From contig CP073750.1 of the NCBI GenBank assembly GCA_024398135.1, forward strand, positions 3,286,001 through 3,350,000: 64,000 nt of DNA, in the 5' to 3' direction. This stretch comes from a bacterium SCSIO 12643. GTDB lineage: Bacteria > Bacteroidota > Bacteroidia > Flavobacteriales_G > Salibacteraceae. Shown piece by piece: positions 1-64,000 of this stretch. Position 1 is the first letter of the stretch; each line of letters opens with the position of its first letter. The position numbers were made by a program, and so were the translations under genes. Below the pieces are notes generated by a model that was given only the letters and a program-made list of their open reading frames with translations, was not told the origin of the DNA and did no database searches.

Positions 1-870
1 GACTTGTATTCTATCTTCAAACTGAAAGCCGAAGAAAAAGGAATTTCATTGAGTCTGAAAAGTGATTTGGAGATCGATGTGCATCGAATTATTACAGATG
101 AAACCAAGCTGAATAAGATATTGAGTAATCTCCTTCAAAATGCATTAAAGTTCACTTCTAAAGGAGGGATTGATTTCGGGTATAAGGTAGTAGGTGGATT
201 TATCGAGTTTTATGTTAAAGATACCGGAATAGGTATTGAAATCAATAAACAGCAAAGGGTTTTTGAACGATTTGCTCAGGAGGATAAATCTATCGCTCCA
301 ACCTATGGTGGGTTAGGATTAGGACTTTCAATTGTGAAAGAACATGTAGATTTATTGGGAGGAACGATCAATCTGGTATCATCAAAAGGAAAAGGTTCTA
401 CATTTTTAGTTTCATTGCCTTACGAACCCGTTGAATATACTAAGGTAGTTGCTCTTGAAGAGCCTGAAAAATCGGTAGATAATAATGCCGGTGCCATTCG
501 GATTTTGGTTGTGGAAGACGATGAGGTGAGTTCAAGATTGATGATTCGGCTTATTGAGAAACTCCTGGTTAATTGTGTGGTAATCCACGCAGTGGATGGA
601 CAACAGGCGGTTGATTTTGTAAAACAGTTTGAAACGTTTGATTTGATTTTAATGGATATAAATATTCCGGTGATTAATGGATATCAGGCAACGGCTGAAA
701 TTCAAGAAATCAATCCGAATATTCCGATCATTGCGCAAACAGCGTATTCTACCACAGAAGACATTAAACGTATTGAAGATGCCGGGTGTATGGATTTTAT
801 ATCCAAACCGATTAAGCCAACTTTATTGAAAGCTTTATTTGAAAAGTATTTACCGGAGAATATTAGTTAA
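1..870 (+). CDS. Hybrid sensor histidine kinase, C-terminal part (HATPase plus receiver)
   Basis: Only the 3' part is in the window; frame 1 is open from the first base, so the sensor and histidine-phosphoacceptor regions lie upstream. Residues below count from position 4. A HATPase domain covers about 20-140, with the N box (LSNLLQNALKFT), the G1 box DTGIGI and the G2-like stretch GLGLGLSIVKEH. A receiver domain follows at about 165-285, with the acidic pair in VVEDDE, phospho-acceptor Asp218 in LILMDINIP and the conserved lysine in SKPIKP. This is the usual architecture of a hybrid kinase that moves phosphate from its own kinase core to an attached receiver. The signal and downstream partner cannot be read from this fragment. 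The stop codon overlaps that of the convergent DUF1684 gene by sharing TTAA at 867-870. Confidence 0.93.
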   Translation, partial: DLYSIFKLKAEEKGISLSLKSDLEIDVHRIITDETKLNKILSNLLQNALKFTSKGGIDFGYKVVGGFIEFYVKDTGIGIEINKQQRVFERFAQEDKSIAPTYGGLGLGLSIVKEHVDLLGGTINLVSSKGKGSTFLVSLPYEPVEYTKVVALEEPEKSVDNNAGAIRILVVEDDEVSSRLMIRLIEKLLVNCVVIHAVDGQQAVDFVKQFETFDLILMDINIPVINGYQATAEIQEINPNIPIIAQTAYSTTEDIKRIEDAGCMDFISKPIKPTLLKALFEKYLPENIS

Positions 871-1490
871 TGATATAGGATTTTCTCTCCGGCAGTAATC
901 GGAATTGAAATATAATTCTCTTCCGGAGGGATAGGGCATGAGAATGCGATGTTATAAGCACAGTATGGGTTATATGCCAAATTAAAATCTACGAGGATAG
1001 AATCCGTACCAGAAACACCAAGGTTTAAATATCGACCTCCACCATAAGTCTCTTGTCCGCTGGTGAGATCTGTAAAAGGAACAAACAGTTCTCCTTTTGT
1101 ATCTCCCACTTCCTGAAAAGCTATAAGTTCAAAAGGTTTGTCCTGGATCGTAAGCACAATTTTTGCATATGTGATCATAGAAGCCAAACGTTCCGTACTT
1201 GTGGCCATTTGAATGATTTCAGGGTTTTGAATAAGCTGTATAGAGGCATTGATTATCCAGGTACTGTCAGGAGCAAAGTGATTTAATCCTACAAATGCTT
1301 CTCGTTTTTCAGTGGGAATTGGAGATTTAGGATTGGTCTTAAGCTCTTTATTCCAAATTTTTCTCGCTTGAATCAGGCTATCTACATAAGATAACCGGTC
1401 TTTAGTATTTGAACCGATAGAGGTCGAATCTGAGCAAGAAAAGCCCCAGATCAAAGCACTTAGAAAAACAATTGAACGTAAAATATTCAT
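867..1490 (-). CDS. DUF1684 family lipoprotein
   Basis: I chose the ATG at 1490, not the one at 1505, because it gives a standard lipoprotein signal: MNILRSIVFLSALIWGFSC, with the lipobox cysteine at about residue 19. The mature protein matches the DUF1684 family: a central GGGRYLNLG motif and the C-terminal block with YNPYCAYN, then FSCPIPPEEN and a final AGEKI. Members are typically about 200 residues and are predicted to be exported; their biochemical role is not established. A perfect TAnnTTTG-type box on the minus strand (1517-1524) lies just upstream, back to back with the gcvT promoter. It is probably a single-gene unit. Confidence 0.85.
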   Translation of the reverse strand: MNILRSIVFLSALIWGFSCSDSTSIGSNTKDRLSYVDSLIQARKIWNKELKTNPKSPIPTEKREAFVGLNHFAPDSTWIINASIQLIQNPEIIQMATSTERLASMITYAKIVLTIQDKPFELIAFQEVGDTKGELFVPFTDLTSGQETYGGGRYLNLGVSGTDSILVDFNLAYNPYCAYNIAFSCPIPPEENYISIPITAGEKILYH

Positions 1491-1549
1491 TCTGTATAGA
1501 TGCATTTAAAGAATTGCAAAAATAGTGGATTTGCAAAGCCCCGTTTGCT

Positions 1550-1579
1550 TTGAATTCAAAACTAATTTGGTTACGTTTG
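1550..1579 (+). promoter_or_regulatory. Predicted Bacteroidota promoter for gcvT
   Basis: TTG at 1550-1552 is followed after 19 bases by TACGTTTG at 1572-1579. This fits the Bacteroidota sigma-ABfr consensus (TTG, 19-21, TAnnTTTG). Transcription would start near 1584, about 85 bases before the gcvT ATG. Confidence 0.6.
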
Positions 1580-1669
1580 GTGCGCATTCTTTGTAAAGAA
1601 ATCAAGAGGTGATTGAAATAACAGAAAATCTGTGTAGAATGATTTCGAAATAAGAATTTAATATTGATT

Positions 1670-2755
1670 ATGAAGGAATTAGTTTTAAAAGAGAGTCATA
1701 TAGCAATGGGTGGAAAAATGATTGAATTCGCAGGATTCAATATGCCCGTTACATTTTCAGGATTAATTGAAGAACATAACACCGTACGAAATGGTGTTGG
1801 TGTTTTTGATGTTTCGCACATGGGGGAGTTTTTTGTACGTGGTCCAAAAGCTTTTGAGTTAGTACAAAAAATCACATCAAACAATGTGGCGACTCTTTTT
1901 GATGGAAAGGTTTTATATTCTACTATGCCAAATGGTAAAGGAGGAATCGTTGACGATCTTTTGGTTTACCGTGTAAACGAAGAAGAGTATTTGTTAGTGG
2001 TTAATGGCGCTAATGTGGATAAAGACTGGAGCTGGGTTAATGAGCAAAATACAATGGGTGCTGAACTATCTAACGAGAGTGATGACTATTGTTTATTTGC
2101 AGTTCAGGGACCTAAGGCTTCAGAAGCTATGCAAAGCTTAACAGAGATCAATTTGAAAGATATGGTTTACTATACTTTCGAAATTGGAACGTTTGCGGGA
2201 GTAGAAAATGTGATTGTTTCTGCTACAGGTTATACCGGTTCAGGAGGTTTTGAAATTTACGTGAAGAATGCAGACGCTAAAACCGTATTCGATGCGATTT
2301 TCAAAGCAGGAGAGCCGCAAGGAATTCAGCCAATCGGTTTAGGTGCAAGAGATACTTTAAGATTAGAAAAAGGTTTTTGTTTATATGGAAACGATATAGA
2401 TGATACAACATCTCCTCTTGAAGCTGGTTTAGGATGGGTAACCAAATTTGTTGAAGGAAACGATTTTATAGATCGTGAGTTTTTGGCAAATCAAAAAGAA
2501 GAAGGGTTAACCAGAAGATTGGTAGGTTTTGAAATGGAAGAGAAGGGAATTCCTAGACATGGTTATGATATTTTAGATATGGATGGAAATAAGATTGGTC
2601 AGGTAACTTCAGGCACGCAATCACCATCATTAAATAAAGCAATTGGCATGGGGTATGTGAATGTACCACATCATAAAAAAGGAAGCGAGATTAGAATTCA
2701 AATTAGAAAGAAGTCTCCCAAAGCAGTTGTTGTAGGAATACCATTTTTGAAATAG
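1670..2755 (+). CDS. gcvT: Glycine cleavage system aminomethyltransferase (T protein)
   Basis: The protein has 361 residues, the usual length for GcvT. It transfers the methylene group from the aminomethyl-lipoyl H protein to tetrahydrofolate and releases ammonia. The sequence carries the family signatures: [12 protein letters not shown] near the N-terminus, [21 protein letters not shown], the [18 protein letters not shown] block with its conserved Asp and Arg, and the C-terminal [16 protein letters not shown]. An in-frame TTG lies two codons upstream, but the ATG at 1670 is the better start. gcvH and gcvP are not in the window, so the complex is encoded at scattered loci. comB follows on the same strand after 63 bases. 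Confidence 0.96.
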
Positions 2756-2818
2756 TCTTATTCCAAATAAGAATAGATTTGAAAGTGCGTGTTTAAGTAT
2801 TGTTGAAATTGTTGATAT

Positions 2819-3559
2819 ATGCCGTTAATAGAAGTTAGTTATACCCCTGAAAATTTTGAAGTTTACGATAGTAATGATAGTATCGTAGTGGTGAATGATA
2901 TATTCAGAGCTACTTCGGCTATTTGTACTGCTTTCCATCATGGTGCGAAGTCTATCATTCCGGTAGATACCATTGAAAAAGCCAGAGAGCTCCAGAAACA
3001 AGGCTATTTAGCCGGAGCTGAAAGGAATGCGGAGAAGGTAGAAGGGTTTGACTTTGGTAATTCTCCATATGATTACATGGGTGACCAGATTAAGGGTAAA
3101 ACGTTAGTATTAACAACAACCAACGGAACCCGTGCTATTGAAATGGCGAAAGGAGATTCTAAACTGATTGTAATAGGGTCGTTTTTGAATTTATCGGCAT
3201 TGTCAAAATGGTTAGTAAAACAAAAGAAAAATGTAATGATTCTTTGTTCGGGATGGAAGGGAAGAATCAATCTGGAAGACTCTTTGTATGCTGGAGCACT
3301 GACTAACGAATTGATTAAGGATGGAATATATTCTTTGGAACATGATGTCGAAGATTCAGCTTTGATTGCAAAGCATATTTTTGAAATGGCACAAATGGAC
3401 CCTGAGCGATTACTTAAAATTTCATCGCATAGAAGACGTTTGGCAAAGCTGAATCTAAAGGAAGATATTCGTTATTGTTTAACGTTAAATACCACAGATA
3501 AAATTCCGGTATTGGTTGGTGATGAATTGGTGGACCTGGAAACTACCGAGTTTTATTAA
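2819..3559 (+). CDS. comB: 2-phosphosulfolactate phosphatase
   Basis: ComB family, 246 residues. The enzyme is Mg-dependent and hydrolyses (R)-2-phospho-3-sulfolactate to sulfolactate. Visible signatures are VVVNDIFRATSAI near the N-terminus, GAERNAEKVEGFDFGNSP, LTTTNGTRA and the CSGWKGRINLEDSLYAGAL block. The family was first described in coenzyme M biosynthesis of methanogens. In Bacteroidota, which lack coenzyme M, it more plausibly feeds sulfonolipid (capnine-type) synthesis. A ComA homologue lies at 48.2-48.9 kb in this window and supports a real pathway. The stop codon is interlocked with that of the convergent Nramp-like gene by the shared TTAA at 3556-3559. Confidence 0.9.
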   Translation: MPLIEVSYTPENFEVYDSNDSIVVVNDIFRATSAICTAFHHGAKSIIPVDTIEKARELQKQGYLAGAERNAEKVEGFDFGNSPYDYMGDQIKGKTLVLTTTNGTRAIEMAKGDSKLIVIGSFLNLSALSKWLVKQKKNVMILCSGWKGRINLEDSLYAGALTNELIKDGIYSLEHDVEDSALIAKHIFEMAQMDPERLLKISSHRRRLAKLNLKEDIRYCLTLNTTDKIPVLVGDELVDLETTEFY

Positions 3560-4806
3560 GTCCATTTGTAGTATAGGTAAACTACCGAGAATAGGATTAA
3601 TAACCCTAACCCGATATAGCTAATATATTGGGTAAACCTGTTAGGTTTGAATGATTCGGGAATATGTTCGGATTGCATCACACGAATGTTTAAGTAACCA
3701 AGAATTGGTGCGGTAAGAAAAGATACACTTGTTGCAAAATCAACCAGGCTTTTCATGTTTTTTCCGAAATAGGAAATGGTAACGAATGAACCGATTATTA
3801 GAACACCCAACCAAATTCTATATGATTTCTTTTCTGATTGTTCCTGGGTTGAGATATTTCGTAGGTAATTAAAAGTCGGTGTTAGAACTCTGGAGATTCC
3901 ATCTAAAACAGAAATGGTAGTGCTCAGCATAGTGGTAAAAGCAGCAATGGAAATAATAGGAGTAGACCACTCTCCAAGAGTTTGTGTGTAGGCATTGATA
4001 ATTTGACTCGAAAAAACAACTGCACTAGATGACAATTCAATACCTGAATTGTGGAGCATAAATGTACCGAGTATCACGAAACAAAGAGCTAAAAATGCAG
4101 TCCCCCAATACCCAACTGAAAAGTCAAATAATCCGGTTTTTAAATCAGTAGGTTGACCGGATAATTTAGCGTTAGCTTCAGACCATACAGAGTACCATAC
4201 GGAAATGTCAATGGGAGCTGGCATCCACCCAATAAATGCAATAAGGAAAAACACATGTTCCGTATTCATAAAATTGAATGAAGAAGTCAGGGAATTATGA
4301 TTTCCAGAGGTAAATATGGAAGATATCGCAGCAGCAATAGTGGTCAATGCCAATATGACCATTACGATTTTCATAAATTTATTAAGAAGCTCTAAACGAC
4401 CACTCATTAAAAGAGTAGAACAAAGAATGAGAACTCCAATAGACCAATATAAAATAGAACCATCACTACTTACTATATAAGCAGCCAGTCCAGCTGTTAC
4501 CAGTGTTATGGCCGCTTGTATAATGAACATGGTTCCCAGGGTGATTAAAAAGAAAGCCCAAACCGCCCAATTTCCTAATTTTTTATAGCCATGTAAAAGA
4601 CTTTTTCCGGTGGCTGATACATAACGAGGACCATATTGAAAAAAAGGGTATTTAAAGAAGTTGGCCAAAATCACAACAGAAATCATACTTAAACCAAAAG
4701 TTGCTCCAGCCCGGGTAGATTGTACCAGATGAGATACACCTATTGCAGCTCCGGCATATAATAATCCAGGTCCTAACTTTTGTATAAAGGAAGTATGTTT
4801 CGACAT
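3556..4806 (-). CDS. Nramp-like transporter with non-canonical metal-binding motif
   Basis: A 416-residue polytopic membrane protein with about 11 hydrophobic segments. The TM1 frame GPGLLYAG, then a four-residue motif, then a downstream TRAGA aligns with Nramp divalent metal transporters. The canonical DPGN motif of TM1, whose Asp and Asn coordinate the metal, reads GVSH here (residues 23-26). The TM6 motif, normally MPHN, reads MPAP (around residue 195), keeping the methionine. The protein therefore belongs to the Nramp/LeuT-fold superfamily but may not carry Mn or Fe by the classical mechanism; a different substrate is possible. The gene lies just downstream of the clpC terminator on the same strand. 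I saw no clear promoter in the 61-base gap. Confidence 0.75.
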   Translation of the reverse strand: MSKHTSFIQKLGPGLLYAGAAIGVSHLVQSTRAGATFGLSMISVVILANFFKYPFFQYGPRYVSATGKSLLHGYKKLGNWAVWAFFLITLGTMFIIQAAITLVTAGLAAYIVSSDGSILYWSIGVLILCSTLLMSGRLELLNKFMKIVMVILALTTIAAAISSIFTSGNHNSLTSSFNFMNTEHVFFLIAFIGWMPAPIDISVWYSVWSEANAKLSGQPTDLKTGLFDFSVGYWGTAFLALCFVILGTFMLHNSGIELSSSAVVFSSQIINAYTQTLGEWSTPIISIAAFTTMLSTTISVLDGISRVLTPTFNYLRNISTQEQSEKKSYRIWLGVLIIGSFVTISYFGKNMKSLVDFATSVSFLTAPILGYLNIRVMQSEHIPESFKPNRFTQYISYIGLGLLILFSVVYLYYKWT

Positions 4807-4832
4807 GTGATGAATGAAATACGATTATAATA

Positions 4833-4860
4833 AAAAAGCACTTCTCACGAAGTGCTTTTT
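4833..4860 (-). terminator. Rho-independent terminator of clpC
   Basis: A perfect 12-bp inverted repeat (AAAAAGCACTTC at 4833-4844, its complement at 4849-4860) with a four-base loop. Read on the minus strand it ends in a run of six T. It lies 8 bases after the clpC stop codon. Confidence 0.88.
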
Positions 4861-4867
4861 GCAATGT

Positions 4868-7435
4868 TTATTTATCTTTTTCAGTATCACTCTTTTTAGG
4901 GTGGACGACTGAAATCTTGACATCATCATTTTTCTTATCAATTCCGACTTTGATCGTATCACCTTCTGTAAGATTGTTTTGAATAATCTCTTCAGCGATT
5001 GGATCTTCCAGAAACTTCTGTAACGCACGTTTCAATGGACGGGCACCGAACTGGGAATCATAACCTTTAGTCGCAATAAATTCTTTAGCTGCTTTGGTCA
5101 ATTCAATCTTATATCCTAACTCGTGAATTCTATGGAACAATGATTTCAATTCAATATCAATGATCTTAAAGATATCTTCCTGATCTAATGTGTTGAATAA
5201 TACGATGTCATCAATTCTATTTAAAAACTCCGGAGCAAATGCTTTCTTTAAAGCACGTTCGATGACTCCTTTTGATTCGGAATTGGCATTACTAACTTTT
5301 GCAGAAGTAGCGAATCCTACACCTTGTCCAAATTCTTTAAGTTCACGTGAACCAATATTTGAAGTCATGATGATGATCGTATTCTTAAAGTCTACCTTAC
5401 GTCCTAAGCTGTCTGTAACTTGTCCGTCATCTAAGATTTGAAGTAGAATGTTATATACATCAGGGTGTGCTTTTTCGATCTCATCCAGGAGCACCACAGA
5501 GTAAGGTTTTCTACGTACCTTTTCAGTAAGTTGTCCACCTTCTTCATAACCCACATATCCTGGAGGCGCACCAACCAATCTGGAAACCGCAAATTTCTCC
5601 ATGTATTCACTCATGTCAATTCGAATGAGATTGTCATGATTATCGAATAGATATCTGGATAATACTTTTGCTAATTGAGTTTTACCAACACCAGTAGGCC
5701 CAAGGAAAATAAAAGAGCCAATGGGTTTATTTGGATCTTTTAATCCAGCGCGATTACGTTGGATGGCTTTAACAACCTTCTCAATAGCTTCGTCTTGTCC
5801 TATCACACTTCCCTTAAGGTCATCTTTCATATGGACAAGTTTCTCGCCTTCTTTTTGCGCAATCCTTTGTGTAGGAATCCCGGAAATCATAGCGATGACT
5901 TCAGCGACACTATCTTCGGTAACCAGTTCACGGTGTTGACGCGTACGTTCTTCCCATTTTTTCTGCTCTACTTCCAACTGGTTGGTAAGATTTTTTTCTT
6001 CATCTCTTAAGCGCGCAGCTTCCTCATATTTTTGACGTTTAACAACGGTCAGTTTCTTTTCTTTAATTCCTTCAATTTGCTTTTCAATATTCAGAATTTC
6101 ATCAGGAACCACAATATGAGTTATATGAACACGCGACCCAGCCTCATCCAATGCGTCAATAGCCTTATCCGGTAAGTGACGATCTGAGATATATCTGTCA
6201 GTTAACTTCACACAAGCTTCAATGGCCTCCGGTGAATATGTCACATTGTGATGATCCTCATACTTGGATTTCACATTCTCTAGAATCGTAATAGTTTCTT
6301 CTACAGAAGTAGGTTCAACAACTACTTTCTGGAATCTTCTTTCTAAAGCACCGTCTTTTTCAATATACTGTCTGTACTCATCCAAAGTTGTAGCTCCAAT
6401 ACATTGAATTTCTCCACGGGCTAGTGCAGGCTTAAACATGTTAGAAGCATCTAACGATCCGGAAGCACCTCCAGCACCTACAATGGTGTGAATTTCATCA
6501 ATGAATAGGATAACATCATCAGATTTTTCCAATTCATTCATAACTGCTTTCATTCTTTCCTCGAACTGACCTCTGTATTTGGTTCCTGCTACGAGTGAAG
6601 CCAAATCCAAAGTAACAACACGTTTTCCAAAAAGAACTCTCGAAACTTTTTTCTGAATAATGCGTAAAGCCAATCCTTCAGCGATGGCAGATTTACCCAC
6701 ACCAGGCTCTCCAATTAAGATTGGATTATTTTTCTTTCTACGACTTAAGATTTGAGAAACACGTTCTATTTCTTTTTGTCGTCCAATGATAGGATCCAAT
6801 TTATTCTCTTCGGCCATTTTGGTTAAATCTCTACCGAAGTTGTCTAGTACCGGAGTTTTAGACTTTGAATCACCTTTCGATTTTGATGATGAACTACCAT
6901 ATGAACCTCCAAATCCAGAAGGCTTTTCTCTTTCATCATCAGGGGTGCTGTCCGAAATGTCTGCTCTGGGAGCAGTTGGCTCATTATCAGCACCAGATAA
7001 AATATTTTCTAATTCGTTTTTCACAGTATCATAATTTATGTTAAACTGAGATAAGATACGACTCGCAACGTTGGTATGCTCTTTAAGAATAGAAAGTAGA
7101 AAATGTTCGGTTCCGATCATTCTACTCTTAAATAATTTGGCTTCCAAAAAGGTCAGTTTCAATGTTTTTTCTGCTTGTTTTACCAATGGGATATTGGCTT
7201 GAGCAGATTGCGAAATGGACTTGCTATTTGGTTTAATAGCATGTTCGATTAATTTTCTGAGCTCTTGAACGTCAACATTTAAGTTTTCTAAAACTTTAAT
7301 TGCTACCCCTTGTCCTTCGCGAATAATACCCAGCATGAAATGTTCATTACCAATATAGTCATGGCCCAGCCTTAAAGCCTCTTCCCGGCTATAGGTTAAA
7401 ACATCTTTGGCGCGTGGTGACAAGTTATTCTCCAT
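4868..7435 (-). CDS. clpC: ATP-dependent Clp protease ATP-binding subunit ClpC
   Basis: 855 residues, full length for ClpC, a Hsp100 unfoldase that feeds substrates to ClpP in the cytoplasm. Domains in order: double Clp N repeat (about 1-150), a Gly/Ser-rich linker (about 170-195), first AAA+ module with Walker [10 protein letters not shown] and Walker B ILFIDEIH, a UVR-type motif in the middle region ([15 protein letters not shown]), second AAA+ module with GPTGVGKTQ and [14 protein letters not shown], and the C-terminal small domain. The central UVR motif and shorter middle domain separate ClpC from ClpB and ClpA. A Bacteroidota-type promoter (7525-7554) and a strong terminator (4833-4860) bracket it as a single-gene unit, divergent from gyrA. 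Confidence 0.97.
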
Positions 7436-7524
7436 ATATCTTAAAAAGTCTTGAAATCTAATATAAAATCAAAAGTATGAATATACAACTAAAAATGTAA
7501 TGTCATTCTTTTATGATAAAACAT

Positions 7525-7554
7525 CAAAAATATCGGTTCATTGTAGCGATACAA
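7525..7554 (-). promoter_or_regulatory. Predicted Bacteroidota promoter for clpC
   Basis: Read on the minus strand, TTG (7554-7552) is followed after exactly 19 bases by TATTTTTG (7532-7525). This is a full match to the Bacteroidota consensus. It implies a leader of about 85 bases. A second TAnnTTTG match without a good upstream TTG lies closer to the gene at 7470-7477. Confidence 0.65.
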
Positions 7555-7705
7555 GGAATTTTTGGGTCGTATTTATTAACAGATTTTTGTTAGTAATTCG
7601 GGGAGTTTTCAACAACGTTTTTTTGGGTCGGAATTGTATTTTCGGAAGTTGGCCATTTAAAATAGATGAGCCTTTTTAAGTGTTTGAAAAATAATAAATT
7701 ATAAT

Positions 7706-10246
7706 ATGTCGGACGGAGAAAAGATTTTGAAAGTCAATATTGAAGAGGAAATGAAATCGGCTTACATTGATTACTCGATGTCGGTAATCGTTTCCAGAGC
7801 ATTACCTGATGTACGGGATGGTATGAAGCCAGTGCATCGAAGAGTGCTTTATGGAATGCTCGATTTGGGAGTTTACTCTAACAAAGCTTATAAAAAATCT
7901 GCAAGGATTGTAGGGGAAGTACTTGGTAAATATCACCCACATGGTGATTCATCTGTTTATGATACAATGGTACGTATGGCACAACCCTGGTCACTTCGTT
8001 ACCCGTTGGTAGATGGACAAGGTAACTTTGGTTCTGTAGATGGTGATAGTCCAGCAGCAATGAGGTATACGGAAGCAAGATTACGTAAGTTGTCTGAGGA
8101 AATGTTGGCAGATATTGAGAAGGATACTGTTGATTTTACATTAAACTTTGATGATTCGTTGCAAGAACCAACAGTATTGCCAGCATTGTTACCTAATTTG
8201 TTATTGAATGGAGCAAGTGGTATTGCAGTAGGTATGGCGACCAATATGCCTCCTCATAACCTGACAGAAATCGTTAATGGTACGTTGGCATATATCGATA
8301 ATAAAGATATAACGTTTGATGAGTTATTGACGCATGTGAAAGCTCCTGATTTCCCAACAGGAGGAATTATTTATGGTTATGATGGTGTACGTCAGGCTTT
8401 CGAAACCGGCAAAGGAAGAATTGTTATTCGTGCAAAAGCGGAAATTGAAGAAACTTCAACAGGTAGAGAACGAATCGTAGTTACTGAAATTCCATTCCTG
8501 GTAAACAAAGCCGATATGATCTCCAAGACGGCTGAATTGGTAAACGATAAAAAGATTGAAGGGATTTCTGATATCCGTGATGAATCGGATAGATCAGGTA
8601 TGCGTATCGTTTACGAATTGAAGCGTGAGGCCATTACCAATGTGGTATTAAATAATTTATATAAGCATACTGCATTGCAAACTTCTTTTTCAGTAAATAA
8701 TGTGGCGTTGGTTCAAGGACGTCCATATTTATTGAATTTGAAAGAAATGATTGGTCATTATGTGGACCATAGAATGGATGTAGTAACGAGAAGAACGCAG
8801 TTTGAATTAAAGAAAGCTGAAGATCGTGCGCATATCCTGGAAGGTTTAATTATTGCTTCTGACAATATTGACGAGGTGATTAAAATCATCAGAGGTTCTA
8901 GTAATACGGAAGAGGCTAGAAATAAATTGATCGAGAGGTTCAAGTTAACGGAGATTCAGGCACGTGCGATTGTAGAAATGCGTCTACGTCAGTTAACCGG
9001 ACTGGAGCAAGAGAAGTTAAGAGCGGAGTACGATGAATTGATGAAAACGATTGAGCGTTTGAAAGAGATTTTGGCAAACGAGTCTTTAAGATATGATATT
9101 ATCAAAGAAGAGTTGACCAGAATCCGTGATAAGTATGGTGATGATCGTATGACGACCATTGAGTATAACTCAGCGGATTTCAGAATTGAGGATATGATTC
9201 CAAATGAAAAAGTGGTAATCACTATTTCTCATCTGGGATATATCAAAAGAACACCTTTGGCAGAATTCAAAACACAGGCAAGAGGAGGTAGAGGATCCAG
9301 AGGGTCAACGACTCGTAATGAGGACTTCCTTGAAGAAATGTTTGTAGCGAATACCCATAACTATCTATTGGTATTCACGCAAAAAGGAAAATGTTACTGG
9401 ATGCGTGTATTCGAAATACCTGAGGGCGGAAAGACTTCGAAAGGTAGAGCGATCCAAAACATGATCAATATTGAAAATGATGATAAGATTTTAGCATATA
9501 TTAATGTAGAAGATCTTAAAGATCAAGAATACATCAACAGTATGAATATTGTGATGTGTACCAAAAATGGGGTGATCAAGAAAACAAGCTTAGAAGCTTA
9601 TTCAAGACCAAGAACCAACGGTATTATCGCGATTAACGTAAGAGAAGGTGATGAGTTACTTGAAGCAAAATTAACGACAGGTAATTCTCAAATTATTATG
9701 GCGCTTCATTCAGGTAGAGCAATTCGATTTGAAGAAAGCAAAGTAAGAACCATGGGAAGAGGTGCTTCTGGTGTGAGAGGTATCACGCTTACAGGTCCGG
9801 AGGACAGAGTGGTAGGAATGGTTTGCGTAGACGATGTGGAAACCAGTGTACTTGTGGTTTCTGAAAATGGCTATGGAAAGCGAACTGCAGTCGATGATTA
9901 TAGAATCACAAACCGTGGTGGTAAGGGTGTTAAAACCATGCAGATTACGGATAAAACAGGTAAGCTGATTGCCATTAAGAATGTGACGGATGAGGATGAT
10001 TTAATGATTATTAACAAAAAGGGAATCACTATTCGTATGGCCTTGAAAGCAATAAGAGTTATGGGACGTGCGACACAAGGGGTTCGTTTGATTAATCTAG
10101 GTAGTGGAGATTCCATTGCTGCAGTGGCTAAAGTTCCTCATGATGAAAGTGAGGATGAATTAGATGAAGCAGTAGAAGGAGATAATGTAACAAATGAAAA
10201 TGCCAATGGCACGGATAATGCTAGTGAGGCAGAGAATAATGATTAA
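7706..10246 (+). CDS. gyrA: DNA gyrase subunit A
   Basis: 846 residues. It is the breakage-reunion subunit of gyrase, which introduces negative supercoils with GyrB. The N-terminal domain contains [19 protein letters not shown] and the active-site Tyr121 in [10 protein letters not shown]. The quinolone-resistance region reads [13 protein letters not shown], with the usual susceptible residues Ser and Asp at the two hot spots. The C-terminal beta-pinwheel carries a GyrA-box-like stretch [11 protein letters not shown], which favours gyrase over topoisomerase IV subunit A. The protein ends in an acidic Asn/Glu/Asp-rich tail of about 35 residues. gyrB is not in the window. A TPR gene follows after 42 bases with no visible terminator or consensus promoter between them, so the two may be co-transcribed. 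Confidence 0.97.
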
Positions 10247-10288
10247 TATTGCATCCCAATTTAATAGGATTAAATAAAAACAAGAAAA

Positions 10289-11446
10289 ATGAAGAAGATA
10301 GTTTTAGCGTTGATGATGGTTTCTGTTTCTGGAATGTTATTGGCGCAAAATGCTAAGGTGACTACTGCGAGTAATCATTGGAAGTATAAGCAATTGAGAA
10401 AAGCTAAAATAGCTATTGATGAGGCTTCTGTACACCCAAAAACACAAGGTAAAGCGAAAACTTTAGTGTATAAAGGGAAAATCTATTATGATATTGCTAT
10501 AGATACTACGGGACAGTTTGATGATTTAAAGAAAGATGCAATCTTTATTGCAGCTGAATCGTTTGAGGAAGCAAAAAAGAACGCGGATGCGAGAACTGAT
10601 ATGCAAGAGTTGAACAAGTATTTAAACTTTTTTGTTTACAATGCGATTTATGATCAGGCGGTAGGGTATTATAACAATAAGGAGTATGTAAGTGCTTCTA
10701 AGTATTTTGGAAAGTGTGCTGAAATTCGTGCACAAGGTGAGATTCTAGATACGATCGCTTATTATTATGCGGCTAACGCTGCGGCTGCAGGAGAAGATCA
10801 TGATGCTTCTATTGCTTATTATGATAAGATTAAAGATTCTGGTTACGAAGAAGGTGGTGTTTACGGAAAAATTGCAAATCAATACAAAGCAAAAGGTGAC
10901 ACTGCTAAAGCAATCGAAGTAATAGGTCAGGGTAGAGCTAAATATCCGGATAATCAATCGTTATTAATTACTGAGTTTAACCTTTATGTTGAAAAAGGAG
11001 AGACAGAAAAAGCGATTGGTAATATTGATAAGGCGATTGAAGCAAATCCAACAAAGGCCCCTTATTATTACGTTAGAGGTAAGTTGAAAGAGAGTTTAGG
11101 AGATGTGAAAGGTGCTGAAGAAGATTACAAAAAGACTTTGGAAATAGAGCCGGAGCATTTGGATGCAAATCACGATTTAGGCGCGTTGTATGTAAACGAA
11201 TCAATTTCAGTTGTAGACGAAATGAATGCTTTACCATACAATGAAACTGATAAATATGAGGCTAAAAAGAAAGAGTTAGATGCTATTTATGCAAAAGCGC
11301 TACCTTACTTAAAGAAAGCTTATGAATTAGATCCATCTGATACAGAAGTTCAGGGTATTTTAAAGAAGTTATATTTACGTTCAAAAGACATGGACAGTTA
11401 CAATAAACTTCAAAAAGAAATTGAAGCTGCTGGTGGAGCACAATAA
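10289..11446 (+). CDS. Secreted tetratricopeptide-repeat protein
   Basis: 385 residues with a Sec signal peptide (MKKIVLALMMVSVSGMLLAQ). Alanine- and tyrosine-rich helical repeats run through most of the mature protein. The best TPR units are around residues 225-310, for example AIGNIDKAIEANPTKAPYYY and GAEEDYKKTLEIEPEHLDA. TPR arrays mediate protein-protein contacts, and the signal peptide places this one in the periplasm. It lies 42 bases downstream of gyrA and ends at a strong bidirectional terminator. No enzyme domain is visible and no specific partner can be named. Confidence 0.85.
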   Translation: MKKIVLALMMVSVSGMLLAQNAKVTTASNHWKYKQLRKAKIAIDEASVHPKTQGKAKTLVYKGKIYYDIAIDTTGQFDDLKKDAIFIAAESFEEAKKNADARTDMQELNKYLNFFVYNAIYDQAVGYYNNKEYVSASKYFGKCAEIRAQGEILDTIAYYYAANAAAAGEDHDASIAYYDKIKDSGYEEGGVYGKIANQYKAKGDTAKAIEVIGQGRAKYPDNQSLLITEFNLYVEKGETEKAIGNIDKAIEANPTKAPYYYVRGKLKESLGDVKGAEEDYKKTLEIEPEHLDANHDLGALYVNESISVVDEMNALPYNETDKYEAKKKELDAIYAKALPYLKKAYELDPSDTEVQGILKKLYLRSKDMDSYNKLQKEIEAAGGAQ

Positions 11447-11465
11447 AAAGAGAAAAGAATAAAAT

Positions 11466-11496
11466 AAAAAAGGCCGCTCATCGAGCGGCCTTTTTT
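11466..11496. terminator. Bidirectional rho-independent terminator
   Basis: A perfect 14-bp inverted repeat (AAAAAAGGCCGCTC at 11466-11479 and its complement at 11483-11496) around a three-base loop. T runs lie on both strands. It separates the TPR gene (+) from the convergent OmpA-like gene (-). Confidence 0.93.
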
Positions 11497-11512
11497 ATTT
11501 TATATCACTTGA

Positions 11513-12631
11513 TTATTTAGAATCTACCAATTTTAATTCAACTCGTCTGTTTGCTCTTCTTCCTAATCCTGTTTCATTATCTGCAATAGGTTCGTTTTCT
11601 CCTTTACCCATATAGCTAATTCTAGATTTGTCGATATAATTAGAGATGAAATAATCGTAAACTGATTTAGCACGTTTTTCCGAAAGCTTTTGGTTGGCTG
11701 CTGAGGTTCCTACATTATCCGTATGTCCAACAATTTCAATATTCTTAGTTGGATTTTCGTTTAGATATTCCAAAATAAGTTCCAGGTCTTTATATGACTT
11801 TGGTAATAAACGGTCGCTTGCAGATGCGAATTGAATATTTTCAATGACCAAAGTAGAATCCTTTTCGATTTTATAGATGTAGTTTTCCTGCTCATTGGTG
11901 ATCGTTGTATCAATATAATTTTCAGCAAGAATAGAATCTTGCTCCACAGAATATTCTTCTAGCCGTACTAAAGAAACCTTATCAACAAAGTAATAAGCTT
12001 CATGATGCCAAAAATTGAGACTCCACCAATTCTTTTTCTTTAATCGATCCTTAAAATGAGTGGTGGAGAAATTACCAATAGATAGATACTTTTCGCCTCC
12101 TTTGGCACGATATACACCACTTACTTTAATCCATTGAACAGAATCCGGCTGAACAATGCCTTTATAGTCTTTTAATTCAATTTGCGGTGGGTTAGTGAAA
12201 ATATAAAAGTCTGAGGTATAAGAAGGTTTTTTAGGATAAATAGAGGCTCCAAATTGCTTGGCATAATAATTAGAATGGTCACTCCAGCTGATCCACATTT
12301 CGAAATAGTACTTTTGGCCGTAAACCAGTTTTTCAGAAAGTTTTATCTGAACAAATTCTCTATAATCGGAGTAGATTCGTAATCCAATATACGAAGAGCC
12401 GTCTTTAGGCTTGGGAAGATTCCAATCGTCACTTCCTCTGGGACGTTTTGTTGAAGGTCCATTTATAACATAGAAATCCACCGTATTGACAAAGCGCCAA
12501 GGTTTATGGGTGTGTCTTCTTCCTTTTTTATAATCGAAATTTCCGTTAGGAACTAAGTTCTGGGCAAAAACATTTGTGCTGGAAATAGCTGATATTAAAC
12601 ATACTGTAAATACGATTGAAGAGTATTTCAT
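11513..12631 (-). CDS. OmpA-family outer membrane protein with N-terminal jelly-roll-like region
   Basis: I chose the ATG at 12631, which gives the signal peptide MKYSSIVFTVCLISAISSTNVFAQ; an ATG three codons upstream is less likely. Residues of about 25-240 start with NLVPNGNFDY and resemble the carbohydrate-binding jelly-roll modules seen in many Bacteroidota surface proteins. The C-terminal 120 residues are an OmpA peptidoglycan-binding domain: IQFASASDRLLP, then VGHTDNVGT, then the LSEKRAKSVYDYF helix and GRRANRRVEL. It probably anchors the outer membrane or a surface structure to peptidoglycan. No beta-barrel region is evident, so this is not a classical OmpA porin. Confidence 0.88.
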   Translation of the reverse strand: MKYSSIVFTVCLISAISSTNVFAQNLVPNGNFDYKKGRRHTHKPWRFVNTVDFYVINGPSTKRPRGSDDWNLPKPKDGSSYIGLRIYSDYREFVQIKLSEKLVYGQKYYFEMWISWSDHSNYYAKQFGASIYPKKPSYTSDFYIFTNPPQIELKDYKGIVQPDSVQWIKVSGVYRAKGGEKYLSIGNFSTTHFKDRLKKKNWWSLNFWHHEAYYFVDKVSLVRLEEYSVEQDSILAENYIDTTITNEQENYIYKIEKDSTLVIENIQFASASDRLLPKSYKDLELILEYLNENPTKNIEIVGHTDNVGTSAANQKLSEKRAKSVYDYFISNYIDKSRISYMGKGENEPIADNETGLGRRANRRVELKLVDSK

Positions 12632-12758
12632 TTGTATCAAAATCTATTAGATAAGAACACCCAATGATACCAAAAATTGTTACCTAATAAAAAAAATTAT
12701 GGTAAGGATTGTAACGACTAAATGTTGAAATAATTTAGTGGTAAATTAAGTTCACGAT

Positions 12759-13472
12759 TTAATCAGTATTTTCAGGTTCCGCTTGATAAATAGCCCCAAC
12801 TGCAATAAAATATTGAGAAATGAAATAAGTAAGTACCGGGAAGCTTTCAAAGTTAAAAACCGATTGTGTAAAGTTTTGAAGTGTAAGTAACATTGTGGTA
12901 ATGGAATAGAGAACAATTCCCGTTAAAACCAAATAATAGCTTTTTTCATTCACATGATCCTGTCTTTTTAAGCCCTGAGAAACCAAAATCCATAGTAAGA
13001 TCTGATACAAGATGGCAGGATATTGCCAGGTTTGAAGGTCTTCAATTACGAATATTGAGATCGGAAATACGATGATCAACAGACTTAAAAACAGATTGAT
13101 CATTGTAATAGATTTAAAATCAAAAATGGAAAGGAATGACCTGCTGGTATGCTGAAATCCCTGAGCATAACTATAGATGGCTAATAACGAGAATGTAAAT
13201 GTTCCAATGATAAACCATTGACTTGTGTGAACTCTTAGCAAGAATGAAATATCGCTGAGAATGGAAAATATAAGTCCCAGAATAATCCCTTTTTTCAAGC
13301 CTTTTGGTAGTTTTTTGCTATTGACACCAAAGTAGTAAATCAAAATAGACAGAGCGATTGGTTTAGAGATAAATTCGGTCCAATCGTATGCTGTAAAATG
13401 AAAGATGTATATGAATAACACTAAAAGAAAATATAGGCTACTGGTTAGTGTCAATCGTTTATTCAGCGACAT
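12759..13472 (-). CDS. YhhN-like (lysoplasmalogenase family) membrane protein
   Basis: 237 residues with about eight hydrophobic segments and no signal peptide. The motifs SKPIALSILIYYF, then LGLIFSILSDISFLL, then FIIGTFTFSLLAIYSYAQG match the pattern of the YhhN family (KP, a G...D helix, then the FxxGxxxFxxxHxxY helix), although the usual His of the last motif is not obvious here. Eukaryotic TMEM86 members are lysoplasmalogenases; the bacterial role is less clear. The assignment is from pattern only. The next gene upstream (the VOC protein) ends 109 bases away on the same strand. Confidence 0.6.
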   Translation of the reverse strand: MSLNKRLTLTSSLYFLLVLFIYIFHFTAYDWTEFISKPIALSILIYYFGVNSKKLPKGLKKGIILGLIFSILSDISFLLRVHTSQWFIIGTFTFSLLAIYSYAQGFQHTSRSFLSIFDFKSITMINLFLSLLIIVFPISIFVIEDLQTWQYPAILYQILLWILVSQGLKRQDHVNEKSYYLVLTGIVLYSITTMLLTLQNFTQSVFNFESFPVLTYFISQYFIAVGAIYQAEPENTD

Positions 13473-13581
13473 ATTTACTTGATTTGGTGTGCAATTTATA
13501 TTGATGAAAGAATGTGGTTATAATTGGCATAAAGCCATATACCCTACGAATTGTAAATGTGAATTGTTTCGTACAAACATT

Positions 13582-14655
13582 TTATTCTGTGATTTCCGTT
13601 TTCTTATTGAGCATGGCATTGATCATCCAGCCGGGTAGGGGTTGCTTTGGCTCTCTTTTGAGGAGGTTTATATTTAAATTTAACCATTTTATTATTGGAA
13701 CTTTGTGTGTTTCTACAAATTCTATGAGTGTCCCATCCGGATCTTCGATATAACCCCAATAGCCAGCTGCTTTTCCCATGTCAAATGATCCATTACTAAG
13801 CACTCTAAATGGATAACCTTTATCCTTACACTCTTGTACCAGAAGGTCAAGGTTCCGTACATCAAAAGCGAGATGGATGAATCCAATATCACCCCAATAT
13901 CTATTTTCGAAGATCTTTTTTCTTGGGGTATCCGCTTCTAAACATTGAATTAACTCAATTTGACTTTTACCGAGGAGATTACTGAAACCACCTTGTCTTT
14001 TATTGTAATACGATAATAGAACCCGTCTATAGTTTCCAATACCATCCTTAAGATCATACAGATCAGGGAACACCCCGCTTTTATCGTAAATGATTTGATC
14101 ATATTCCAGGATATCAGTATAAAATGCTAAAGCTTTATCCATGTCAGAAACTCCAATAACACAACCGAATGGACCTCCAGTATCGAATCCGGTTTTAGAA
14201 TACCATGAATTGTATTCTTTGATTTTTAGCATATTGCTATTTTGATCTTCGATATAGAAACTTTTCATGCCATCAGGCTCCTCATGAATGGCGGATAGTA
14301 GCGTAATCCCTTTTTTATTTAGCTTCTCATAACTCTTCTCAATGTTGTTGGATTTGACCAGGGCTGCATTAATACCAATGTCTCCAATAATAACAGGTGA
14401 TTTTGGAGCCATTGGAGTTCTATCGGTGTATTGCCATAGTTCATAGCCACTGCCTCCAAGCGGATTCATGGCCAATATGGCTCTTTTTTTATGTGGCGAA
14501 CCACCCATATATGGAGCCATAAATGTGGCTTCATTTTGATCTTCAAATACGATCACATTGGACCCTAAAGTTGAAGCATACCATTCATATGCATTGTATG
14601 CATCGTCAGTGCCAACTCCAATTTGTTGAATACCGTAAATGAGTTTTTTTTTCAT
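13582..14655 (-). CDS. Two-domain VOC (glyoxalase/dioxygenase superfamily) protein
   Basis: 357 residues from the ATG at 14655; an in-frame ATG eight codons upstream is possible but adds only a short basic extension. There are two vicinal-oxygen-chelate units. The first is at about 8-130 (IYGIQQIGVGTDDAYNAYEW, later YELWQYTD). The second is at about 160-325 (FGCVIGVSDMDKALAFYTDIL, GFIHLAFDVRNLD, IEDPDGTLIEFVETHKVP). The second unit keeps a His in the HLAFDV strand and a Glu in LIEFVE, both typical metal ligands. The first unit looks degenerate. VOC proteins act on many substrates (methylglyoxal adducts, catechols, epimers), and neither sequence nor neighbours fix one here. Confidence 0.8.
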   Translation of the reverse strand: MKKKLIYGIQQIGVGTDDAYNAYEWYASTLGSNVIVFEDQNEATFMAPYMGGSPHKKRAILAMNPLGGSGYELWQYTDRTPMAPKSPVIIGDIGINAALVKSNNIEKSYEKLNKKGITLLSAIHEEPDGMKSFYIEDQNSNMLKIKEYNSWYSKTGFDTGGPFGCVIGVSDMDKALAFYTDILEYDQIIYDKSGVFPDLYDLKDGIGNYRRVLLSYYNKRQGGFSNLLGKSQIELIQCLEADTPRKKIFENRYWGDIGFIHLAFDVRNLDLLVQECKDKGYPFRVLSNGSFDMGKAAGYWGYIEDPDGTLIEFVETHKVPIIKWLNLNINLLKREPKQPLPGWMINAMLNKKTEITE

Positions 14656-15003
14656 TCTACTCGATTTAGGAAATACCATTTCCTGTGCTGAAAATCATAA
14701 TTGGGCAGCGTTATATTTTACTGGAAATGAAACGAATTGGGGAGGATTGGCCTCATCTTTAGGTAAATGTCACTCAACTATAATATTTCAATAATTTTCA
14801 TTTAACCGAAGCTAATTTATTGAATAATGATGTGGGATGTTATAGAAAAGTTAAATGGTTTTGAACAACGGATGACTCATAAACTTTTTAAATAATTCCG
14901 ACTAAATTATTGCTTCTTTATATCAAATAACATCAAAATACAGCGGTTTTAAATAGCAATATAATTAGGGTCAATGACTATCTTTGGAAGTCTAATTTTT
15001 TAA
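14656..15003. other. Intergenic region between the divergent VOC and SLC12-like genes
   Basis: 348 AT-rich bases without a convincing ORF, RNA gene or long inverted repeat. The only signal I can support is the TATCTTTG box at 14979-14986, facing the SLC12-like gene. Confidence 0.6.
14979..14986 (+). promoter_or_regulatory. Predicted -7 box for the SLC12-like gene
   Basis: TATCTTTG is a full match to TAnnTTTG, but no TTG lies at the expected distance upstream. It would place the transcript start about 10 bases before the TTG start codon at 15004, which agrees with that codon being the true start. Confidence 0.45.
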
Positions 15004-18000
15004 TTGAAGAATTTGGCCAGTCAAAAGAAATTCGGTTTTTTCGGAGGGGTATTTACACCATCTATTCTTACGATCCTAGGGGTAATCATGTACATGAGGT
15101 TAGGCTGGGTGGTAGGACATGCTGGCTTAACCGGTTCCATCGTTATTATTCTAATTGCCCATGTGATATCCATAGCTACCGGATTGAGTATTTCATCTAT
15201 TGCAACGAATAAGAAAGTCGGTGCAGGTGGTGTATATTATGTGTTGTCCAGAAGTTTAGGCCTTCCAATGGGTGGTGCCATAGGGTATACCTTATTTGTC
15301 GCTACATCATTTAGTATTGCGCTTTATCTTATCGGTTTTGCCGAGAACTTTAATCCTGTTTTAGGGATGGGATCAACAATCAATGATTTTAGGGTTTCCG
15401 GAACATTGGCGTTGTTGTTACTTACTATTCTGGTTTATATCAGTACTTCTGTAGCCATTAAATCACAATACTTAATTCTTGGGGCGATTACTTTATCACT
15501 GGTCAGTGTTTTCTTAGGAGATTTAAGTGGGGTTGAAGTAGCTGGCAATATTACAGGGCCAGAACAAGAAGTTTCGTTTGCATTGTTGTTTGGAATATTC
15601 TTCCCGGCAGTTACGGGTTTTACCGCTGGAATTGCAATGAGTGGAGATTTGGAAAACCCAAAAAGAGATATTCCAATTGGTACCATGTTGGCCATTGGTG
15701 TAGGGCTTATTATTTACATTGGACTGGCAGTATTCTTGAGTTTGGGAGTAGATGAAAATCTATTGCAATCCAATTATAATATATTAATGGATATTGCATT
15801 GTTTGCTCCATTGGTAATTGCAGGGATTTGGGGAGCGACATTGTCTTCTGCTTTGGGAGGATTACTTGGGGGGCCAAGGATTTTCCAGGCAATGAGTATC
15901 GATAATATTACGCCTTATTCTAAGATGTTTGCGCATGGTTCTGGGAAATCAAATGAACCACGAAATGCATTGATCTTAACCATTATTATCGCGGAAATAG
16001 GTGTGCTTATTGGGGAGCTAGATGCCATAGCCAGATTGGTGTCCATGTTTTACCTGATGGGGTATAACTTTATTAATCTTTCTTTTTTCCTTGAGAGTTG
16101 GGCCAATAGCGACTTCTCTCCTAAATTCAAGGTAAGTAGATGGGTAGGTGCTATAGGTTTTATTGCCACTTTTACGGTAATGTTTCAAATTGATCCATTA
16201 GCTATGGTGTTGGCGTATATGGTATTGTTTGGAACCTATTTTTTCCTGAAGCGAAAAGAAATGAGTTTAAATTCCGGAGATATTTGGGGGAGTGTTTGGT
16301 CCTCCGTGGTAAAAGCCGGACTTAAACGAATGGACGGTATTGAAGAGAATCAAAATTATTGGAGACCTAATATCTTGTTATTCTCCGGGGGGACGGATAA
16401 AAGACCTCATTTGATTGAAATATCCAAAGATCTTGGTGGACGTTCTGGAATGATTTCAAACTTTGATTTGATAGAAAGTCCTGATGCAAAAGTATTGTTT
16501 CCTAAAAAGGATAAAGGTGTGAAAAACGCAGATATCCGAGCAGATGGGATTTTTACAAGAAGGCAGGAAGTTAAAGATATTTATACGGGAATTGAAACGA
16601 TTGCCAGTGTATATGGATTTTCGGGTATCGAGCCGAATACGATATTAATGGGATGGGCAAGGAATACAGAGTTTCCTAGTCAGTTTGCAAGTTTGACGCA
16701 GTCCTTAATTGATTTGGATTACAACGTTCTATATTTAGATTATGATGAAAAGAGAGGGTTTGGCAAATATGAAACGATAGATTTATGGTGGAGAGGAATC
16801 AGTAATAATGTGATTCTGACCATCCGATTGGTGAAATTTGTTCTCTCTTCTCAAAGATGGGCAAATGCCAATGTTCGGGTTATTTTGGTAAATGATGATA
16901 AAACCGAGCGTAGACAAATTCAGGAAAGTATTACTTCAATCTTAGCTGAATTCAGACTGCAAGCGGAGATTAAAATCATTAATAATAGTGTAGAAAAACT
17001 ATCGATTTTTGATTTGATGAAACACTATTCGCAGTATGCAGACTTAGTGTTTTTAGGCGTTCCTGATCGTATTGATGATGTAGAAACGTATGTGTCTAAA
17101 ACCAATAACCTGTTGGATAATATCGGAACAACTTTAATGGTACGAGCATCATCTCAGTTTTCTGAGATAAGCCTTGGATTTAAACCAAAGGCTAGAAAAC
17201 AGGTAGGTGAGATTAAGTTATTTACATTAAAGAAAATTGATCTTCCTTTTGAGGCCAGTGTTAACCGATATTTTCAAAACCTGGAAGAGCGGTTATTTAA
17301 AAGCAACCAGATATTTACACAAGGTGGAGTTTCAGTAATTATTGGAGCCTATGTCCATATATTTGAGAAGTATCATTCTATATTCAATACTTTCTTTGAA
17401 AGAATAGAAGAGAAGAAAAGCGCTACGGTTTTTAAAGAACAATTTCTGATTTTACATCAGGAAACCATGGGTACTTTGAATGAATTCCTGGAGGGGCAAA
17501 CCGATCATTTGGCGGCACTATTAGATGATGAAATTGATAAATGGGCCAACAGAAGACAGGGAATTTTTTCTAATAATCCGGAAAATTTTAAGCGAATATT
17601 GTCCGAAGAAGAACTTGTTGGCCATAGAAGAGATGGTTCGGAGGCGAAGTGGGTGAAGTTTGAGAAGAGATGGGTACATCGTATTTTCGGAAGAGCATCT
17701 TTGACCATTGATTGGAGAGATCTTTTAATGTATTATGAGGCAACAACCAATTTGGTTGATATTAAGAAAATGCTTCATGATCTGGGAATGATTGAAGCAT
17801 TGAATATCAAAGCGCTTCGCGAACGTACAATGATTGTAATTGAGGAATTATTGGATAATATAATTCTGGAACCCGAGAAAAGAACCGTTCTGGTTAATAA
17901 TGCAAAAAAACAAGTGAGTACAGGTTTGATGGATCAAATAGAATTTATCAAGCAAAAACCTGAGCAGCTTCTGAGTACAGCGAATTACAGAGATCGGGAA

Positions 18001-20088
18001 ATGATTTTGAAACTGGTGGAGTTAGTGAAACGAATGGATGCTAACGCCATTATTGAAGATTTAGACGAAGATCTTAATGTCGCGCAAATGCGAAAAGCCA
18101 GGAATCAAATTCTGGACTTTTCGACATTTTGGAGTCGCAATCAAAAGTTGTTTGGTAATTTATTCCAGACCTGGGTGGTGACCACCAGATTGCATGTTGA
18201 GTTGGTGTTTTTAAAAGAGAAGGTAGCCAGAGATGCAAGAATGGAGGTGTTTGGGATTTTTAAAAGAGTATCAAAACATCTGGATCAACTACTGGTAAAC
18301 TCTGATGAAGCAAAGGAGAATACAAGAATATCCAACTTTGATGAAAATGAACTATTGAGTCATAATCCATCGGAGTTTTTGAGTCGTGTACATGAGGAAA
18401 TGCGTGATAGTATTGCGAATTTACCCGAATCTATTGATTTAATTAATGAAGATTCCATTCTCAATTTCGAAGATTTTCAGGAAGAGGATGTAGAACAGGT
18501 TACGATTGATTTGCAAAAGATTGCAGATTACTATCTGGAACTGGACTTTATTGAACCATTGAACAGACGAGTTACACATTCATATAATGTGGTTACAACC
18601 AAGTTTGAAGAAATGGGAAATAGAATTTCCTATATCAATCAATTATCTGAAAGTAGCGCTCAAGAATCGGTAAAGCAAGCTGCTCAATTGAAAGAAAAAC
18701 TCGCAGCAGATATATTGGAACTCAATCAACTTATTGATAATACCGAAATAGAATTTGTATCCATGTTGGAAAAACAGTTCTCGGAATTATCCTCAAAATT
18801 GAGTGTATCAGAGTTATTAACGACTTCGAATAGTTTAAGTCGATTTGTTCATATAAAACATGGATATCAAGGTATTTTTAAACGAATTGAGACGGTTAAA
18901 GCGTATACCTCAAAATTGTTATCCAACTCTATTTTTGAAATTAAGAGAAAACAACATCAGTTAAGATTAGCTGAGTTTAATGAGCGAAATAAAACGTTGG
19001 TAAATAAGCGAAAAATGTTTAGAAATTTCGTTGAAGCCAATGCGATGAACGAGACTGTTGCGACAAATTTACCGACTTATTATCGTCATTTGTTTTCTGG
19101 TAAGCAGGTGTTTAATAAACAATCTGCAATAGATCGTGATTTTGAAATTGATCAGGCTGTTGCTGCTTTAAATAAAGGCGAGACCGGAGGAGTACTGGTG
19201 ATTAGTGAACCGCTGGCAGGTAAATCGCATTTTGTAGAGACTATGTTGCATCAAATTAACCCGATGCGAATTGTTAGGGTATTGCCTCCTCCACAAGGAA
19301 TTAATGAGAACTCTGAATTGTTAACTGCATTTCAAAAGTCAACAGGACTTGAAGGCAATTTCTTTAATATCATGAGTTCGTTGCCAGAAGGAACCGTTTT
19401 TACCTTTAATAAACTTGAGTTGTGGTGGCTCAGAAAAAATAATGGAGGAAAGTTTATTGATCAGTTGGTTTGGTTGATTGAACGATATGGGGAAAGACAC
19501 AGATTCATTTTGACTATGAATATCTATGCGTATGATATTATTCGTCAGGTAACCAATTTGGATTCTGTATTGGCTGCGACTATTATATTACCACCAGCAA
19601 ATAATAGAGCACTGAGTGAATTGATGCTGAACAGACATCAATTAGCTGGAGTTGATATTCTATTTGAAAATAAACCGGATAAGAAACCAACGCATAGAGA
19701 ATTACTGAAGCATTTTGAAAAGTTTGCAAATGGTGCGAATGGAAATATAGGTGTGGCTATGTTGAGGTGGTTAGCAAGCATTAAACGATATGAGGATGAT
19801 ACGGTGTATGTGTCTGCGTATAAAGAGCAGAAATTACCTTCTTTATTTCCAATAACCTGGGGTGTTTTGCTCACGCATATTGTATTGCATGAAAAGTTGC
19901 ATTTAAATAATATTCTGGAAATATTTGAACTTCAGGATAAAGCGACTGTACATAGAGTTGTTAAAGAATTATTGTATACGAAATTGATTAAAGAGGATTC
20001 GAAGAATACGTATATGATTGAACCATTGGTTTTAAAGTGGGTGATAGAACAGTTGAAAACCCAAAACTATTTGAATAAATACGAATGA
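15004..20088 (+). CDS. SLC12-like cation-chloride/amino acid cotransporter fused to a helical, P-loop-like and winged-helix region
   Basis: 1694 residues, far longer than any simple permease. Residues of about 8-415 hold some 12 membrane segments that begin FFGGVFTPSILTILGVIMYM, the N-terminal signature of the cation-chloride cotransporter (SLC12) family, with GAGGVYYVLSRSLG in the next helices. Residues of about 450-725 resemble the SLC12 cytoplasmic domain (RPNILLFSGG, ILMGWARN, RVILVNDD). About 780-1370 is mostly helical and charged. At 1400-1408 a Walker A-like ISEPLAGKS lacks the first glycine, and at 1465-1472 VFTFNKLE sits where Walker B would be. About 1610-1694 looks like a winged helix. 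The start is TTG, since an in-frame stop directly precedes it and the first ATG lies inside TM1. It overlaps the next gene by 4 bases (ATGA). Transport specificity is unknown. Confidence 0.82.
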   Translation: MKNLASQKKFGFFGGVFTPSILTILGVIMYMRLGWVVGHAGLTGSIVIILIAHVISIATGLSISSIATNKKVGAGGVYYVLSRSLGLPMGGAIGYTLFVATSFSIALYLIGFAENFNPVLGMGSTINDFRVSGTLALLLLTILVYISTSVAIKSQYLILGAITLSLVSVFLGDLSGVEVAGNITGPEQEVSFALLFGIFFPAVTGFTAGIAMSGDLENPKRDIPIGTMLAIGVGLIIYIGLAVFLSLGVDENLLQSNYNILMDIALFAPLVIAGIWGATLSSALGGLLGGPRIFQAMSIDNITPYSKMFAHGSGKSNEPRNALILTIIIAEIGVLIGELDAIARLVSMFYLMGYNFINLSFFLESWANSDFSPKFKVSRWVGAIGFIATFTVMFQIDPLAMVLAYMVLFGTYFFLKRKEMSLNSGDIWGSVWSSVVKAGLKRMDGIEENQNYWRPNILLFSGGTDKRPHLIEISKDLGGRSGMISNFDLIESPDAKVLFPKKDKGVKNADIRADGIFTRRQEVKDIYTGIETIASVYGFSGIEPNTILMGWARNTEFPSQFASLTQSLIDLDYNVLYLDYDEKRGFGKYETIDLWWRGISNNVILTIRLVKFVLSSQRWANANVRVILVNDDKTERRQIQESITSILAEFRLQAEIKIINNSVEKLSIFDLMKHYSQYADLVFLGVPDRIDDVETYVSKTNNLLDNIGTTLMVRASSQFSEISLGFKPKARKQVGEIKLFTLKKIDLPFEASVNRYFQNLEERLFKSNQIFTQGGVSVIIGAYVHIFEKYHSIFNTFFERIEEKKSATVFKEQFLILHQETMGTLNEFLEGQTDHLAALLDDEIDKWANRRQGIFSNNPENFKRILSEEELVGHRRDGSEAKWVKFEKRWVHRIFGRASLTIDWRDLLMYYEATTNLVDIKKMLHDLGMIEALNIKALRERTMIVIEELLDNIILEPEKRTVLVNNAKKQVSTGLMDQIEFIKQKPEQLLSTANYRDREMILKLVELVKRMDANAIIEDLDEDLNVAQMRKARNQILDFSTFWSRNQKLFGNLFQTWVVTTRLHVELVFLKEKVARDARMEVFGIFKRVSKHLDQLLVNSDEAKENTRISNFDENELLSHNPSEFLSRVHEEMRDSIANLPESIDLINEDSILNFEDFQEEDVEQVTIDLQKIADYYLELDFIEPLNRRVTHSYNVVTTKFEEMGNRISYINQLSESSAQESVKQAAQLKEKLAADILELNQLIDNTEIEFVSMLEKQFSELSSKLSVSELLTTSNSLSRFVHIKHGYQGIFKRIETVKAYTSKLLSNSIFEIKRKQHQLRLAEFNERNKTLVNKRKMFRNFVEANAMNETVATNLPTYYRHLFSGKQVFNKQSAIDRDFEIDQAVAALNKGETGGVLVISEPLAGKSHFVETMLHQINPMRIVRVLPPPQGINENSELLTAFQKSTGLEGNFFNIMSSLPEGTVFTFNKLELWWLRKNNGGKFIDQLVWLIERYGERHRFILTMNIYAYDIIRQVTNLDSVLAATIILPPANNRALSELMLNRHQLAGVDILFENKPDKKPTHRELLKHFEKFANGANGNIGVAMLRWLASIKRYEDDTVYVSAYKEQKLPSLFPITWGVLLTHIVLHEKLHLNNILEIFELQDKATVHRVVKELLYTKLIKEDSKNTYMIEPLVLKWVIEQLKTQNYLNKYE

Positions 20089-20834
20089 CAGATTTAGAGC
20101 AAATAAAAATAAATGCGTTCCAAATAGAAATTGTATTTGTAGTAGGATTGGCTTTGTTGCTGACTTATTTGGTCATTCGTTTGATCAAAAGGTATCTATT
20201 TGTTTTGGTTAAATCTGAGTATTGGATTCAGAAAATTGAGGACTCCTGGCCAAGACTTGAATTGATTATTTGGTTTCTGATTGGGCTTATTTTACTCGTT
20301 TATATGCTCAATAATAGTTTTCTCATAACATTGGTGTTACTGGGTGTGATTTTCCTTGTGGGGGGGAGGTATTGGCGTGACGTTTTAAATGGGGTGATTA
20401 TTAAGTTTGAGAACCGAATAGCTAAAGGTGATTTCCTGTCTAATGACCAATATGCCGGAGTTATTGTTGATTTGGGATATCGAGGGTTACAAATTCGTAT
20501 GGATAAGGGTGAGATAGGGTATATTCCATATCGAGGTTTAAGCGATTATAAGGTACGTAAACTTGAAAGGGATTTAAAGAGTGAAATGTGTGCTATCGCA
20601 GTGAAGTTTAAACCTGAAATATCTGTAGATGCAGCGATTCAGAAATTGAAAGTTGAAATACTTCAAATTCCATATACGATGCTTACAAAACCAGTGAAAA
20701 TTGAAGTGACAGATTTGGATGACTCCGGAATAAACCTTAGAGCCATTGTGTATACGCAGAATTCAGAAAGTGGTAAACTGGTAGAAGTAGCGTTATTTCA
20801 GAATTTAAGAGCGCAGAAGCTTTTGATAGATTAA
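20085..20834 (+). CDS. Small MscS-like membrane protein
   Basis: 249 residues. Three hydrophobic segments (about 15-33, 55-73 and 78-95) are followed by a pore-helix-like stretch GGRYWRDVLNGVIIKFENRI and then KGDFL. This parallels the MscS pattern in which TM3 runs into the beta domain (FERPIRVGD in canonical members). The beta domain (GVIVDLGYRGLQIRMDKGEIGYIPYRGLSDY) and a short alpha/beta C-terminus follow. MscS channels open under membrane tension and release solutes. Small members can also be partners rather than channels. Translation is probably coupled to the SLC12-like gene through the ATGA overlap, which strongly suggests a joint role in ion or volume homeostasis. Confidence 0.78.
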   Translation: MTDLEQIKINAFQIEIVFVVGLALLLTYLVIRLIKRYLFVLVKSEYWIQKIEDSWPRLELIIWFLIGLILLVYMLNNSFLITLVLLGVIFLVGGRYWRDVLNGVIIKFENRIAKGDFLSNDQYAGVIVDLGYRGLQIRMDKGEIGYIPYRGLSDYKVRKLERDLKSEMCAIAVKFKPEISVDAAIQKLKVEILQIPYTMLTKPVKIEVTDLDDSGINLRAIVYTQNSESGKLVEVALFQNLRAQKLLID

Positions 20835-20837
20835 ACC

Positions 20838-21890
20838 TTACTTAACTTCATTGTTATAGTAGACTTTGTAAAAATTCATTTCTTTTTCGTGGTCATACCC
20901 TTGTTCAATAAACTTATGCGTTGAATCCGGATTGTTTACCGCAATTTTAATTTGGATATTGGTGTCTAGTTTGATTTCGTTTTTAATCTTCTTTTTCTGC
21001 TTTTCCACGACCGGTAATGAAACAGGGAAGGCATCAGGAATGGCCACACCATGCTGTGATTCATACATAGATTTGTATTGGTCAAATTCCTGCTTTTTTT
21101 CGTCATCTACCAGAATTTCATCCTTGAATTCTTCAATGTCAATATTTTCATTTCGCTCCAGATATTTAACAGACTTGTTTAAGAAGTTGATTTCTTCCGT
21201 TTTGTTCTCGGTGGATTGGATAACTTCATTGGCAAAGCCTTTACAAAGGTTTACATACTCTTTGGTATGGAATACTTCATCTTCAGTTGGACGAATTCCT
21301 AAAAACTCATTAATCCAGTATTCCGTATCATAATTGTTGCTATCTACCGAAAATACACTATAACCATTTTCTTCATGGATATTGAAGACAAAGCACCCTT
21401 TATCTAGTTTCTTAATGTCGATTCCTTTTTGTTCTAATAACTCAAGATTAGAATCTTCCTGGCCAATTTGTAAAAAGGAAGTTTTATTCTCAGATTTAAA
21501 AATACCCACTGCCGAAACCATTTTATCCTGATATAATATATCATCAAAATAAGCTACAAATAAGTCTCCTGTTTTGATATGCGGATGCTGACTTTGTTCA
21601 TGAAGATGCTTTAGAATTTTTACAGAATTGATGTATAAAGAATTTGGGTCTTCAAAAATATCCTTACAAATTCCGTTCAATTCATTGTATGACAAATCAA
21701 TTTCATGGGTAAATTGATTAGACTCCTGCAAATTCATAAAGGGTTTTACGAAATAATCTAAAATCATTAAACTCAATCCATCCGTAAGTTGAAAAGGGCT
21801 TTGCGAAATGAAAAAATCTTCTTCGTTGTGTTTGTTTCCAACACGATGAATAACCAGTTCTTTAATATCTACAGTAGAAAAATCTAACAT
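20838..21890 (-). CDS. Nucleoid-associated protein (NdpA/YejK-like)
   Basis: 350 residues, soluble, no signal peptide. The N-terminus (about 1-25: IKELVIHRVGNKHNEEDFFIS), the GDLFVAYFDDILY segment, and the later FLGIRPTEDEVFHTKEYV block match the 37-kDa nucleoid-associated protein family (NdpA). Members bind DNA and are found on the nucleoid; their precise role is poorly known. A TACATTTG box on the minus strand (21917-21924) lies 26 bases upstream of the start. The gene is convergent with the MscS-like gene, with only three bases between stop codons. Confidence 0.85.
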   Translation of the reverse strand: MLDFSTVDIKELVIHRVGNKHNEEDFFISQSPFQLTDGLSLMILDYFVKPFMNLQESNQFTHEIDLSYNELNGICKDIFEDPNSLYINSVKILKHLHEQSQHPHIKTGDLFVAYFDDILYQDKMVSAVGIFKSENKTSFLQIGQEDSNLELLEQKGIDIKKLDKGCFVFNIHEENGYSVFSVDSNNYDTEYWINEFLGIRPTEDEVFHTKEYVNLCKGFANEVIQSTENKTEEINFLNKSVKYLERNENIDIEEFKDEILVDDEKKQEFDQYKSMYESQHGVAIPDAFPVSLPVVEKQKKKIKNEIKLDTNIQIKIAVNNPDSTHKFIEQGYDHEKEMNFYKVYYNNEVK

Positions 21891-21927
21891 ATTTATACTT
21901 CCTTGATTTGAGCTGTCAAATGTAATG

Positions 21928-22995
21928 TTATTGGTTTTGGGTTTCCATGAAATTTGTAACTAAATATACCCAATTTGCCTCTTCACGATTCAAAATAGAT
22001 TCATGACCTGATTTTCCGAAAGTTGCAAGTTCTTTATAACCATCTAAATGATCAAATATACTTTTGGTTTCTTCCCAGGATACACGATTATCCAATTGAC
22101 CATGGATTAAAAGAGTAGGGCATTTGATATTTTTTGCATAGTCTTTTGGATTATGGGAAAAAGCATCAAAATCATTGATGTAGCCACCCCAAAATGTAAG
22201 TAGATGTGCAGAAGGAAATGAAGGAACCTCCATAAGCTTAAAACGAGATTTAGCGGCTCCTAACATTGAAGCAAATGGACTTTGAAGCATAATAGCATCA
22301 GGGGTAGTTTTCAAATCTGAAACGGCTCTCATAATTGCAGCAGCACCCATAGAAGCACCATATAAGAAAACTTTTTGATCAGGATATTGAGTTTCGCACC
22401 AGTTGGTAACTCTTTGAACATCCTCAGCTTCGAAATAACCAATACTACAAACATAACCTTCTGAGTTTCCGGCTGCCCTAAAATCAACAAGAATTACCGA
22501 ATACCCCATACGGTAAAATGCCAGGGCTTCTTTCCATAAAGAAGATTTTGAAGCGCGGTACCCATGAAAAAGAGCCACAATACCTTTTGAGGGTTCCATG
22601 TCGAGTTTCCATATTTCAAGATCAAATGTTCCTGGAATCGTATCAATTTCTACAAAATCAAAATCAATTTTTGAGTTTGTAGGTTTAGAAGTAGGAATAC
22701 CATAGATCAAAGCGTTGGCTTTTACACTAAAGGAAGAATCTTCCAAGTTTAAAATTCGATCATGTCTTTCTGATGTGAAATGAGTGAATTTTTCTGCGTG
22801 ATTTCTGGCTATGATATTAAGAAATACAAAGGCTACAACCAAAACAACAAAGCATAGAATAAACGGCTTTTTTAGTTTTAACCAGATATTTTGTAAACTG
22901 AGTTTCACAAGATCAATACTACATAAAAAATGTAGAAAATAGATGATACAAAATACGAATAAAAAATCTGTGAAAGAATGGCTCAACCCTTTCAA
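21928..22995 (-). CDS. Membrane-anchored alpha/beta hydrolase
   Basis: 355 residues with two N-terminal hydrophobic segments (about 8-28 and 43-62), then an alpha/beta hydrolase domain facing the periplasm or cytoplasm. The oxyanion motif is LFHGYRASKSS, and the nucleophile elbow is GASMG, with Ser in LYGASMGAAAIM. The acid is probably the Asp in LIHGQLDNRVS and the base the His in GKSGHES, so the full triad is present. The layout resembles BEM46/YfhR-like serine hydrolases. The substrate is unknown. The gene lies 37 bases upstream of the nucleoid-associated protein gene on the same strand. Confidence 0.83.
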   Translation of the reverse strand: MKGLSHSFTDFLFVFCIIYFLHFLCSIDLVKLSLQNIWLKLKKPFILCFVVLVVAFVFLNIIARNHAEKFTHFTSERHDRILNLEDSSFSVKANALIYGIPTSKPTNSKIDFDFVEIDTIPGTFDLEIWKLDMEPSKGIVALFHGYRASKSSLWKEALAFYRMGYSVILVDFRAAGNSEGYVCSIGYFEAEDVQRVTNWCETQYPDQKVFLYGASMGAAAIMRAVSDLKTTPDAIMLQSPFASMLGAAKSRFKLMEVPSFPSAHLLTFWGGYINDFDAFSHNPKDYAKNIKCPTLLIHGQLDNRVSWEETKSIFDHLDGYKELATFGKSGHESILNREEANWVYLVTNFMETQNQ

Positions 22996-23303
22996 AATAA
23001 TGTTTCAAAAAATGTCTATTTTAAGTAATTGTTAACAATTATATATGTTAACGTGGGCTAATTCCTTGACAAATGGGGAAGTAAAAATTAAATTTGTCGG
23101 TTGAGCAATAAGAATGATTAATTTAAAACCTTTATAAAATCTATGATTATATAAATTATCCAATAACCTAATGTAACAAAATCGGGGCCCCTAGTTGGCA
23201 AAATTATCTTACATCTCAAATCTGTTTTGAGATGCGCTGTCGTGTCTGTGATATTCTGACAGCACCACGTTATCTTTTTAAAATAAAATCAAAAATAGAG
23301 TGT
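22996..23303. other. Intergenic region with promoter and two hairpins upstream of the T9SS surface protein
   Basis: 308 bases without an ORF of note. It holds a full promoter match (23066-23096), an eight-base palindrome GGGGCCCC (23184-23191) and two adjacent inverted repeats: CATCTCAAA at 23212-23220 with its complement at 23226-23234, and GCTGTC at 23236-23241 with GACAGC at 23258-23263. If the promoter is right, these lie in a leader of about 200 bases. Confidence 0.55.
23066..23096 (+). promoter_or_regulatory. Predicted Bacteroidota promoter for the T9SS type A surface protein
   Basis: TTG at 23066-23068, 20 bases, then TAAATTTG at 23089-23096, which is a full match to the consensus. 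Transcription would begin near 23101, leaving a leader of about 200 bases before the ATG at 23304. Confidence 0.55.
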
Positions 23304-26300
23304 ATGAAAAAATTTAAACTCTTAGGGGTTCTTATGGGACTTCTATTAACCGGTCAGTTTGCTTTTTCGCAAGCAGGATCGACATTTAGCAATCCTCAGG
23401 TAGTGAGTGCCTTGCCTTTTGTGGCTGTAGGTGATTCAACTTGTGGCTATGGTGATAATTATGATACGGGTGATATTTCGTGTACAGGAAATTATCTTGA
23501 CGGTGATGAAAAGATTTACAGTTTCACACCTAGTTCTAATATCTCCAATTTTAACGTTGAGTTAACCAATATTGCAACTTCATGGTCAGGTATATTTATT
23601 ACTGATGATTCTACAACTTCAGGAAACTGTTTAGGTAATGTAGGATCAAGTGGGACCTCCACCAGAGGAGTGTACGGTGTGTCTTTAACAGCAGGAACTA
23701 CATATTATATTTTGGTATCTACTTGGGCAACACCACAATGTATTACTTCATATGACATTAATATGTACTCCATTTCATGTCCTGAACCAACAGCTTTAAC
23801 TGTAACAGGTATTACAACTTCAACGGCTCAATTGGGTTGGACAGAAGCGGGTTCTGCAACATTATGGCAATATGAATATGATACTGCAGGGTTTACTCAA
23901 GGAACTGGTACTATTGATACGACTTCTTCAAACCCATATACAGCAACATCTCTTACTTCTGCAACAGATTATGAGTTTTATGTAAGAGCGGTTTGTGGTG
24001 CTGGTGATACGTCAGATTGGGCAGGTCCTTTTTCTTTTGTGACTTCTTGTAACCCTACTGTAGCACCAATGACAGAATCATTTGATGGAAATTCAACTCC
24101 AACATGTTGGTCTCAGACTGCTGTAACTGGAGGACCTTGGGTTTTCTCTGGTTCACCAGATTATGGTGCATCTTCAGCTACTGATCATACTGGAAATGGA
24201 GGGAGTTTTGCATGGATGGATCAATCTAGTTCGGATGAAGCTGTATCATTAATTATGAATGATGTTGATGTGAGTGCATTAACTACTGCTTATTTGAAGT
24301 TTTATTATTACGTGAATAATGTAGATAATAATGATACAAATGACTTGATTATTGAAGCATGGAATGGATCTGCTTGGGCGCAAGTTGATTCTCTTCATGT
24401 AAATAATGGTGGTTGGACGCCTTATTGGTATGATTTATCTTCATTCACTTATGGTTCTAACCTTGTTAAAATTAGATTTAGAGCTGAATCAGGTGGTGGT
24501 ACAGGTGATTATTACCAGGATCAACTTTTAGATGATGTTTCTGTAATGGAAATGCCATCATGTTTTGAGCCTTCTGCTTTAACATTAGATAACATGACAT
24601 ATTCATCTGCGACAATGTCATGGACTGAAAATGGTTCTGCCACCTTATGGCAGTTTGAGTATGATACTGCTGGATTTACTCAGGGTACAGGGAACATGGA
24701 TACAACATCTATGAACCCAGGAACAATTACTGGTTTAACACAATTGACTGATTATAACGTATATGTAAGAGCAATTTGTGGTGCCGGTGATACTTCGATT
24801 TGGGCAGGTCCAATTAGTTTCTCAACTCCACCTTCTTGTCCAGCTCCGGATACTTTAGAGGCTACGGATATTACATTAACAACTGCAAATTTAAACTGGT
24901 CAGAAATGGGATCAGCAACATTATGGCAGTATGAGTATGATACAACTGGATTTACTCAAGGTACAGGAACAATGGATACAACGTCAATGAATCCTGCATC
25001 AATTACAGGTTTAACTCCGGAAAAATTCTATCAATTCTATGTGCGTGCGATTTGTGGCGCAGGTGATACTTCTACCTGGACAGGACCGGTTTCTTTTTAT
25101 ACCGGATATTGTGTTCCAAATCCAAGTAGCGTTGATGGTGATGGGATAACAAATGTTTCTATGGATACAGTAAATAATACCACAGGTGCTGAACCAGGAA
25201 ATTATGGAAACTATACCAACTTAATTGCAAATGCGCAACAACAAACTAACCTGGCGATTGATATTACGTTAGCTACTGGTTATACTTATAACATGTGGGC
25301 GTTTGTAGACTGGAATAATGATTTGGATTTTGATGACGCTGGTGAGCATGTTTATTTAGGTGAATCTACAAATGCAAACCCAACTGTTTACAGTGCAGTA
25401 CTACCAATTCCAAGTACCGCTACTTTAGGTCAACATAGATTAAGATTAGGTGGTTCTGATAGTGGCCTTGGCTCAACTGCTCCATCTGATCCATGTTATA
25501 CAGGATCTTATGCTTCGTTTGAGGATTATACATTAAATGTATTACCTCCTCCATCTTGTTTTGCTCCGGATTCTCTTGATGTTACTGCTGTAACTAATTC
25601 AACAGCAACATTAACTTGGACACAAATCGGATCTCCTGCATCATGGCAAATTGAATGGGATACAGCTGGTTTTACTCCTGGAACAGGAACTATCACTCCG
25701 GCTTCATCAAATCCATTTACATTGACTAACTTAGATGCAAATGAAAACTACGAGTTTTATGTAAGAGCAATTTGTGGCCCTGCAGATTCTTCTGTGTGGT
25801 CTGGTATGATGAGTTTCTCAACTGCAATCGATACTATTATGACTTTCCCATACATCAATGATTTAGAATCAGGTTTAGGATTGTATATGGGATTAAGAGA
25901 CTCTGCACAGTCTTATGCTGGTGTAGATACTGTAGCTGATAATGCGAGTACTTATGGGGTATTATTAACTGGTAAGACATCAACTGGTTGGTCAGGTGGT
26001 AGTACATCTACTACTGAAACGCAAGCGTTTGTAAATAACTCTTCACATATCTCTGGTATTGATATGATTGTGGATGCAACTTCATTAACATCATTGGAAT
26101 TACAGTATGATTTAAAACAAACATATACTTATGGAAATAAGTATTCATGGACTCGTGTTTTAGTAAATGGAACTCAAGTAGGTTTAAGTGTAAACCCAAC
26201 TACTGATGATAATGATCCATTTGTGACTATGTCTGTTGATTTATCCTCTTATGCTGGAACATCATTTAGTCTTTCCATTGAGCACTCAGGTAAATATGAT

Positions 26301-27764
26301 GTAGCAAATGGAACTGGTGGAAGAGGTGATGATGCTTATGTTGATAATGTAAAACTATTTGTACCTCTAACTGCAACTGCTGTGGTGGATAGTAATGTTA
26401 CATGTAACGGAATGTCAAATGGTGGTGCCACTGTAACGGCTACTAATGGTGTGATGCCATATATTTACTTATGGAGTAACTCTGCAACTACAGCTTCAAT
26501 TACTGGTGTAACTGCTGGTACTTATGATGTAACTGTATCTGATGCTGCAGGTGATAGTGTGATGACTTCTGTAACTATTACTGAGCCAGGACAAGTTGTT
26601 GTTTCTTTAGGAAACGACACCAGTATTTGTGTGAATGATTTACTGACTCTTGATGCAGGAGCTGGTTTCTCTTCATACTTATGGGATAACGGTGCAACTA
26701 CGCAAACTAGAATTGTAAACAGTACAATGGCTGCTTCAAATGCTTATTCTGTTATAGTGACAGATGCAAATGGATGTAACGGTTACGATACAGTAAATGT
26801 GGATGTGAATGCACCAATGATGCCTAACTTAGGTAATGATACAACCATCTGTTACGATGCTACGTTAGTATTGGATGCAGGAGCTGGTTTCAACTCTTAT
26901 TTATGGGATGATGCTTCTACATTACAAACTAGAGATGTAGTTGGAGCAACTGTAGGTTCTGCTGTTCATACAATGTATGTAGCAACAACTGATGCAAACA
27001 TGTGTACAGGTACGGATACTATTATTGTAACTGTTGATGCTGAAATCACTGTAGATTTAGGAAACGATACAACGGTTTGTTCTGGAACTACATTTGACTT
27101 AGACGCTGGCGCAGGTTATGCTTCTTACTTATGGGATGATCTTTCTACTTTACAAACCAGAACTGTAGCTACTAATGCTGCTGGAGCAACTAATTATTCT
27201 GTAATAGTTACGACAACTGCTGGATGTATTGGAACAAGTACAATCGAAGTAACAGGTAGAGCTCCTGTTGTTGTTGATCTAGGTCCTGACACTACAATTG
27301 GCTGGTGGGGAGCTGATACAACTTATACGCTTGATGCTGGTGCTGGATTCGCTTCTTACTTATGGAGTGATAATGTAACTACAACTCAAACTTTTGTTGT
27401 GAATAAAGACAACATGGGATTAATTGGAGTTGTTGTAACTGATGCAAATGGATGTATTGGTACGGATACTGTAAGAGTTGACTTCTTATTAAGTGTTCCT
27501 TCTTTTGATGTGAGTACTTTGAAAATGTATCCAAACCCAGCTTCTGATCTAATCAATATTGAAATGTCTAACTTTAACAATGTAGACGAAGTAAACGTTA
27601 AGTTTATCAGTATTACAGGTGAAGTTGTATTAAGAAGACAAATCAATGTGAATGCTGGAGCATACCAGGAAACATTTGATGTTTCTCATTTAGCTACAGG
27701 AACATATTTTGTTCAATTCGAAGCTAAAGGTGAAGTGGTTACACGTAAGTTTGTTATTAAATAA
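23304..27764 (+). CDS. Large T9SS-secreted surface protein with fibronectin type III, GEVED and SprB-like repeats
   Basis: 1486 residues from the ATG at 23304, which gives the signal peptide MKKFKLLGVLMGLLLTGQFA; a frame extension upstream would bury it. Domains in order: fibronectin type III at about 160-250, a MAM/jelly-roll-like segment (250-415), type III repeats at about 420-510 and 512-600, a GEVED domain (about 600-745, FVDWNNDLDFDDAGE), a fourth type III repeat (750-845), another MAM-like segment (850-1020), a SprB-type repeat (about 1026-1095, ending in TYDVTVSDAAGDS) and several LGNDTSIC-type Ig-like repeats. The C-terminus (about 1403-1486) is a T9SS type A sorting domain: LKMYPNPASDLINIEM, ending in GTYFVQFEAKG and RKFVIK. 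It is probably an adhesin or matrix protein at the cell surface. No catalytic domain is visible. Confidence 0.92.
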   Translation: MKKFKLLGVLMGLLLTGQFAFSQAGSTFSNPQVVSALPFVAVGDSTCGYGDNYDTGDISCTGNYLDGDEKIYSFTPSSNISNFNVELTNIATSWSGIFITDDSTTSGNCLGNVGSSGTSTRGVYGVSLTAGTTYYILVSTWATPQCITSYDINMYSISCPEPTALTVTGITTSTAQLGWTEAGSATLWQYEYDTAGFTQGTGTIDTTSSNPYTATSLTSATDYEFYVRAVCGAGDTSDWAGPFSFVTSCNPTVAPMTESFDGNSTPTCWSQTAVTGGPWVFSGSPDYGASSATDHTGNGGSFAWMDQSSSDEAVSLIMNDVDVSALTTAYLKFYYYVNNVDNNDTNDLIIEAWNGSAWAQVDSLHVNNGGWTPYWYDLSSFTYGSNLVKIRFRAESGGGTGDYYQDQLLDDVSVMEMPSCFEPSALTLDNMTYSSATMSWTENGSATLWQFEYDTAGFTQGTGNMDTTSMNPGTITGLTQLTDYNVYVRAICGAGDTSIWAGPISFSTPPSCPAPDTLEATDITLTTANLNWSEMGSATLWQYEYDTTGFTQGTGTMDTTSMNPASITGLTPEKFYQFYVRAICGAGDTSTWTGPVSFYTGYCVPNPSSVDGDGITNVSMDTVNNTTGAEPGNYGNYTNLIANAQQQTNLAIDITLATGYTYNMWAFVDWNNDLDFDDAGEHVYLGESTNANPTVYSAVLPIPSTATLGQHRLRLGGSDSGLGSTAPSDPCYTGSYASFEDYTLNVLPPPSCFAPDSLDVTAVTNSTATLTWTQIGSPASWQIEWDTAGFTPGTGTITPASSNPFTLTNLDANENYEFYVRAICGPADSSVWSGMMSFSTAIDTIMTFPYINDLESGLGLYMGLRDSAQSYAGVDTVADNASTYGVLLTGKTSTGWSGGSTSTTETQAFVNNSSHISGIDMIVDATSLTSLELQYDLKQTYTYGNKYSWTRVLVNGTQVGLSVNPTTDDNDPFVTMSVDLSSYAGTSFSLSIEHSGKYDVANGTGGRGDDAYVDNVKLFVPLTATAVVDSNVTCNGMSNGGATVTATNGVMPYIYLWSNSATTASITGVTAGTYDVTVSDAAGDSVMTSVTITEPGQVVVSLGNDTSICVNDLLTLDAGAGFSSYLWDNGATTQTRIVNSTMAASNAYSVIVTDANGCNGYDTVNVDVNAPMMPNLGNDTTICYDATLVLDAGAGFNSYLWDDASTLQTRDVVGATVGSAVHTMYVATTDANMCTGTDTIIVTVDAEITVDLGNDTTVCSGTTFDLDAGAGYASYLWDDLSTLQTRTVATNAAGATNYSVIVTTTAGCIGTSTIEVTGRAPVVVDLGPDTTIGWWGADTTYTLDAGAGFASYLWSDNVTTTQTFVVNKDNMGLIGVVVTDANGCIGTDTVRVDFLLSVPSFDVSTLKMYPNPASDLINIEMSNFNNVDEVNVKFISITGEVVLRRQINVNAGAYQETFDVSHLATGTYFVQFEAKGEVVTRKFVIK

Positions 27765-27781
27765 GCTTAGAATAAATTGAT

Positions 27782-27819
27782 AAAAAAAGAGCGGTTTCAT
27801 TTGAAACCGCTCTTTTTTT
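27782..27819. terminator. Bidirectional rho-independent terminator
   Basis: A perfect inverted repeat with an A7 tract, GAGCGGTTTCA, a tiny loop, the complement and a T7 tract. It lies between the T9SS surface protein gene (+) and the convergent slyD-like gene (-) and can serve both. Confidence 0.93.
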
Positions 27820-27835
27820 ATATGATAATTTCTGA

Positions 27836-28321
27836 TTAATGGTGATGACCACCTGGACCATGTACGTGTCCATGTGCCAGTTCATCTTCTTCCGCTAATC
27901 TAATATCTATAACCTCGATATCGAAATGTAAATCCATATCAGCTAAAGGATGATTAAGATCTAAAGTCACATCCTCACCTTCAATTTTTGTTAAAGTAGC
28001 AATAGCCATACCTTCTTCGCTGGTTTCGATTTGAACCTGCATACCAATGGTCATTTCTTCATCACCCTGAAAACCTGACTTGGGAACTACCCTAATTAAA
28101 GATTCATCTCTTTTACCGTAAGCATGCTCTGGTGGAACTACAGCCTTGAATTTATCCCCTTTTTGCTTGCCTTCAAGTTCTTGTTCTAATCCGGGAATTA
28201 AATTTCCTATACCCTGAATGTATGCTAAAGGATCTCTACCTTCTGAACTATCGATAAGATTTCCATCTTTATCTGTTAAAGTGTAATGAATCATTACCAC
28301 TTTGTTTTGTTCTATTCTCAT
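27836..28321 (-). CDS. slyD: SlyD-like FKBP-type peptidyl-prolyl isomerase
   Basis: 161 residues, no signal peptide, so cytoplasmic. The FKBP domain is at about 1-70 and 120-145 (VMIHYTLTDKDGNLIDSS, then PLAYIQGIGNLIPGLEQELEG, then VVPPEHAYGKR). The insert-in-flap chaperone domain lies between them (about 75-120), and NHPLADMDLHFDIEV is the typical closing block of SlyD. The C-terminus is histidine-rich (HGHVHGPGGHHH), shorter than in E. coli but able to bind Ni or other metals. The protein is expected to speed prolyl isomerisation and to act as a holdase. A CAAATGTA element (28340-28347, TACATTTG on the minus strand) lies 19 bases upstream. Confidence 0.92.
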   Translation of the reverse strand: MRIEQNKVVMIHYTLTDKDGNLIDSSEGRDPLAYIQGIGNLIPGLEQELEGKQKGDKFKAVVPPEHAYGKRDESLIRVVPKSGFQGDEEMTIGMQVQIETSEEGMAIATLTKIEGEDVTLDLNHPLADMDLHFDIEVIDIRLAEEDELAHGHVHGPGGHHH

Positions 28322-28377
28322 GATTTAAAATTTGGGCTGCAAATGTAGTGATTTGAATCACAGGAAATGTGAACAAA

Positions 28378-29079
28378 TTATTGATTCACATGAACATATT
28401 CTAAAATATTCATGAATTCATTAGGAAACATAGGATGAAGTGTCTTGTAATTTTCCTGATCATATATATAGGCCCATGCAAACTTTACAATTTCGATTTG
28501 ATCGTTTTTTTTAGGAAGTGTAAGAAGAATCTGTTTAAGCTGGAATACAGAGATACAATGGTTTTTTATCAGTTGTTGGATCAAAGTAGTTTTAGCCTGT
28601 GTATGATGCTCTTTACGTATTTGATTAAGGTATTTTTCAAACTCAACGTCAGAGAGTAAATGAACACACCCATATCGACCTTGATAAGTATCATTCTGAG
28701 GTATAACCGGTCCAACATAGCCCGGTTTGTATTTCCCAATTTTCACTTTATGAAAATTGTAGATGAGAACCTGTTCATTTTTATAATAAATAACTTGAAT
28801 ATGGGTTTTATCATTTTTGATATATAACTCACCCTTGAGCGGCATGAGTTCACGATTTTGAAAAACTATTTTGTAATGGATACTGGATTTTGGCTGCCCG
28901 GGATATTGAACCTGAGACATGGGAATACGGTTAACCAAATGATCATCAATGTACAAGTAAAAGTTACCCAATTTATGGGTGAAAAAAACGACTTTGGATT
29001 CTTGAGAATGTCCGATATAACTGACAAAAATCATAAACCAAATTGTTAATAAAAGATGCTTGTTTCGTTGCAATATCAT
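28378..29079 (-). CDS. Secreted DUF4476 protein
   Basis: 233 residues with an N-terminal signal peptide ending near GHSQ (about residue 25). Residues of about 28-125 form a beta-rich region of unknown type. The C-terminal 95 residues (CVHLLSDVEFEKYLNQI to the end) match DUF4476, a short helical domain found in many Bacteroidota secreted proteins: QLKQILLTLPKKNDQIEIVKFAWAYIYDQENY is the characteristic segment. The function is unknown. It is divergent from the saccharopine dehydrogenase gene and 56 bases upstream of the slyD-like gene on the same strand. Confidence 0.75.
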   Translation of the reverse strand: MILQRNKHLLLTIWFMIFVSYIGHSQESKVVFFTHKLGNFYLYIDDHLVNRIPMSQVQYPGQPKSSIHYKIVFQNRELMPLKGELYIKNDKTHIQVIYYKNEQVLIYNFHKVKIGKYKPGYVGPVIPQNDTYQGRYGCVHLLSDVEFEKYLNQIRKEHHTQAKTTLIQQLIKNHCISVFQLKQILLTLPKKNDQIEIVKFAWAYIYDQENYKTLHPMFPNEFMNILEYVHVNQ

Positions 29080-29147
29080 GTGAGAAGTTACTTTAGTTTG
29101 TAGGTCAAATTAGAAAAATACATCCATTTGGATGATAAAAATATAAG

Positions 29148-30500
29148 ATGAGAAAAATAGCATTATTAGGCGCAGGAAGATCTTCAAGTTCATTGATTAA
29201 ATATTTAGTGGATAACGCAGAAAGTCAAGATTTATTTATAACGATTGCGGATAGAGAGATTGGTCATATTTCAGATATAGTTGGTGATAGTGAAAGAGTG
29301 GAAGAAATAGTTTTTGATGTTTTTGATGATGCATCGAGAACCAAAATGGTGCAGGATTCTGATTTGATTATTTCTATGTTGCCAGCACGCTTTCATATTG
29401 TGGTTGCAAAAGACTGTGTGAAATATAAAAAGAACATGGTAACCGCTTCATATATTACAGAGGAAATGAAGGCATTGGATCAGGAGGCAAAAGATGCAGG
29501 AATCATTTTATTGAATGAAATGGGAGTTGATCCAGGAATTGATCATATGTCGGCTATGCGTGTAATAGATCAATTAAGAGATGCTGGTGCAAATTTTTTA
29601 CAATTTGAGTCGTTCACAGGGGGGCTGGTTGCACCTGAGAGTGATAATAACCCGTGGGGATATAAGTTTACCTGGAACCCTAGAAACGTGGTCGTAGCCG
29701 GACAAGGTGGAGCTGTTAAGTTTATTCAGGAAGGTCGATATAAGTTCATTCCATACCATATGTTATTTAGACGAACTGAAATGATGGATGTGGAAGGTTA
29801 TGGTTCATTTGAGGGTTATGCAAATAGAGATTCATTATCTTACAGAGGGTTATATGGGTTAGAAGATATTCCAACGATGTATCGTGGTACTTTAAGAAGA
29901 CCCGGGTTTTGTAGAGCCTGGGACGTATTTGTGAAATTGGGACTGACAGATGATACATATGTTTTGGAAGATAGTGAGAACCTTACGCATAGATCTTTCG
30001 TAAATAAATATCTGGCATACAACCACAGTGATTCGGTTGAGTTGAAGTTGATGCATTATTTAAAAATCGATCAGGATTCTGATATTATGGATAAACTAAA
30101 ATGGTTAGGTCTGTTTACTGAAGAAAAAGTCGGATTAAAAAATGCGACTCCAGCTCAGGTATTGCAACATATTTTGATGAAAAAATGGACTTTGGATCCG
30201 GACGATAAAGATATGATTGTGATGGTGCATAAGTTTGGTTATGAATTGGATGGCAAAAGAGAATTAATCACCTCATCGATGGTCTCTATAGGAGAAGATC
30301 AAACATATACTTCAATGGCTAAAACGGTAGGTCTCCCAGTTGGAATCGGGGCATTGATGGTATTGAATGGAACAATTAATAAAACAGGAGTTCAACTCCC
30401 TGTAACACCAGATATTTATAATCCTGTATTGGATGAATTAGAAAAATATGATATTACTTTTTCAGAATCAAAAGGAGCGTATATCGGGTATGTAAATTGA
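29148..30500 (+). CDS. Saccharopine dehydrogenase family oxidoreductase
   Basis: 450 residues. An N-terminal NAD(P)-binding Rossmann fold (KIALLGAGRSSSSLIKYL) is followed by the family's catalytic and dimerisation region, with ILLNEMGVDPGIDHMSAM, SFTGGLVAP and NPWGYKFTWNP. These motifs match the glutamate-forming saccharopine reductase/dehydrogenase (LYS9-like) group, which interconverts aminoadipate semialdehyde plus glutamate with saccharopine. In Bacteroidota such genes are usually linked to lysine catabolism, but no lysine gene is nearby, so the substrate is inferred from family only. A di-heme peroxidase gene starts 38 bases downstream. Confidence 0.85.
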   Translation: MRKIALLGAGRSSSSLIKYLVDNAESQDLFITIADREIGHISDIVGDSERVEEIVFDVFDDASRTKMVQDSDLIISMLPARFHIVVAKDCVKYKKNMVTASYITEEMKALDQEAKDAGIILLNEMGVDPGIDHMSAMRVIDQLRDAGANFLQFESFTGGLVAPESDNNPWGYKFTWNPRNVVVAGQGGAVKFIQEGRYKFIPYHMLFRRTEMMDVEGYGSFEGYANRDSLSYRGLYGLEDIPTMYRGTLRRPGFCRAWDVFVKLGLTDDTYVLEDSENLTHRSFVNKYLAYNHSDSVELKLMHYLKIDQDSDIMDKLKWLGLFTEEKVGLKNATPAQVLQHILMKKWTLDPDDKDMIVMVHKFGYELDGKRELITSSMVSIGEDQTYTSMAKTVGLPVGIGALMVLNGTINKTGVQLPVTPDIYNPVLDELEKYDITFSESKGAYIGYVN

Positions 30501-30538
30501 TGGTTGACAGGCATGTTGAATTATAGTATCATTGCTCA

Positions 30539-31618
30539 ATGCATTTGACTCGATATATAAAATATAAATTTATACTCTTAGGGGTTGGATTACTATCTAT
30601 AGCTTCATGTACACATGATCCAGTGATAAAACCGGCTCCACCAAAAGAGGCTACACCATATAATTTAGAATTACCTCCGGGATTTCCACCAATGGAAATT
30701 CCGGCAGATAACCCGATGACCGTTGAAGGTGTTGAGTTGGGAAGAAAGCTATTTTATGATATTAGATTATCAGGAAATAATACACAATCATGTGCCGATT
30801 GCCATATTACGGAGTTCGGTTATTCTGACTCAGCCAGATTTAGTTTAGGTATAGATGGATTAAAAGGCAAAAGGAATGCAATGGCTGTGATTAATGTAGG
30901 TTACAACATTGCATCTTTCTGGGATGGACGTGCAAAAACTTTGGAAGAACAGGCACTGATGCCTGTAACAGATCCGCTGGAGATGCATGCGAATTGGCCT
31001 GATGTATTGGTAAAACTGAATGCGGATCAGGAATATCGTGACATGTTTAAAGTGGCGTTTAAAGTAGACGTTATTGACTCTTTAGATGTAGCTAAAGCAA
31101 TTGCTCAATTTGAGCGTACCATGATCTCGGGAAATTCCAGATTCGATAAATACGTAAATGGAGCATTGTTACTAGAGCCAAATGAATTAAGAGGCTTTCA
31201 GGTTTTTGCAACTGAACGTGGAGATTGTTTCCATTGTCATGGAACCAGTTTACTTATGGGGTTTGCGTTTGAAAATAATGGATTACAGCAAACAATGGAA
31301 GATATTGGATATGGAAAAGTGACTGGTCTATCTACTGATGAAGGGAAGTTTAGACCACCAACTTTAAGAAACATTGCCTTGACCGCGCCATATATGCATG
31401 ATAGTAGGTTTACTACGCTGGAAGAAGTAGTTGAATTTTACAATTCAGGAGTAAATCAAAGCTCTCCAAATATTTCGCCTTTAATGTTAAAGGCAAATCG
31501 ACCAAATGGCAGTTTGAATTTGACCGCACAGGAAAAAGCAGATTTGGTGGCATTCTTAAAAACACTCACGGATGAAGACTTTATAAATAATAAAAGTTTT
31601 CAGGATCCGAATAAATAG
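30539..31618 (+). CDS. Di-heme cytochrome c peroxidase family lipoprotein, copy 1
   Basis: 359 residues. The signal ends in the lipobox LSIASC (Cys24), so the protein should be lipid-anchored in the periplasm. Two heme c sites are present: CADCH (85-89) and CFHCH (230-234). The Met of the family signature in APYMHDSRF is the probable axial ligand of the second heme, and FERTMISGNSRFDKY is the standard MauG/CcpA block. The family reduces hydrogen peroxide with electrons from small cytochromes or oxidises other periplasmic substrates. The next gene is a close paralogue in tandem. A second-site variation (GF in place of the more common spacing) does not touch the heme motifs. Confidence 0.93.
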   Translation: MHLTRYIKYKFILLGVGLLSIASCTHDPVIKPAPPKEATPYNLELPPGFPPMEIPADNPMTVEGVELGRKLFYDIRLSGNNTQSCADCHITEFGYSDSARFSLGIDGLKGKRNAMAVINVGYNIASFWDGRAKTLEEQALMPVTDPLEMHANWPDVLVKLNADQEYRDMFKVAFKVDVIDSLDVAKAIAQFERTMISGNSRFDKYVNGALLLEPNELRGFQVFATERGDCFHCHGTSLLMGFAFENNGLQQTMEDIGYGKVTGLSTDEGKFRPPTLRNIALTAPYMHDSRFTTLEEVVEFYNSGVNQSSPNISPLMLKANRPNGSLNLTAQEKADLVAFLKTLTDEDFINNKSFQDPNK

Positions 31619-31668
31619 AAATACGCATATTTCTGACATGATACTACCTTGAACTTTGTTATTTTATT

Positions 31669-32775
31669 ATGACCTGGTATACGATGTACGTAATTAAACG
31701 TAAGATTAATCTGATCCTATTCTATATGATAGTGTTTTCATTTATGATATCATGTAAGCATGATCCGGTAATAACTGTAACACCAAAAGAGATTAAGAAT
31801 CCAACGCCATATAATTTGGAATTACCCAAAGGATTTCCTCCAATGGATATCCCTGAAGACAATCCTTTGACCGTTGAAGGAGTAGAACTGGGAAGAAAAC
31901 TATTTTATGATGAACGTTTATCCGGTAATAATACGCAATCATGTTCTAGTTGTCATATGCCGGAATATAGTTATGCAGACTCCAATGACTTTAGTTTGGG
32001 CATTGATGGATTAAAAGGGAAAAGAAGTGCAATGGCTATTGTGAATGTAGGATATAACATAGCTTCATTTTGGGACGGTAGAGCAAAAACACTCGAAGAT
32101 CAGGCTTTGTTACCTGTGGTTGACCCATTAGAGATGAATGCAACGTGGCCAGATGTCCTGGAAAAATTGAATGCAGATCAGGAGTATCGAGATTTGTTTA
32201 AAATAGCTTTTAACGTAGATGTCATTGATTCTTTGGATGTGGCTAAAGCCATCGCACAGTTTGAACGTACTATGGTTTCTGGAAACTCCAAATTCGATAA
32301 ATATGTAAACGGAGAATTGTTATTAGATCCTGATGAATCAAGAGGGTTTCAATTATTTAATTCAGAAGCGGGGGACTGTCGTCATTGCCACGGCACAGTT
32401 TTATTTATGGGGTTTGAGATGGTCAATAATGGATTGGATGAAGTTATATTGGATAATGGATATGGAAATGTGACAGGAGATCCATTAGATATTGGAAAGT
32501 TTAGACCTCCAACATTACGTAATATTGCTCTTACTGCACCATATATGCGCGATGGAAGATTTGAAACACTGGAAGAAGTCATTGAGTTCTATAATTCTGG
32601 AGTTCATCAAAACTCTCCCAATTTATCTATAGACATGAAAAAGAAAAATAGAACAGATAACGGAGGGAGTTTAATCTTGACCGCACAGCAAAAGGCAGAT
32701 TTATTGGCTTTTCTAAAAACACTGACGGACGAGGAATTCCTAATGAATAAGAAGTTTCAGGACCCGGATAAATAA
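31669..32775 (+). CDS. Di-heme cytochrome c peroxidase family lipoprotein, copy 2
   Basis: 368 residues and very similar to the preceding gene along its whole length, so this is a tandem duplication. The lipobox is FMISC (Cys at about residue 29), and an alternative ATG five codons in (31684) would still leave a good signal. The heme sites are CSSCH (92-96) and CRHCH (237-241), and APYMRDGRF carries the probable axial Met. The mature N-terminus keeps the shared block TPYNLELPKGFPPMDIPEDN. The first copy has a short Pro-rich linker after the lipobox; this one has a slightly longer one. It lies 50 bases after copy 1, so the two are probably co-transcribed. Different substrates or heme potentials are possible. 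Confidence 0.93.
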   Translation: MTWYTMYVIKRKINLILFYMIVFSFMISCKHDPVITVTPKEIKNPTPYNLELPKGFPPMDIPEDNPLTVEGVELGRKLFYDERLSGNNTQSCSSCHMPEYSYADSNDFSLGIDGLKGKRSAMAIVNVGYNIASFWDGRAKTLEDQALLPVVDPLEMNATWPDVLEKLNADQEYRDLFKIAFNVDVIDSLDVAKAIAQFERTMVSGNSKFDKYVNGELLLDPDESRGFQLFNSEAGDCRHCHGTVLFMGFEMVNNGLDEVILDNGYGNVTGDPLDIGKFRPPTLRNIALTAPYMRDGRFETLEEVIEFYNSGVHQNSPNLSIDMKKKNRTDNGGSLILTAQQKADLLAFLKTLTDEEFLMNKKFQDPDK

Positions 32776-32979
32776 TATTCCAAATGAAATTTCGCTAACA
32801 ACTCTAAAATGACTGATATATTGTCAAATATGCTCTAATTGCCTCATTATTTAAAATGTTTGACAATTAGCTATAAATAAACCTCAAGCATAATTTTTAA
32901 CATTGAACCTCATTACATTTTGAATTTAAGACCATTAGGTATGAATTCGAAATAATGAATAATTTCATAAGTGAGGAAA

Positions 32980-35900
32980 ATGAATTTATTTAAAAAACAA
33001 ATACACTGGTTTACTATTGTCTTTGTTTTCATATATGGATTTATTTTCCAGACATCTTCTGCCTTATCCCAATGCCATCAGGTCTATGATGGGTTTGGAA
33101 TTTTACAAACAACCCCATATTTCATTGGTTGTAGTGGTTCAGATTACACCATTTTTGTTCAAACGGATATTCCACTAGGAAATTATACCATTAACTGGGG
33201 AGATGGAAGCCCAAATTCCACGGGCGCATCGTTAACTCCTCCGGCATTTGTTCAGCACACCTATACTGCTACTGTAGATACATTTAATATTTCTATTACG
33301 GATAATTCTACCGGATGTACCATCAATGGAGTAGTGGTACTAGAAGAGCCGGTGAATTCATCCATTCAAATTCCACTTGGAGGGGTTACTGTTGTTTGTG
33401 CACCTTCACCCATAGATTTTATTAATTCGTCTACAAACGTTTCTCCGACAACAACTTTTACATGGGATTTTGGAGATGGAACGCCACCATTGATTTTTGA
33501 TCATACTAATGCTGGGCAAACGGTGACACATACGTATCAAAGAAATACGGTAAGTTGTGAGACTGTGGTTACCTTGACTGCGGAGAACTATTGCAGTTTT
33601 GGAAATCCAACTATTGCAAATTTTTCACCATTAATGGTGTACGATTTGGATACGGCTGTGATTAATGCATCTGCCACCTTACTTTGTTATCCGGATACGG
33701 TAGTGCATTTTACAAATGCAACCTTGAAAAACTGTTTACCTGAAGGTAATGTGCAACAGCGCTATGAATATTGGAACTTGGGAGACTATTGGGGCTTAGG
33801 GTATGACTCTATTATTCCATGGACTCCATTTGATCCACCAGCACAACCAGGTCACACCATTGCATTTCCTGGAATCGGTTCTTATTCCATTATGATGATT
33901 GATAGTAATATGTGTGGTCAGGATACCGCATATATTACGGTTACGATTATTCCACCTCCAGCAGCAGGATTGAGTATTACAAATGATTCTGCATGTGTAG
34001 GAGAAACAGTAACATTTACAAATAATTCTGGTTCAGGTTCCAACATATTCTTTTGGGATTTTGGTGATGGCAACGGGTTTAATCAATATAACGGGAATCC
34101 GACTTTTAATTTTAGTAATACCGGTAATACAACTGTTACAATGATTGCGGGAATTACAGGAACATCAGGTGTGTGTCAGGATACCACACAAACCAATATT
34201 TATATCAAGCCATCTCCTGTGGCGTCTTTTGGCTTAGATGCGAATCAAGCATGTGATTCCTTAACCGTAAATATTACAGATTCTACCTCGGGTGCCGTGG
34301 CATGGCAGTGGAATTTAGGTAATGGAAATTCCTCGACTTTAGCCAATCCACCAACACAATATTATAACGCTCCAGGTACGTATAATATTAATCTATTTGT
34401 AACTCATGCGAATGGATGTACAGATACTGAAACAAATTCAGTAAATGTATACGAATCTCCGGTAGCCAATTTTGTGGCGAATAGTGTATGCCAAAATGCA
34501 GTAGCTTCATTTACAGATTTGTCAACTCATGGAACTTCTGATCCGATTACTTCATGGTCTTGGGATTTTGGTGATGGAAATTCATCAATGAATCAAAACA
34601 GCACGAATATTTATAATACAACAGGTGGTTATCAAGTGACTTTGATAGTGGCTACGCCACATTGTGCGGATACTATTTCAGATTCTGTAACCGTAGAAAC
34701 TACTCCCACTGCTGCATTTTTACTTTCGGATACGATAGGTTGTAGTCCATTGGTTACTAATACGACAAACAATTCCGTTGGAGCTACAATATATAACTGG
34801 GATTTTGGCAATGGGTATGGATCTAATGCTTTTCAGCCACTCATTACCTATTTAAACTCAGATACGGTGGATACGAATTATACATTAACCTTAATCGCTG
34901 AAACTAATTTTGGTTGTAAGGATACTGCACAAATGCAGGTAACTGTATATGGTGGGCCAGAAGCTGGTTTTACAAGTAACTCTATTCCGGAATGTGGGCC
35001 GGTTGAAGTGAATTTTACCAATACATCGAATGCTGCTGTGAGTTATTTATGGGATTTTGGAGATTCTACGGTAACCAGTAATTTGGAAAACCCGTCTCAT
35101 ATATTTGGTAATACGACTTTGTTTATTTCGAATTATAATGTGAATCTGGTTGCCACAAACGCACAGGGATGTACAGATACAGCGACACAGGTGGTTACTA
35201 TTTATCCTGAACCTGATTTTCCATTTTCCACAATTCCTGATTCGGGATGTTCACCTCTGACTGTTACATTTCCTGCAATTATTGGTGCAGTAAGTTATCA
35301 ATGGGATTTTGGTGATGGTACCACAGCTACGGGGCAGACACCTTCGCATACATTCTATAATAGCACAACAAATGATCAATTGTTTACCGTTCAATTAGTG
35401 GCTACATCACCGTTCGGATGCGTGGATACAACTACAGAAATTGTTACGGTATTTCCTGAACCAACGGCAATTTTTACGTTATCTGATACAATCGGTTGCG
35501 GTCCTTTAGATGTCATGTTTACCAATGGTTCTTTAAATGCTACAAGTTATTATTGGGATTTTGGAGATGGGGATACGTCTACTGCAAATACTGGGGTTTT
35601 GAATCATATATATTCAAATGTGACTTCTGGACAAGCCGTATATTCAGCAAGTCTAATTGCTTCAACCACGCATGGATGTCACGATACGACCCAACAAGAT
35701 GTTACTGTACACCCTCCGGTTTTTGCAGGTTTTACAGCAGATACCGCAGGTTGTACACCATTAAGTACATCCTATTCAAATACGACTCAGGGAGCGGCAA
35801 CCTATTTGTGGGATTTTGGAGATGGGGGAGTTTCCACAGCGATGAACCCGAATCATGTGTTTTATTCAGGAACAGTTACGGATACGACCTATAGTGTAAC

Positions 35901-38019
35901 ATTGGTGGCAACATCCTCATTTGGTTGCGTGGATACCATTCAAAATCCAATTACAGTATATCATAATGCTACTGCCGCTATTTCCTCAAGTGTATTATCT
36001 GGTTGTACACCTTTAGATGTGAATTTTAGCAATAATAGTTACGGGTTTGATAATATCTTTTTGGATTATGGCGATGGAAATATACTGAACTCAAATTTCA
36101 CGAATCAACTTCATACTTATATCAACGCTACACCTAATCCAGTTGTTAATGTGGTTGAGATTATTGCAAGTACCATCCATGGTTGTAACGATACTGCTCA
36201 AACCAACATTACGGTTTATCCTTCCGTACAGGCAGACTTTTCCGGAGACTCGGTAGGATGTAGCCCATTAGTCATTAACTTCCAAAATAACAGTGTCGGA
36301 AGCTCAAGCTATCAGTGGGATTTTGGAAATGGTAATATGTCAAATAGTATTAGTCCAACGGAAACTTTTACTGCTACCGGACAAACACAATATTATACAA
36401 CATCGTTATTGGCGACTTCTTCTTACGGATGTACCGATTCTATCGATTTAAACATTACTGTTCATCCTACAGCGGTGGCTTCATTTAGTTCCAATATGAC
36501 GGCTGGTTGTACCCCATTAAATGTAGGGTTTACTAATTCTAGTTTGGATTATGATAACTTATTATGGGACTTTGGAGACGGAACCTCTTCAAACTCCATC
36601 CAGGGAACTGTGCCACATCTCTACGTAAATTCAACTTCTATATCCACCATATACAATGTGACTTTGGTCGCTTCTACATTACAAGGGTGTAATGATACGA
36701 GTACGGCTCAAGTTGAAGTTTATCCACCAGTCATAGCAGATGCGCAAATTGATTCAATAGGATGTAGTCCATTTTATGTTCAGTTTAATAACAATAGTAT
36801 TGGAGCAAGTAATTATTTATGGGATTTAGGTAATGGAATTATTTCCACAAACCAAAATCCGGATGAAACCTACACGAATACGGGAAATACTCCGATTACA
36901 ATTCCAATCACTTTAACAAGTACTTCGCCATATGGATGTACCGATGTGTATAACAATATGATTACGGTTTACCCGCAGCCAATTGCGAGTTTCTTAGCGA
37001 CTCCTGCAGTTCAGGCATTCCCGTCTACTATGGTAAATATTACAAATACATCTGCGGGAAGCTGGACATATAACTGGGATTTGGGAAATGGTACACAAAC
37101 TTCAAATATGAATCCTGGGACCATAGATTATCTGAATATTGGGGATTATACCATCACTTTGATTATCTCAAACCCATATTGTGCAGATACTGCGGAGCAA
37201 TTGATTCAAATCTTACCACCACCACCAACTGCTGATTTTACTGGAGGACAGGATGGATGTGCACCGGTAACGGTTTCTTTTACAAATAACTCTATTTATG
37301 GAACAGATTATTTGTGGGACTTTGGGGATGGAAATACTTCTATTCAGGAGAATCCGGTGTATACCTATTTCTTTCCTGGAATTTATACGGTGAGTTTAAA
37401 AGTGACCGGAGTAAATGGAACAGATACACAAACTAAAGTGGATATTGTAGAAGTATTTCCAAATGCAATTGCCAATTTCGATTACCAGCCGATTAAAGTT
37501 TCTACAACTGGGGATAAAACTTTCTTTTACAACCAATCTGCAAATGCAACCATTTACAATTGGGATTTTGGTGATGGAAGTACATCTACTGAGGAAAATC
37601 CAATCTACCAGTATCAGGAAGTAGGGTCTTTCCCGATCACTTTAATAGCCAATAATCAATACAATTGTCCGGATACATTGGTACATGCAACATACATTTC
37701 GGTAGAAGCTACGGGAGATGTGACATTCCCGAATGCCTTTGTGCCGGACCCGTCCGGTCCGAATGGAGGTATGTATGATCCAGGGGTAATAGACAACAGT
37801 GTATTCTATCCAATTAGTCAAGGTGTGGATCAATATCATTTGGTGATTTACAACAGATGGGGAGAATTGGTCTTTGAAACTTTTGATATTAATCAAGGTT
37901 GGGATGGCTATTACCGTGGAGAGATGTCTGCACAGGATGTGTATGTATGGAAAGCAGATGTGATTTTGGTAAATGGAGAACAAAAGGTCTATTCAGGAGA
38001 TGTAACATTATTACAATAA
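32980..38019 (+). CDS. Giant PKD-repeat protein with T9SS type B sorting domain
   Basis: 1679 residues from the ATG at 32980; an upstream GTG at 32971 is less likely. The signal peptide is near the N-terminus (hydrophobic stretch IHWFTIVFVFIYGFIF, mature from about SQC). I count about 17 PKD-type repeats, each with a WDFGDG-like core and spaced roughly 85-100 residues; some read WNLGNG, WDLGNG or LDYGDG. The C-terminal 95 residues (VTFPNAFVPDPSGPNGG, then LVIYNRWGELVFET, NQGWDGYYRG, and DVYVWKADV) form the gliding-associated (CHU_C) type B T9SS sorting domain. It is expected to be secreted and retained at the cell surface. The PorP/SprF gene starts directly after its stop, which indicates a cognate cargo and partner pair. 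Confidence 0.93.
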   Translation: MNLFKKQIHWFTIVFVFIYGFIFQTSSALSQCHQVYDGFGILQTTPYFIGCSGSDYTIFVQTDIPLGNYTINWGDGSPNSTGASLTPPAFVQHTYTATVDTFNISITDNSTGCTINGVVVLEEPVNSSIQIPLGGVTVVCAPSPIDFINSSTNVSPTTTFTWDFGDGTPPLIFDHTNAGQTVTHTYQRNTVSCETVVTLTAENYCSFGNPTIANFSPLMVYDLDTAVINASATLLCYPDTVVHFTNATLKNCLPEGNVQQRYEYWNLGDYWGLGYDSIIPWTPFDPPAQPGHTIAFPGIGSYSIMMIDSNMCGQDTAYITVTIIPPPAAGLSITNDSACVGETVTFTNNSGSGSNIFFWDFGDGNGFNQYNGNPTFNFSNTGNTTVTMIAGITGTSGVCQDTTQTNIYIKPSPVASFGLDANQACDSLTVNITDSTSGAVAWQWNLGNGNSSTLANPPTQYYNAPGTYNINLFVTHANGCTDTETNSVNVYESPVANFVANSVCQNAVASFTDLSTHGTSDPITSWSWDFGDGNSSMNQNSTNIYNTTGGYQVTLIVATPHCADTISDSVTVETTPTAAFLLSDTIGCSPLVTNTTNNSVGATIYNWDFGNGYGSNAFQPLITYLNSDTVDTNYTLTLIAETNFGCKDTAQMQVTVYGGPEAGFTSNSIPECGPVEVNFTNTSNAAVSYLWDFGDSTVTSNLENPSHIFGNTTLFISNYNVNLVATNAQGCTDTATQVVTIYPEPDFPFSTIPDSGCSPLTVTFPAIIGAVSYQWDFGDGTTATGQTPSHTFYNSTTNDQLFTVQLVATSPFGCVDTTTEIVTVFPEPTAIFTLSDTIGCGPLDVMFTNGSLNATSYYWDFGDGDTSTANTGVLNHIYSNVTSGQAVYSASLIASTTHGCHDTTQQDVTVHPPVFAGFTADTAGCTPLSTSYSNTTQGAATYLWDFGDGGVSTAMNPNHVFYSGTVTDTTYSVTLVATSSFGCVDTIQNPITVYHNATAAISSSVLSGCTPLDVNFSNNSYGFDNIFLDYGDGNILNSNFTNQLHTYINATPNPVVNVVEIIASTIHGCNDTAQTNITVYPSVQADFSGDSVGCSPLVINFQNNSVGSSSYQWDFGNGNMSNSISPTETFTATGQTQYYTTSLLATSSYGCTDSIDLNITVHPTAVASFSSNMTAGCTPLNVGFTNSSLDYDNLLWDFGDGTSSNSIQGTVPHLYVNSTSISTIYNVTLVASTLQGCNDTSTAQVEVYPPVIADAQIDSIGCSPFYVQFNNNSIGASNYLWDLGNGIISTNQNPDETYTNTGNTPITIPITLTSTSPYGCTDVYNNMITVYPQPIASFLATPAVQAFPSTMVNITNTSAGSWTYNWDLGNGTQTSNMNPGTIDYLNIGDYTITLIISNPYCADTAEQLIQILPPPPTADFTGGQDGCAPVTVSFTNNSIYGTDYLWDFGDGNTSIQENPVYTYFFPGIYTVSLKVTGVNGTDTQTKVDIVEVFPNAIANFDYQPIKVSTTGDKTFFYNQSANATIYNWDFGDGSTSTEENPIYQYQEVGSFPITLIANNQYNCPDTLVHATYISVEATGDVTFPNAFVPDPSGPNGGMYDPGVIDNSVFYPISQGVDQYHLVIYNRWGELVFETFDINQGWDGYYRGEMSAQDVYVWKADVILVNGEQKVYSGDVTLLQ

Positions 38020-39021
38020 ATGAAGTCGTTAAATAAAATATGGATTTTAATTGGAGTGCTGAGTGCTTTGAACACTATAGCTCAGGATGTCCAATATTCT
38101 CAATTTTATGCGTCTCCCTTATATTTAAATCCGGCATTAGCAGGAACATCTGATCAGCATAGAGTCGTGGGGAATTTTAGAGATCAATGGCCTGCGATAC
38201 CGGGATCCTATATTTCATATTCAATTTCATATGATGTAAATATTGCTGAGGCGCATAGTGGATTGGGATTAACTGTACAAAGAGATCAGGCAGGCTCGGG
38301 AGCATTAAGTACAACAACTATTGGAGGGGTTTATGCCTATGAAATGAAGTTGAACCGTAAATTGGCATTTAGACCCGCAATAGGATTAGCTTATGGAAAC
38401 AGAGCAGTGGACATGACCCGTTTGAAATTTGGCGATCAATTGTTGACCGGAAACGATATTTCTGTACAATCTAACCTGATTAATGACCGCGTAGGTTACA
38501 TGGATATTTCAGCAGGAGGGCTTTTGTATGGAAATGAATTCTGGTTTGGATATTCAGTGTATCATATTAATCGTCCAAACAACTCTTTACTTGGAGATGA
38601 AAATTTCATTGATGCCCGCCATAATATTCATACCGGTTATAGATTACCGATGAGAAGAACCGTAAAGCGAGAAATCGTTCGTAGTATGACCATAGCGGCA
38701 AATTATAAAGCACAGGGTAAATGGGATCAGTTTGACGTGGGAATGTATTATTACATGAAACCATTTGTAATGGGGGTATGGTATAGAGGAATTCCGGGAT
38801 TGAAGTCATATAAGAAGGGATATCAAAACAATGATGCCATCATCTTATTGGCAGGAATTCATTATAAGAATTTTAAGATGGCTTATTCATATGATATCAC
38901 CATTAGCAAAATATGGAGTACTACCGGTGGATCGCATGAAATTAGTTTGATATATGAGTATATCAATCCTCGCAAAAAAAGAAAAGCCAGAAGAAGAAAA
39001 CTGGCTTGTCCTAAATTCTAA
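38020..39021 (+). CDS. PorP/SprF family type IX secretion system membrane protein
   Basis: 333 residues. A signal peptide is followed by the family signature QYSQFYASPLYLNPALAGT, with a predicted beta-barrel (alternating strands to the C-terminus, ending in a basic KRKARRRKLACPKF tail). PorP/SprF proteins are outer membrane barrels that associate with PorK/PorN in T9SS, and orphan copies typically sit next to genes for type B cargo. Here the ATG begins on the base after the upstream stop codon, so the two are translated from one message. It ends against the convergent M1 peptidase gene with no intergenic base. Confidence 0.93.
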   Translation: MKSLNKIWILIGVLSALNTIAQDVQYSQFYASPLYLNPALAGTSDQHRVVGNFRDQWPAIPGSYISYSISYDVNIAEAHSGLGLTVQRDQAGSGALSTTTIGGVYAYEMKLNRKLAFRPAIGLAYGNRAVDMTRLKFGDQLLTGNDISVQSNLINDRVGYMDISAGGLLYGNEFWFGYSVYHINRPNNSLLGDENFIDARHNIHTGYRLPMRRTVKREIVRSMTIAANYKAQGKWDQFDVGMYYYMKPFVMGVWYRGIPGLKSYKKGYQNNDAIILLAGIHYKNFKMAYSYDITISKIWSTTGGSHEISLIYEYINPRKKRKARRRKLACPKF

Positions 39022-41367
39022 TTATTTTTTCTCTTCAGCTCTTTTGGATCTTTGCATCGGATTTTCTCCAACTGATTCGTATTTGTACTGTTTCTTGGCT
39101 TTATACAAATCAAATCTTGAAGGTTGAATTCTTGGCGGCCAATAATTATTGGAGCGATCCACATCTGCAGTTTCTAAATAAGGGTCTAATGTTATTCTTA
39201 CCACTTCTTGATTGAACCAAAATAACTTAGTGGTCGTGGTCCCTTTTTTCCTCCAGATTTCAGCAGGAATTTTCACCACTTCCTTGCTTCCGTCAATAAA
39301 CTCAAATTCTAAAATGATAGGCATCACTAAACCACCTACTAATTCGAAACTCAGACTATAGTAGTTTGTATTGGTATCTAATAAAGCAATCTCCTCATCA
39401 GATAATCTTTGCTTAAACTTTTCATAGTTTTCCAAATCAAAAATGTCATAGCTATAGATGTTGCGCTTATCGTAAAAATCTTTCATAGTAGAGTCTTGTT
39501 CCACGATAGAAGGTGCTAATTCAGCATTTCTAATCTGTCCAATACCTTTTTCTTTGGAAGCATCTTCCTGACGTTGATTCTCTTTGTCGATTTTTGGATC
39601 TTGTGTATTTACCTTATACCATTTTACATCAGATAAAGCGATATCCACATTGTCTATCGTATAATACCATCCTCTCCAGAACCAATCTAAATCAACTGCT
39701 GAAGCATCTTCCATTGTTCTAAAGAAATCGGCAGGAGTAGGGTGTTTAAAAGCCCATCTTTCCGCATAGGTCTTGAATGCATAATCAAATAATTCACGGC
39801 CCATGATAGTTTCTCTCAGAATATTTAAAGAAGTGGCAGTCTTGGCATATGCATTATTTCCGAATTGAATCAACGATTCGGAATTAGTCATAATCGGAAC
39901 CATTTGACTTTGATCACTTCTCATGTAAGGAACAATATTTTGAGCAGGACCTCTTCTTGAAGGATAGTTTTTATCCCACTCTTGTTCGGTTAAGTATTGA
40001 ACAAAAGTATTGAGACCTTCATCCATCCAGGTCCATTGACGCTCATCAGAATTGATAATCATTGGAAAGAAATTGTGACCTACTTCATGAATAATCACAG
40101 ACTGCATACCGTGTTTTGTGCTTTCTGAATAGGTGCCATCCGGTTGAGGTCTACCACCATTGAAGCAGATCATTGGATATTCCATACCGATCCATTTTGA
40201 ATGCACTGAGATAGCCACCGGATAGATATAATCTACGGTATATTTTGAATAGGTTTCGATAGTATGCGCAACAATTCGTGTAGAATATTGTTCCCATAAC
40301 GGGTTTCCTTCTTTAGGGTAATAACTCATAGCCATTACCGTTTTACCACCGACTTTTACACCCATAGCATCCCAAATAAACTTTTTGGAGGAAGCGAATG
40401 CAAAATCTCGAACATTCTCAGCGTAGAATGTCCAGGTTTTGGTATCAGAAACATGTTCTTTTTCAGCTTTTTCAGCTTCTTCTTGCGTTACAATTAGAAC
40501 TGGAGTATCTGATGTTTTAGCTTTTTCCAACCTTTTTCTCTGCGTACCGGTAAGAACTGAGGAGGCATTTTGCAATGATCCTGTGGCTGCTACCACGTGA
40601 TCTTTTGGTGCCGTAATACTCACTTTATAATTTCCAAAAGTTAATGCAAATTCACCACCGCCAATGAATTGTTTATTTTGCCAACCTTCAACTTCATTAT
40701 ATACAGCCATTCTTGGATAGAACTGTGCAATCGTATACAGATAATTATCATTTTCTTTAAAATACTCATAACCACTTCTACCACCAATTTCCATACGGTT
40801 ATTGATGTTGTACCACCATTTGATAGAAAAACTCATTTTGCTTCCTGGTTTTAAAGGTGTAGGAAGATCAATGCGCATCATAGTTTTATTGATGGTATAT
40901 TTTAACTCTTTTCCATTGCTTGATTTGATTTCAGTTAAATTAAAACCACCATCAAAGTTATTTTGGAGTTTCTTCATGTCTTTAAAGCTCATGCCGTTTT
41001 CTCCTATTGTCTTTTGATTGATAAGTTTTGTATCCGAATCCTGAGCACGCATATTTTGATCCAATTGGATCCACAAATAGGTCAATTCATCTTTTGAATT
41101 ATTATGATAGGTGATAACCTCTTCACCCGTGATTTTTTGATTTTTATCATCCAAAACCACTTTGATTACATAATCGGCTTGTTGCTGGAAATATTCTGAC
41201 CCTGGGGCACCGGAAGCTGTTCTATACATATTGGGCCCGGGAAGTTCTTCCTTTAACTGTTTGAATTTATCAGAGCTATAAGGAGTAGAATTTTTAATTG
41301 CATTTTGGCCATGTACAGAGGTGTAAGCGACACAAAATAAAGTGATTACATAAATGATTTTTTTCAT
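39022..41367 (-). CDS. M1 family metallopeptidase
   Basis: 781 residues with a signal peptide ending near VHGQ (about residue 21). The zinc site is HEVGH, followed after 18 residues by the third-ligand Glu in WMDEGLNTF, exactly the M1 gluzincin spacing. The upstream substrate-recognition motif is GMEYP, a variant of GAMEN. The N-terminal beta domain occupies about 45-250. M1 enzymes remove N-terminal residues from peptides; this exported form probably degrades peptides in the periplasm or outside the cell. A DUF6702 gene lies 105 bases upstream on the same strand. Confidence 0.93.
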   Translation of the reverse strand: MKKIIYVITLFCVAYTSVHGQNAIKNSTPYSSDKFKQLKEELPGPNMYRTASGAPGSEYFQQQADYVIKVVLDDKNQKITGEEVITYHNNSKDELTYLWIQLDQNMRAQDSDTKLINQKTIGENGMSFKDMKKLQNNFDGGFNLTEIKSSNGKELKYTINKTMMRIDLPTPLKPGSKMSFSIKWWYNINNRMEIGGRSGYEYFKENDNYLYTIAQFYPRMAVYNEVEGWQNKQFIGGGEFALTFGNYKVSITAPKDHVVAATGSLQNASSVLTGTQRKRLEKAKTSDTPVLIVTQEEAEKAEKEHVSDTKTWTFYAENVRDFAFASSKKFIWDAMGVKVGGKTVMAMSYYPKEGNPLWEQYSTRIVAHTIETYSKYTVDYIYPVAISVHSKWIGMEYPMICFNGGRPQPDGTYSESTKHGMQSVIIHEVGHNFFPMIINSDERQWTWMDEGLNTFVQYLTEQEWDKNYPSRRGPAQNIVPYMRSDQSQMVPIMTNSESLIQFGNNAYAKTATSLNILRETIMGRELFDYAFKTYAERWAFKHPTPADFFRTMEDASAVDLDWFWRGWYYTIDNVDIALSDVKWYKVNTQDPKIDKENQRQEDASKEKGIGQIRNAELAPSIVEQDSTMKDFYDKRNIYSYDIFDLENYEKFKQRLSDEEIALLDTNTNYYSLSFELVGGLVMPIILEFEFIDGSKEVVKIPAEIWRKKGTTTTKLFWFNQEVVRITLDPYLETADVDRSNNYWPPRIQPSRFDLYKAKKQYKYESVGENPMQRSKRAEEKK

Positions 41368-41472
41368 AAGCTGAATTTATCAGCTGACAAAGAAAAAATT
41401 ATTAATGAAATACAATCATAAATAGATGTAATTTATGATTATAGTATGATAAAAGGTTCGAGGGCTTTGGTT

Positions 41473-42039
41473 TTAATCCTTGAGTATCCAGGTCGCATTA
41501 TTTTTTTCGATACTTAATAGTTCTTTCCCAGTGATTTGAGGGGATTTGAATTCAATAATGTTTTGCTGTCCTTTAATGAGGTGATTTAGTAATTGAAAAT
41601 GAACAGAAAAACTTGAAAACTCAGGTAAATCGGTAAATTCAAAAAATATAATGGTTCGATCCGGATTACTTTGTGTTGGAAGATATTGAGGAGATTTTAT
41701 AACTATCCCATCAATAATTACTGATAATTTCTGACTTACGTATTCTTGAATCAATGCTTCGTTTTCTTTTGGTAAATTTTCCTGTCCTAAAAAGAATTTT
41801 TCAGGTTTAAGTTCAAGATTAATAGCTTTTTCTAAATCATCGGTAAAAACTTCAATTGAAAAAGTCACACGGTGTTCCTGAGGTTTATATTCGATTTCAG
41901 TATATGACACATGGTAAGGATGTGGTGCAAAGCCAGAAAACGCAAGGAAGATTAGTAATAAAAGTCCTCCAAATGTCATTTTTTGAGTATTTACACCATG
42001 GAATACCCGTTTATCAAGTTTTTGGTTGAAATCCCACAT
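41473..42039 (-). CDS. DUF6702 family exported protein
   Basis: 188 residues. The core begins APHPYHVSYTEIEYKPQEH and continues as a beta-rich domain typical of DUF6702. A hydrophobic segment at about 22-40 (FGGLLLLIFLAFSGF) acts as a signal or anchor. The start may be the ATG at 42039 or an internal one at 41979. A TAAATTTG box on the minus strand (42059-42066) lies about 20 bases from the first, which favours it. Function is unknown. The order DUF6702 then M1 peptidase on one strand suggests one unit with the peptidase. Confidence 0.75.
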   Translation of the reverse strand: MWDFNQKLDKRVFHGVNTQKMTFGGLLLLIFLAFSGFAPHPYHVSYTEIEYKPQEHRVTFSIEVFTDDLEKAINLELKPEKFFLGQENLPKENEALIQEYVSQKLSVIIDGIVIKSPQYLPTQSNPDRTIIFFEFTDLPEFSSFSVHFQLLNHLIKGQQNIIEFKSPQITGKELLSIEKNNATWILKD

Positions 42040-42081
42040 AATCGCTTTATTTTGTGGCCAAATTTATACGAATAAAACAAA

Positions 42082-43290
42082 ATGTCCATGTTTAAAAAAA
42101 TTGCTTTAATTGGTGCAGCTGCATTTTCAATGTTAGGAAATGTAGAAGCGCAAAATGCAGATACCGTTCGAAATGTTGAAGACGGTGGTTATTTATTTAC
42201 AATTCAAAACAGTATAGAAGCTACTGATGTAAAAAATCAATATAGATCAGGAACTTGTTGGAGTTTTTCTGCGTTATCATTTTTTGAATCGGAGATAGAA
42301 AGAATGGGAAATGGTAGATATAATCTATCTGAAATGTTTGTGGTTTGGCATACGTATTCTGACAAAGCGAAAAAGACTGTTAGAATGTATGGGGAATTGA
42401 ATTTTGGTCCAGGAGGAGCATTCCACGATGTGATTTATGTGATGAAACATTATGGGATGGTTCCGGATACAATCTACACTGGATTGAATTATGGTACTGA
42501 AAAACATATTCACGCTGAGATGGACCATGTGCTGAAAGCAATGGTTGATGCTGTTGTAGAAAATCCAAATAAGAAATTATCTACCGCATGGCATCCTGCA
42601 ATCGAAGGAACGTTAGATGCATATTTGGGAGAGTTGCCTACAGAGTTTACCTATGAGGGAAAATCTTATACGCCACAAAGTTTTCTGGAAAAAACAGGCT
42701 TAAATCCTGATGATTATGTAGCTATTACCTCTTTTAATCACCATCCATATTATACAGAATTTCCAATTGCGGTAGCTGATAACTGGCTGTGGAAAGAGTT
42801 TTATAATTTACCATTAGATGAAATGATGGAGGTTATGGATAATGCTTTGAAAAATGATTATTCTATTGCCTGGGCTGCAGATGTAAGTGAGAAAGGATTC
42901 TCATTTAGAGATAGATTAGCTATTGTTCCGGAGGATATCAATAATATCGAAGTAAAGGGAAAGGATAACAAAAACTTTAGTGATGCAGGTGCGGAGAAAA
43001 AAGGATCTGCATTTGATGCTCCAGTAAAAGAATTGGTGATAACTCAAGAGAACAGACAAGAAGCTTACGACAATCAATCAACTACGGATGATCATGGTAT
43101 GCATATTACTGGATTGGCAACAGATCAGTTTGGTACCAAGTATTACATCGTGAAAAACTCCTGGGGAACAAAGTACAGCGATGGTTACTTCTTTGCTTCT
43201 GATGCGTATGTAAGATATAAGACGATGAACATTTTGGTTCATAAAGATGCTATTCCTAAAGCGATTAAAAAGAAGCTGGGAATCAAATAA
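42082..43290 (+). CDS. Exported C1B-type cysteine peptidase (bleomycin hydrolase/PepC-like)
   Basis: 402 residues with a signal peptide ending VEAQ (about residue 24). The papain-type catalytic set is intact: Cys59 in GTCWSFSA, His338 in DDHGMHITG, and Asn359 in VKNSWG. The arrangement and length match the bleomycin hydrolase/aminopeptidase C family, which normally acts as a cytoplasmic aminopeptidase; many Bacteroidota members are exported, as this one appears to be. A DUF2911 gene follows on the same strand after 110 bases. A perfect 24-base palindrome at the 3' end overlaps the stop codon and may terminate transcription. Confidence 0.92.
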   Translation: MSMFKKIALIGAAAFSMLGNVEAQNADTVRNVEDGGYLFTIQNSIEATDVKNQYRSGTCWSFSALSFFESEIERMGNGRYNLSEMFVVWHTYSDKAKKTVRMYGELNFGPGGAFHDVIYVMKHYGMVPDTIYTGLNYGTEKHIHAEMDHVLKAMVDAVVENPNKKLSTAWHPAIEGTLDAYLGELPTEFTYEGKSYTPQSFLEKTGLNPDDYVAITSFNHHPYYTEFPIAVADNWLWKEFYNLPLDEMMEVMDNALKNDYSIAWAADVSEKGFSFRDRLAIVPEDINNIEVKGKDNKNFSDAGAEKKGSAFDAPVKELVITQENRQEAYDNQSTTDDHGMHITGLATDQFGTKYYIVKNSWGTKYSDGYFFASDAYVRYKTMNILVHKDAIPKAIKKKLGIK

Positions 43291-43308
43291 GATAGGCCTA
43301 TCTTATTT
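43285..43308. repeat. Perfect 24-base palindrome over the C1 peptidase stop codon
   Basis: The 10-base arm AAATAAGATA (43285-43294) is separated by GGCC from its exact complement (43299-43308). The stop codon TAA (43288-43290) lies in the left arm. It could fold as an AT-rich hairpin or bind a dimeric protein. No T run follows, so classical termination is uncertain. Confidence 0.55.
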
Positions 43309-43400
43309 AGGATCAAATATTGAAATAGATTGAAGAATAGTCGTGGGTAAGTCATTTTGATTTACCCACATTAATTTACTTAGCCTTAAAATTTAGAAAG

Positions 43401-44546
43401 ATGAAAAAACTGGTTTTCATAGCGTTTGTAGGTGTTTTGGCTTTGATTCAAAATAATGCATTCGCGCAAAAGATTACATCTCCTCCTAGTGGTGATAATC
43501 AAAAAGCTTCGGTGACTCAGTATATGGGGTTTGTGGAAGTGACGATTACATATAATAGTCCTGATGTTCATGGTCCAAAAGGTGAAGATAGAACAGGAAA
43601 GATTTGGGGAGAGTTAGTTCCTTACGGAACAAAGAATTTACATTTTGGTTATAGCTCAGAAGAAAACCCTTCTCCTTGGAGAGCAGGAGCTAATGAAAAT
43701 ACCACAATCTCATTTTCTGAGGATGTATTGATTAATGGAAATAGATTAGAGGCAGGCACGTATGGTCTGTTTATGGAACCTGGAGAGAAAGAGTGGGTGA
43801 TCATATTTTCGAAAAATTCTACTTCCTGGGGCGCATATTTTTACAAAAAGAGCGAAGATGCACTACGTATTACGGTTACTCCGAAGAAAACAGATTTTCA
43901 TGAGTTTCTGACATATGAATTTACCGAAAGAAAGCTAGAATCTTGTAAAGCCTGGATGAAATGGGAGCATTTGGGTGTTAATTTCAAAGTTGAAATTCCA
44001 GACGTAACGGAGTTATACTTAAATAAAATGCGTCAGGAATTAAGGTCCGATGCTGGATTTCAATGGCAAAATTGGGTGACTGCCGCAAATTTCTGTGTTC
44101 AAAACAAAACAAACCTGGATGAAGCTTTGACCTGGGCAACGGTTGCTATTGAAGGTAAGTATGTCGGGGAAGTAAACTTTACAACACTTCAGACCAAAGG
44201 ATTGGTGCTTTTGGCAATGGGAGATTATGAAAAAGCCAGTGCATATATTTTAAAGGCTGTAAAGCATCCAACTGCAAGTTCTGGTAAAGTACATCAGTTT
44301 GGAAGAGGATTGATCAAAAAAGGTTATAACGAATTAGCGATGGAGGTTTTTAAAGCGAACTATAAGAAGAACAATGGAGCCTGGCCAACTAATGTGGGTA
44401 TGGCTAGAGGTTATTCAGCGTTAGGACAGTATTCGACTGCTGCTAAATATGTTAAGAAGGCTTTGAAGATAGTTCCGGATGAGGGTAATAAGCAGAATTT
44501 ACAAAAAGCTTTGATATTGCTTAAAGAAGGAAAAGACATCAATTAA
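43401..44546 (+). CDS. DUF2911 protein with C-terminal TPR-like region
   Basis: 381 residues. A signal peptide (MKKLVFIAFVGVLALIQNNAFAQ) is followed by the DUF2911 domain (about 28-175): VTITYNSPDVHGPKG, YGTKNLHFGYSSEENPSPWRAGANENT, and ALRITV. The C-terminal half (about 210-380) is helical with TPR-like units, e.g. ALTWATVAIEGKYVG and MGDYEKASAYILKAVKH. The function of DUF2911 is unknown, though it is widespread in Bacteroidota. The protein is probably periplasmic. A strong terminator follows at 44565. Confidence 0.87.
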   Translation: MKKLVFIAFVGVLALIQNNAFAQKITSPPSGDNQKASVTQYMGFVEVTITYNSPDVHGPKGEDRTGKIWGELVPYGTKNLHFGYSSEENPSPWRAGANENTTISFSEDVLINGNRLEAGTYGLFMEPGEKEWVIIFSKNSTSWGAYFYKKSEDALRITVTPKKTDFHEFLTYEFTERKLESCKAWMKWEHLGVNFKVEIPDVTELYLNKMRQELRSDAGFQWQNWVTAANFCVQNKTNLDEALTWATVAIEGKYVGEVNFTTLQTKGLVLLAMGDYEKASAYILKAVKHPTASSGKVHQFGRGLIKKGYNELAMEVFKANYKKNNGAWPTNVGMARGYSALGQYSTAAKYVKKALKIVPDEGNKQNLQKALILLKEGKDIN

Positions 44547-44564
44547 TAGTTTATTAATGAATTG

Positions 44565-44591
44565 AAAAAGGCGCCTTAGGGCGCCTTTTTT
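44565..44591 (+). terminator. Rho-independent terminator after the DUF2911 gene
   Basis: An 11-bp perfect stem (AAAAAGGCGCC and its complement) around a four-base loop, then TTTTTT. It lies 18 bases after the DUF2911 stop codon. Confidence 0.93.
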
Positions 44592-44776
44592 GTTTTTGAT
44601 AAAGAATATTTACCCTAAGATAGCGAGTTGAAAAAGTGATTTTAAATATTGGATCGTTGTTTTTAAATATTTGGTAATGATGGTTATTTTGAGCTTTTTG
44701 TTTTGTTGAAAATGATTTTTATGCTCAATCTATTTAATTAAATGGTCAATTTTAATTTGATTGACAAATTATTGAT

Positions 44777-44805
44777 TTGTAATCTAAAATCTTGATCTAC
44801 ATTTG
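44777..44805 (+). promoter_or_regulatory. Predicted promoter for the dienelactone hydrolase-like gene
   Basis: TTG at 44777-44779, 18 bases, then TACATTTG at 44798-44805. This matches the Bacteroidota consensus, and the start codon follows 21 bases later, implying a short leader. Confidence 0.6.
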
Positions 44806-44826
44806 TTTTGATAAAAACACTACACC

Positions 44827-45627
44827 ATGAAAATAAAGTATTTATTAACAGCAGTTATTCTCCCACTAACTATTACGTTATATGCTGGAGAAAAAGGGGA
44901 GGGTTCTTCTAATTCATATTCAGAAGAACGTGCTACAACATCTACGTTTGATGAGAGTGTTGGAGAGATGATTTCATTCTCAATACCACAAGAACATCCA
45001 GGAAGTGCTTATCTAATCAGAGCAGAAAAGCCTACAAATAATTGGTTATTTATCTACCATGATCGCTGGGGGTTAAGTCTTGAAGTAAAAGAAGAGGCGT
45101 ATACCTTATGGAAAGATTTAGGTAATGTAAATGTGATGGCTATTGACTTATATGATGGAAAGGTTGCCAAAAGCAGTAGCCAGGCTATGCGTTTTTTAAT
45201 GTCTAGTCAATACAATAGAAATGTATCTATTATAAAAGGAGCGATTGCTTATGTTGGAGAAGACGCAAAAATAGGTTCTTTGGGTTGGAGTGCTGGTGGC
45301 GCATGGTCTCTACAAACAGCAATTTATGCCGGAGATAAAGATGTTGCCTGTGTGGTATATTATGGTATGCCTGAGTATGATGTAGATAAATTGAAAAAAA
45401 TTAAGACGGATGTCTTAGCTATTTTTGCTGACATGGATACTTGGATTACGCCAAATTTAGCGTCTCGTTTCCAAAGTCAAATGGAAGAAGCCGGTAAAGA
45501 ATTGAGAGAGATTGAGTATAAAGGAACCGGAGGTTTTGCCAATAAAAACTCTGACAAATACAACTATGAGAATGCTAAAGATGCATATGCTCAGGTATTG
45601 ACATACTTAAATTCAAGATATCAATAG
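44827..45627 (+). CDS. Dienelactone hydrolase-like protein, catalytic His apparently lost
   Basis: 266 residues with a signal peptide ending near LYAG (about residue 18). The alpha/beta hydrolase frame matches the dienelactone hydrolase family: WLFIYHDRWGLS, a nucleophile elbow GWSAGG with Ser155 in place of the usual Cys, and an acid in IFADMDTWI (Asp204). At the position of the catalytic His (family pattern GAGHAF) the sequence reads GTGGF, residues 233-237, so the His appears replaced by Gly, with one residue missing. The protein may be inactive, use a different base, or serve a binding role. It is flanked by its own promoter and terminator. Confidence 0.8.
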   Translation: MKIKYLLTAVILPLTITLYAGEKGEGSSNSYSEERATTSTFDESVGEMISFSIPQEHPGSAYLIRAEKPTNNWLFIYHDRWGLSLEVKEEAYTLWKDLGNVNVMAIDLYDGKVAKSSSQAMRFLMSSQYNRNVSIIKGAIAYVGEDAKIGSLGWSAGGAWSLQTAIYAGDKDVACVVYYGMPEYDVDKLKKIKTDVLAIFADMDTWITPNLASRFQSQMEEAGKELREIEYKGTGGFANKNSDKYNYENAKDAYAQVLTYLNSRYQ

Positions 45628-45649
45628 AATACAAAAAGTTTAATTAGGT

Positions 45650-45686
45650 AATGCTCAATGTCGTTATGATGTTGGGCATTTTTTTT
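45650..45686 (+). terminator. Rho-independent terminator after the hydrolase-like gene
   Basis: The stem AATGCTCAA pairs with TTGGGCATT, with one G-U wobble, and is followed by a run of eight T (45679-45686). It lies 22 bases after the stop codon. Confidence 0.8.
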
Positions 45687-45737
45687 GAAATCTTAACCTT
45701 GTGTGATAACTTTACGTTTATTAGATAAAAGAAAGTT

Positions 45738-46346
45738 ATGCGTTCTGCTTTATTGATAATCATTTTTGTGGGTATTCACTTTAGTTTTATGGATGTAAAT
45801 CCAGAACAGAAAGCCTATAACCATATTCGAAATATTAAGAAAGGTGTCGTTCTGGTCAGATTGCATACGGATGATGCTGTCGTGGAACAAATGAGGAAGT
45901 TAAGTCAGCAGAAAACTTTAAAACGCAAGCTGGCTGAAATAGAGAAAAAGAATACGGAGATTTATAAGGCATTGAATACCGCTTATACGTTTGGAGAGAT
46001 ACGATTCTTCTATGCAAGAAATAGTAAAGATGTAAGAGAAGGAAATTTTGAGGGTATATTTTTAGGCGCAGATCTTACTATAGATTCGAGCATTACAATT
46101 CCTCAAAATGTTCCAATCTACATCTTAGATGTTGGAGACATCTATTTTGACGCAATCAGTGGACATATGGAAGGGGTAGTGGTGATGAATAATGAGTTCA
46201 AACCGTTGGAAAAACCTTTCCCTTTTTATGTGCGAAAAAGAAGTGGAATGGCGATCATCAAAAGAACAGATCTGGATATTGCTATGCTCCTGAATAAAAA
46301 CTTTGAGGAGTTCTATTCGAGAGCAACATCACAACCTTCGCATTAA
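45738..46346 (+). CDS. Hypothetical secreted or membrane-anchored protein
   Basis: 202 residues, not recognised. The first 20 residues (SALLIIIFVGIHFSF) look like a signal peptide or anchor. The next region (about 25-85) is helical and charged, with QMRKLSQQKTLKRKLAEIEKKN as a possible short coiled coil. The rest is beta-rich, with segments such as VPIYILDVGDIYFDAISGHM and KPFPFYVRKRSGMAIIK. No catalytic motif or metal site is evident. It is flanked by the terminator of the previous gene and by the convergent aroE, so it is probably monocistronic. Clean reading frame and codon use like its neighbours argue that it is real. Confidence 0.65.
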   Translation: MRSALLIIIFVGIHFSFMDVNPEQKAYNHIRNIKKGVVLVRLHTDDAVVEQMRKLSQQKTLKRKLAEIEKKNTEIYKALNTAYTFGEIRFFYARNSKDVREGNFEGIFLGADLTIDSSITIPQNVPIYILDVGDIYFDAISGHMEGVVVMNNEFKPLEKPFPFYVRKRSGMAIIKRTDLDIAMLLNKNFEEFYSRATSQPSH

Positions 46347-46355
46347 ACCAGAGAT

Positions 46356-47081
46356 TTATTTATTCCAAATCTTCCAGCTTTCTTCTGCCTGTTGATGTAA
46401 CATTTCCAAACCATTTTGAACATTACATCCTTTATTTTCAGCTAAAGAAAGAAACTTCGTTTTTTCCGGATTATAAATCAAATCGTATACAAAGTGGTTC
46501 TCTGTTAAGAACTCATATGGAATGTCCGGAGCCTCATCTTCGTTAGGATACATACCTACAGGAGTGGTATTGATGATCAAATTGTATTGTTCAAAAATTC
46601 GTTTGGTCAACCCTTTGTAGGTTAAATCACCAACACGTGTATTTCTGGAGACTACCAGATAGGGAATACCCATAACTTCTAAAGCTCCTTTAATAGCAGA
46701 GGCACCACCACCTGTACCTAGTACGATAGCTGCTGCTCTTTTATACCCAATTTGGTCACGAAGAGACTTTCTAAAACCTAATAAATCAGTATTATAACCA
46801 ATCAATTTGCCGCCTTCAACTTTAATGGTATTTACGGCTTTAGCTCTGGAAACCAATGGATCCATTTCATCCATAAATCGCATGACTCTTTTCTTGTACG
46901 GAATAGTGATATTTACACCAGCAAGATTGTGATCCTGAATGAGCTTTCTCAGGTCATTAATATCATCTAATTCGAAAGCTTTGTATGTTGCTTCAATGCC
47001 CTCTTTTTCAAATTTATCTGTAAAATACTTTGGAGAAAAAGTATGAGATAGTGATTGTCCTATTAAACCGTAATTTTTCAT
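46356..47081 (-). CDS. aroE: Shikimate dehydrogenase
   Basis: 241 residues, slightly shorter than the E. coli enzyme. It reduces 3-dehydroshikimate to shikimate with NADPH in aromatic amino acid synthesis. The substrate-binding start YGLIGQSLSHTFSP, the catalytic Lys in GVNITIPYKK, the Asp in GYNTDLLGF and the Rossmann loop VLGTGGGASAI are all present, as is NTTPVGMYP. It overlaps the start of the gene by 4 bases with the end of the upstream popT (DUF368) gene on the same strand, so the two are probably translationally coupled. Confidence 0.94.
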   Translation of the reverse strand: MKNYGLIGQSLSHTFSPKYFTDKFEKEGIEATYKAFELDDINDLRKLIQDHNLAGVNITIPYKKRVMRFMDEMDPLVSRAKAVNTIKVEGGKLIGYNTDLLGFRKSLRDQIGYKRAAAIVLGTGGGASAIKGALEVMGIPYLVVSRNTRVGDLTYKGLTKRIFEQYNLIINTTPVGMYPNEDEAPDIPYEFLTENHFVYDLIYNPEKTKFLSLAENKGCNVQNGLEMLHQQAEESWKIWNK

Positions 47082-48091
47082 GATTTTGAAGATGAAATTC
47101 TTTCAAGTAAAAAAATGATCAGGAAGCCAAAAACAAAGAGCCCAATTGAAGCTCCAATTTGTGTTGGTTTTTCTGTAAGTCCTAGTAAAATATCGTTTTC
47201 AGTAAGAATTGAGAAGTCTGCATTAGGAAGTACGTTTTCTTGTACTAAAGGAACCACTTTTTCATTTGGCTCGCCTTCGTGTTTCACAAACACTTCAATT
47301 GTTTTTTTCCACGGCCAAACCTTATTTAAAGAACCAATTAAAAATCCGGTTAGCAGTGCTAAAGTTCGGTTTTGGTATTTTTCAAACATCCATTTTAGGA
47401 TTCTGGAAAAACTAAGAAGCCCAACAACTCCCCCGATAGCAAAAATTCCTAAATCAATACCATTGGTTAAAATGATGGTGAAGTCCATGGCTTTTAGCGC
47501 GTCAAGAATTGTACTTACTTTACCAAGAATTAAATGGTAAGCACCCAAAAGGAGTAAAATAAAACTTCCGGAAATTCCCGGTAGTATCATGGCTACAAAT
47601 GCCAGAACACCAGAAAGGAATAAATACCACATAGTATCTGGTCCCTGCGCTGGGGAGATCACTGTAATTAAAAATGAAATGACCGCACCAATGATTAATG
47701 CTAAACTTTTGCCTAAATCCCAATCCGAAACGCGACTACCAATAAGCCAAACGGAAGCTAAGATAAGTCCAAAGAAAAATGCCCAAACCAGTACTGGTTC
47801 GTGTTGAATCAGGTAATTAAAAATCTTAGCCAGTGATAAAATACTGATTGCAATACCCAAGACCAAAGACATTAGAAATTTTCCATTGATGGCGTTAAAG
47901 GCCGCAGCAAAACCTTCTTTACGAAGAGTTTGAATGACTCCAACGTTTAATGAAGTTAAGGTATTAATAAGTTCTTCATAAATACCCGCAATAAGTGCAA
48001 TTGTTCCACCAGAAACTCCAGGCACAACATCAGCAGCTCCCATGGCTAATCCCTTTAAAGAAATTATAGCATAATCTTTAAGACTTCTCAT
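47078..48091 (-). CDS. popT: DUF368 polyprenyl-phosphate transporter (PopT-type)
   Basis: 337 residues with about eight to nine hydrophobic segments. The signature LKGLAMGAADVVPGVSGGTIALIAGIYEEL near the N-terminus (MGAADVVPGVSGGT) and the internal repeat MILPGISGSFILLLLGAY define DUF368. Members named PopT recycle undecaprenyl phosphate across the inner membrane, supplying the lipid carrier for peptidoglycan and other glycans. The symbol is from family membership. It is followed by aroE with a 4-base overlap; a CAAAACTA element (48131-48138, TAGTTTTG on the minus strand) lies about 40 bases upstream. Confidence 0.88.
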   Translation of the reverse strand: MRSLKDYAIISLKGLAMGAADVVPGVSGGTIALIAGIYEELINTLTSLNVGVIQTLRKEGFAAAFNAINGKFLMSLVLGIAISILSLAKIFNYLIQHEPVLVWAFFFGLILASVWLIGSRVSDWDLGKSLALIIGAVISFLITVISPAQGPDTMWYLFLSGVLAFVAMILPGISGSFILLLLGAYHLILGKVSTILDALKAMDFTIILTNGIDLGIFAIGGVVGLLSFSRILKWMFEKYQNRTLALLTGFLIGSLNKVWPWKKTIEVFVKHEGEPNEKVVPLVQENVLPNADFSILTENDILLGLTEKPTQIGASIGLFVFGFLIIFLLERISSSKS

Positions 48092-48158
48092 AGACTAATT
48101 AAAATTGAATCACAAATTATCTGAAAATCACAAAACTAAATGAAATTAGCGTGAGCTA

Positions 48159-48941
48159 CTATCTCATTTTTTCTGCAATTTCTTCAGGTAAAAAGTTGAA
48201 AAATGTATCGCCACGAAGTCCTAAGCGAAGTGTCTCTAAAGGTATAACTTCTTGAGGGGCAATATTCCCTAGATTAACATTGGCACCAAATTGATTGATA
48301 AACCAAACTTGTTGTGATTTTTGAGGTGCTTCCCAAAGTACATTGTCATTACCAATTTGCTCAGAGATATGGTTAATCATAGATTGTTTGGCTTTTCCTT
48401 TTTCATCGAAAATTCCAATCGTTCCACTTTCTCTTGCTTCAGCAATTACTTTCCATGCACCAGCTTCTAATTCGGTTTTCATTTTTCTAATCCAATCTTC
48501 TTCACTTAAAAGATCGGCATCAGTTTTTGAACCTACCTCGGATAGTACTGTATAATCCTTAGATAGTTCAGAAATGTAATTTAACTTTTGCTCTTCAGGG
48601 ATATGAATACAACCATCAGATACCTCCGCACAATCCAGTTGCAGTTTATCTAATAATCTTCTGTAATCGTCAAACATATTACGTACAGCAAACGCTTCAA
48701 AAAGAGTTCCGCCCAGGTAACATTTGATGTTTGCCTCACGGTACATGGCCAATTTGATCGGTAAGTTTTTTGTAATATAAGATGTTCCGAATCCAAACTT
48801 CACTACATCAATTAAATCTCCACAAGATTCTATAAAATATTCGGTTTGTCTATTACTCAAACCCTTATCCATCATCATTGTGAGACCTTTCTCTCTCGGT
48901 TTTTCTGTCCTGTTTGGCAGAAAAGGTAATTCAAAATTCAT
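48159..48941 (-). CDS. comA: Phosphosulfolactate synthase
   Basis: 260 residues from the ATG at 48941, chosen because an earlier ATG at 48959 overlaps the upstream gene; the chosen start leaves a single base between them. ComA adds sulfite to phosphoenolpyruvate to give (R)-phosphosulfolactate. The TIM-barrel motifs are VVKFGFGTSYI, CYLGGTLFEAF, CAEVSDGCIHIPEE, LSEVGSK, AEARESGTIGIF, and WEAPQKSQQVWFINQFGANVNLGNI. With comB at 2.8 kb it supplies the first two steps to sulfolactate, a likely precursor of Bacteroidota sulfonolipids. The upstream TPR gene is probably in the same unit. Confidence 0.9.
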   Translation of the reverse strand: MNFELPFLPNRTEKPREKGLTMMMDKGLSNRQTEYFIESCGDLIDVVKFGFGTSYITKNLPIKLAMYREANIKCYLGGTLFEAFAVRNMFDDYRRLLDKLQLDCAEVSDGCIHIPEEQKLNYISELSKDYTVLSEVGSKTDADLLSEEDWIRKMKTELEAGAWKVIAEARESGTIGIFDEKGKAKQSMINHISEQIGNDNVLWEAPQKSQQVWFINQFGANVNLGNIAPQEVIPLETLRLGLRGDTFFNFLPEEIAEKMR

Positions 48942-48942
48942 T

Positions 48943-50355
48943 TTATTTATAATTTTCAATTAAATCCATAATACCATCAAAATTTCCCGCTTCTGGGAAG
49001 AAGTTGAATAGCTGACTTGATTGATCGGGGTTGATTTCTAGTGCGAGCATAAGAATAGATTCAGCATCCATTTCATGCCCCATTTGTAGCATTAATGCAG
49101 AGTATCTATAATAAAGAATAGATTCCTCAGGGTGTTTTGAGATTCCATTAACAAGTACCTGTAATGCATCTTGAAATTTATCATTTAATACTAAAGATTC
49201 TGTATAGTCCAAGTAGATACCTGTACTTTCAATTTCAGATTCATATACATTTTTGTACAGTCTTTCAGCTTCTTCATAATTTTCCAGATTAAACATCATA
49301 TCCGCATGAAAGTATCTGTAATACATATTTTTCGGATTGAGTTTAACCGCCTTTTCAATATACATTAAGCCTTCTTCAGTACGATCCAAATTGGATAGTG
49401 CTACCGCAAATCCTAACCACCCATCTGCATATTCAGGACTTTGATCTACAGCTTTTTGGAAATAATCCATAGCCGTTTCATTTTGATCCAAAATAATATA
49501 GCAATGACCAATAAAATTATAAGTCACCGGATCTGTATAATTCTGTGTTATGGAATTCTTATATGCTTCAATGGCTTCTTTAAAACGCTCGATTTTCATT
49601 AGCGCATTTCCTAAATTGAAATGTGCCTCAGAAAAACCTTCGTTGATTAATGTGGCATACTCATAAGAGTTAATGGCCTCCTTAAAGTTTTCCAACGTCA
49701 AGTGTAAGTTCCCTAAAGAAAACCATGCAAAGTGCGAATATGGATGCGCATCAATAAAATCCTCAATGATTTTAATACCATCACTAATTTTCCCTCCCAA
49801 TTCACAACTCAAGCTAAGTTCCATCAATGCGTCTTCATTATTATCAGAGACGGAAAGAACTTCTCTATAAGTTTTTATGGATTCCTGATAGTCACCAATC
49901 TCCTGAAATTCCTTTGCCAAAGCCATTTTAGCCTCAATCAAATCCTCATGATCTGAAATCTCAATCAATCGCGTAAGAATTTCAATTGCTTTATCTCTTT
50001 TATCTGACATGCTGTAGATAGATGCTTTGCTGAAATAGTGTTCCGGATTAGAATCCGAATACAATCTCACATTTTCAACAAGGTCTAATGCTTCTGCATG
50101 TCTTTCCGCATATACCAAAGCCTCGGCTTCTTTCAAAATAAGTGTGGTAGAGTCCGGGTGTTGACTTTTTGCTATTTCTATGATTTCATGAACAATACGC
50201 TGATCAGAGTCAAAAAGATAATGGTCGATTAGTTCCTCAAATTCTTCAACATCAAAATAAAAATGAGCTCCAATAGAACGCATTTCTTTAAATTTTTCGA
50301 TGAGATGATTTGCGTTTTCATCTTCAAATGGCAGAAAATCAGGATGGTCTTCCAT
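48943..50355 (-). CDS. Cytoplasmic tetratricopeptide-repeat protein
   Basis: 470 residues, no signal peptide. The N-terminal 60 residues are acidic (DFLPFEDENANHLIEKFKEM). About ten TPR units follow, for example HFAWFSLGNLHLTLENFKEA, AHFNLGNALMKIERFKEAIE, and DGWLGFAVALSNLDRTEEGL. The architecture is a pure scaffold or adaptor. The comA start lies one base after its stop, so the two are coupled; whether the protein works with ComA or is merely its transcriptional neighbour cannot be told. A TACATTTG box on the minus strand (50363-50370) sits just upstream of the start. Confidence 0.85.
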   Translation of the reverse strand: MEDHPDFLPFEDENANHLIEKFKEMRSIGAHFYFDVEEFEELIDHYLFDSDQRIVHEIIEIAKSQHPDSTTLILKEAEALVYAERHAEALDLVENVRLYSDSNPEHYFSKASIYSMSDKRDKAIEILTRLIEISDHEDLIEAKMALAKEFQEIGDYQESIKTYREVLSVSDNNEDALMELSLSCELGGKISDGIKIIEDFIDAHPYSHFAWFSLGNLHLTLENFKEAINSYEYATLINEGFSEAHFNLGNALMKIERFKEAIEAYKNSITQNYTDPVTYNFIGHCYIILDQNETAMDYFQKAVDQSPEYADGWLGFAVALSNLDRTEEGLMYIEKAVKLNPKNMYYRYFHADMMFNLENYEEAERLYKNVYESEIESTGIYLDYTESLVLNDKFQDALQVLVNGISKHPEESILYYRYSALMLQMGHEMDAESILMLALEINPDQSSQLFNFFPEAGNFDGIMDLIENYK

Positions 50356-50475
50356 AAGCGTGCAAATGTACTGTACATATCAAAAATACGAAAACATTTA
50401 GGGGGTAAATGACCGATAAAATAGAATTGTTAACAAGACTATCAACATGTTAAAATATCTTCATTTTTTACGTAT

Positions 50476-50503
50476 TTGTCACTTGTTTTTGTCATTATCT
50501 TTG
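50476..50503 (+). promoter_or_regulatory. Predicted promoter for glmM, deciding its start codon
   Basis: TTG at 50476-50478, 17 bases, then TATCTTTG at 50496-50503. It lies downstream of the first in-frame ATG (50447) and 21 bases upstream of the ATG at 50525, so the latter must be the translated start if the promoter is used. Confidence 0.6.
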
Positions 50504-50524
50504 CGCTCTAAAAATTTTGAAAAA

Positions 50525-51925
50525 ATGCCCCTGATAAAATCAATTTCTGGTATAAGAGGAACAATTGGAGGTCGTCCCGATGAAGGTTTGACCCCCATTG
50601 ATGTAGTGAAGTTTACATCCGCTTTTGGATACTGGTTAAAAAACAATCAAGAAGAATCTGACAACAAGCCAAAAGTAGTTATTGGTAGAGATGCAAGAAT
50701 TTCCGGAGAAATGGTGTCTAACTTAGTGTGTGCCACACTTCAAGGTTTAGGTATTGATGTGATAGATTTAGGTCTGTCTACAACTCCAACTGTAGAAGTT
50801 GCAGTACCATATTTTAAAGCTATTGGTGGTATCATTTTAACTGCGAGCCACAATCCAAGAGAATGGAATGCGCTTAAACTTTTGAATGAAAAAGGAGAGT
50901 TTATTAGTGCTGAAAATGGAGCGGATGTCTTAGAATTAGCGAATAACAATGAGGCTACTTTTGCTTCAATTGACGAATTAGGTTCGGTTGAAAAAATAGA
51001 TGATTTTGGAGCAATCCATATTCAACAAATATTGGATTTACCATTGGTAGATGTTGAAGCCATCAAAGCGCGTAAATTTAAGGTCGTTGTAGACGCTGTG
51101 AATTCAACTGGTGGAATATATGTCCCACAATTGTTGGATGCTTTAGGTGTAGAGGTAAAGAAATTGTACTGTGAACCTAACGGAAAATTCCCTCATAATC
51201 CTGAGCCATTACCGGAGAATTTGACAGAGTTGATCTCTATTATGAAAGACGAGGTTTATGATCTCGGAATTGTGGTAGATCCGGATGTGGATAGATTGGC
51301 TCTAGTAAGTGAAACTGGAGAAGTATTTGGTGAAGAATATACACTGGTATCTGTTTCTGACTACGTATTGAGTAAAACCAATGGAGACACTGTTTCGAAT
51401 ATGTCATCTACCAGAGCATTGAGAGATGTAACTGAAAAGTATGGATCAACACATCACGCCTCTGCTGTAGGAGAAGTGAATGTGGTGAACAAAATGAAAG
51501 CAGTGAATGCGGTGATTGGCGGTGAAGGAAACGGTGGTGTGATTTATCCGGAGCTACATTATGGAAGAGATTCTTTAGTAGGAATTGCTTTATTCCTTTC
51601 ACATTTGGCACAAAAAGAATGTAAAGCTTCTGCTTTAAGAGCTTCATATCCGAATTATCATATTTCGAAAAATAAGATTAGTCTCACTCCTGAGATTAAT
51701 GTCGATGAGATTTTAAATTCGGTGGAAAAGAAATATAAAAATCAACCGATGAATACTGAGGATGGACTTAAAATAGAATTCGAGAAAGAATGGGTTCATT
51801 TAAGAAGATCAAATACAGAGCCTATTATTCGTATTTATTCGGAAAGTGAGCATCAAACTACAGCGGATGTTTTAGCTGAAAAATTGATCTCTGATATGAA
51901 AGAGATCATTCGCGAAAATCTTTAA
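50525..51925 (+). CDS. glmM: Phosphoglucosamine mutase
   Basis: 466 residues from the ATG at 50525. The open frame runs upstream to 50447, but the extra 26 residues are not family-like and the predicted promoter lies inside them. Family signatures: N-terminal IKSISGIRGTIGG, phosphoserine loop TASHNPREWNALK (Ser108), metal loop DPDVDRLAL, sugar-binding GEGNGGVIYP and C-terminal phosphate loop RRSNTEPIIRIY. GlmM converts glucosamine-6-phosphate to glucosamine-1-phosphate for UDP-GlcNAc synthesis; within the alpha-D-phosphohexomutase superfamily a phosphomannomutase activity cannot be fully excluded. The cysteine desulfurase gene follows after 9 bases in an apparent operon. Confidence 0.87.
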   Translation: MPLIKSISGIRGTIGGRPDEGLTPIDVVKFTSAFGYWLKNNQEESDNKPKVVIGRDARISGEMVSNLVCATLQGLGIDVIDLGLSTTPTVEVAVPYFKAIGGIILTASHNPREWNALKLLNEKGEFISAENGADVLELANNNEATFASIDELGSVEKIDDFGAIHIQQILDLPLVDVEAIKARKFKVVVDAVNSTGGIYVPQLLDALGVEVKKLYCEPNGKFPHNPEPLPENLTELISIMKDEVYDLGIVVDPDVDRLALVSETGEVFGEEYTLVSVSDYVLSKTNGDTVSNMSSTRALRDVTEKYGSTHHASAVGEVNVVNKMKAVNAVIGGEGNGGVIYPELHYGRDSLVGIALFLSHLAQKECKASALRASYPNYHISKNKISLTPEINVDEILNSVEKKYKNQPMNTEDGLKIEFEKEWVHLRRSNTEPIIRIYSESEHQTTADVLAEKLISDMKEIIRENL

Positions 51926-51934
51926 AAATTAATC

Positions 51935-53053
51935 ATGTCTCAGATTTATTTTGATAATGCTGCAACTACTGCTTTGGATGAAGAGGTAAAAGCTTCTATG
52001 ATTCAGGCAATGGATGTTTTTGGAAATCCTTCTTCGGTACATGCTCTAGGTCGAAAGACAAAAGGGTTATTAGAAGGAGAACGTAGAAAAATTGCAGACT
52101 TGTTTAAGTGTGAGCCGAAAGAAATCGTATTTACTTCTGGCGGAACTGAGGCGGATAATTTGGCTATTTTAGGTGTTGCGGGATCAGGAAAGATTAAAAC
52201 CATTATATCTTCTAAGATTGAGCATCCTGCCGTTATTTCGAGTATCGAAAAAGCGAAAAAACTGTATGGAATCGATGTTAAATGGGTGAATTTATTAGCA
52301 CATGGAGAGATCGATTTTGATGACTTGAAAAACAAACTGGAAGAGTCGGAAGATGCTTTAGTGAGTTTGATGCATGTCAATAATGAGCTAGGGAATATTT
52401 TGGATCTGGAACGCACAGTTGATCTATGTATGGAACATCATGCTTTGTTACATACAGACACTGTTCAAAGCGTAGGGCATCTTGATTTGGATTTATCGCA
52501 ACTAAGGGTGGATCTAATGACTTGTTCGGGGCACAAAATTCATGGACCAAAAGGGACAGGATTCTTATTTGTTCGTTCAGGAACTTCAATTCAAGCAATG
52601 ATGAATGGAGGAAAACAAGAGCGAGAAGTAAGAGGTGGAACAGAGAATTTCATTGGAATCATGGGGTTTGCCAAGGCTTTGGAATTGACTTTTCAGGATT
52701 TTAAGGAACGAAATGCTTACGTATTAGAATTAAAACATTATTTCAAAGAGCAGTTAGAGCAAAGAATTCCCGGAGTAAAGTTTAATGGCCTTTCTGGTGA
52801 TTTGGATCGATCAGTGAATTCAGTTCTAAATGTAAATTTTCCAGACCAGAAACAGAATGAAATGCTTTTGTTTCAGCTAGATTTAAAGGGTATAATGGTA
52901 TCTGGAGGAAGTGCGTGTGGTTCGGGAAGTGTTGGGGGATCTCCGGTACTAAATCAAATTGGTGTGACTGGAGCTTCAGCAAGATTTTCATTTAGTAAAC
53001 ACAATACCAAAGAGGAAATCGATACTGCGATTCGAGCCATTTTAGGAGAATAG
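51935..53053 (+). CDS. Cysteine desulfurase (NifS/IscS family)
   Basis: 372 residues. A PLP enzyme that takes sulfur from cysteine to form a persulfide for Fe-S clusters and thio-modifications. Visible features: N-terminal YFDNAATTALDEEV, GNPSSVHALGRK, FTSGGTEADNLAI, the PLP Lys201 in CSGHKIHGPKG and the persulfide Cys328 in SGGSACGSGS. The active-site loop is longer than in SufS and resembles the IscS/NifS group. No iscU or suf gene is adjacent. It sits 9 bases after glmM, so co-transcription is likely, although the two functions are not obviously linked. Confidence 0.93.
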   Translation: MSQIYFDNAATTALDEEVKASMIQAMDVFGNPSSVHALGRKTKGLLEGERRKIADLFKCEPKEIVFTSGGTEADNLAILGVAGSGKIKTIISSKIEHPAVISSIEKAKKLYGIDVKWVNLLAHGEIDFDDLKNKLEESEDALVSLMHVNNELGNILDLERTVDLCMEHHALLHTDTVQSVGHLDLDLSQLRVDLMTCSGHKIHGPKGTGFLFVRSGTSIQAMMNGGKQEREVRGGTENFIGIMGFAKALELTFQDFKERNAYVLELKHYFKEQLEQRIPGVKFNGLSGDLDRSVNSVLNVNFPDQKQNEMLLFQLDLKGIMVSGGSACGSGSVGGSPVLNQIGVTGASARFSFSKHNTKEEIDTAIRAILGE

Positions 53054-53120
53054 CACATTGTGATTTTGAAACAATGTTTTCATAAATCCGTTTATAAAGT
53101 AGTAAGTAAATAATATAAAA

Positions 53121-53702
53121 ATGATGCAAAGAGGAATTATAGGAGGCATTGTGGTAAGCTTAAGTATTTTGATGCTTACAGCATGCACCAGTACATTTAC
53201 CATAATATCAGATTATGATAAAACAGCAGATTTTTCTCAATATAAAACTTACAATTATTTACCTGGTGCAGATTCCCTGATGGGGCCTGGAGCAAGTCGT
53301 TTAAAATCGTATATGGAAGAGTATATGAGGTTACTTGGATATCAAAAATCTGATCAACCGGATTTATATATTTCCGTTAACGGTAAGGTGCAACAAAGAA
53401 TGGGCGCGACTACTAATAACTACGGTGGTGGATATTGGGGGTATTACGGATGGGACTCTTATACGACTACCTATGTGTATAATCAAACCACGATCATGAT
53501 CGATTTGGTAGATGTGAAGAAACATCAATTGGTATGGCAAGGCGGAGCTACCGGTGAATACGATCAATATTCATTAAGTGATCGAAAGATGCAAAAGATG
53601 ATTGATGAGATTTTTGGTCAATATCCGTATTCTGCAGGAACCAACGAAAAACGACCGCTTTTATACGGAAAATACTATAAGAAACCGGAAAGTAAAGAAT
53701 AA
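53121..53702 (+). CDS. DUF4136 lipoprotein
   Basis: 193 residues; the signal ends in lipobox MLTAC (Cys at about residue 22). The start may be either of two adjacent ATG codons. The mature region matches DUF4136: YDKTADFSQYKTYNYL near the start, then LLGYQKSDQPDLYISVNG, then IDLVDVKKHQLVWQGGATG. A Gly/Tyr-rich insert (NNYGGGYWGYYGW) is typical of the family. Probably an outer-membrane lipoprotein of unknown role. A hairpin terminator follows directly. Confidence 0.87.
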   Translation: MMQRGIIGGIVVSLSILMLTACTSTFTIISDYDKTADFSQYKTYNYLPGADSLMGPGASRLKSYMEEYMRLLGYQKSDQPDLYISVNGKVQQRMGATTNNYGGGYWGYYGWDSYTTTYVYNQTTIMIDLVDVKKHQLVWQGGATGEYDQYSLSDRKMQKMIDEIFGQYPYSAGTNEKRPLLYGKYYKKPESKE

Positions 53703-53704
53703 TG

Positions 53705-53735
53705 AAAAAGGGGATGTGAATGCATTCCCTTTTTT
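53705..53735 (+). terminator. Rho-independent terminator after the DUF4136 gene
   Basis: AAAAAGGGGATG (53705-53716) pairs with CATTCCCTTTTT (53723-53734), with one G-U wobble, and ends in a T run. It overlaps the last codon of the convergent SpmA-SpmB gene. Confidence 0.75.
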
Positions 53736-55026
53736 AATGGAAGAAAATATACCCAACAAAAATTGCCGCAATAATCCCTGCTAAATCCGCAAGTAATCCA
53801 GCTTGGACAGTATACCTTGTTTTTTTGATACTAATTGCACCATAATATACTGCGATCGTATAAAAAGTTGTTTCGGTAGAGCCCTGAAAAATAGAAGCCA
53901 TTTTAGATACAAAATGATCTGCTCCGCCCATATTTTTATAGTGCTCAAAAGTTTCCAGCATCATTCCTCTTGCCCCAGATCCGCTTAAGGGCTTCATCAT
54001 CGCAGTTGGCAAGGCAGGAACAAAATCGGTATTGATTCCCAAACTACCAATAATCCAACCCATTCCATCAACTAAATAATCCATTGTTCCAGAAGCTCTA
54101 AATACGCCAATTGCTACCAACATCCCCACTAGATAAGGAATAATGGTAATGGTTGTTTTAAAACCATCTTTAGCACCTTCAATGAACGATTCATACACGT
54201 TTACTTTTTTGCGAAAGGCCATCCAGAAAAATGTGATGATCACAGTTAGTAGAATGAAATTTCCACCAACTTCTGTTACCATTTCGAGGTTTTCTTTAGG
54301 GAGTTGCATCAAACCATAAACCCCTAAAACAATCACAGACGTAACCATCAATAAAGATAGCGCTAAACCATTTTTTAATAGGTTGATTTTTTGATAGAAG
54401 GAAACGACCAGAATTCCTGCCAAAGAAGCAAAATAGGTAGCGATCAAAATAGGTAAAAATACGTCTGTAGGATGCGCTGCACCTGCTTCGGCTCGATAGG
54501 CCATGACACTGATAGGGATGATTGTGAGCCCGGAAGTATTTAAGACTAAAAACATAATCATCGAATTGGATGCTTGTTCTTTTTGGGTGTTTAAGGTCTG
54601 CAATTCATTCATAGCTTTTAATCCCATTGGCGTTGCGGAATTATCCAAACCCAACATATTGGCTGCAAAATTCATCATAATACTACCATTTACCGGATGA
54701 TTTTTGGGAATCTCGGGGAACAACTTCCCGAAAAAAGGACTCACAAATCGACTTAATGCAGTTACGGCTCCGCCATCTTCGCCAACTTTCATAAAGCCTA
54801 ACCAAAGCGTCATAACACCAACTAAATAAAGCACGATGTTGATAGAAGCTTCAGCCATTGTAAAAGTACTGGCAACCATATCCGAAAAGACATTCAGATC
54901 TGCAGCAGTAAATATTAATCTGAAAGTCTGCTCAAAGAAATCTCTAAACAAATAGCCAATTACCCTAAAAATAGCTACTAGAAATCCTACTATAAAAAAG
55001 CCGATGAAAATATAATTGAGAACCAA
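53734..55026 (-). CDS. SpmA-SpmB fused membrane protein (nucleoside recognition/Gate domains)
   Basis: 430 residues with about ten membrane segments. The N-terminal half contains LWLGFMKVGEDGG and then MMNFAANMLGLDNSATPMGLKAM, the SpmA signature. The C-terminal half contains an SpmB-like Gate domain ending LLADLAGIIAAIFVGYIFF, with KMASIFQGSTETTFYTIAVYYG. In sporulating Firmicutes the two are separate proteins linked to spore maturation; in Bacteroidota the fused form has no sporulation role and its substrate is unknown. The gene is convergent with the DUF4136 gene and no partner lies in the same unit. Confidence 0.87.
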   Translation of the reverse strand: MVLNYIFIGFFIVGFLVAIFRVIGYLFRDFFEQTFRLIFTAADLNVFSDMVASTFTMAEASINIVLYLVGVMTLWLGFMKVGEDGGAVTALSRFVSPFFGKLFPEIPKNHPVNGSIMMNFAANMLGLDNSATPMGLKAMNELQTLNTQKEQASNSMIMFLVLNTSGLTIIPISVMAYRAEAGAAHPTDVFLPILIATYFASLAGILVVSFYQKINLLKNGLALSLLMVTSVIVLGVYGLMQLPKENLEMVTEVGGNFILLTVIITFFWMAFRKKVNVYESFIEGAKDGFKTTITIIPYLVGMLVAIGVFRASGTMDYLVDGMGWIIGSLGINTDFVPALPTAMMKPLSGSGARGMMLETFEHYKNMGGADHFVSKMASIFQGSTETTFYTIAVYYGAISIKKTRYTVQAGLLADLAGIIAAIFVGYIFFH

Positions 55027-55202
55027 GCGAAATAATTTTTACCGAAAGTAGTAGAAGTGCACGGATTTTGTAAGCCCGAATAGAGCATACTATTAACATA
55101 AATATCTTAGAAACTCAGGTTTAGAAAAAGACAATTGCAAAAGATATTTTTTCTGAATTGTAGAGATAAACGATATTTGCAATTACTAACAAATTAAAAT
55201 TT

Positions 55203-55667
55203 ATGAAAGTGAAATTTACTAAGGCAATAACTTTAGCTGTTGCTTTTGCAGGTGTTTTGACATACAGTAGCTGTAAAAAAACAACAGAAGAAATAATTAA
55301 TGATGTAACTCCAAGTGCTTCTGCAACAGTTGGAGGTGCTAGTTGGACTACTGGTGTAGCAGCTGGTGTAACCAGCACAGTATTTGTTGTTACTGCTAAA
55401 AAAGATAAAGAAGCTATTGTATTGACTTTGCCTTCAAAAGATAAGGGTGTTTATCCAATTGATATTGTAAGTACAAATGCATCCTATTTACCGGTTTTTG
55501 ATAGTGTATCAAATGCATATGTAGCGTATTCTGGTAAGATTGAAATCACAGACATTAATGTTGCCAAGACGCAAATACAAGGGACTTTTGAGTTCGAAGC
55601 GGCAAACTCAAGTTTAGATACAATTAAAGTGAAAAACGGAATATTAAAGAATATCCCGGTAAAATAG
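55203..55667 (+). CDS. Small DUF6252-like lipoprotein
   Basis: 154 residues. The signal ends in the lipobox TYSSC (Cys at about residue 23), followed by KKTTEEI. The mature protein is beta-rich. SASATVGGASWTTG followed later by YSGKIEITDINVAKTQIQGTFEFEA resembles the DUF6252 family, in which a short domain starts with a hydrophobic/Gly strand and ends in a GTFxF motif. No enzymatic feature is visible. It is a single-gene unit with a terminator at 55687. Confidence 0.7.
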   Translation: MKVKFTKAITLAVAFAGVLTYSSCKKTTEEIINDVTPSASATVGGASWTTGVAAGVTSTVFVVTAKKDKEAIVLTLPSKDKGVYPIDIVSTNASYLPVFDSVSNAYVAYSGKIEITDINVAKTQIQGTFEFEAANSSLDTIKVKNGILKNIPVK

Positions 55668-55686
55668 TTTTTAAGAGAAATAGAGA

Positions 55687-55722
55687 AGGCCATTCCTAAC
55701 TTTTGAGGGATGGCTTTTTTTT
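55687..55722 (+). terminator. Rho-independent terminator after the small lipoprotein gene
   Basis: GCCATTCCT (55689-55697) pairs with AGGGATGGC (55706-55714), with one wobble, and is followed by eight T. It also abuts the stop codon of the convergent YciO-type gene. Confidence 0.82.
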
Positions 55723-56350
55723 ATTCCATAAACTCACCCATGCCTTCACGAACGACTTCAAAGTCCTCATTATCCACTAAAACCACAGTAGAAGGAATAT
55801 TATTCCCATAACCTCCATCAATGACAATATCCACCTGATCTTTAAAACGCTCGTAAATCATTTGTGGGTCCATTGTGTATTCAATTAGTTCATCTAAATC
55901 CACTACAGATGTTGTAACAATTGGGTTTCCTAATTCTTCAACGATTTGTCTCGGTATTAAATGGTCCGGAACACGAATACCTACTTCTTTTTTTTTAGTA
56001 TTGAATACTTTGGGTACATTGGTGTTTGCTGGTAGAATAAACGTAAACGCACCAGGTAGGTATTTTTTTAATACTCTGAAAACTGTATTGGAAATGGGTT
56101 TAACATAGTTTGCCAGGTGACTTAAGTTGTGGCAAACAATCGCGAGATTTGCTTGTTTGGCTTTGGTACCTTTGATTTTGGCAATTTTTTCAATGGCTTT
56201 TGGTTGAGAAATATCACAACCAATTCCGTATACCGTGTCTGTAGGATAAATAATAACTGCACCATTTTGCAAGGCTTTGACAATTTGTCCAATGACTTTA
56301 GAATCCGGTTGATCTGGATTTAATCTGATATATTCTGCTGTTTTTCCCAT
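55721..56350 (-). CDS. Sua5/YciO/YrdC family protein, YciO subtype
   Basis: 209 residues, close to YciO and shorter than Sua5. The family makes threonylcarbamoyl-AMP for tRNA t6A37. N-terminal GAVIIYPTDTVYGIGCD is the standard block. The later segments HNLSHLANYV, KYLPGAFTFILPA, KKKEVGIRVPDHLIP, DQVDIVIDGGYG and VVREGMGEF follow E. coli YciO more closely than TsaC. The KxR motif that binds ATP in TsaC reads KGTK here, which supports the YciO assignment and leaves the t6A activity uncertain. A TACTTTTG box on the minus strand (56361-56368) lies 11 bases upstream of the start. Confidence 0.85.
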   Translation of the reverse strand: MGKTAEYIRLNPDQPDSKVIGQIVKALQNGAVIIYPTDTVYGIGCDISQPKAIEKIAKIKGTKAKQANLAIVCHNLSHLANYVKPISNTVFRVLKKYLPGAFTFILPANTNVPKVFNTKKKEVGIRVPDHLIPRQIVEELGNPIVTTSVVDLDELIEYTMDPQMIYERFKDQVDIVIDGGYGNNIPSTVVLVDNEDFEVVREGMGEFME

Positions 56351-56413
56351 AAACTGGATTCAAAAGTATATGAATACTTTCAGTTTTAGTCAGAATTGGA
56401 TGATCTGAAGGGA

Positions 56414-57124
56414 TTATTTTTTCTTATTTGAGATAAACTTGCCGTTAGAATATTGAAGAATCTCATTTAAGTCTGACAGTTCTTGTGGAGAGAGATAATC
56501 TGAAGAAACATTATCATAATTGATAATAAGTTGTTTCAATTTGGGGTTATAAGTTATGACATCAGCATTGAAATAAGAATATCTGTATTCTTCAGATTCA
56601 AAATGTTTTAAATCATCATGTAAGTTCAATGCCCAGGCAAAATCCTGAAAACAAGTAGAGCAACCTTGTACATATCCAATTAACAAATAGACCTGAGCCT
56701 CAGCATCCAATGTATATATGTGATTCACCCAAAAATTATTGGTTCCAAGTGTAATAGTATCCTGGTCTTTAAATAAAATATAGCATTCAAATTCTTCCAT
56801 CGAACCACCATTAATATACTCCCATTGGAAGATTTTAAGATTTGAATCCAGGCTGGTAATGGTATGTATGTAAGATGAATCTGTTTTTAAACTGAGGTGG
56901 AACATGGAATCAGCAGAAATAGATTTCATCTGAAATGAAAATAGATTATAAATGGAGTCGTAAGATTCACGATCAAAGTCGTCCCACGGATCCATCATGA
57001 ATCCACTACGATGCTGATGATCACCGGCTATGGAATCTAGTTTTTTATTGAAATCAAGCAATAAGTTTTGACCAAAACTGAAAAAGGATAATCCTGCAAA
57101 TAGTATGGTCCACAAATATTTCAT
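56414..57124 (-). CDS. Hypothetical secreted protein
   Basis: 236 residues, not recognised. A signal peptide ends near FSFGQ (about residue 19). The mature protein is acidic and rich in Asp, Ser and Tyr, with predicted mixed alpha/beta structure. A CSTC pair (in YVQGCSTCFQDFAW) could form a disulfide or bind metal, but no known redox motif surrounds it. It begins 5 bases after the stop of the upstream beta-helix lipoprotein gene, so the two are almost certainly co-transcribed. Confidence 0.65.
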   Translation of the reverse strand: MKYLWTILFAGLSFFSFGQNLLLDFNKKLDSIAGDHQHRSGFMMDPWDDFDRESYDSIYNLFSFQMKSISADSMFHLSLKTDSSYIHTITSLDSNLKIFQWEYINGGSMEEFECYILFKDQDTITLGTNNFWVNHIYTLDAEAQVYLLIGYVQGCSTCFQDFAWALNLHDDLKHFESEEYRYSYFNADVITYNPKLKQLIINYDNVSSDYLSPQELSDLNEILQYSNGKFISNKKK

Positions 57125-57129
57125 TTTGA

Positions 57130-58641
57130 TTAGAATTCGTAAGCGCCTAAATCAGGAAGATTATCTCGCATATCTCCTTTGAGATCCATTAGTAGTGTAT
57201 CCGTTAAGTTCAAATCTCCTTTGTCAATGGCTCTGGAAGAATCTGATAGTAAAAAGTCATCTTTATATGGATCAACAAATAGCGGATTGTTGTAGGCGAA
57301 AGAATTCGGAGTCGATGGGTTTAAAACGATATTCTTAAATTTCCCTGTTAACCCAGTATCCAATGTATCCTTCTCTGTTTTTAAAACGCAATTTTGGAAT
57401 AGGTAGTTAAACTGAGCGGAAGCGACAGAATCTGTGGCTAATTCTTCATCATTGGTTCCATAAATAATACAGTTATCCATTCGTACATCCAGATCACCGG
57501 CAATTTCCACCTGACCTCCACCTGATGCAGGAATTCCAAAGTAGTTACTTAATAAAAGAGTCTCGTCACTTCGAGTCCCAAATCTCCAGAAATTAGCTAT
57601 AGTTGTATGTCTGAATCTATGTGTGCCTGCACCTTGTATAGCTACAAGGATATTACCTGAATTCGCAACCAATACATTGTCTGCGATAATGTTGTGATTT
57701 CGGATTAGCATTCCCAAACCTCTACTGTTTTGAATAGTGGTATTGTAAAGTTTTACTTTATTATTAGCCAATGCAGGAACTCCATCTAAATAAAATTCTT
57801 CTGCTTGAATACCTATAAATGAATTTTTAATAATTACGTTGTTGAATGTATGATCTTGAGGACCTTCATTTAATATAATACGGTCCCATTGTCCGGGTTG
57901 ATCATCGTAAAAGTCTTCAAGTCGTGTACCCTGAAAAATGACTTCATTTCCGGGTGAACCATTGACATTCAATGTGGAACCTCTATAGGCCCACATACCT
58001 GATTTATCGTAAAAGTGAAGTTTGGTACCAGAAGGTATGTTTAATGTTATGGCAGAGTCGATCATTAAAAAACCAAAAATGACATGGGGTTTGTCGTTGG
58101 GTAGATTAACTGTATTACCAATTGGAAAATAATCAGGATAATCACTGATATGTGAAATGGGAGGGAGCCCATTGATAAATAAATTCGGTCTATAGTAGTA
58201 GGCATTTTGTCCCCAGGCAGAAAGAACCACTTGCTGTTCATTTCCATTGGTAGTGAACTCAACCGCATCAAAAATGACAAAAGGATTATTGGCATTGGTC
58301 GGATCAATAGTGACTTCCGCAAAAACGAATATGCTGTCGTTGCCTTTTATTTCAATGTCATTGAAGGTAATACCCGGTTGACCATTTACATTTAATCTGA
58401 AGTTTGAAGTGCTTCCTCCTTTAAGCTTAATATTTGAGATGATTACTGTTTCAGAATTCCTATTATAAATCATGAAACGATGCGTAGCTGACCCCATTTG
58501 GGTGAATACGGTATCGAAGGCAAGTGTGTCTGTACTAAAAGCTAGTTTGGCATTTGGATCAGTAGATACGAGATCCTTTTTACAGGAGTATGTAAAAAGC
58601 AGTAATGAAATGCTTAAAATAGCGTAAAAGTATTTTGTCAT
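57130..58641 (-). CDS. Right-handed beta-helix lipoprotein
   Basis: 503 residues from the ATG at 58641, which gives the signal MTKYFYAILSISLLLFTYSC with the lipobox cysteine at residue 20. Residues of about 35-150 look like an Ig-like or choice-of-anchor domain (LAFDTVFTQMGSATHRFMIYN). Residues of about 190-440 contain stacked short beta repeats (LHFYDKSGMWAYRGSTLNVNG, FNNVIIKNSFIGIQ, LYNTTIQNSRGLGML), typical of a parallel beta-helix. The C-terminus LPDLGAYEF is the choice-of-anchor Q ending of such proteins. No catalytic residues are identifiable, so a surface polysaccharide-binding or structural role is a guess. A TATTTTTG box on the minus strand (58647-58654) almost touches the ATG. Confidence 0.8.
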   Translation of the reverse strand: MTKYFYAILSISLLLFTYSCKKDLVSTDPNAKLAFSTDTLAFDTVFTQMGSATHRFMIYNRNSETVIISNIKLKGGSTSNFRLNVNGQPGITFNDIEIKGNDSIFVFAEVTIDPTNANNPFVIFDAVEFTTNGNEQQVVLSAWGQNAYYYRPNLFINGLPPISHISDYPDYFPIGNTVNLPNDKPHVIFGFLMIDSAITLNIPSGTKLHFYDKSGMWAYRGSTLNVNGSPGNEVIFQGTRLEDFYDDQPGQWDRIILNEGPQDHTFNNVIIKNSFIGIQAEEFYLDGVPALANNKVKLYNTTIQNSRGLGMLIRNHNIIADNVLVANSGNILVAIQGAGTHRFRHTTIANFWRFGTRSDETLLLSNYFGIPASGGGQVEIAGDLDVRMDNCIIYGTNDEELATDSVASAQFNYLFQNCVLKTEKDTLDTGLTGKFKNIVLNPSTPNSFAYNNPLFVDPYKDDFLLSDSSRAIDKGDLNLTDTLLMDLKGDMRDNLPDLGAYEF

Positions 58642-58810
58642 GGCCGCAAAAATAACAACGCTTACCATACGAAGTGATTTTATTTTTATTGTATTTCCAG
58701 TGAACCTTATTTATTGAGTTAGAAAAAGAATGAAATACGTAATTCACATTTGCTTGTAAATAATTAAAGGAAAGATTTTTGTAAAGGGTGGTAAATCCAA
58801 TTGATTTGAG

Positions 58811-58818
58811 TATATTTG
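58811..58818 (+). promoter_or_regulatory. Predicted -7 box for the ribosomal protein L31 gene
   Basis: TATATTTG is a full match to TAnnTTTG. No TTG lies 17-21 bases upstream, so the -33 element is weak. It implies a leader of about 75 bases. Confidence 0.45.
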
Positions 58819-58897
58819 CAGCCTTAAAATTGAGAAGGCCTTACCAACCGGCTCGAATGAGTAAGAAAAGAAAGAATTGATTTAAAAATAATTAAAG

Positions 58898-59158
58898 ATG
58901 AAAAAAGACATTCATCCAGAAGAGTATAGATTAGTTGTATTTAAAGATATGACTACTGAAGATACATTTTTAGGTAAAACAACTGCAAACACAAAAGATA
59001 CTATTACATGGGAAGATGGTAATGAGTATCCTCTAGTAAAATTGGAGATTTCTGATAAATCTCACCCATATTATACTGGTAAAATGCAGTTTGTTGATAC
59101 GGCAGGTAGAATTGATAAATTCAAAAATAAATACGCTAAATTCAACAAGAAGAAATAA
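58898..59158 (+). CDS. rpmE2: 50S ribosomal protein L31 type B
   Basis: 86 residues: [18 protein letters not shown], later [19 protein letters not shown] and [17 protein letters not shown]. It lacks the CxxC zinc site of the type A protein, so it is the zinc-independent form and lets ribosomes assemble when zinc is short. In many Bacteroidota this is the only L31, so zinc control cannot be assumed. A rho-independent terminator follows. Confidence 0.95.
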
Positions 59159-59179
59159 TTGGCGGATCGCATTTAAATT

Positions 59180-59210
59180 AAGCCTCAAACATTTTGTTTG
59201 GGGCTTTTTT
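59180..59210 (+). terminator. Rho-independent terminator after the L31 gene
   Basis: AAGCCTCAAAC pairs with GTTTGGGGCTT, with one wobble, and runs into seven T. The promoter of the next gene overlaps its 3' arm. Confidence 0.82.
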
Positions 59211-59225
59211 TATTTCCTAAATTTG
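59194..59225 (+). promoter_or_regulatory. Predicted promoter for the GlmU-like gene
   Basis: TTG at 59194-59196 (alternatively 59198-59200) and TAAATTTG at 59218-59225, a gap of 21 (or 17) bases. The ATG follows 15 bases later. The TTG lies inside the L31 terminator stem. Confidence 0.55.
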
Positions 59226-59240
59226 GCAAAACTTTAAACA

Positions 59241-60434
59241 ATGAACGTTATACTTTTTGATGGTGATTCTCACCAAAGACTACTTCCTTTAACCTATACG
59301 AGACCAGTTGGAAATTTAAGAATAGGTATATTAACGATTAATGAAAAGTGGGAAAAAGCATTAAATAGTACAGTATCATATGCTACTGAAGAGTATTTGT
59401 CGCAAAAATTTACTTTAAATATTGGTTCTAATAATATTCTAATTAATGGAGGGTTATGTCCAACTAAGAATGTGATTCAGGAGATTCTGAATCTTAAAGA
59501 AGGTGAAGCATTATGTTCAGGTGAAGACGTCCTTGCCATTCGTTTAAATGAAGAACAGACCCAAAGTTTTTTGAGTAATTATTCTTTGGATGGCTATGTC
59601 GTGAAAGAATATACAGAAGAGCCTCTTTTGGTGAAATATCCATGGGATTTGTTTGCTAAAAATGGTGAGGCTTTAGAATTAGATTTCAAAGTATTGACTG
59701 ATGGAAGGACATCTGCTTCTTTGAGTGATTCAAATACGATCATCGGAGATCAGGTTTTCGTTGAAGAAGGGGCTTCAGTCGAGGGCGCTATTTTGAATTC
59801 TAAAACCGGACCTATATACATAGGTAAGAATGCGCAGGTTATGATCGGCTCATTGATTCAAGGAGGATTGGCTTTATGTGAACATGCGACTTTAAAAATG
59901 GGTGCTAAGGTTTACGGCCCAACTACTATTGGTCCTTATAGCAAAGCTGGTGGTGAAATATCAAATTCGATCATTTACGGATATTCAAATAAAGGCCATG
60001 ATGGGTTTATTGGAAATACTGTTATTGGAGAATGGTGTAATCTTGGAGCTGATACAAATACATCCAATCTGAAAAATAATTATAGTAAAGTGAAGTTATG
60101 GAACTATGAAAGTGGTAGATTTAAAGATACCGGATTACAGTTCTGTGGGCTAGTAATGGGTGATCATTCCAAATGTGGTATTAATACAATGTTTAACACT
60201 GGGACTGTTGTTGGGGTGAGCTGTAATATTTATGGAGCAGGGTTCCCAAGAAATTTTGTACCTTCATTTGCATGGGGTGGTGCAGGAGGCATGATGGAGT
60301 TTAGATATCCTAAAGCGGCTGATGTGGCAGAAGCAATGATGGCCAGGAGAAGTCTAGAATTTGATGAAAAGGAACAACACATTATGAAGAGTGTATATGA
60401 GAACACTGCCAATTTTAGACAAAATTTGAAGTAA
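59241..60434 (+). CDS. GlmU-like sugar-phosphate nucleotidyltransferase/hexapeptide acyltransferase
   Basis: 397 residues, shorter than E. coli GlmU (456). The N-terminal part starts VILFDGDSHQRLLPLTYTRP, where the canonical nucleotidyltransferase loop with GxGxRM is not visible. The C-terminal half (about 170-340) is a left-handed beta-helix of hexapeptide units, e.g. VFVEEGASVEGAILNSK and YIGKNAQVMIGSLIQG, with later NNYSKVKLWNYESG. This matches the Bacteroidota GlmU family protein group. It may act in UDP-GlcNAc synthesis or another sugar activation step; whether it has uridyltransferase activity is unclear. It lies between L31 and lon on the same strand, with its own promoter. Confidence 0.8.
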   Translation: MNVILFDGDSHQRLLPLTYTRPVGNLRIGILTINEKWEKALNSTVSYATEEYLSQKFTLNIGSNNILINGGLCPTKNVIQEILNLKEGEALCSGEDVLAIRLNEEQTQSFLSNYSLDGYVVKEYTEEPLLVKYPWDLFAKNGEALELDFKVLTDGRTSASLSDSNTIIGDQVFVEEGASVEGAILNSKTGPIYIGKNAQVMIGSLIQGGLALCEHATLKMGAKVYGPTTIGPYSKAGGEISNSIIYGYSNKGHDGFIGNTVIGEWCNLGADTNTSNLKNNYSKVKLWNYESGRFKDTGLQFCGLVMGDHSKCGINTMFNTGTVVGVSCNIYGAGFPRNFVPSFAWGGAGGMMEFRYPKAADVAEAMMARRSLEFDEKEQHIMKSVYENTANFRQNLK

Positions 60435-60562
60435 ATCGGACAGAATTACCGAAAAAAATAGTGATAATGTCAATTCTGTTTTTTGGCATTACAATTGACT
60501 TACCCGAATTCTCAAAAAAGATGAGAGGCGTCTTTATATGGGAAATACAAAAATTGAATTAG

Positions 60563-62998
60563 ATGAATTTAGATATATTAGGATTGGGTGGTGTGATTGA
60601 TCAGGAAACCGAATTCATTCCATTGTTTTCAAAAGATGATGAGCAAAGAATGAATAATGAAGAGGTACCTTCAGTTCTTCCCTTATTACCACTTAGAAAT
60701 AATGTTTTATTCCCGGGAGTTGTAATTCCGATTACGGTAGGGAGGGACATGTCGATTAAACTAATCGAAGATGTGATGAACAATACCAAAACAATAGGTG
60801 TTGTGGCGCAAAAGGATCCAAGTACGGAGAATCCGAAAACGGAGGATTTAAATAAGATAGGAACGGTAGCGCGCATTATTAAAATGCTCAAAATGCCTGA
60901 TGGTAGTAAAACAGTTATCATTCAAGGTCAGAGAAAGTTTCAAATTGAAGAGGTAATTCAATCGAAACCTTATTTTGTGGCCAAGGTATCTGCAGTTGTG
61001 GAAGATAATCAAACGCAAGATCAAAGATTTGATGCTTTGATTGAATCTGTGTCTGATTTGGCCAATAAAATTATTCATGAATCGCCAAATATTCCTTCTG
61101 AAGCTTCTGTAGCTATTAAGAATATTGAAAGCCCGTCTTTTTTAGTCAATTTTATTGCAAGTAATTTAGATCGTCCGGTTGAGGTGAAACAGGAATTATT
61201 ATCCATTTCGGCACTAACTAAAAGAGCGGAGAAATTACTTGAATTATTGACTGAAGAGCTTCAGATATTAGAATTAAAAAATGATATCCAGAGTAAGGTT
61301 AAGGTTGATATAGATAAACAGCAAAGAGAGTATTTCCTGAATCAACAAATGAGACAGATTCAGGAGGAGCTTGGGGGTAATCCGGTTGACCAGGAATTAC
61401 AGGAATTTAAGAAAAGAGCGAAAACCAAGAAATTTCCGAAGAAGGTTAGAGAAACTTTTGAGAAGGAGCTGGCAAAACTGGAAAGATTGAATCCTTCTGG
61501 GGTGGAGTATTCTGTTCAGGCAAATTATATTGATACAATATTAGAATTACCATGGGGTGTTTTCACAGATGATAACTTTGATCTAAAACGAGCAAGTAAG
61601 GTGCTGAATAAAGACCATTTTGGTTTGGAGAAAGTGAAAGAACGTATTCTGGAACATTTAGCTGTACTAAAGATTAAAAAGGATATGAAAGCTCCGATCT
61701 TGTGTCTGGCAGGCCCTCCGGGAGTTGGGAAAACTTCTTTGGGTAAAAGTATTGCAGAAGCATTGGGTAGAAAGTATGTAAGAATGTCTTTAGGAGGATT
61801 GAGAGATGAAGCGGAGATTAGAGGACACAGAAAGACTTACATTGGAGCGATGCCAGGAAGGGTGATTCAAAGTTTGAAAAAGGCAGGTTCATCAAATCCG
61901 GTATTTATATTAGATGAGATTGATAAAGTAGGACATGGAACTCAGGGAGATCCGTCTTCAGCTTTACTTGAGGTATTAGACCCTGAACAAAATGATTCTT
62001 TCTACGATAATTTCGTAGAGATGGAATATGACTTATCAAAAGTGATGTTTGTAGCAACGGCTAATAATTTGGCTGCGATTCAACCTGCTTTAAGAGATCG
62101 TTTAGAGATTATTGAAGTGAATGGGTATACCGTTGAGGAAAAGACGCAAATTGCGAAAAAGCATTTGATTCCGAAACAGCTAAAAGAACATGGAATCAAA
62201 AAGGAGCAATTTCAGGCACCAAATAAAACGATCGTCAAATTGGTGGAGGAATATACCAGAGAGTCTGGAGTAAGAAATCTGGAAAAGAGAATTACCAAGT
62301 TGATTAGACAGACGGCAAAGCATATTGCAATGGAGGAGGAGTATGAAACAGAAGTGCTTCCTGATAAATTAAAGGATATTATTGGACCAGGTCATGCAAG
62401 AAATAAATATGAAGGTAATGACATTGCAGGAGTAGTAACCGGTTTGGCCTGGACATCAGTTGGTGGCGATATCTTATTTATCGAAACTTCTTTGACTCCC
62501 GGAAAAGGACAAATTACTTTGACCGGACAGTTAGGAAGTGTAATGAAAGAGTCGGCCACAGTGGCCATGCAGTATTTGAAAGCCCATGCTGAAGATTTAG
62601 GATTAAAAGCAGAGGTTTTTGATAAATGGAATGTTCATTTGCATGTTCCGGCCGGAGCCGTTCCGAAAGACGGACCATCTGCTGGAATCACTATTTTTAC
62701 AGCATTGGCATCATTGTTTACGCAACGTAAAGTCAGAAATAAAATGGCAATGACTGGAGAGATTACTCTTAGAGGTAAGGTATTACCTGTAGGAGGTATC
62801 AAGGAAAAAATTCTTGCTGCGAAACGCGCAAATATCAATACCATCATTTTATGTGAAGATAACCGTCAGGATATTGAAGATATTGATGAAAGATATTTGA
62901 AAGGATTAACATTCCACTTTGTTGAGGAAATGCATCAGGTTATGGATTATGCCTTATTAAAAGCGAAGGTGAAAAATCCAATACAGATTATGAAATAA
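60563..62998 (+). CDS. lon: ATP-dependent protease Lon
   Basis: 811 residues, full length. The N-terminal LON domain (about 35-230: LPLLPLRNNVLFPGVVIPI), a coiled-coil linker with the typical YFLNQQMRQIQEELGG, AAA+ module with Walker A GPPGVGKT (384-391) and Walker B VFILDEIDKVG, and the C-terminal protease with catalytic Ser706 (PKDGPSAGI) and Lys749 (GGIKEK). Lon degrades damaged and regulatory proteins in the cytoplasm. It starts 128 bases after the GlmU-like gene and ends at a terminator. I found no clear consensus promoter in that gap. Confidence 0.97.
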   Translation: MNLDILGLGGVIDQETEFIPLFSKDDEQRMNNEEVPSVLPLLPLRNNVLFPGVVIPITVGRDMSIKLIEDVMNNTKTIGVVAQKDPSTENPKTEDLNKIGTVARIIKMLKMPDGSKTVIIQGQRKFQIEEVIQSKPYFVAKVSAVVEDNQTQDQRFDALIESVSDLANKIIHESPNIPSEASVAIKNIESPSFLVNFIASNLDRPVEVKQELLSISALTKRAEKLLELLTEELQILELKNDIQSKVKVDIDKQQREYFLNQQMRQIQEELGGNPVDQELQEFKKRAKTKKFPKKVRETFEKELAKLERLNPSGVEYSVQANYIDTILELPWGVFTDDNFDLKRASKVLNKDHFGLEKVKERILEHLAVLKIKKDMKAPILCLAGPPGVGKTSLGKSIAEALGRKYVRMSLGGLRDEAEIRGHRKTYIGAMPGRVIQSLKKAGSSNPVFILDEIDKVGHGTQGDPSSALLEVLDPEQNDSFYDNFVEMEYDLSKVMFVATANNLAAIQPALRDRLEIIEVNGYTVEEKTQIAKKHLIPKQLKEHGIKKEQFQAPNKTIVKLVEEYTRESGVRNLEKRITKLIRQTAKHIAMEEEYETEVLPDKLKDIIGPGHARNKYEGNDIAGVVTGLAWTSVGGDILFIETSLTPGKGQITLTGQLGSVMKESATVAMQYLKAHAEDLGLKAEVFDKWNVHLHVPAGAVPKDGPSAGITIFTALASLFTQRKVRNKMAMTGEITLRGKVLPVGGIKEKILAAKRANINTIILCEDNRQDIEDIDERYLKGLTFHFVEEMHQVMDYALLKAKVKNPIQIMK

Positions 62999-63003
62999 TA
63001 AAG

Positions 63004-63031
63004 AAAAAGCGGAGGTGACTCCGCTTTTTTT
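63004..63031. terminator. Bidirectional rho-independent terminator after lon
   Basis: An 11-bp perfect stem (AAAAAGCGGAG and its complement) around a four-base loop, ending in T7 on the plus strand and T5 on the minus strand. It separates lon (+) from the convergent threonine aldolase gene (-). Confidence 0.93.
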
Positions 63032-63036
63032 ATGAT

Positions 63037-64000
63037 CTAAAATAAGGTTTTTAGTTCTCGAATTAGTGTTTCTATGTGTTTAGGATAGATTTCTAGATGA
63101 GTCACAAAACGTACTTTATTGTTTCCCATAGAAGAGGCTAGAATACCTTTTTCTTTTAGTTTATTAATGACTTGAACATCGGTATAAGGAGTTTCAGGTT
63201 CAAAAATGACAATATTTGTTTCGACAGGAATAATACGCTTTACCCAGGAAAGTTGTAGTAGCGTTTCTTCAACGGTTTTAGCATGCTGATGATCTTCTGC
63301 CAGACGTTCCACATGATGATCCAAAGCATATTCTGCGGCAGCGGCTAATGATCCTGCCTGACGCATTCCTCCACCAAGAGCTTTACGATATCTTTTTGCT
63401 AAATGGATATCTGAACTATTTCCCAATAACACAGAGCCAACAGGAGCACCTAAACCTTTGGACATACAAATAGATATGGTATCAAATAATTGGCCGAATT
63501 CTTTTGGAGATTGAGCGTTTGCCACAAGCGCATTAAAAAGTCGGGCGCCATCCAGATGATATTTAAGTCCATTTTCATCGCAAACCTGCTTGATTTTCTT
63601 TAATTCTTCTAAACTCCATGTGGTTCCACCACCTTTATTACAGGTGTTTTCAATTGAGACCAGTTTAGAAACAGGTTTATGAATATCATCTGGATAAATT
63701 CTGGATTTAACCTCTTCAGATGAAAATTGACCCGAAGAAGAATGAATTAAACTTACAGAGCATCCCGCATTCATTCCGATTCCTCCACCTTCATATTGAT
63801 AAATATGGGAGAAATAATCACATATAATATCTTCTCCGGGTTTGGTATGCACTTTTATAGCAATTTGATTGGACATAGTTCCGGAAGGAACAAATAAAGC
63901 AGATTCCATTCCAAACAATTGAGCCATTTTATTTTCGAAATGATTGATAGAAGGATCTTCTCCAAAGACATCGTCACCTAAAGGTGCTTTGTACATAATT
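63037..64000 (-). CDS. Low-specificity threonine aldolase family protein, 5' end cut by the window
   Basis: The frame is open to the window edge, so the start is not in the window; the first in-window ATG (63996) is an internal Met. Family N-termini begin about 20-25 residues earlier (a LRSDTVT-type motif). The PLP fold is clear: GDDVFGEDPSINHFENKMA, LFVPSGTMSNQIAI, an Asp in LKYHLDGARLFNA, and the PLP Lys in SICMSKGLGAPVG. The enzyme cleaves threonine or allo-threonine to glycine and acetaldehyde. A glycine decarboxylase T protein gene is in the window at 1.7 kb, but no closer link exists. Confidence 0.93.
   Translation of the reverse strand, partial: IMYKAPLGDDVFGEDPSINHFENKMAQLFGMESALFVPSGTMSNQIAIKVHTKPGEDIICDYFSHIYQYEGGGIGMNAGCSVSLIHSSSGQFSSEEVKSRIYPDDIHKPVSKLVSIENTCNKGGGTTWSLEELKKIKQVCDENGLKYHLDGARLFNALVANAQSPKEFGQLFDTISICMSKGLGAPVGSVLLGNSSDIHLAKRYRKALGGGMRQAGSLAAAAEYALDHHVERLAEDHQHAKTVEETLLQLSWVKRIIPVETNIVIFEPETPYTDVQVINKLKEKGILASSMGNNKVRFVTHLEIYPKHIETLIRELKTLF

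Follow-up and report, generated by a model that had tools for sequence, protein, structure and literature searches.

A bacterial SLC12-type cotransporter fused to a predicted AAA+ region and paired with an MscS-like gene

Why would a bacterial salt transporter be fused to about a thousand residues of something else, and why would the gene that follows encode a relative of the mechanosensitive channel MscS? The question comes from a locus in the window, which is what we call the whole stretch of 64,000 nucleotides that was analysed. A 1694 aa ORF (15004-20088, + strand) and a 249 aa ORF (20085-20834, + strand) share the stop/start overlap ATGA at 20085..20088 (+). The preliminary description had reported both ORFs and the overlap, and its observation of a fused transporter with an adjoining MscS-like gene is confirmed here.

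There is no ATG near the start of the long ORF. A TTG at 15004, with a stop codon immediately before it, opens the frame, and another TTG at 15013 is kept in a genome of the same genus (L041). Because of that conservation, the true protein is more likely to be 1691 aa with its start at TTG 15013. A promoter scan did not rise above chance, with 26 candidates where 25.0 were expected, and a terminator scan found none.

The transporter and the region fused to it

The transmembrane domain (residues 1-415; 15004..16248, + strand, start likely 15013) matches PF00324 over residues 16-419 (E 1.8e-46, 159 bits, cut-off 24.6), and its closest solved structures are SLC12A2/NKCC1 chains (E 1.1e-78). The cytoplasmic domain of cation-chloride cotransporters follows at residues 416-689 (16249..17070, +, borders approximate) and includes a PF03522 match at residues 589-665 (27.9 bits, cut-off 27.0). 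TIGR00930 covers residues 5-678 with E 5.9e-114 and 382 bits, which is under its own cut-off of 953; two fused relatives score similarly (380 and 392 bits). The available excerpt of PMC9784483 gives the NKCC1 side-chain sites for Na+, K+ and Cl-, and the five ligands taken from it (at Tyr, Thr, Ser-Ser and Tyr positions) are conserved in all 62 SLC12 domains compared (54 from one-frame fusions, three from split frames, one truncated at a contig end, and four from unfused proteins). Judged by its sequence, the transporter part is an SLC12, NKCC-like cotransporter with predicted ion cotransport, as had been proposed for these residues. It shares the membrane domain, the cytoplasmic domain and, as far as that excerpt goes, the five ligands with NKCC1 and the prokaryotic cotransporters, and it differs from them in about 1000 extra residues, a putative AAA+ switch and an MscS-like partner. 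When 395 genomes were scanned with at most three candidates scored per genome, 84 had an SLC12 match; just four of the listed frames were this long (1687-1712 codons) and the others had 305-860.

Pfam found no match in the window protein beyond residue 665, and a sequence-profile search of the PDB with the 1020-residue part as query returned weak matches only. AlphaFold2 modelled residues 675-1694 (mean pLDDT 84.2) as long helices, then an AAA+ domain, then a winged helix. The top VIA-align match of the model is Orc2 of A. pernix (Z 15.5, rmsd 5.4, 309 aligned), and TnsC and NSF score near it (both Z 14.2). In the model, supported by hhalign, the long-helix middle takes up residues 690-1345 (about 650 helical residues; 17071..19038, +). 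The predicted AAA+ domain, nearest to Orc1/Cdc6, takes up residues 1356-1605 (19069..19818, +, borders approximate), placed by the model, VIA-align and alignments, and the C-terminal winged helix is placed by the first two of these at residues 1617-1686 (19852..20061, +). Since Pfam is silent after residue 665, the identity of the P-loop (AAA+) and winged-helix parts rests on the model and the relatives. Some 600 helical residues, a P-loop and a winged helix had been claimed from the sequence, and the model predicts all three, with both folds present after residue 1380. The relatives also give weak AAA_22, nSTAND and mad8 matches.

The nucleotide-binding motifs differ between forms of the module. 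Walker A (residues 1401-1408; 19204..19227, +) has its Lys in 65 of the 67 aligned SLC12-class rows, the window included, and Ser or Thr in all 67. The usual Walker B of AAA+ proteins is Asp-Glu. In the same 67 rows it is degenerate (residues 1465-1472; 19396..19419, +): the first position is Asn in 37, His in 29 and Tyr in one, the second is Asp in 65 and Lys in two, and the window has Asn-Lys. Soluble forms of the ATPase keep the Walker A Lys in 10 of 22 cases and lack it in 12, and the form found in operons with an antiporter has Asp-Asp at Walker B in 5/5. These last two results make it doubtful that all members of the family handle nucleotide by one mechanism. With Orc1/Cdc6 and STAND/TnsC-type proteins the module has the AAA+ plus winged-helix fold in common, but in the SLC12 class its Walker B is degenerate, and the ATPase is fused to transporters.

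The gene partner and the wider family

We searched for relatives with the ATPase part as the only query and no MscS sequence included. This gave 95 relatives, of which 80 were kept, and ruled out an oddity of one genome; the layout is not a matter of chance, because it recurs in many genomes. Together with a hand-picked subset of 40 search matches and L206, which was added separately, there were 121 loci. Leaving out L039, L040, L042, L043, L047 and L048 (contigs seen twice) and L041 (no ATPase module) left 114, with a few genomes supplying two loci each.

An MscS-like gene lies on the same strand within 450 bp in 104 of the 114 loci (98 downstream, 6 upstream), and in 30 loci its match starts at most 12 bp from where the ATPase frame ends. 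The close link with an MscS-like gene is thus borne out. It holds for 61 of 63 SLC12 fusions (L175 and L176 have no adjacent MscS) and for 27 of the 31 loci that are not fused in one frame, where we counted L144, L159 and L162, which have SLC12 in a separate frame and were hand-labelled SLC12 for the trees. Among the ten loci with no MscS gene within 450 bp, the L044 sequence ends 243 bp after the ATPase. A 185-residue membrane protein at the MscS place of L096 was rejected as not detectably MscS (hhalign probability 0.6); L097 has a counterpart of it. At four unfused SLC12 loci (L203-L205, at 52-57% identity, and L207) the 17-19 kb that were read gave no match to the MscS profile, and MscS as a partner of SLC12 itself was rejected on this ground. 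The MscS gene goes with the ATPase, not with the transporter. Distances among ATPases and among their MscS partners are correlated (Mantel r 0.70, n=105; highest of 500 permutations 0.10), with relatedness contributing to the value.

At E 0.001 a scan of the 395 genomes listed 389 of them, nearly all background, and the line was set at E 1e-30 because the next match listed had E 5.6e-9. The ATPase counts as present in 76 of the 395 genomes, SLC12 in 84 and both in 52, a co-occurrence confounded by kinship. The genome scan used a single motif, which biases it toward the SLC12-type class. In the window's own family the module has a patchy distribution (5 of 35 genomes in a single-protein search), and 36 of the 45 genomes sampled from family f68 have it (counted by hand). 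At four loci the same pair of flanking genes recurs. An origin in phages or plasmids was dropped, as searching 50,697 phage and 72,556 plasmid records with the window's ATPase module gave no match. It had been suggested that the pair is simply a conserved Bacteroidota family. Conserved it is, and the restriction to Bacteroidota falls away, since the module turns up as well in records named Myxococcota, Calditrichota, Latescibacterota, Ignavibacteriota and Rhodothermota. Among its cultured carriers are Plebeiobacterium sediminum (L141) and Agaribacillus aureus (L163).

Apart from the SLC12 fusion, the module is found in soluble ATPases, next to a separate gene for a Na+/H+-exchanger-family antiporter, and in fusions with such an antiporter. 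All six antiporter-fused loci have the same gene order: a 414-residue membrane protein, the antiporter-ATPase, MscS, TrkH and TrkA (Pfam was run on L055 and L089). For the 414-residue protein, Pfam gave nothing in L055, L089 and L092, and a PDB search with the L092 protein was negative. Pfam gave the antiporter label PF00999 for L055, L045 and L056, and our own three-sequence profile gave it elsewhere; in the antiporter-fused L092, Pfam did not find PF00999 and the label comes from our profile and the operon. The subfamily name CPA2 comes from one match below its cut-off (L055). Of the 63 SLC12 fusions, 11 also have an antiporter-profile match upstream in divergent orientation. The link to ion homeostasis that had been claimed gains from these relatives, which are fused to or lie beside Na+/H+-exchanger-family antiporters and TrkH/TrkA.

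By sequence, the helical middles of the SLC12 and antiporter fusions are homologous (hhalign probability 98.3, E 1.6e-14, 536 columns). In quick, midpoint-rooted trees with SH-aLRT support only and several long branches, a branch with SH-aLRT 97 sets the six antiporter-fused ATPases apart, within a group of 27 rows (SH-aLRT 100) in which there is no known SLC12 fusion, although two of the rows are contig-cut. SLC12-class ATPases do not all fall on one side of a branch (10 changes, counting contig-cut rows under a different label), and the partner MscS proteins as a whole require four changes against other MscS. As the module is found in both kinds of fusion, it appears, most simply, to have captured two unrelated transporters separately.

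An MscS fold with an altered pore helix

The partner (20085..20834, +) matches PF00924 (28.9 bits, cut-off 20.2), and its family profile aligns to residues 30-241 of E. coli MscS (E 1.7e-13). Its structure model has the three-helix MscS fold (pLDDT 91.6). The Foldseek match has E 7e-12, yet a TM-score of only about 0.3. The three-helix, beta, alpha/beta fold is that of E. coli MscS and YnaI; unlike these, SLC12-class partners lack the Gly/Ala-rich TM3a and the PN(X)9N motif and are tied to an ATPase gene.

The helix equivalent to TM3a (residues 80-103; 20322..20393, +) is poor in Ala and Gly. The mean Ala/Gly fraction is 0.18 in SLC12-class partners (n=65, range 0.04-0.38), 0.17 in antiporter-fused (n=6) and 0.17 in antiporter-operon partners (n=3), against 0.38 in soluble-ATPase partners (n=20, range 0.25-0.50, which overlaps the SLC12-class range) and 0.35-0.38 in other MscS (n=20 and n=5), where the second, upstream MscS genes of L140 and L184 were counted as other.

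The PN(X)9N motif of MscS, as given in the accessible portion of PMC3386975, is changed as well. In the window partner, Pro-Tyr at residues 148-149 (20526..20531, +) stands in place of Pro-Asn, and the second Asn is Lys. The position equivalent to N167 is Tyr in 60 of 65 SLC12-class partners and Asn in one, while it is Asn in 19 of 20 neighbouring MscS and in 4 of 5 MscS of the window's own genome. Soluble-ATPase partners have the PN Asn in 17 of 20. Antiporter-fused partners keep the PN(X)9N Asn in 6/6, so the pore-helix change alone is common to both fused classes. That portion of PMC3386975 reports E. coli MscS N167Y as a loss-of-function change.

The SLC12-class partner is MscS-shaped and probably no longer an ordinary channel, and the idea that this subunit gates ion flux as a channel does not fit the altered pore helix and motif. 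Because these are changed in the SLC12 class, a role as sensor or adaptor seems likelier than one as a second ion path, to judge from the alignments. A divergent TM3a could still conduct, and we considered a scheme in which ions leave through a functional MscS-like channel and enter through SLC12, with the AAA+ part balancing the two. The intact MscS fold and the normal motifs of most soluble-ATPase partners would suit it, but it is unlikely given what has happened to the pore helix and PN(X)9N in the SLC12 class, where the equivalent E. coli change costs function according to the same source.

A candidate switch for salt transport

Starting from what is established above on domain layout, folds and gene pairing, on the two transporter fusions and on motifs gained or lost, we propose that an ATP-binding AAA+ switch and an MscS-shaped sensor set SLC12 transport in a membrane complex, a reading that we give even chances. 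The two gene products would form a complex that adjusts how much Na+, K+ and Cl- is taken up or released. On its long helical arm, the AAA+/winged-helix part would bind ATP, hydrolyse it slowly or not at all, and switch between two states. The MscS-like protein, which probably forms a multi-subunit ring in the membrane and would have lost its ordinary pore function, would sense tension in the membrane or crowding in the cytoplasm and pass this on to the AAA+ switch, which would in turn set transporter activity. In other lineages the homologous switch-plus-MscS module would serve a Na+/H+-exchanger-family antiporter with TrkH/TrkA, or work by itself with an MscS channel that looks normal, an arrangement that may be ancestral.

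Some known systems come close. In TrkH-TrkA/Ktr a cytosolic nucleotide-binding part sets cation transport. The proposed complex would work similarly, but its AAA+ part is not RCK and it is not a member of that group, even though TrkH/TrkA genes stand in the antiporter-class operons. The bCNG proteins are MscS relatives that carry a cytoplasmic regulatory element; in the present case, by contrast, regulation would fall to a separate AAA+ protein, and the pore helix has degenerated. The available part of PMC4560390 cites them as bacterial cyclic-nucleotide-gated MscS relatives.

The winged helix could instead bind DNA, so that transporter state or tension drives transcription from the membrane, and the nearest solved folds do include the DNA-binding Orc/Cdc6 and TnsC. 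We consider this improbable. Winged helices are often merely structural in Orc-like and STAND ATPases, and forms that are not fused in one frame are paired with MscS as well, at the 27 of 31 loci counted above. Still less probable is a defence device, in which a STAND-like ATPase would detect phage and set off a lethal ion flux through its membrane partners. Such ATPases with membrane effectors exist, and the weak AAA_22, nSTAND and mad8 matches of the relatives and the patchy distribution in the window's family would agree with one; against it, neither window protein has a PADLOC match, the ATPase module is absent from the phage and plasmid records searched, most f68 genomes sampled have it and flanking genes recur, and the module is tied to ion transporters. 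That the genes are neighbours with no joint function is hardly credible, for all the ten loci with no MscS nearby, given 104 paired loci, 30 of them with such short gaps, and just six MscS genes in the window's 4.1-Mb genome.

The gene pair looks like an undescribed device that controls salt transport in several bacterial phyla. Searches of open-licence PMC, several of them with loose terms and hence a weak test of absence from print, found no description of the layout or of a regulator of this kind. Under the preferred reading of switch and sensor, we would tentatively go further, with clearly less confidence: the MscS fold may have become a non-conducting gauge of tension or crowding for an ATP-binding AAA+ switch and been plugged at least twice into unrelated transporters, giving turgor feedback directly at the protein level on salt transport of both the NKCC and the antiporter type. 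What is known of how bacteria couple turgor to salt transport mostly concerns emergency channels and dinucleotide signals. Here a conserved gene pair joins an NKCC-type cotransporter to a switch that resembles an ATPase and to a membrane protein with the shape of MscS, and related modules serve further cation transporters. The key question it raises is whether the MscS-like subunit conducts or only reports; if the proposal is right, the MscS fold should have a role other than that of a channel, and the pair would offer a bacterial model for volume control in the NKCC family.

The gene pair and its transporter part

The window's genome is one contig of 4.1 Mb and is 97.9% complete. The pair consists of an SLC12-ATPase fusion ORF (15004-20088, + strand, 1694 residues) and an MscS-like partner ORF (20085-20834, + strand, 249 residues), and the stop of the first overlaps the start of the second in ATGA. 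The fusion ORF begins with TTG, immediately 3' of a stop codon and with no ATG nearby (15004-15015), and a second TTG at 15013 is common to the window and a same-genus genome. A gene for an NA37 nucleoid-associated protein and one for an alpha/beta hydrolase (20838-22995) adjoin the pair, as they do in two same-genus genomes (L039, L040); the same-genus relatives match records named uncultured Flavobacteriales (L109, L110). Further along, 23232-27764 encodes a large secreted protein that matches fn3, GEVED, MAM and SprB and ends in a secretion domain, Por_Secre_tail.

Judged by similarity, the first 690 residues of the fusion protein are a cation-chloride cotransporter. PF00324 and PF03522 both match this part in Pfam, the latter barely above cut-off; TIGR00930 matches the protein at E 5.9e-114, yet below the model's cut-off; and a PDB search matched solved NKCC1 chains to this part at E 1.1e-78. 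We used the NKCC1 alignment to transfer the zebrafish NKCC1 ligand sites given in the consulted portion of PMC9784483. The K+ ligands Tyr305 and Thr420 become Tyr108 and Thr204, the Na+ ligands Ser538 and Ser539 become Ser281 and Ser282, and the Cl- ligand Tyr611 becomes Tyr354. Because all five are matched and unchanged in 62/62 SLC12 domains (4 of them from unfused genes), the window protein is predicted to transport Na+, K+ and Cl-.

Distribution of the ATPase module and its companions

Among 395 genomes sampled from the phylum, the module profile found a member at E <=1e-30 in 76; among the matches listed, the next stood at E 5.6e-9, and most of those below that one were partial, in frames of ~850 codons. 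Searching named genomes for one ATPase motif yielded 95 relatives, of which 80 were retained. These come from Bacteroidales, Cytophagales and Flavobacteriales and, by NCBI record name, from Ignavibacteriota, Rhodothermota, Calditrichota, Latescibacterota and Myxococcota (Enhygromyxa salina and Plesiocystis pacifica).

The MscS gene accompanies the ATPase. A same-strand MscS-like gene lies <=450 bp from the ATPase in 104 of 114 distinct loci (SLC12 fusions 61/63, antiporter fusions 6/6, unfused in one frame 27/31, cut by a contig end 10/14), downstream in 98 and upstream in 6, and 30 of the matches start <=12 bp from the end of the ATPase frame. The ten loci with none are L044 (whose contig stops after 243 bp), L057 (where an MscS match lies at 1260 bp), L096, L097, L107, L175, L176, L177, L186 and L188. 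Distances between ATPases are correlated with those between their partners (r 0.70, n=105), and most transporter-free soluble ATPases still have an MscS-like gene. No MscS-profile match was found in the 17-19 kb around each of four unfused SLC12 genes, namely the three nearest (52-57% identical) and the more distant L207.

Some loci depart from the usual layout. L206 (7930-9216) has a minimal soluble ATPase of ~430 residues, with most of the helical middle absent, followed by an MscS-like gene, and L050 has a similar short frame. Where a short ATPase precedes an antiporter gene in L096 (7175-7729) and L097 (7172-7735), a membrane protein of 185-187 residues takes the place of MscS; no MscS similarity was detectable in the L096 copy.

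The module also accompanies different cation transporters. SLC12 fusions, where complete, are open frames of ~1670-1840 codons, and antiporter fusions run to ~1500 residues and begin with an antiporter of the Na+/H+-exchanger family. The antiporter label comes from Pfam in L055 (PF00999, E 3.7e-21) and from our own profile in L089-L093; PF00999 was not among the Pfam matches listed for L092. With the L089 genes as phmmer queries, every counterpart was found in 6/6 antiporter fusions, in the order 414-residue membrane protein, antiporter-ATPase, MscS, TrkH, TrkA. Pfam supports the TrkH label in L055 and L089 and the TrkA label in L089. The first gene (L089, 12191-13456; L092, 2727-3968; L055, 11383-12624; present also in L090, L091, L093 and L094) had no Pfam family match in three copies, and its L092 copy matched no PDB chain. 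L094, in which a membrane part is fused to the ATPase, carries TrkH, TrkA and a relative of this protein upstream. Short soluble ATPases have a separate antiporter gene in L045 and L056 (Pfam) and in L095-L097 (own profile). Soluble ATPases with MscS alone are mostly ~1000 residues.

A single branch (SH-aLRT 97) sets the antiporter-fused ATPases apart, inside a 27-row group (SH-aLRT 100) with no known SLC12 fusion, and therefore two separate captures, of SLC12 and of an antiporter, are the simplest reading of the tree. An antiporter-profile match lies divergently upstream in 11/63 SLC12 fusions. At L043 (2960-9489, the contig of L139), an ATPase-MscS pair faces convergent MscS, antiporter and Ion_trans channel genes. 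SLC12 and ATPase parts, or SLC12 pieces, occupy separate neighbouring frames in L144, L159, L162, L174 and L179, which could reflect genuinely split genes or else frame errors of draft assemblies.

The MscS-like partner and the ATPase part

AlphaFold2 modelled the 249-residue partner (pLDDT 91.6) with three membrane helices together with a beta and an alpha/beta domain. The partner-family profile matches E. coli MscS residues 30-241 (E 1.7e-13), and the top 50 Foldseek rows were all MscS-superfamily entries with TM-scores of ~0.3; our guess is that this is due to a different domain angle, or to the absence of the ring from the model. In the portion of PMC3386975 consulted, TM3a of MscS is described as rich in glycine and alanine, the PN(X)9N motif as widely conserved and the E. 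coli mutation N167Y as loss-of-function. The mean Ala/Gly fraction of the TM3a equivalent is 0.18 in SLC12-class partners (range 0.04-0.38, n=65) and 0.17 in both antiporter-fused (n=6) and antiporter-operon (n=3) partners. It is 0.38 in partners of soluble ATPases (range 0.25-0.50, n=20), 0.35 in 20 other neighbouring MscS proteins, and 0.38 in the five further MscS genes of the window's genome. The N167 equivalent is Tyr in 60/65 SLC12-class partners and Asn in 17/20 soluble-class partners, 6/6 antiporter-fused partners and 19/20 other MscS. The soluble-class exceptions, L114, L128 and L139, have Tyr or Phe there and group with SLC12-class partners in the MscS tree. We infer that transporter-linked partners have probably lost normal pore function and retained a sensing shell; that the partner is a working leak channel is less likely.

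Pfam found no domain in the C-terminal 1000 residues of the window protein; its relatives gave weak AAA hits, with AAA_22 above cut-off in L055. AlphaFold2 on this part (66 sequences, mean pLDDT 84.2) gave long helices to about residue 1330, where the last stretch of pLDDT <50 sits, and then a confidently modelled AAA+ domain and winged helix. The top Foldseek match was A. pernix Orc2 (E 1.4e-7), with low TM-scores for one domain within a long model. VIA-align ranked Orc2 and other Orc1/Cdc6 proteins top (Z 15.5, rmsd 5.4, 309 aligned); TnsC and NSF followed at Z 14.2. A gene regulator is a less likely reading of this AAA+/winged-helix system. SLC12 and antiporter fusions have homologous helical middles (hhalign 98.3%, E 1.6e-14, 536 columns); similarity to the soluble class extends over 161 and 226 columns.

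The SLC12 class keeps Walker A (Lys 65/67, Ser/Thr 67/67) and does not keep Walker B, where the strand is followed by Asn or His and then by Asp, or by Asn-Lys in the window protein and its nearest relative. The ATPase part would thus be a switch that binds ATP and hydrolyses it weakly or not at all. This reading does not extend evenly across the family: 12/22 soluble-class rows lack the Walker A Lys, and 5/5 antiporter-operon rows have Asp-Asp in Walker B.

A putative sensing chain

A defence role for the pair is also less likely. In our best reading, an MscS-like ring would sense tension or crowding and signal to the nucleotide-bound AAA+ switch, which would set transporter activity; both the contact and the direction of control are putative. 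A literature search of open-licence PMC papers found no description of an SLC12-ATPase fusion with an MscS-like partner, and the portions of PMC9784483, PMC4301019 and PMC4230888 consulted do not mention such a fusion. The individual parts are known, and their assembly appears to be new.
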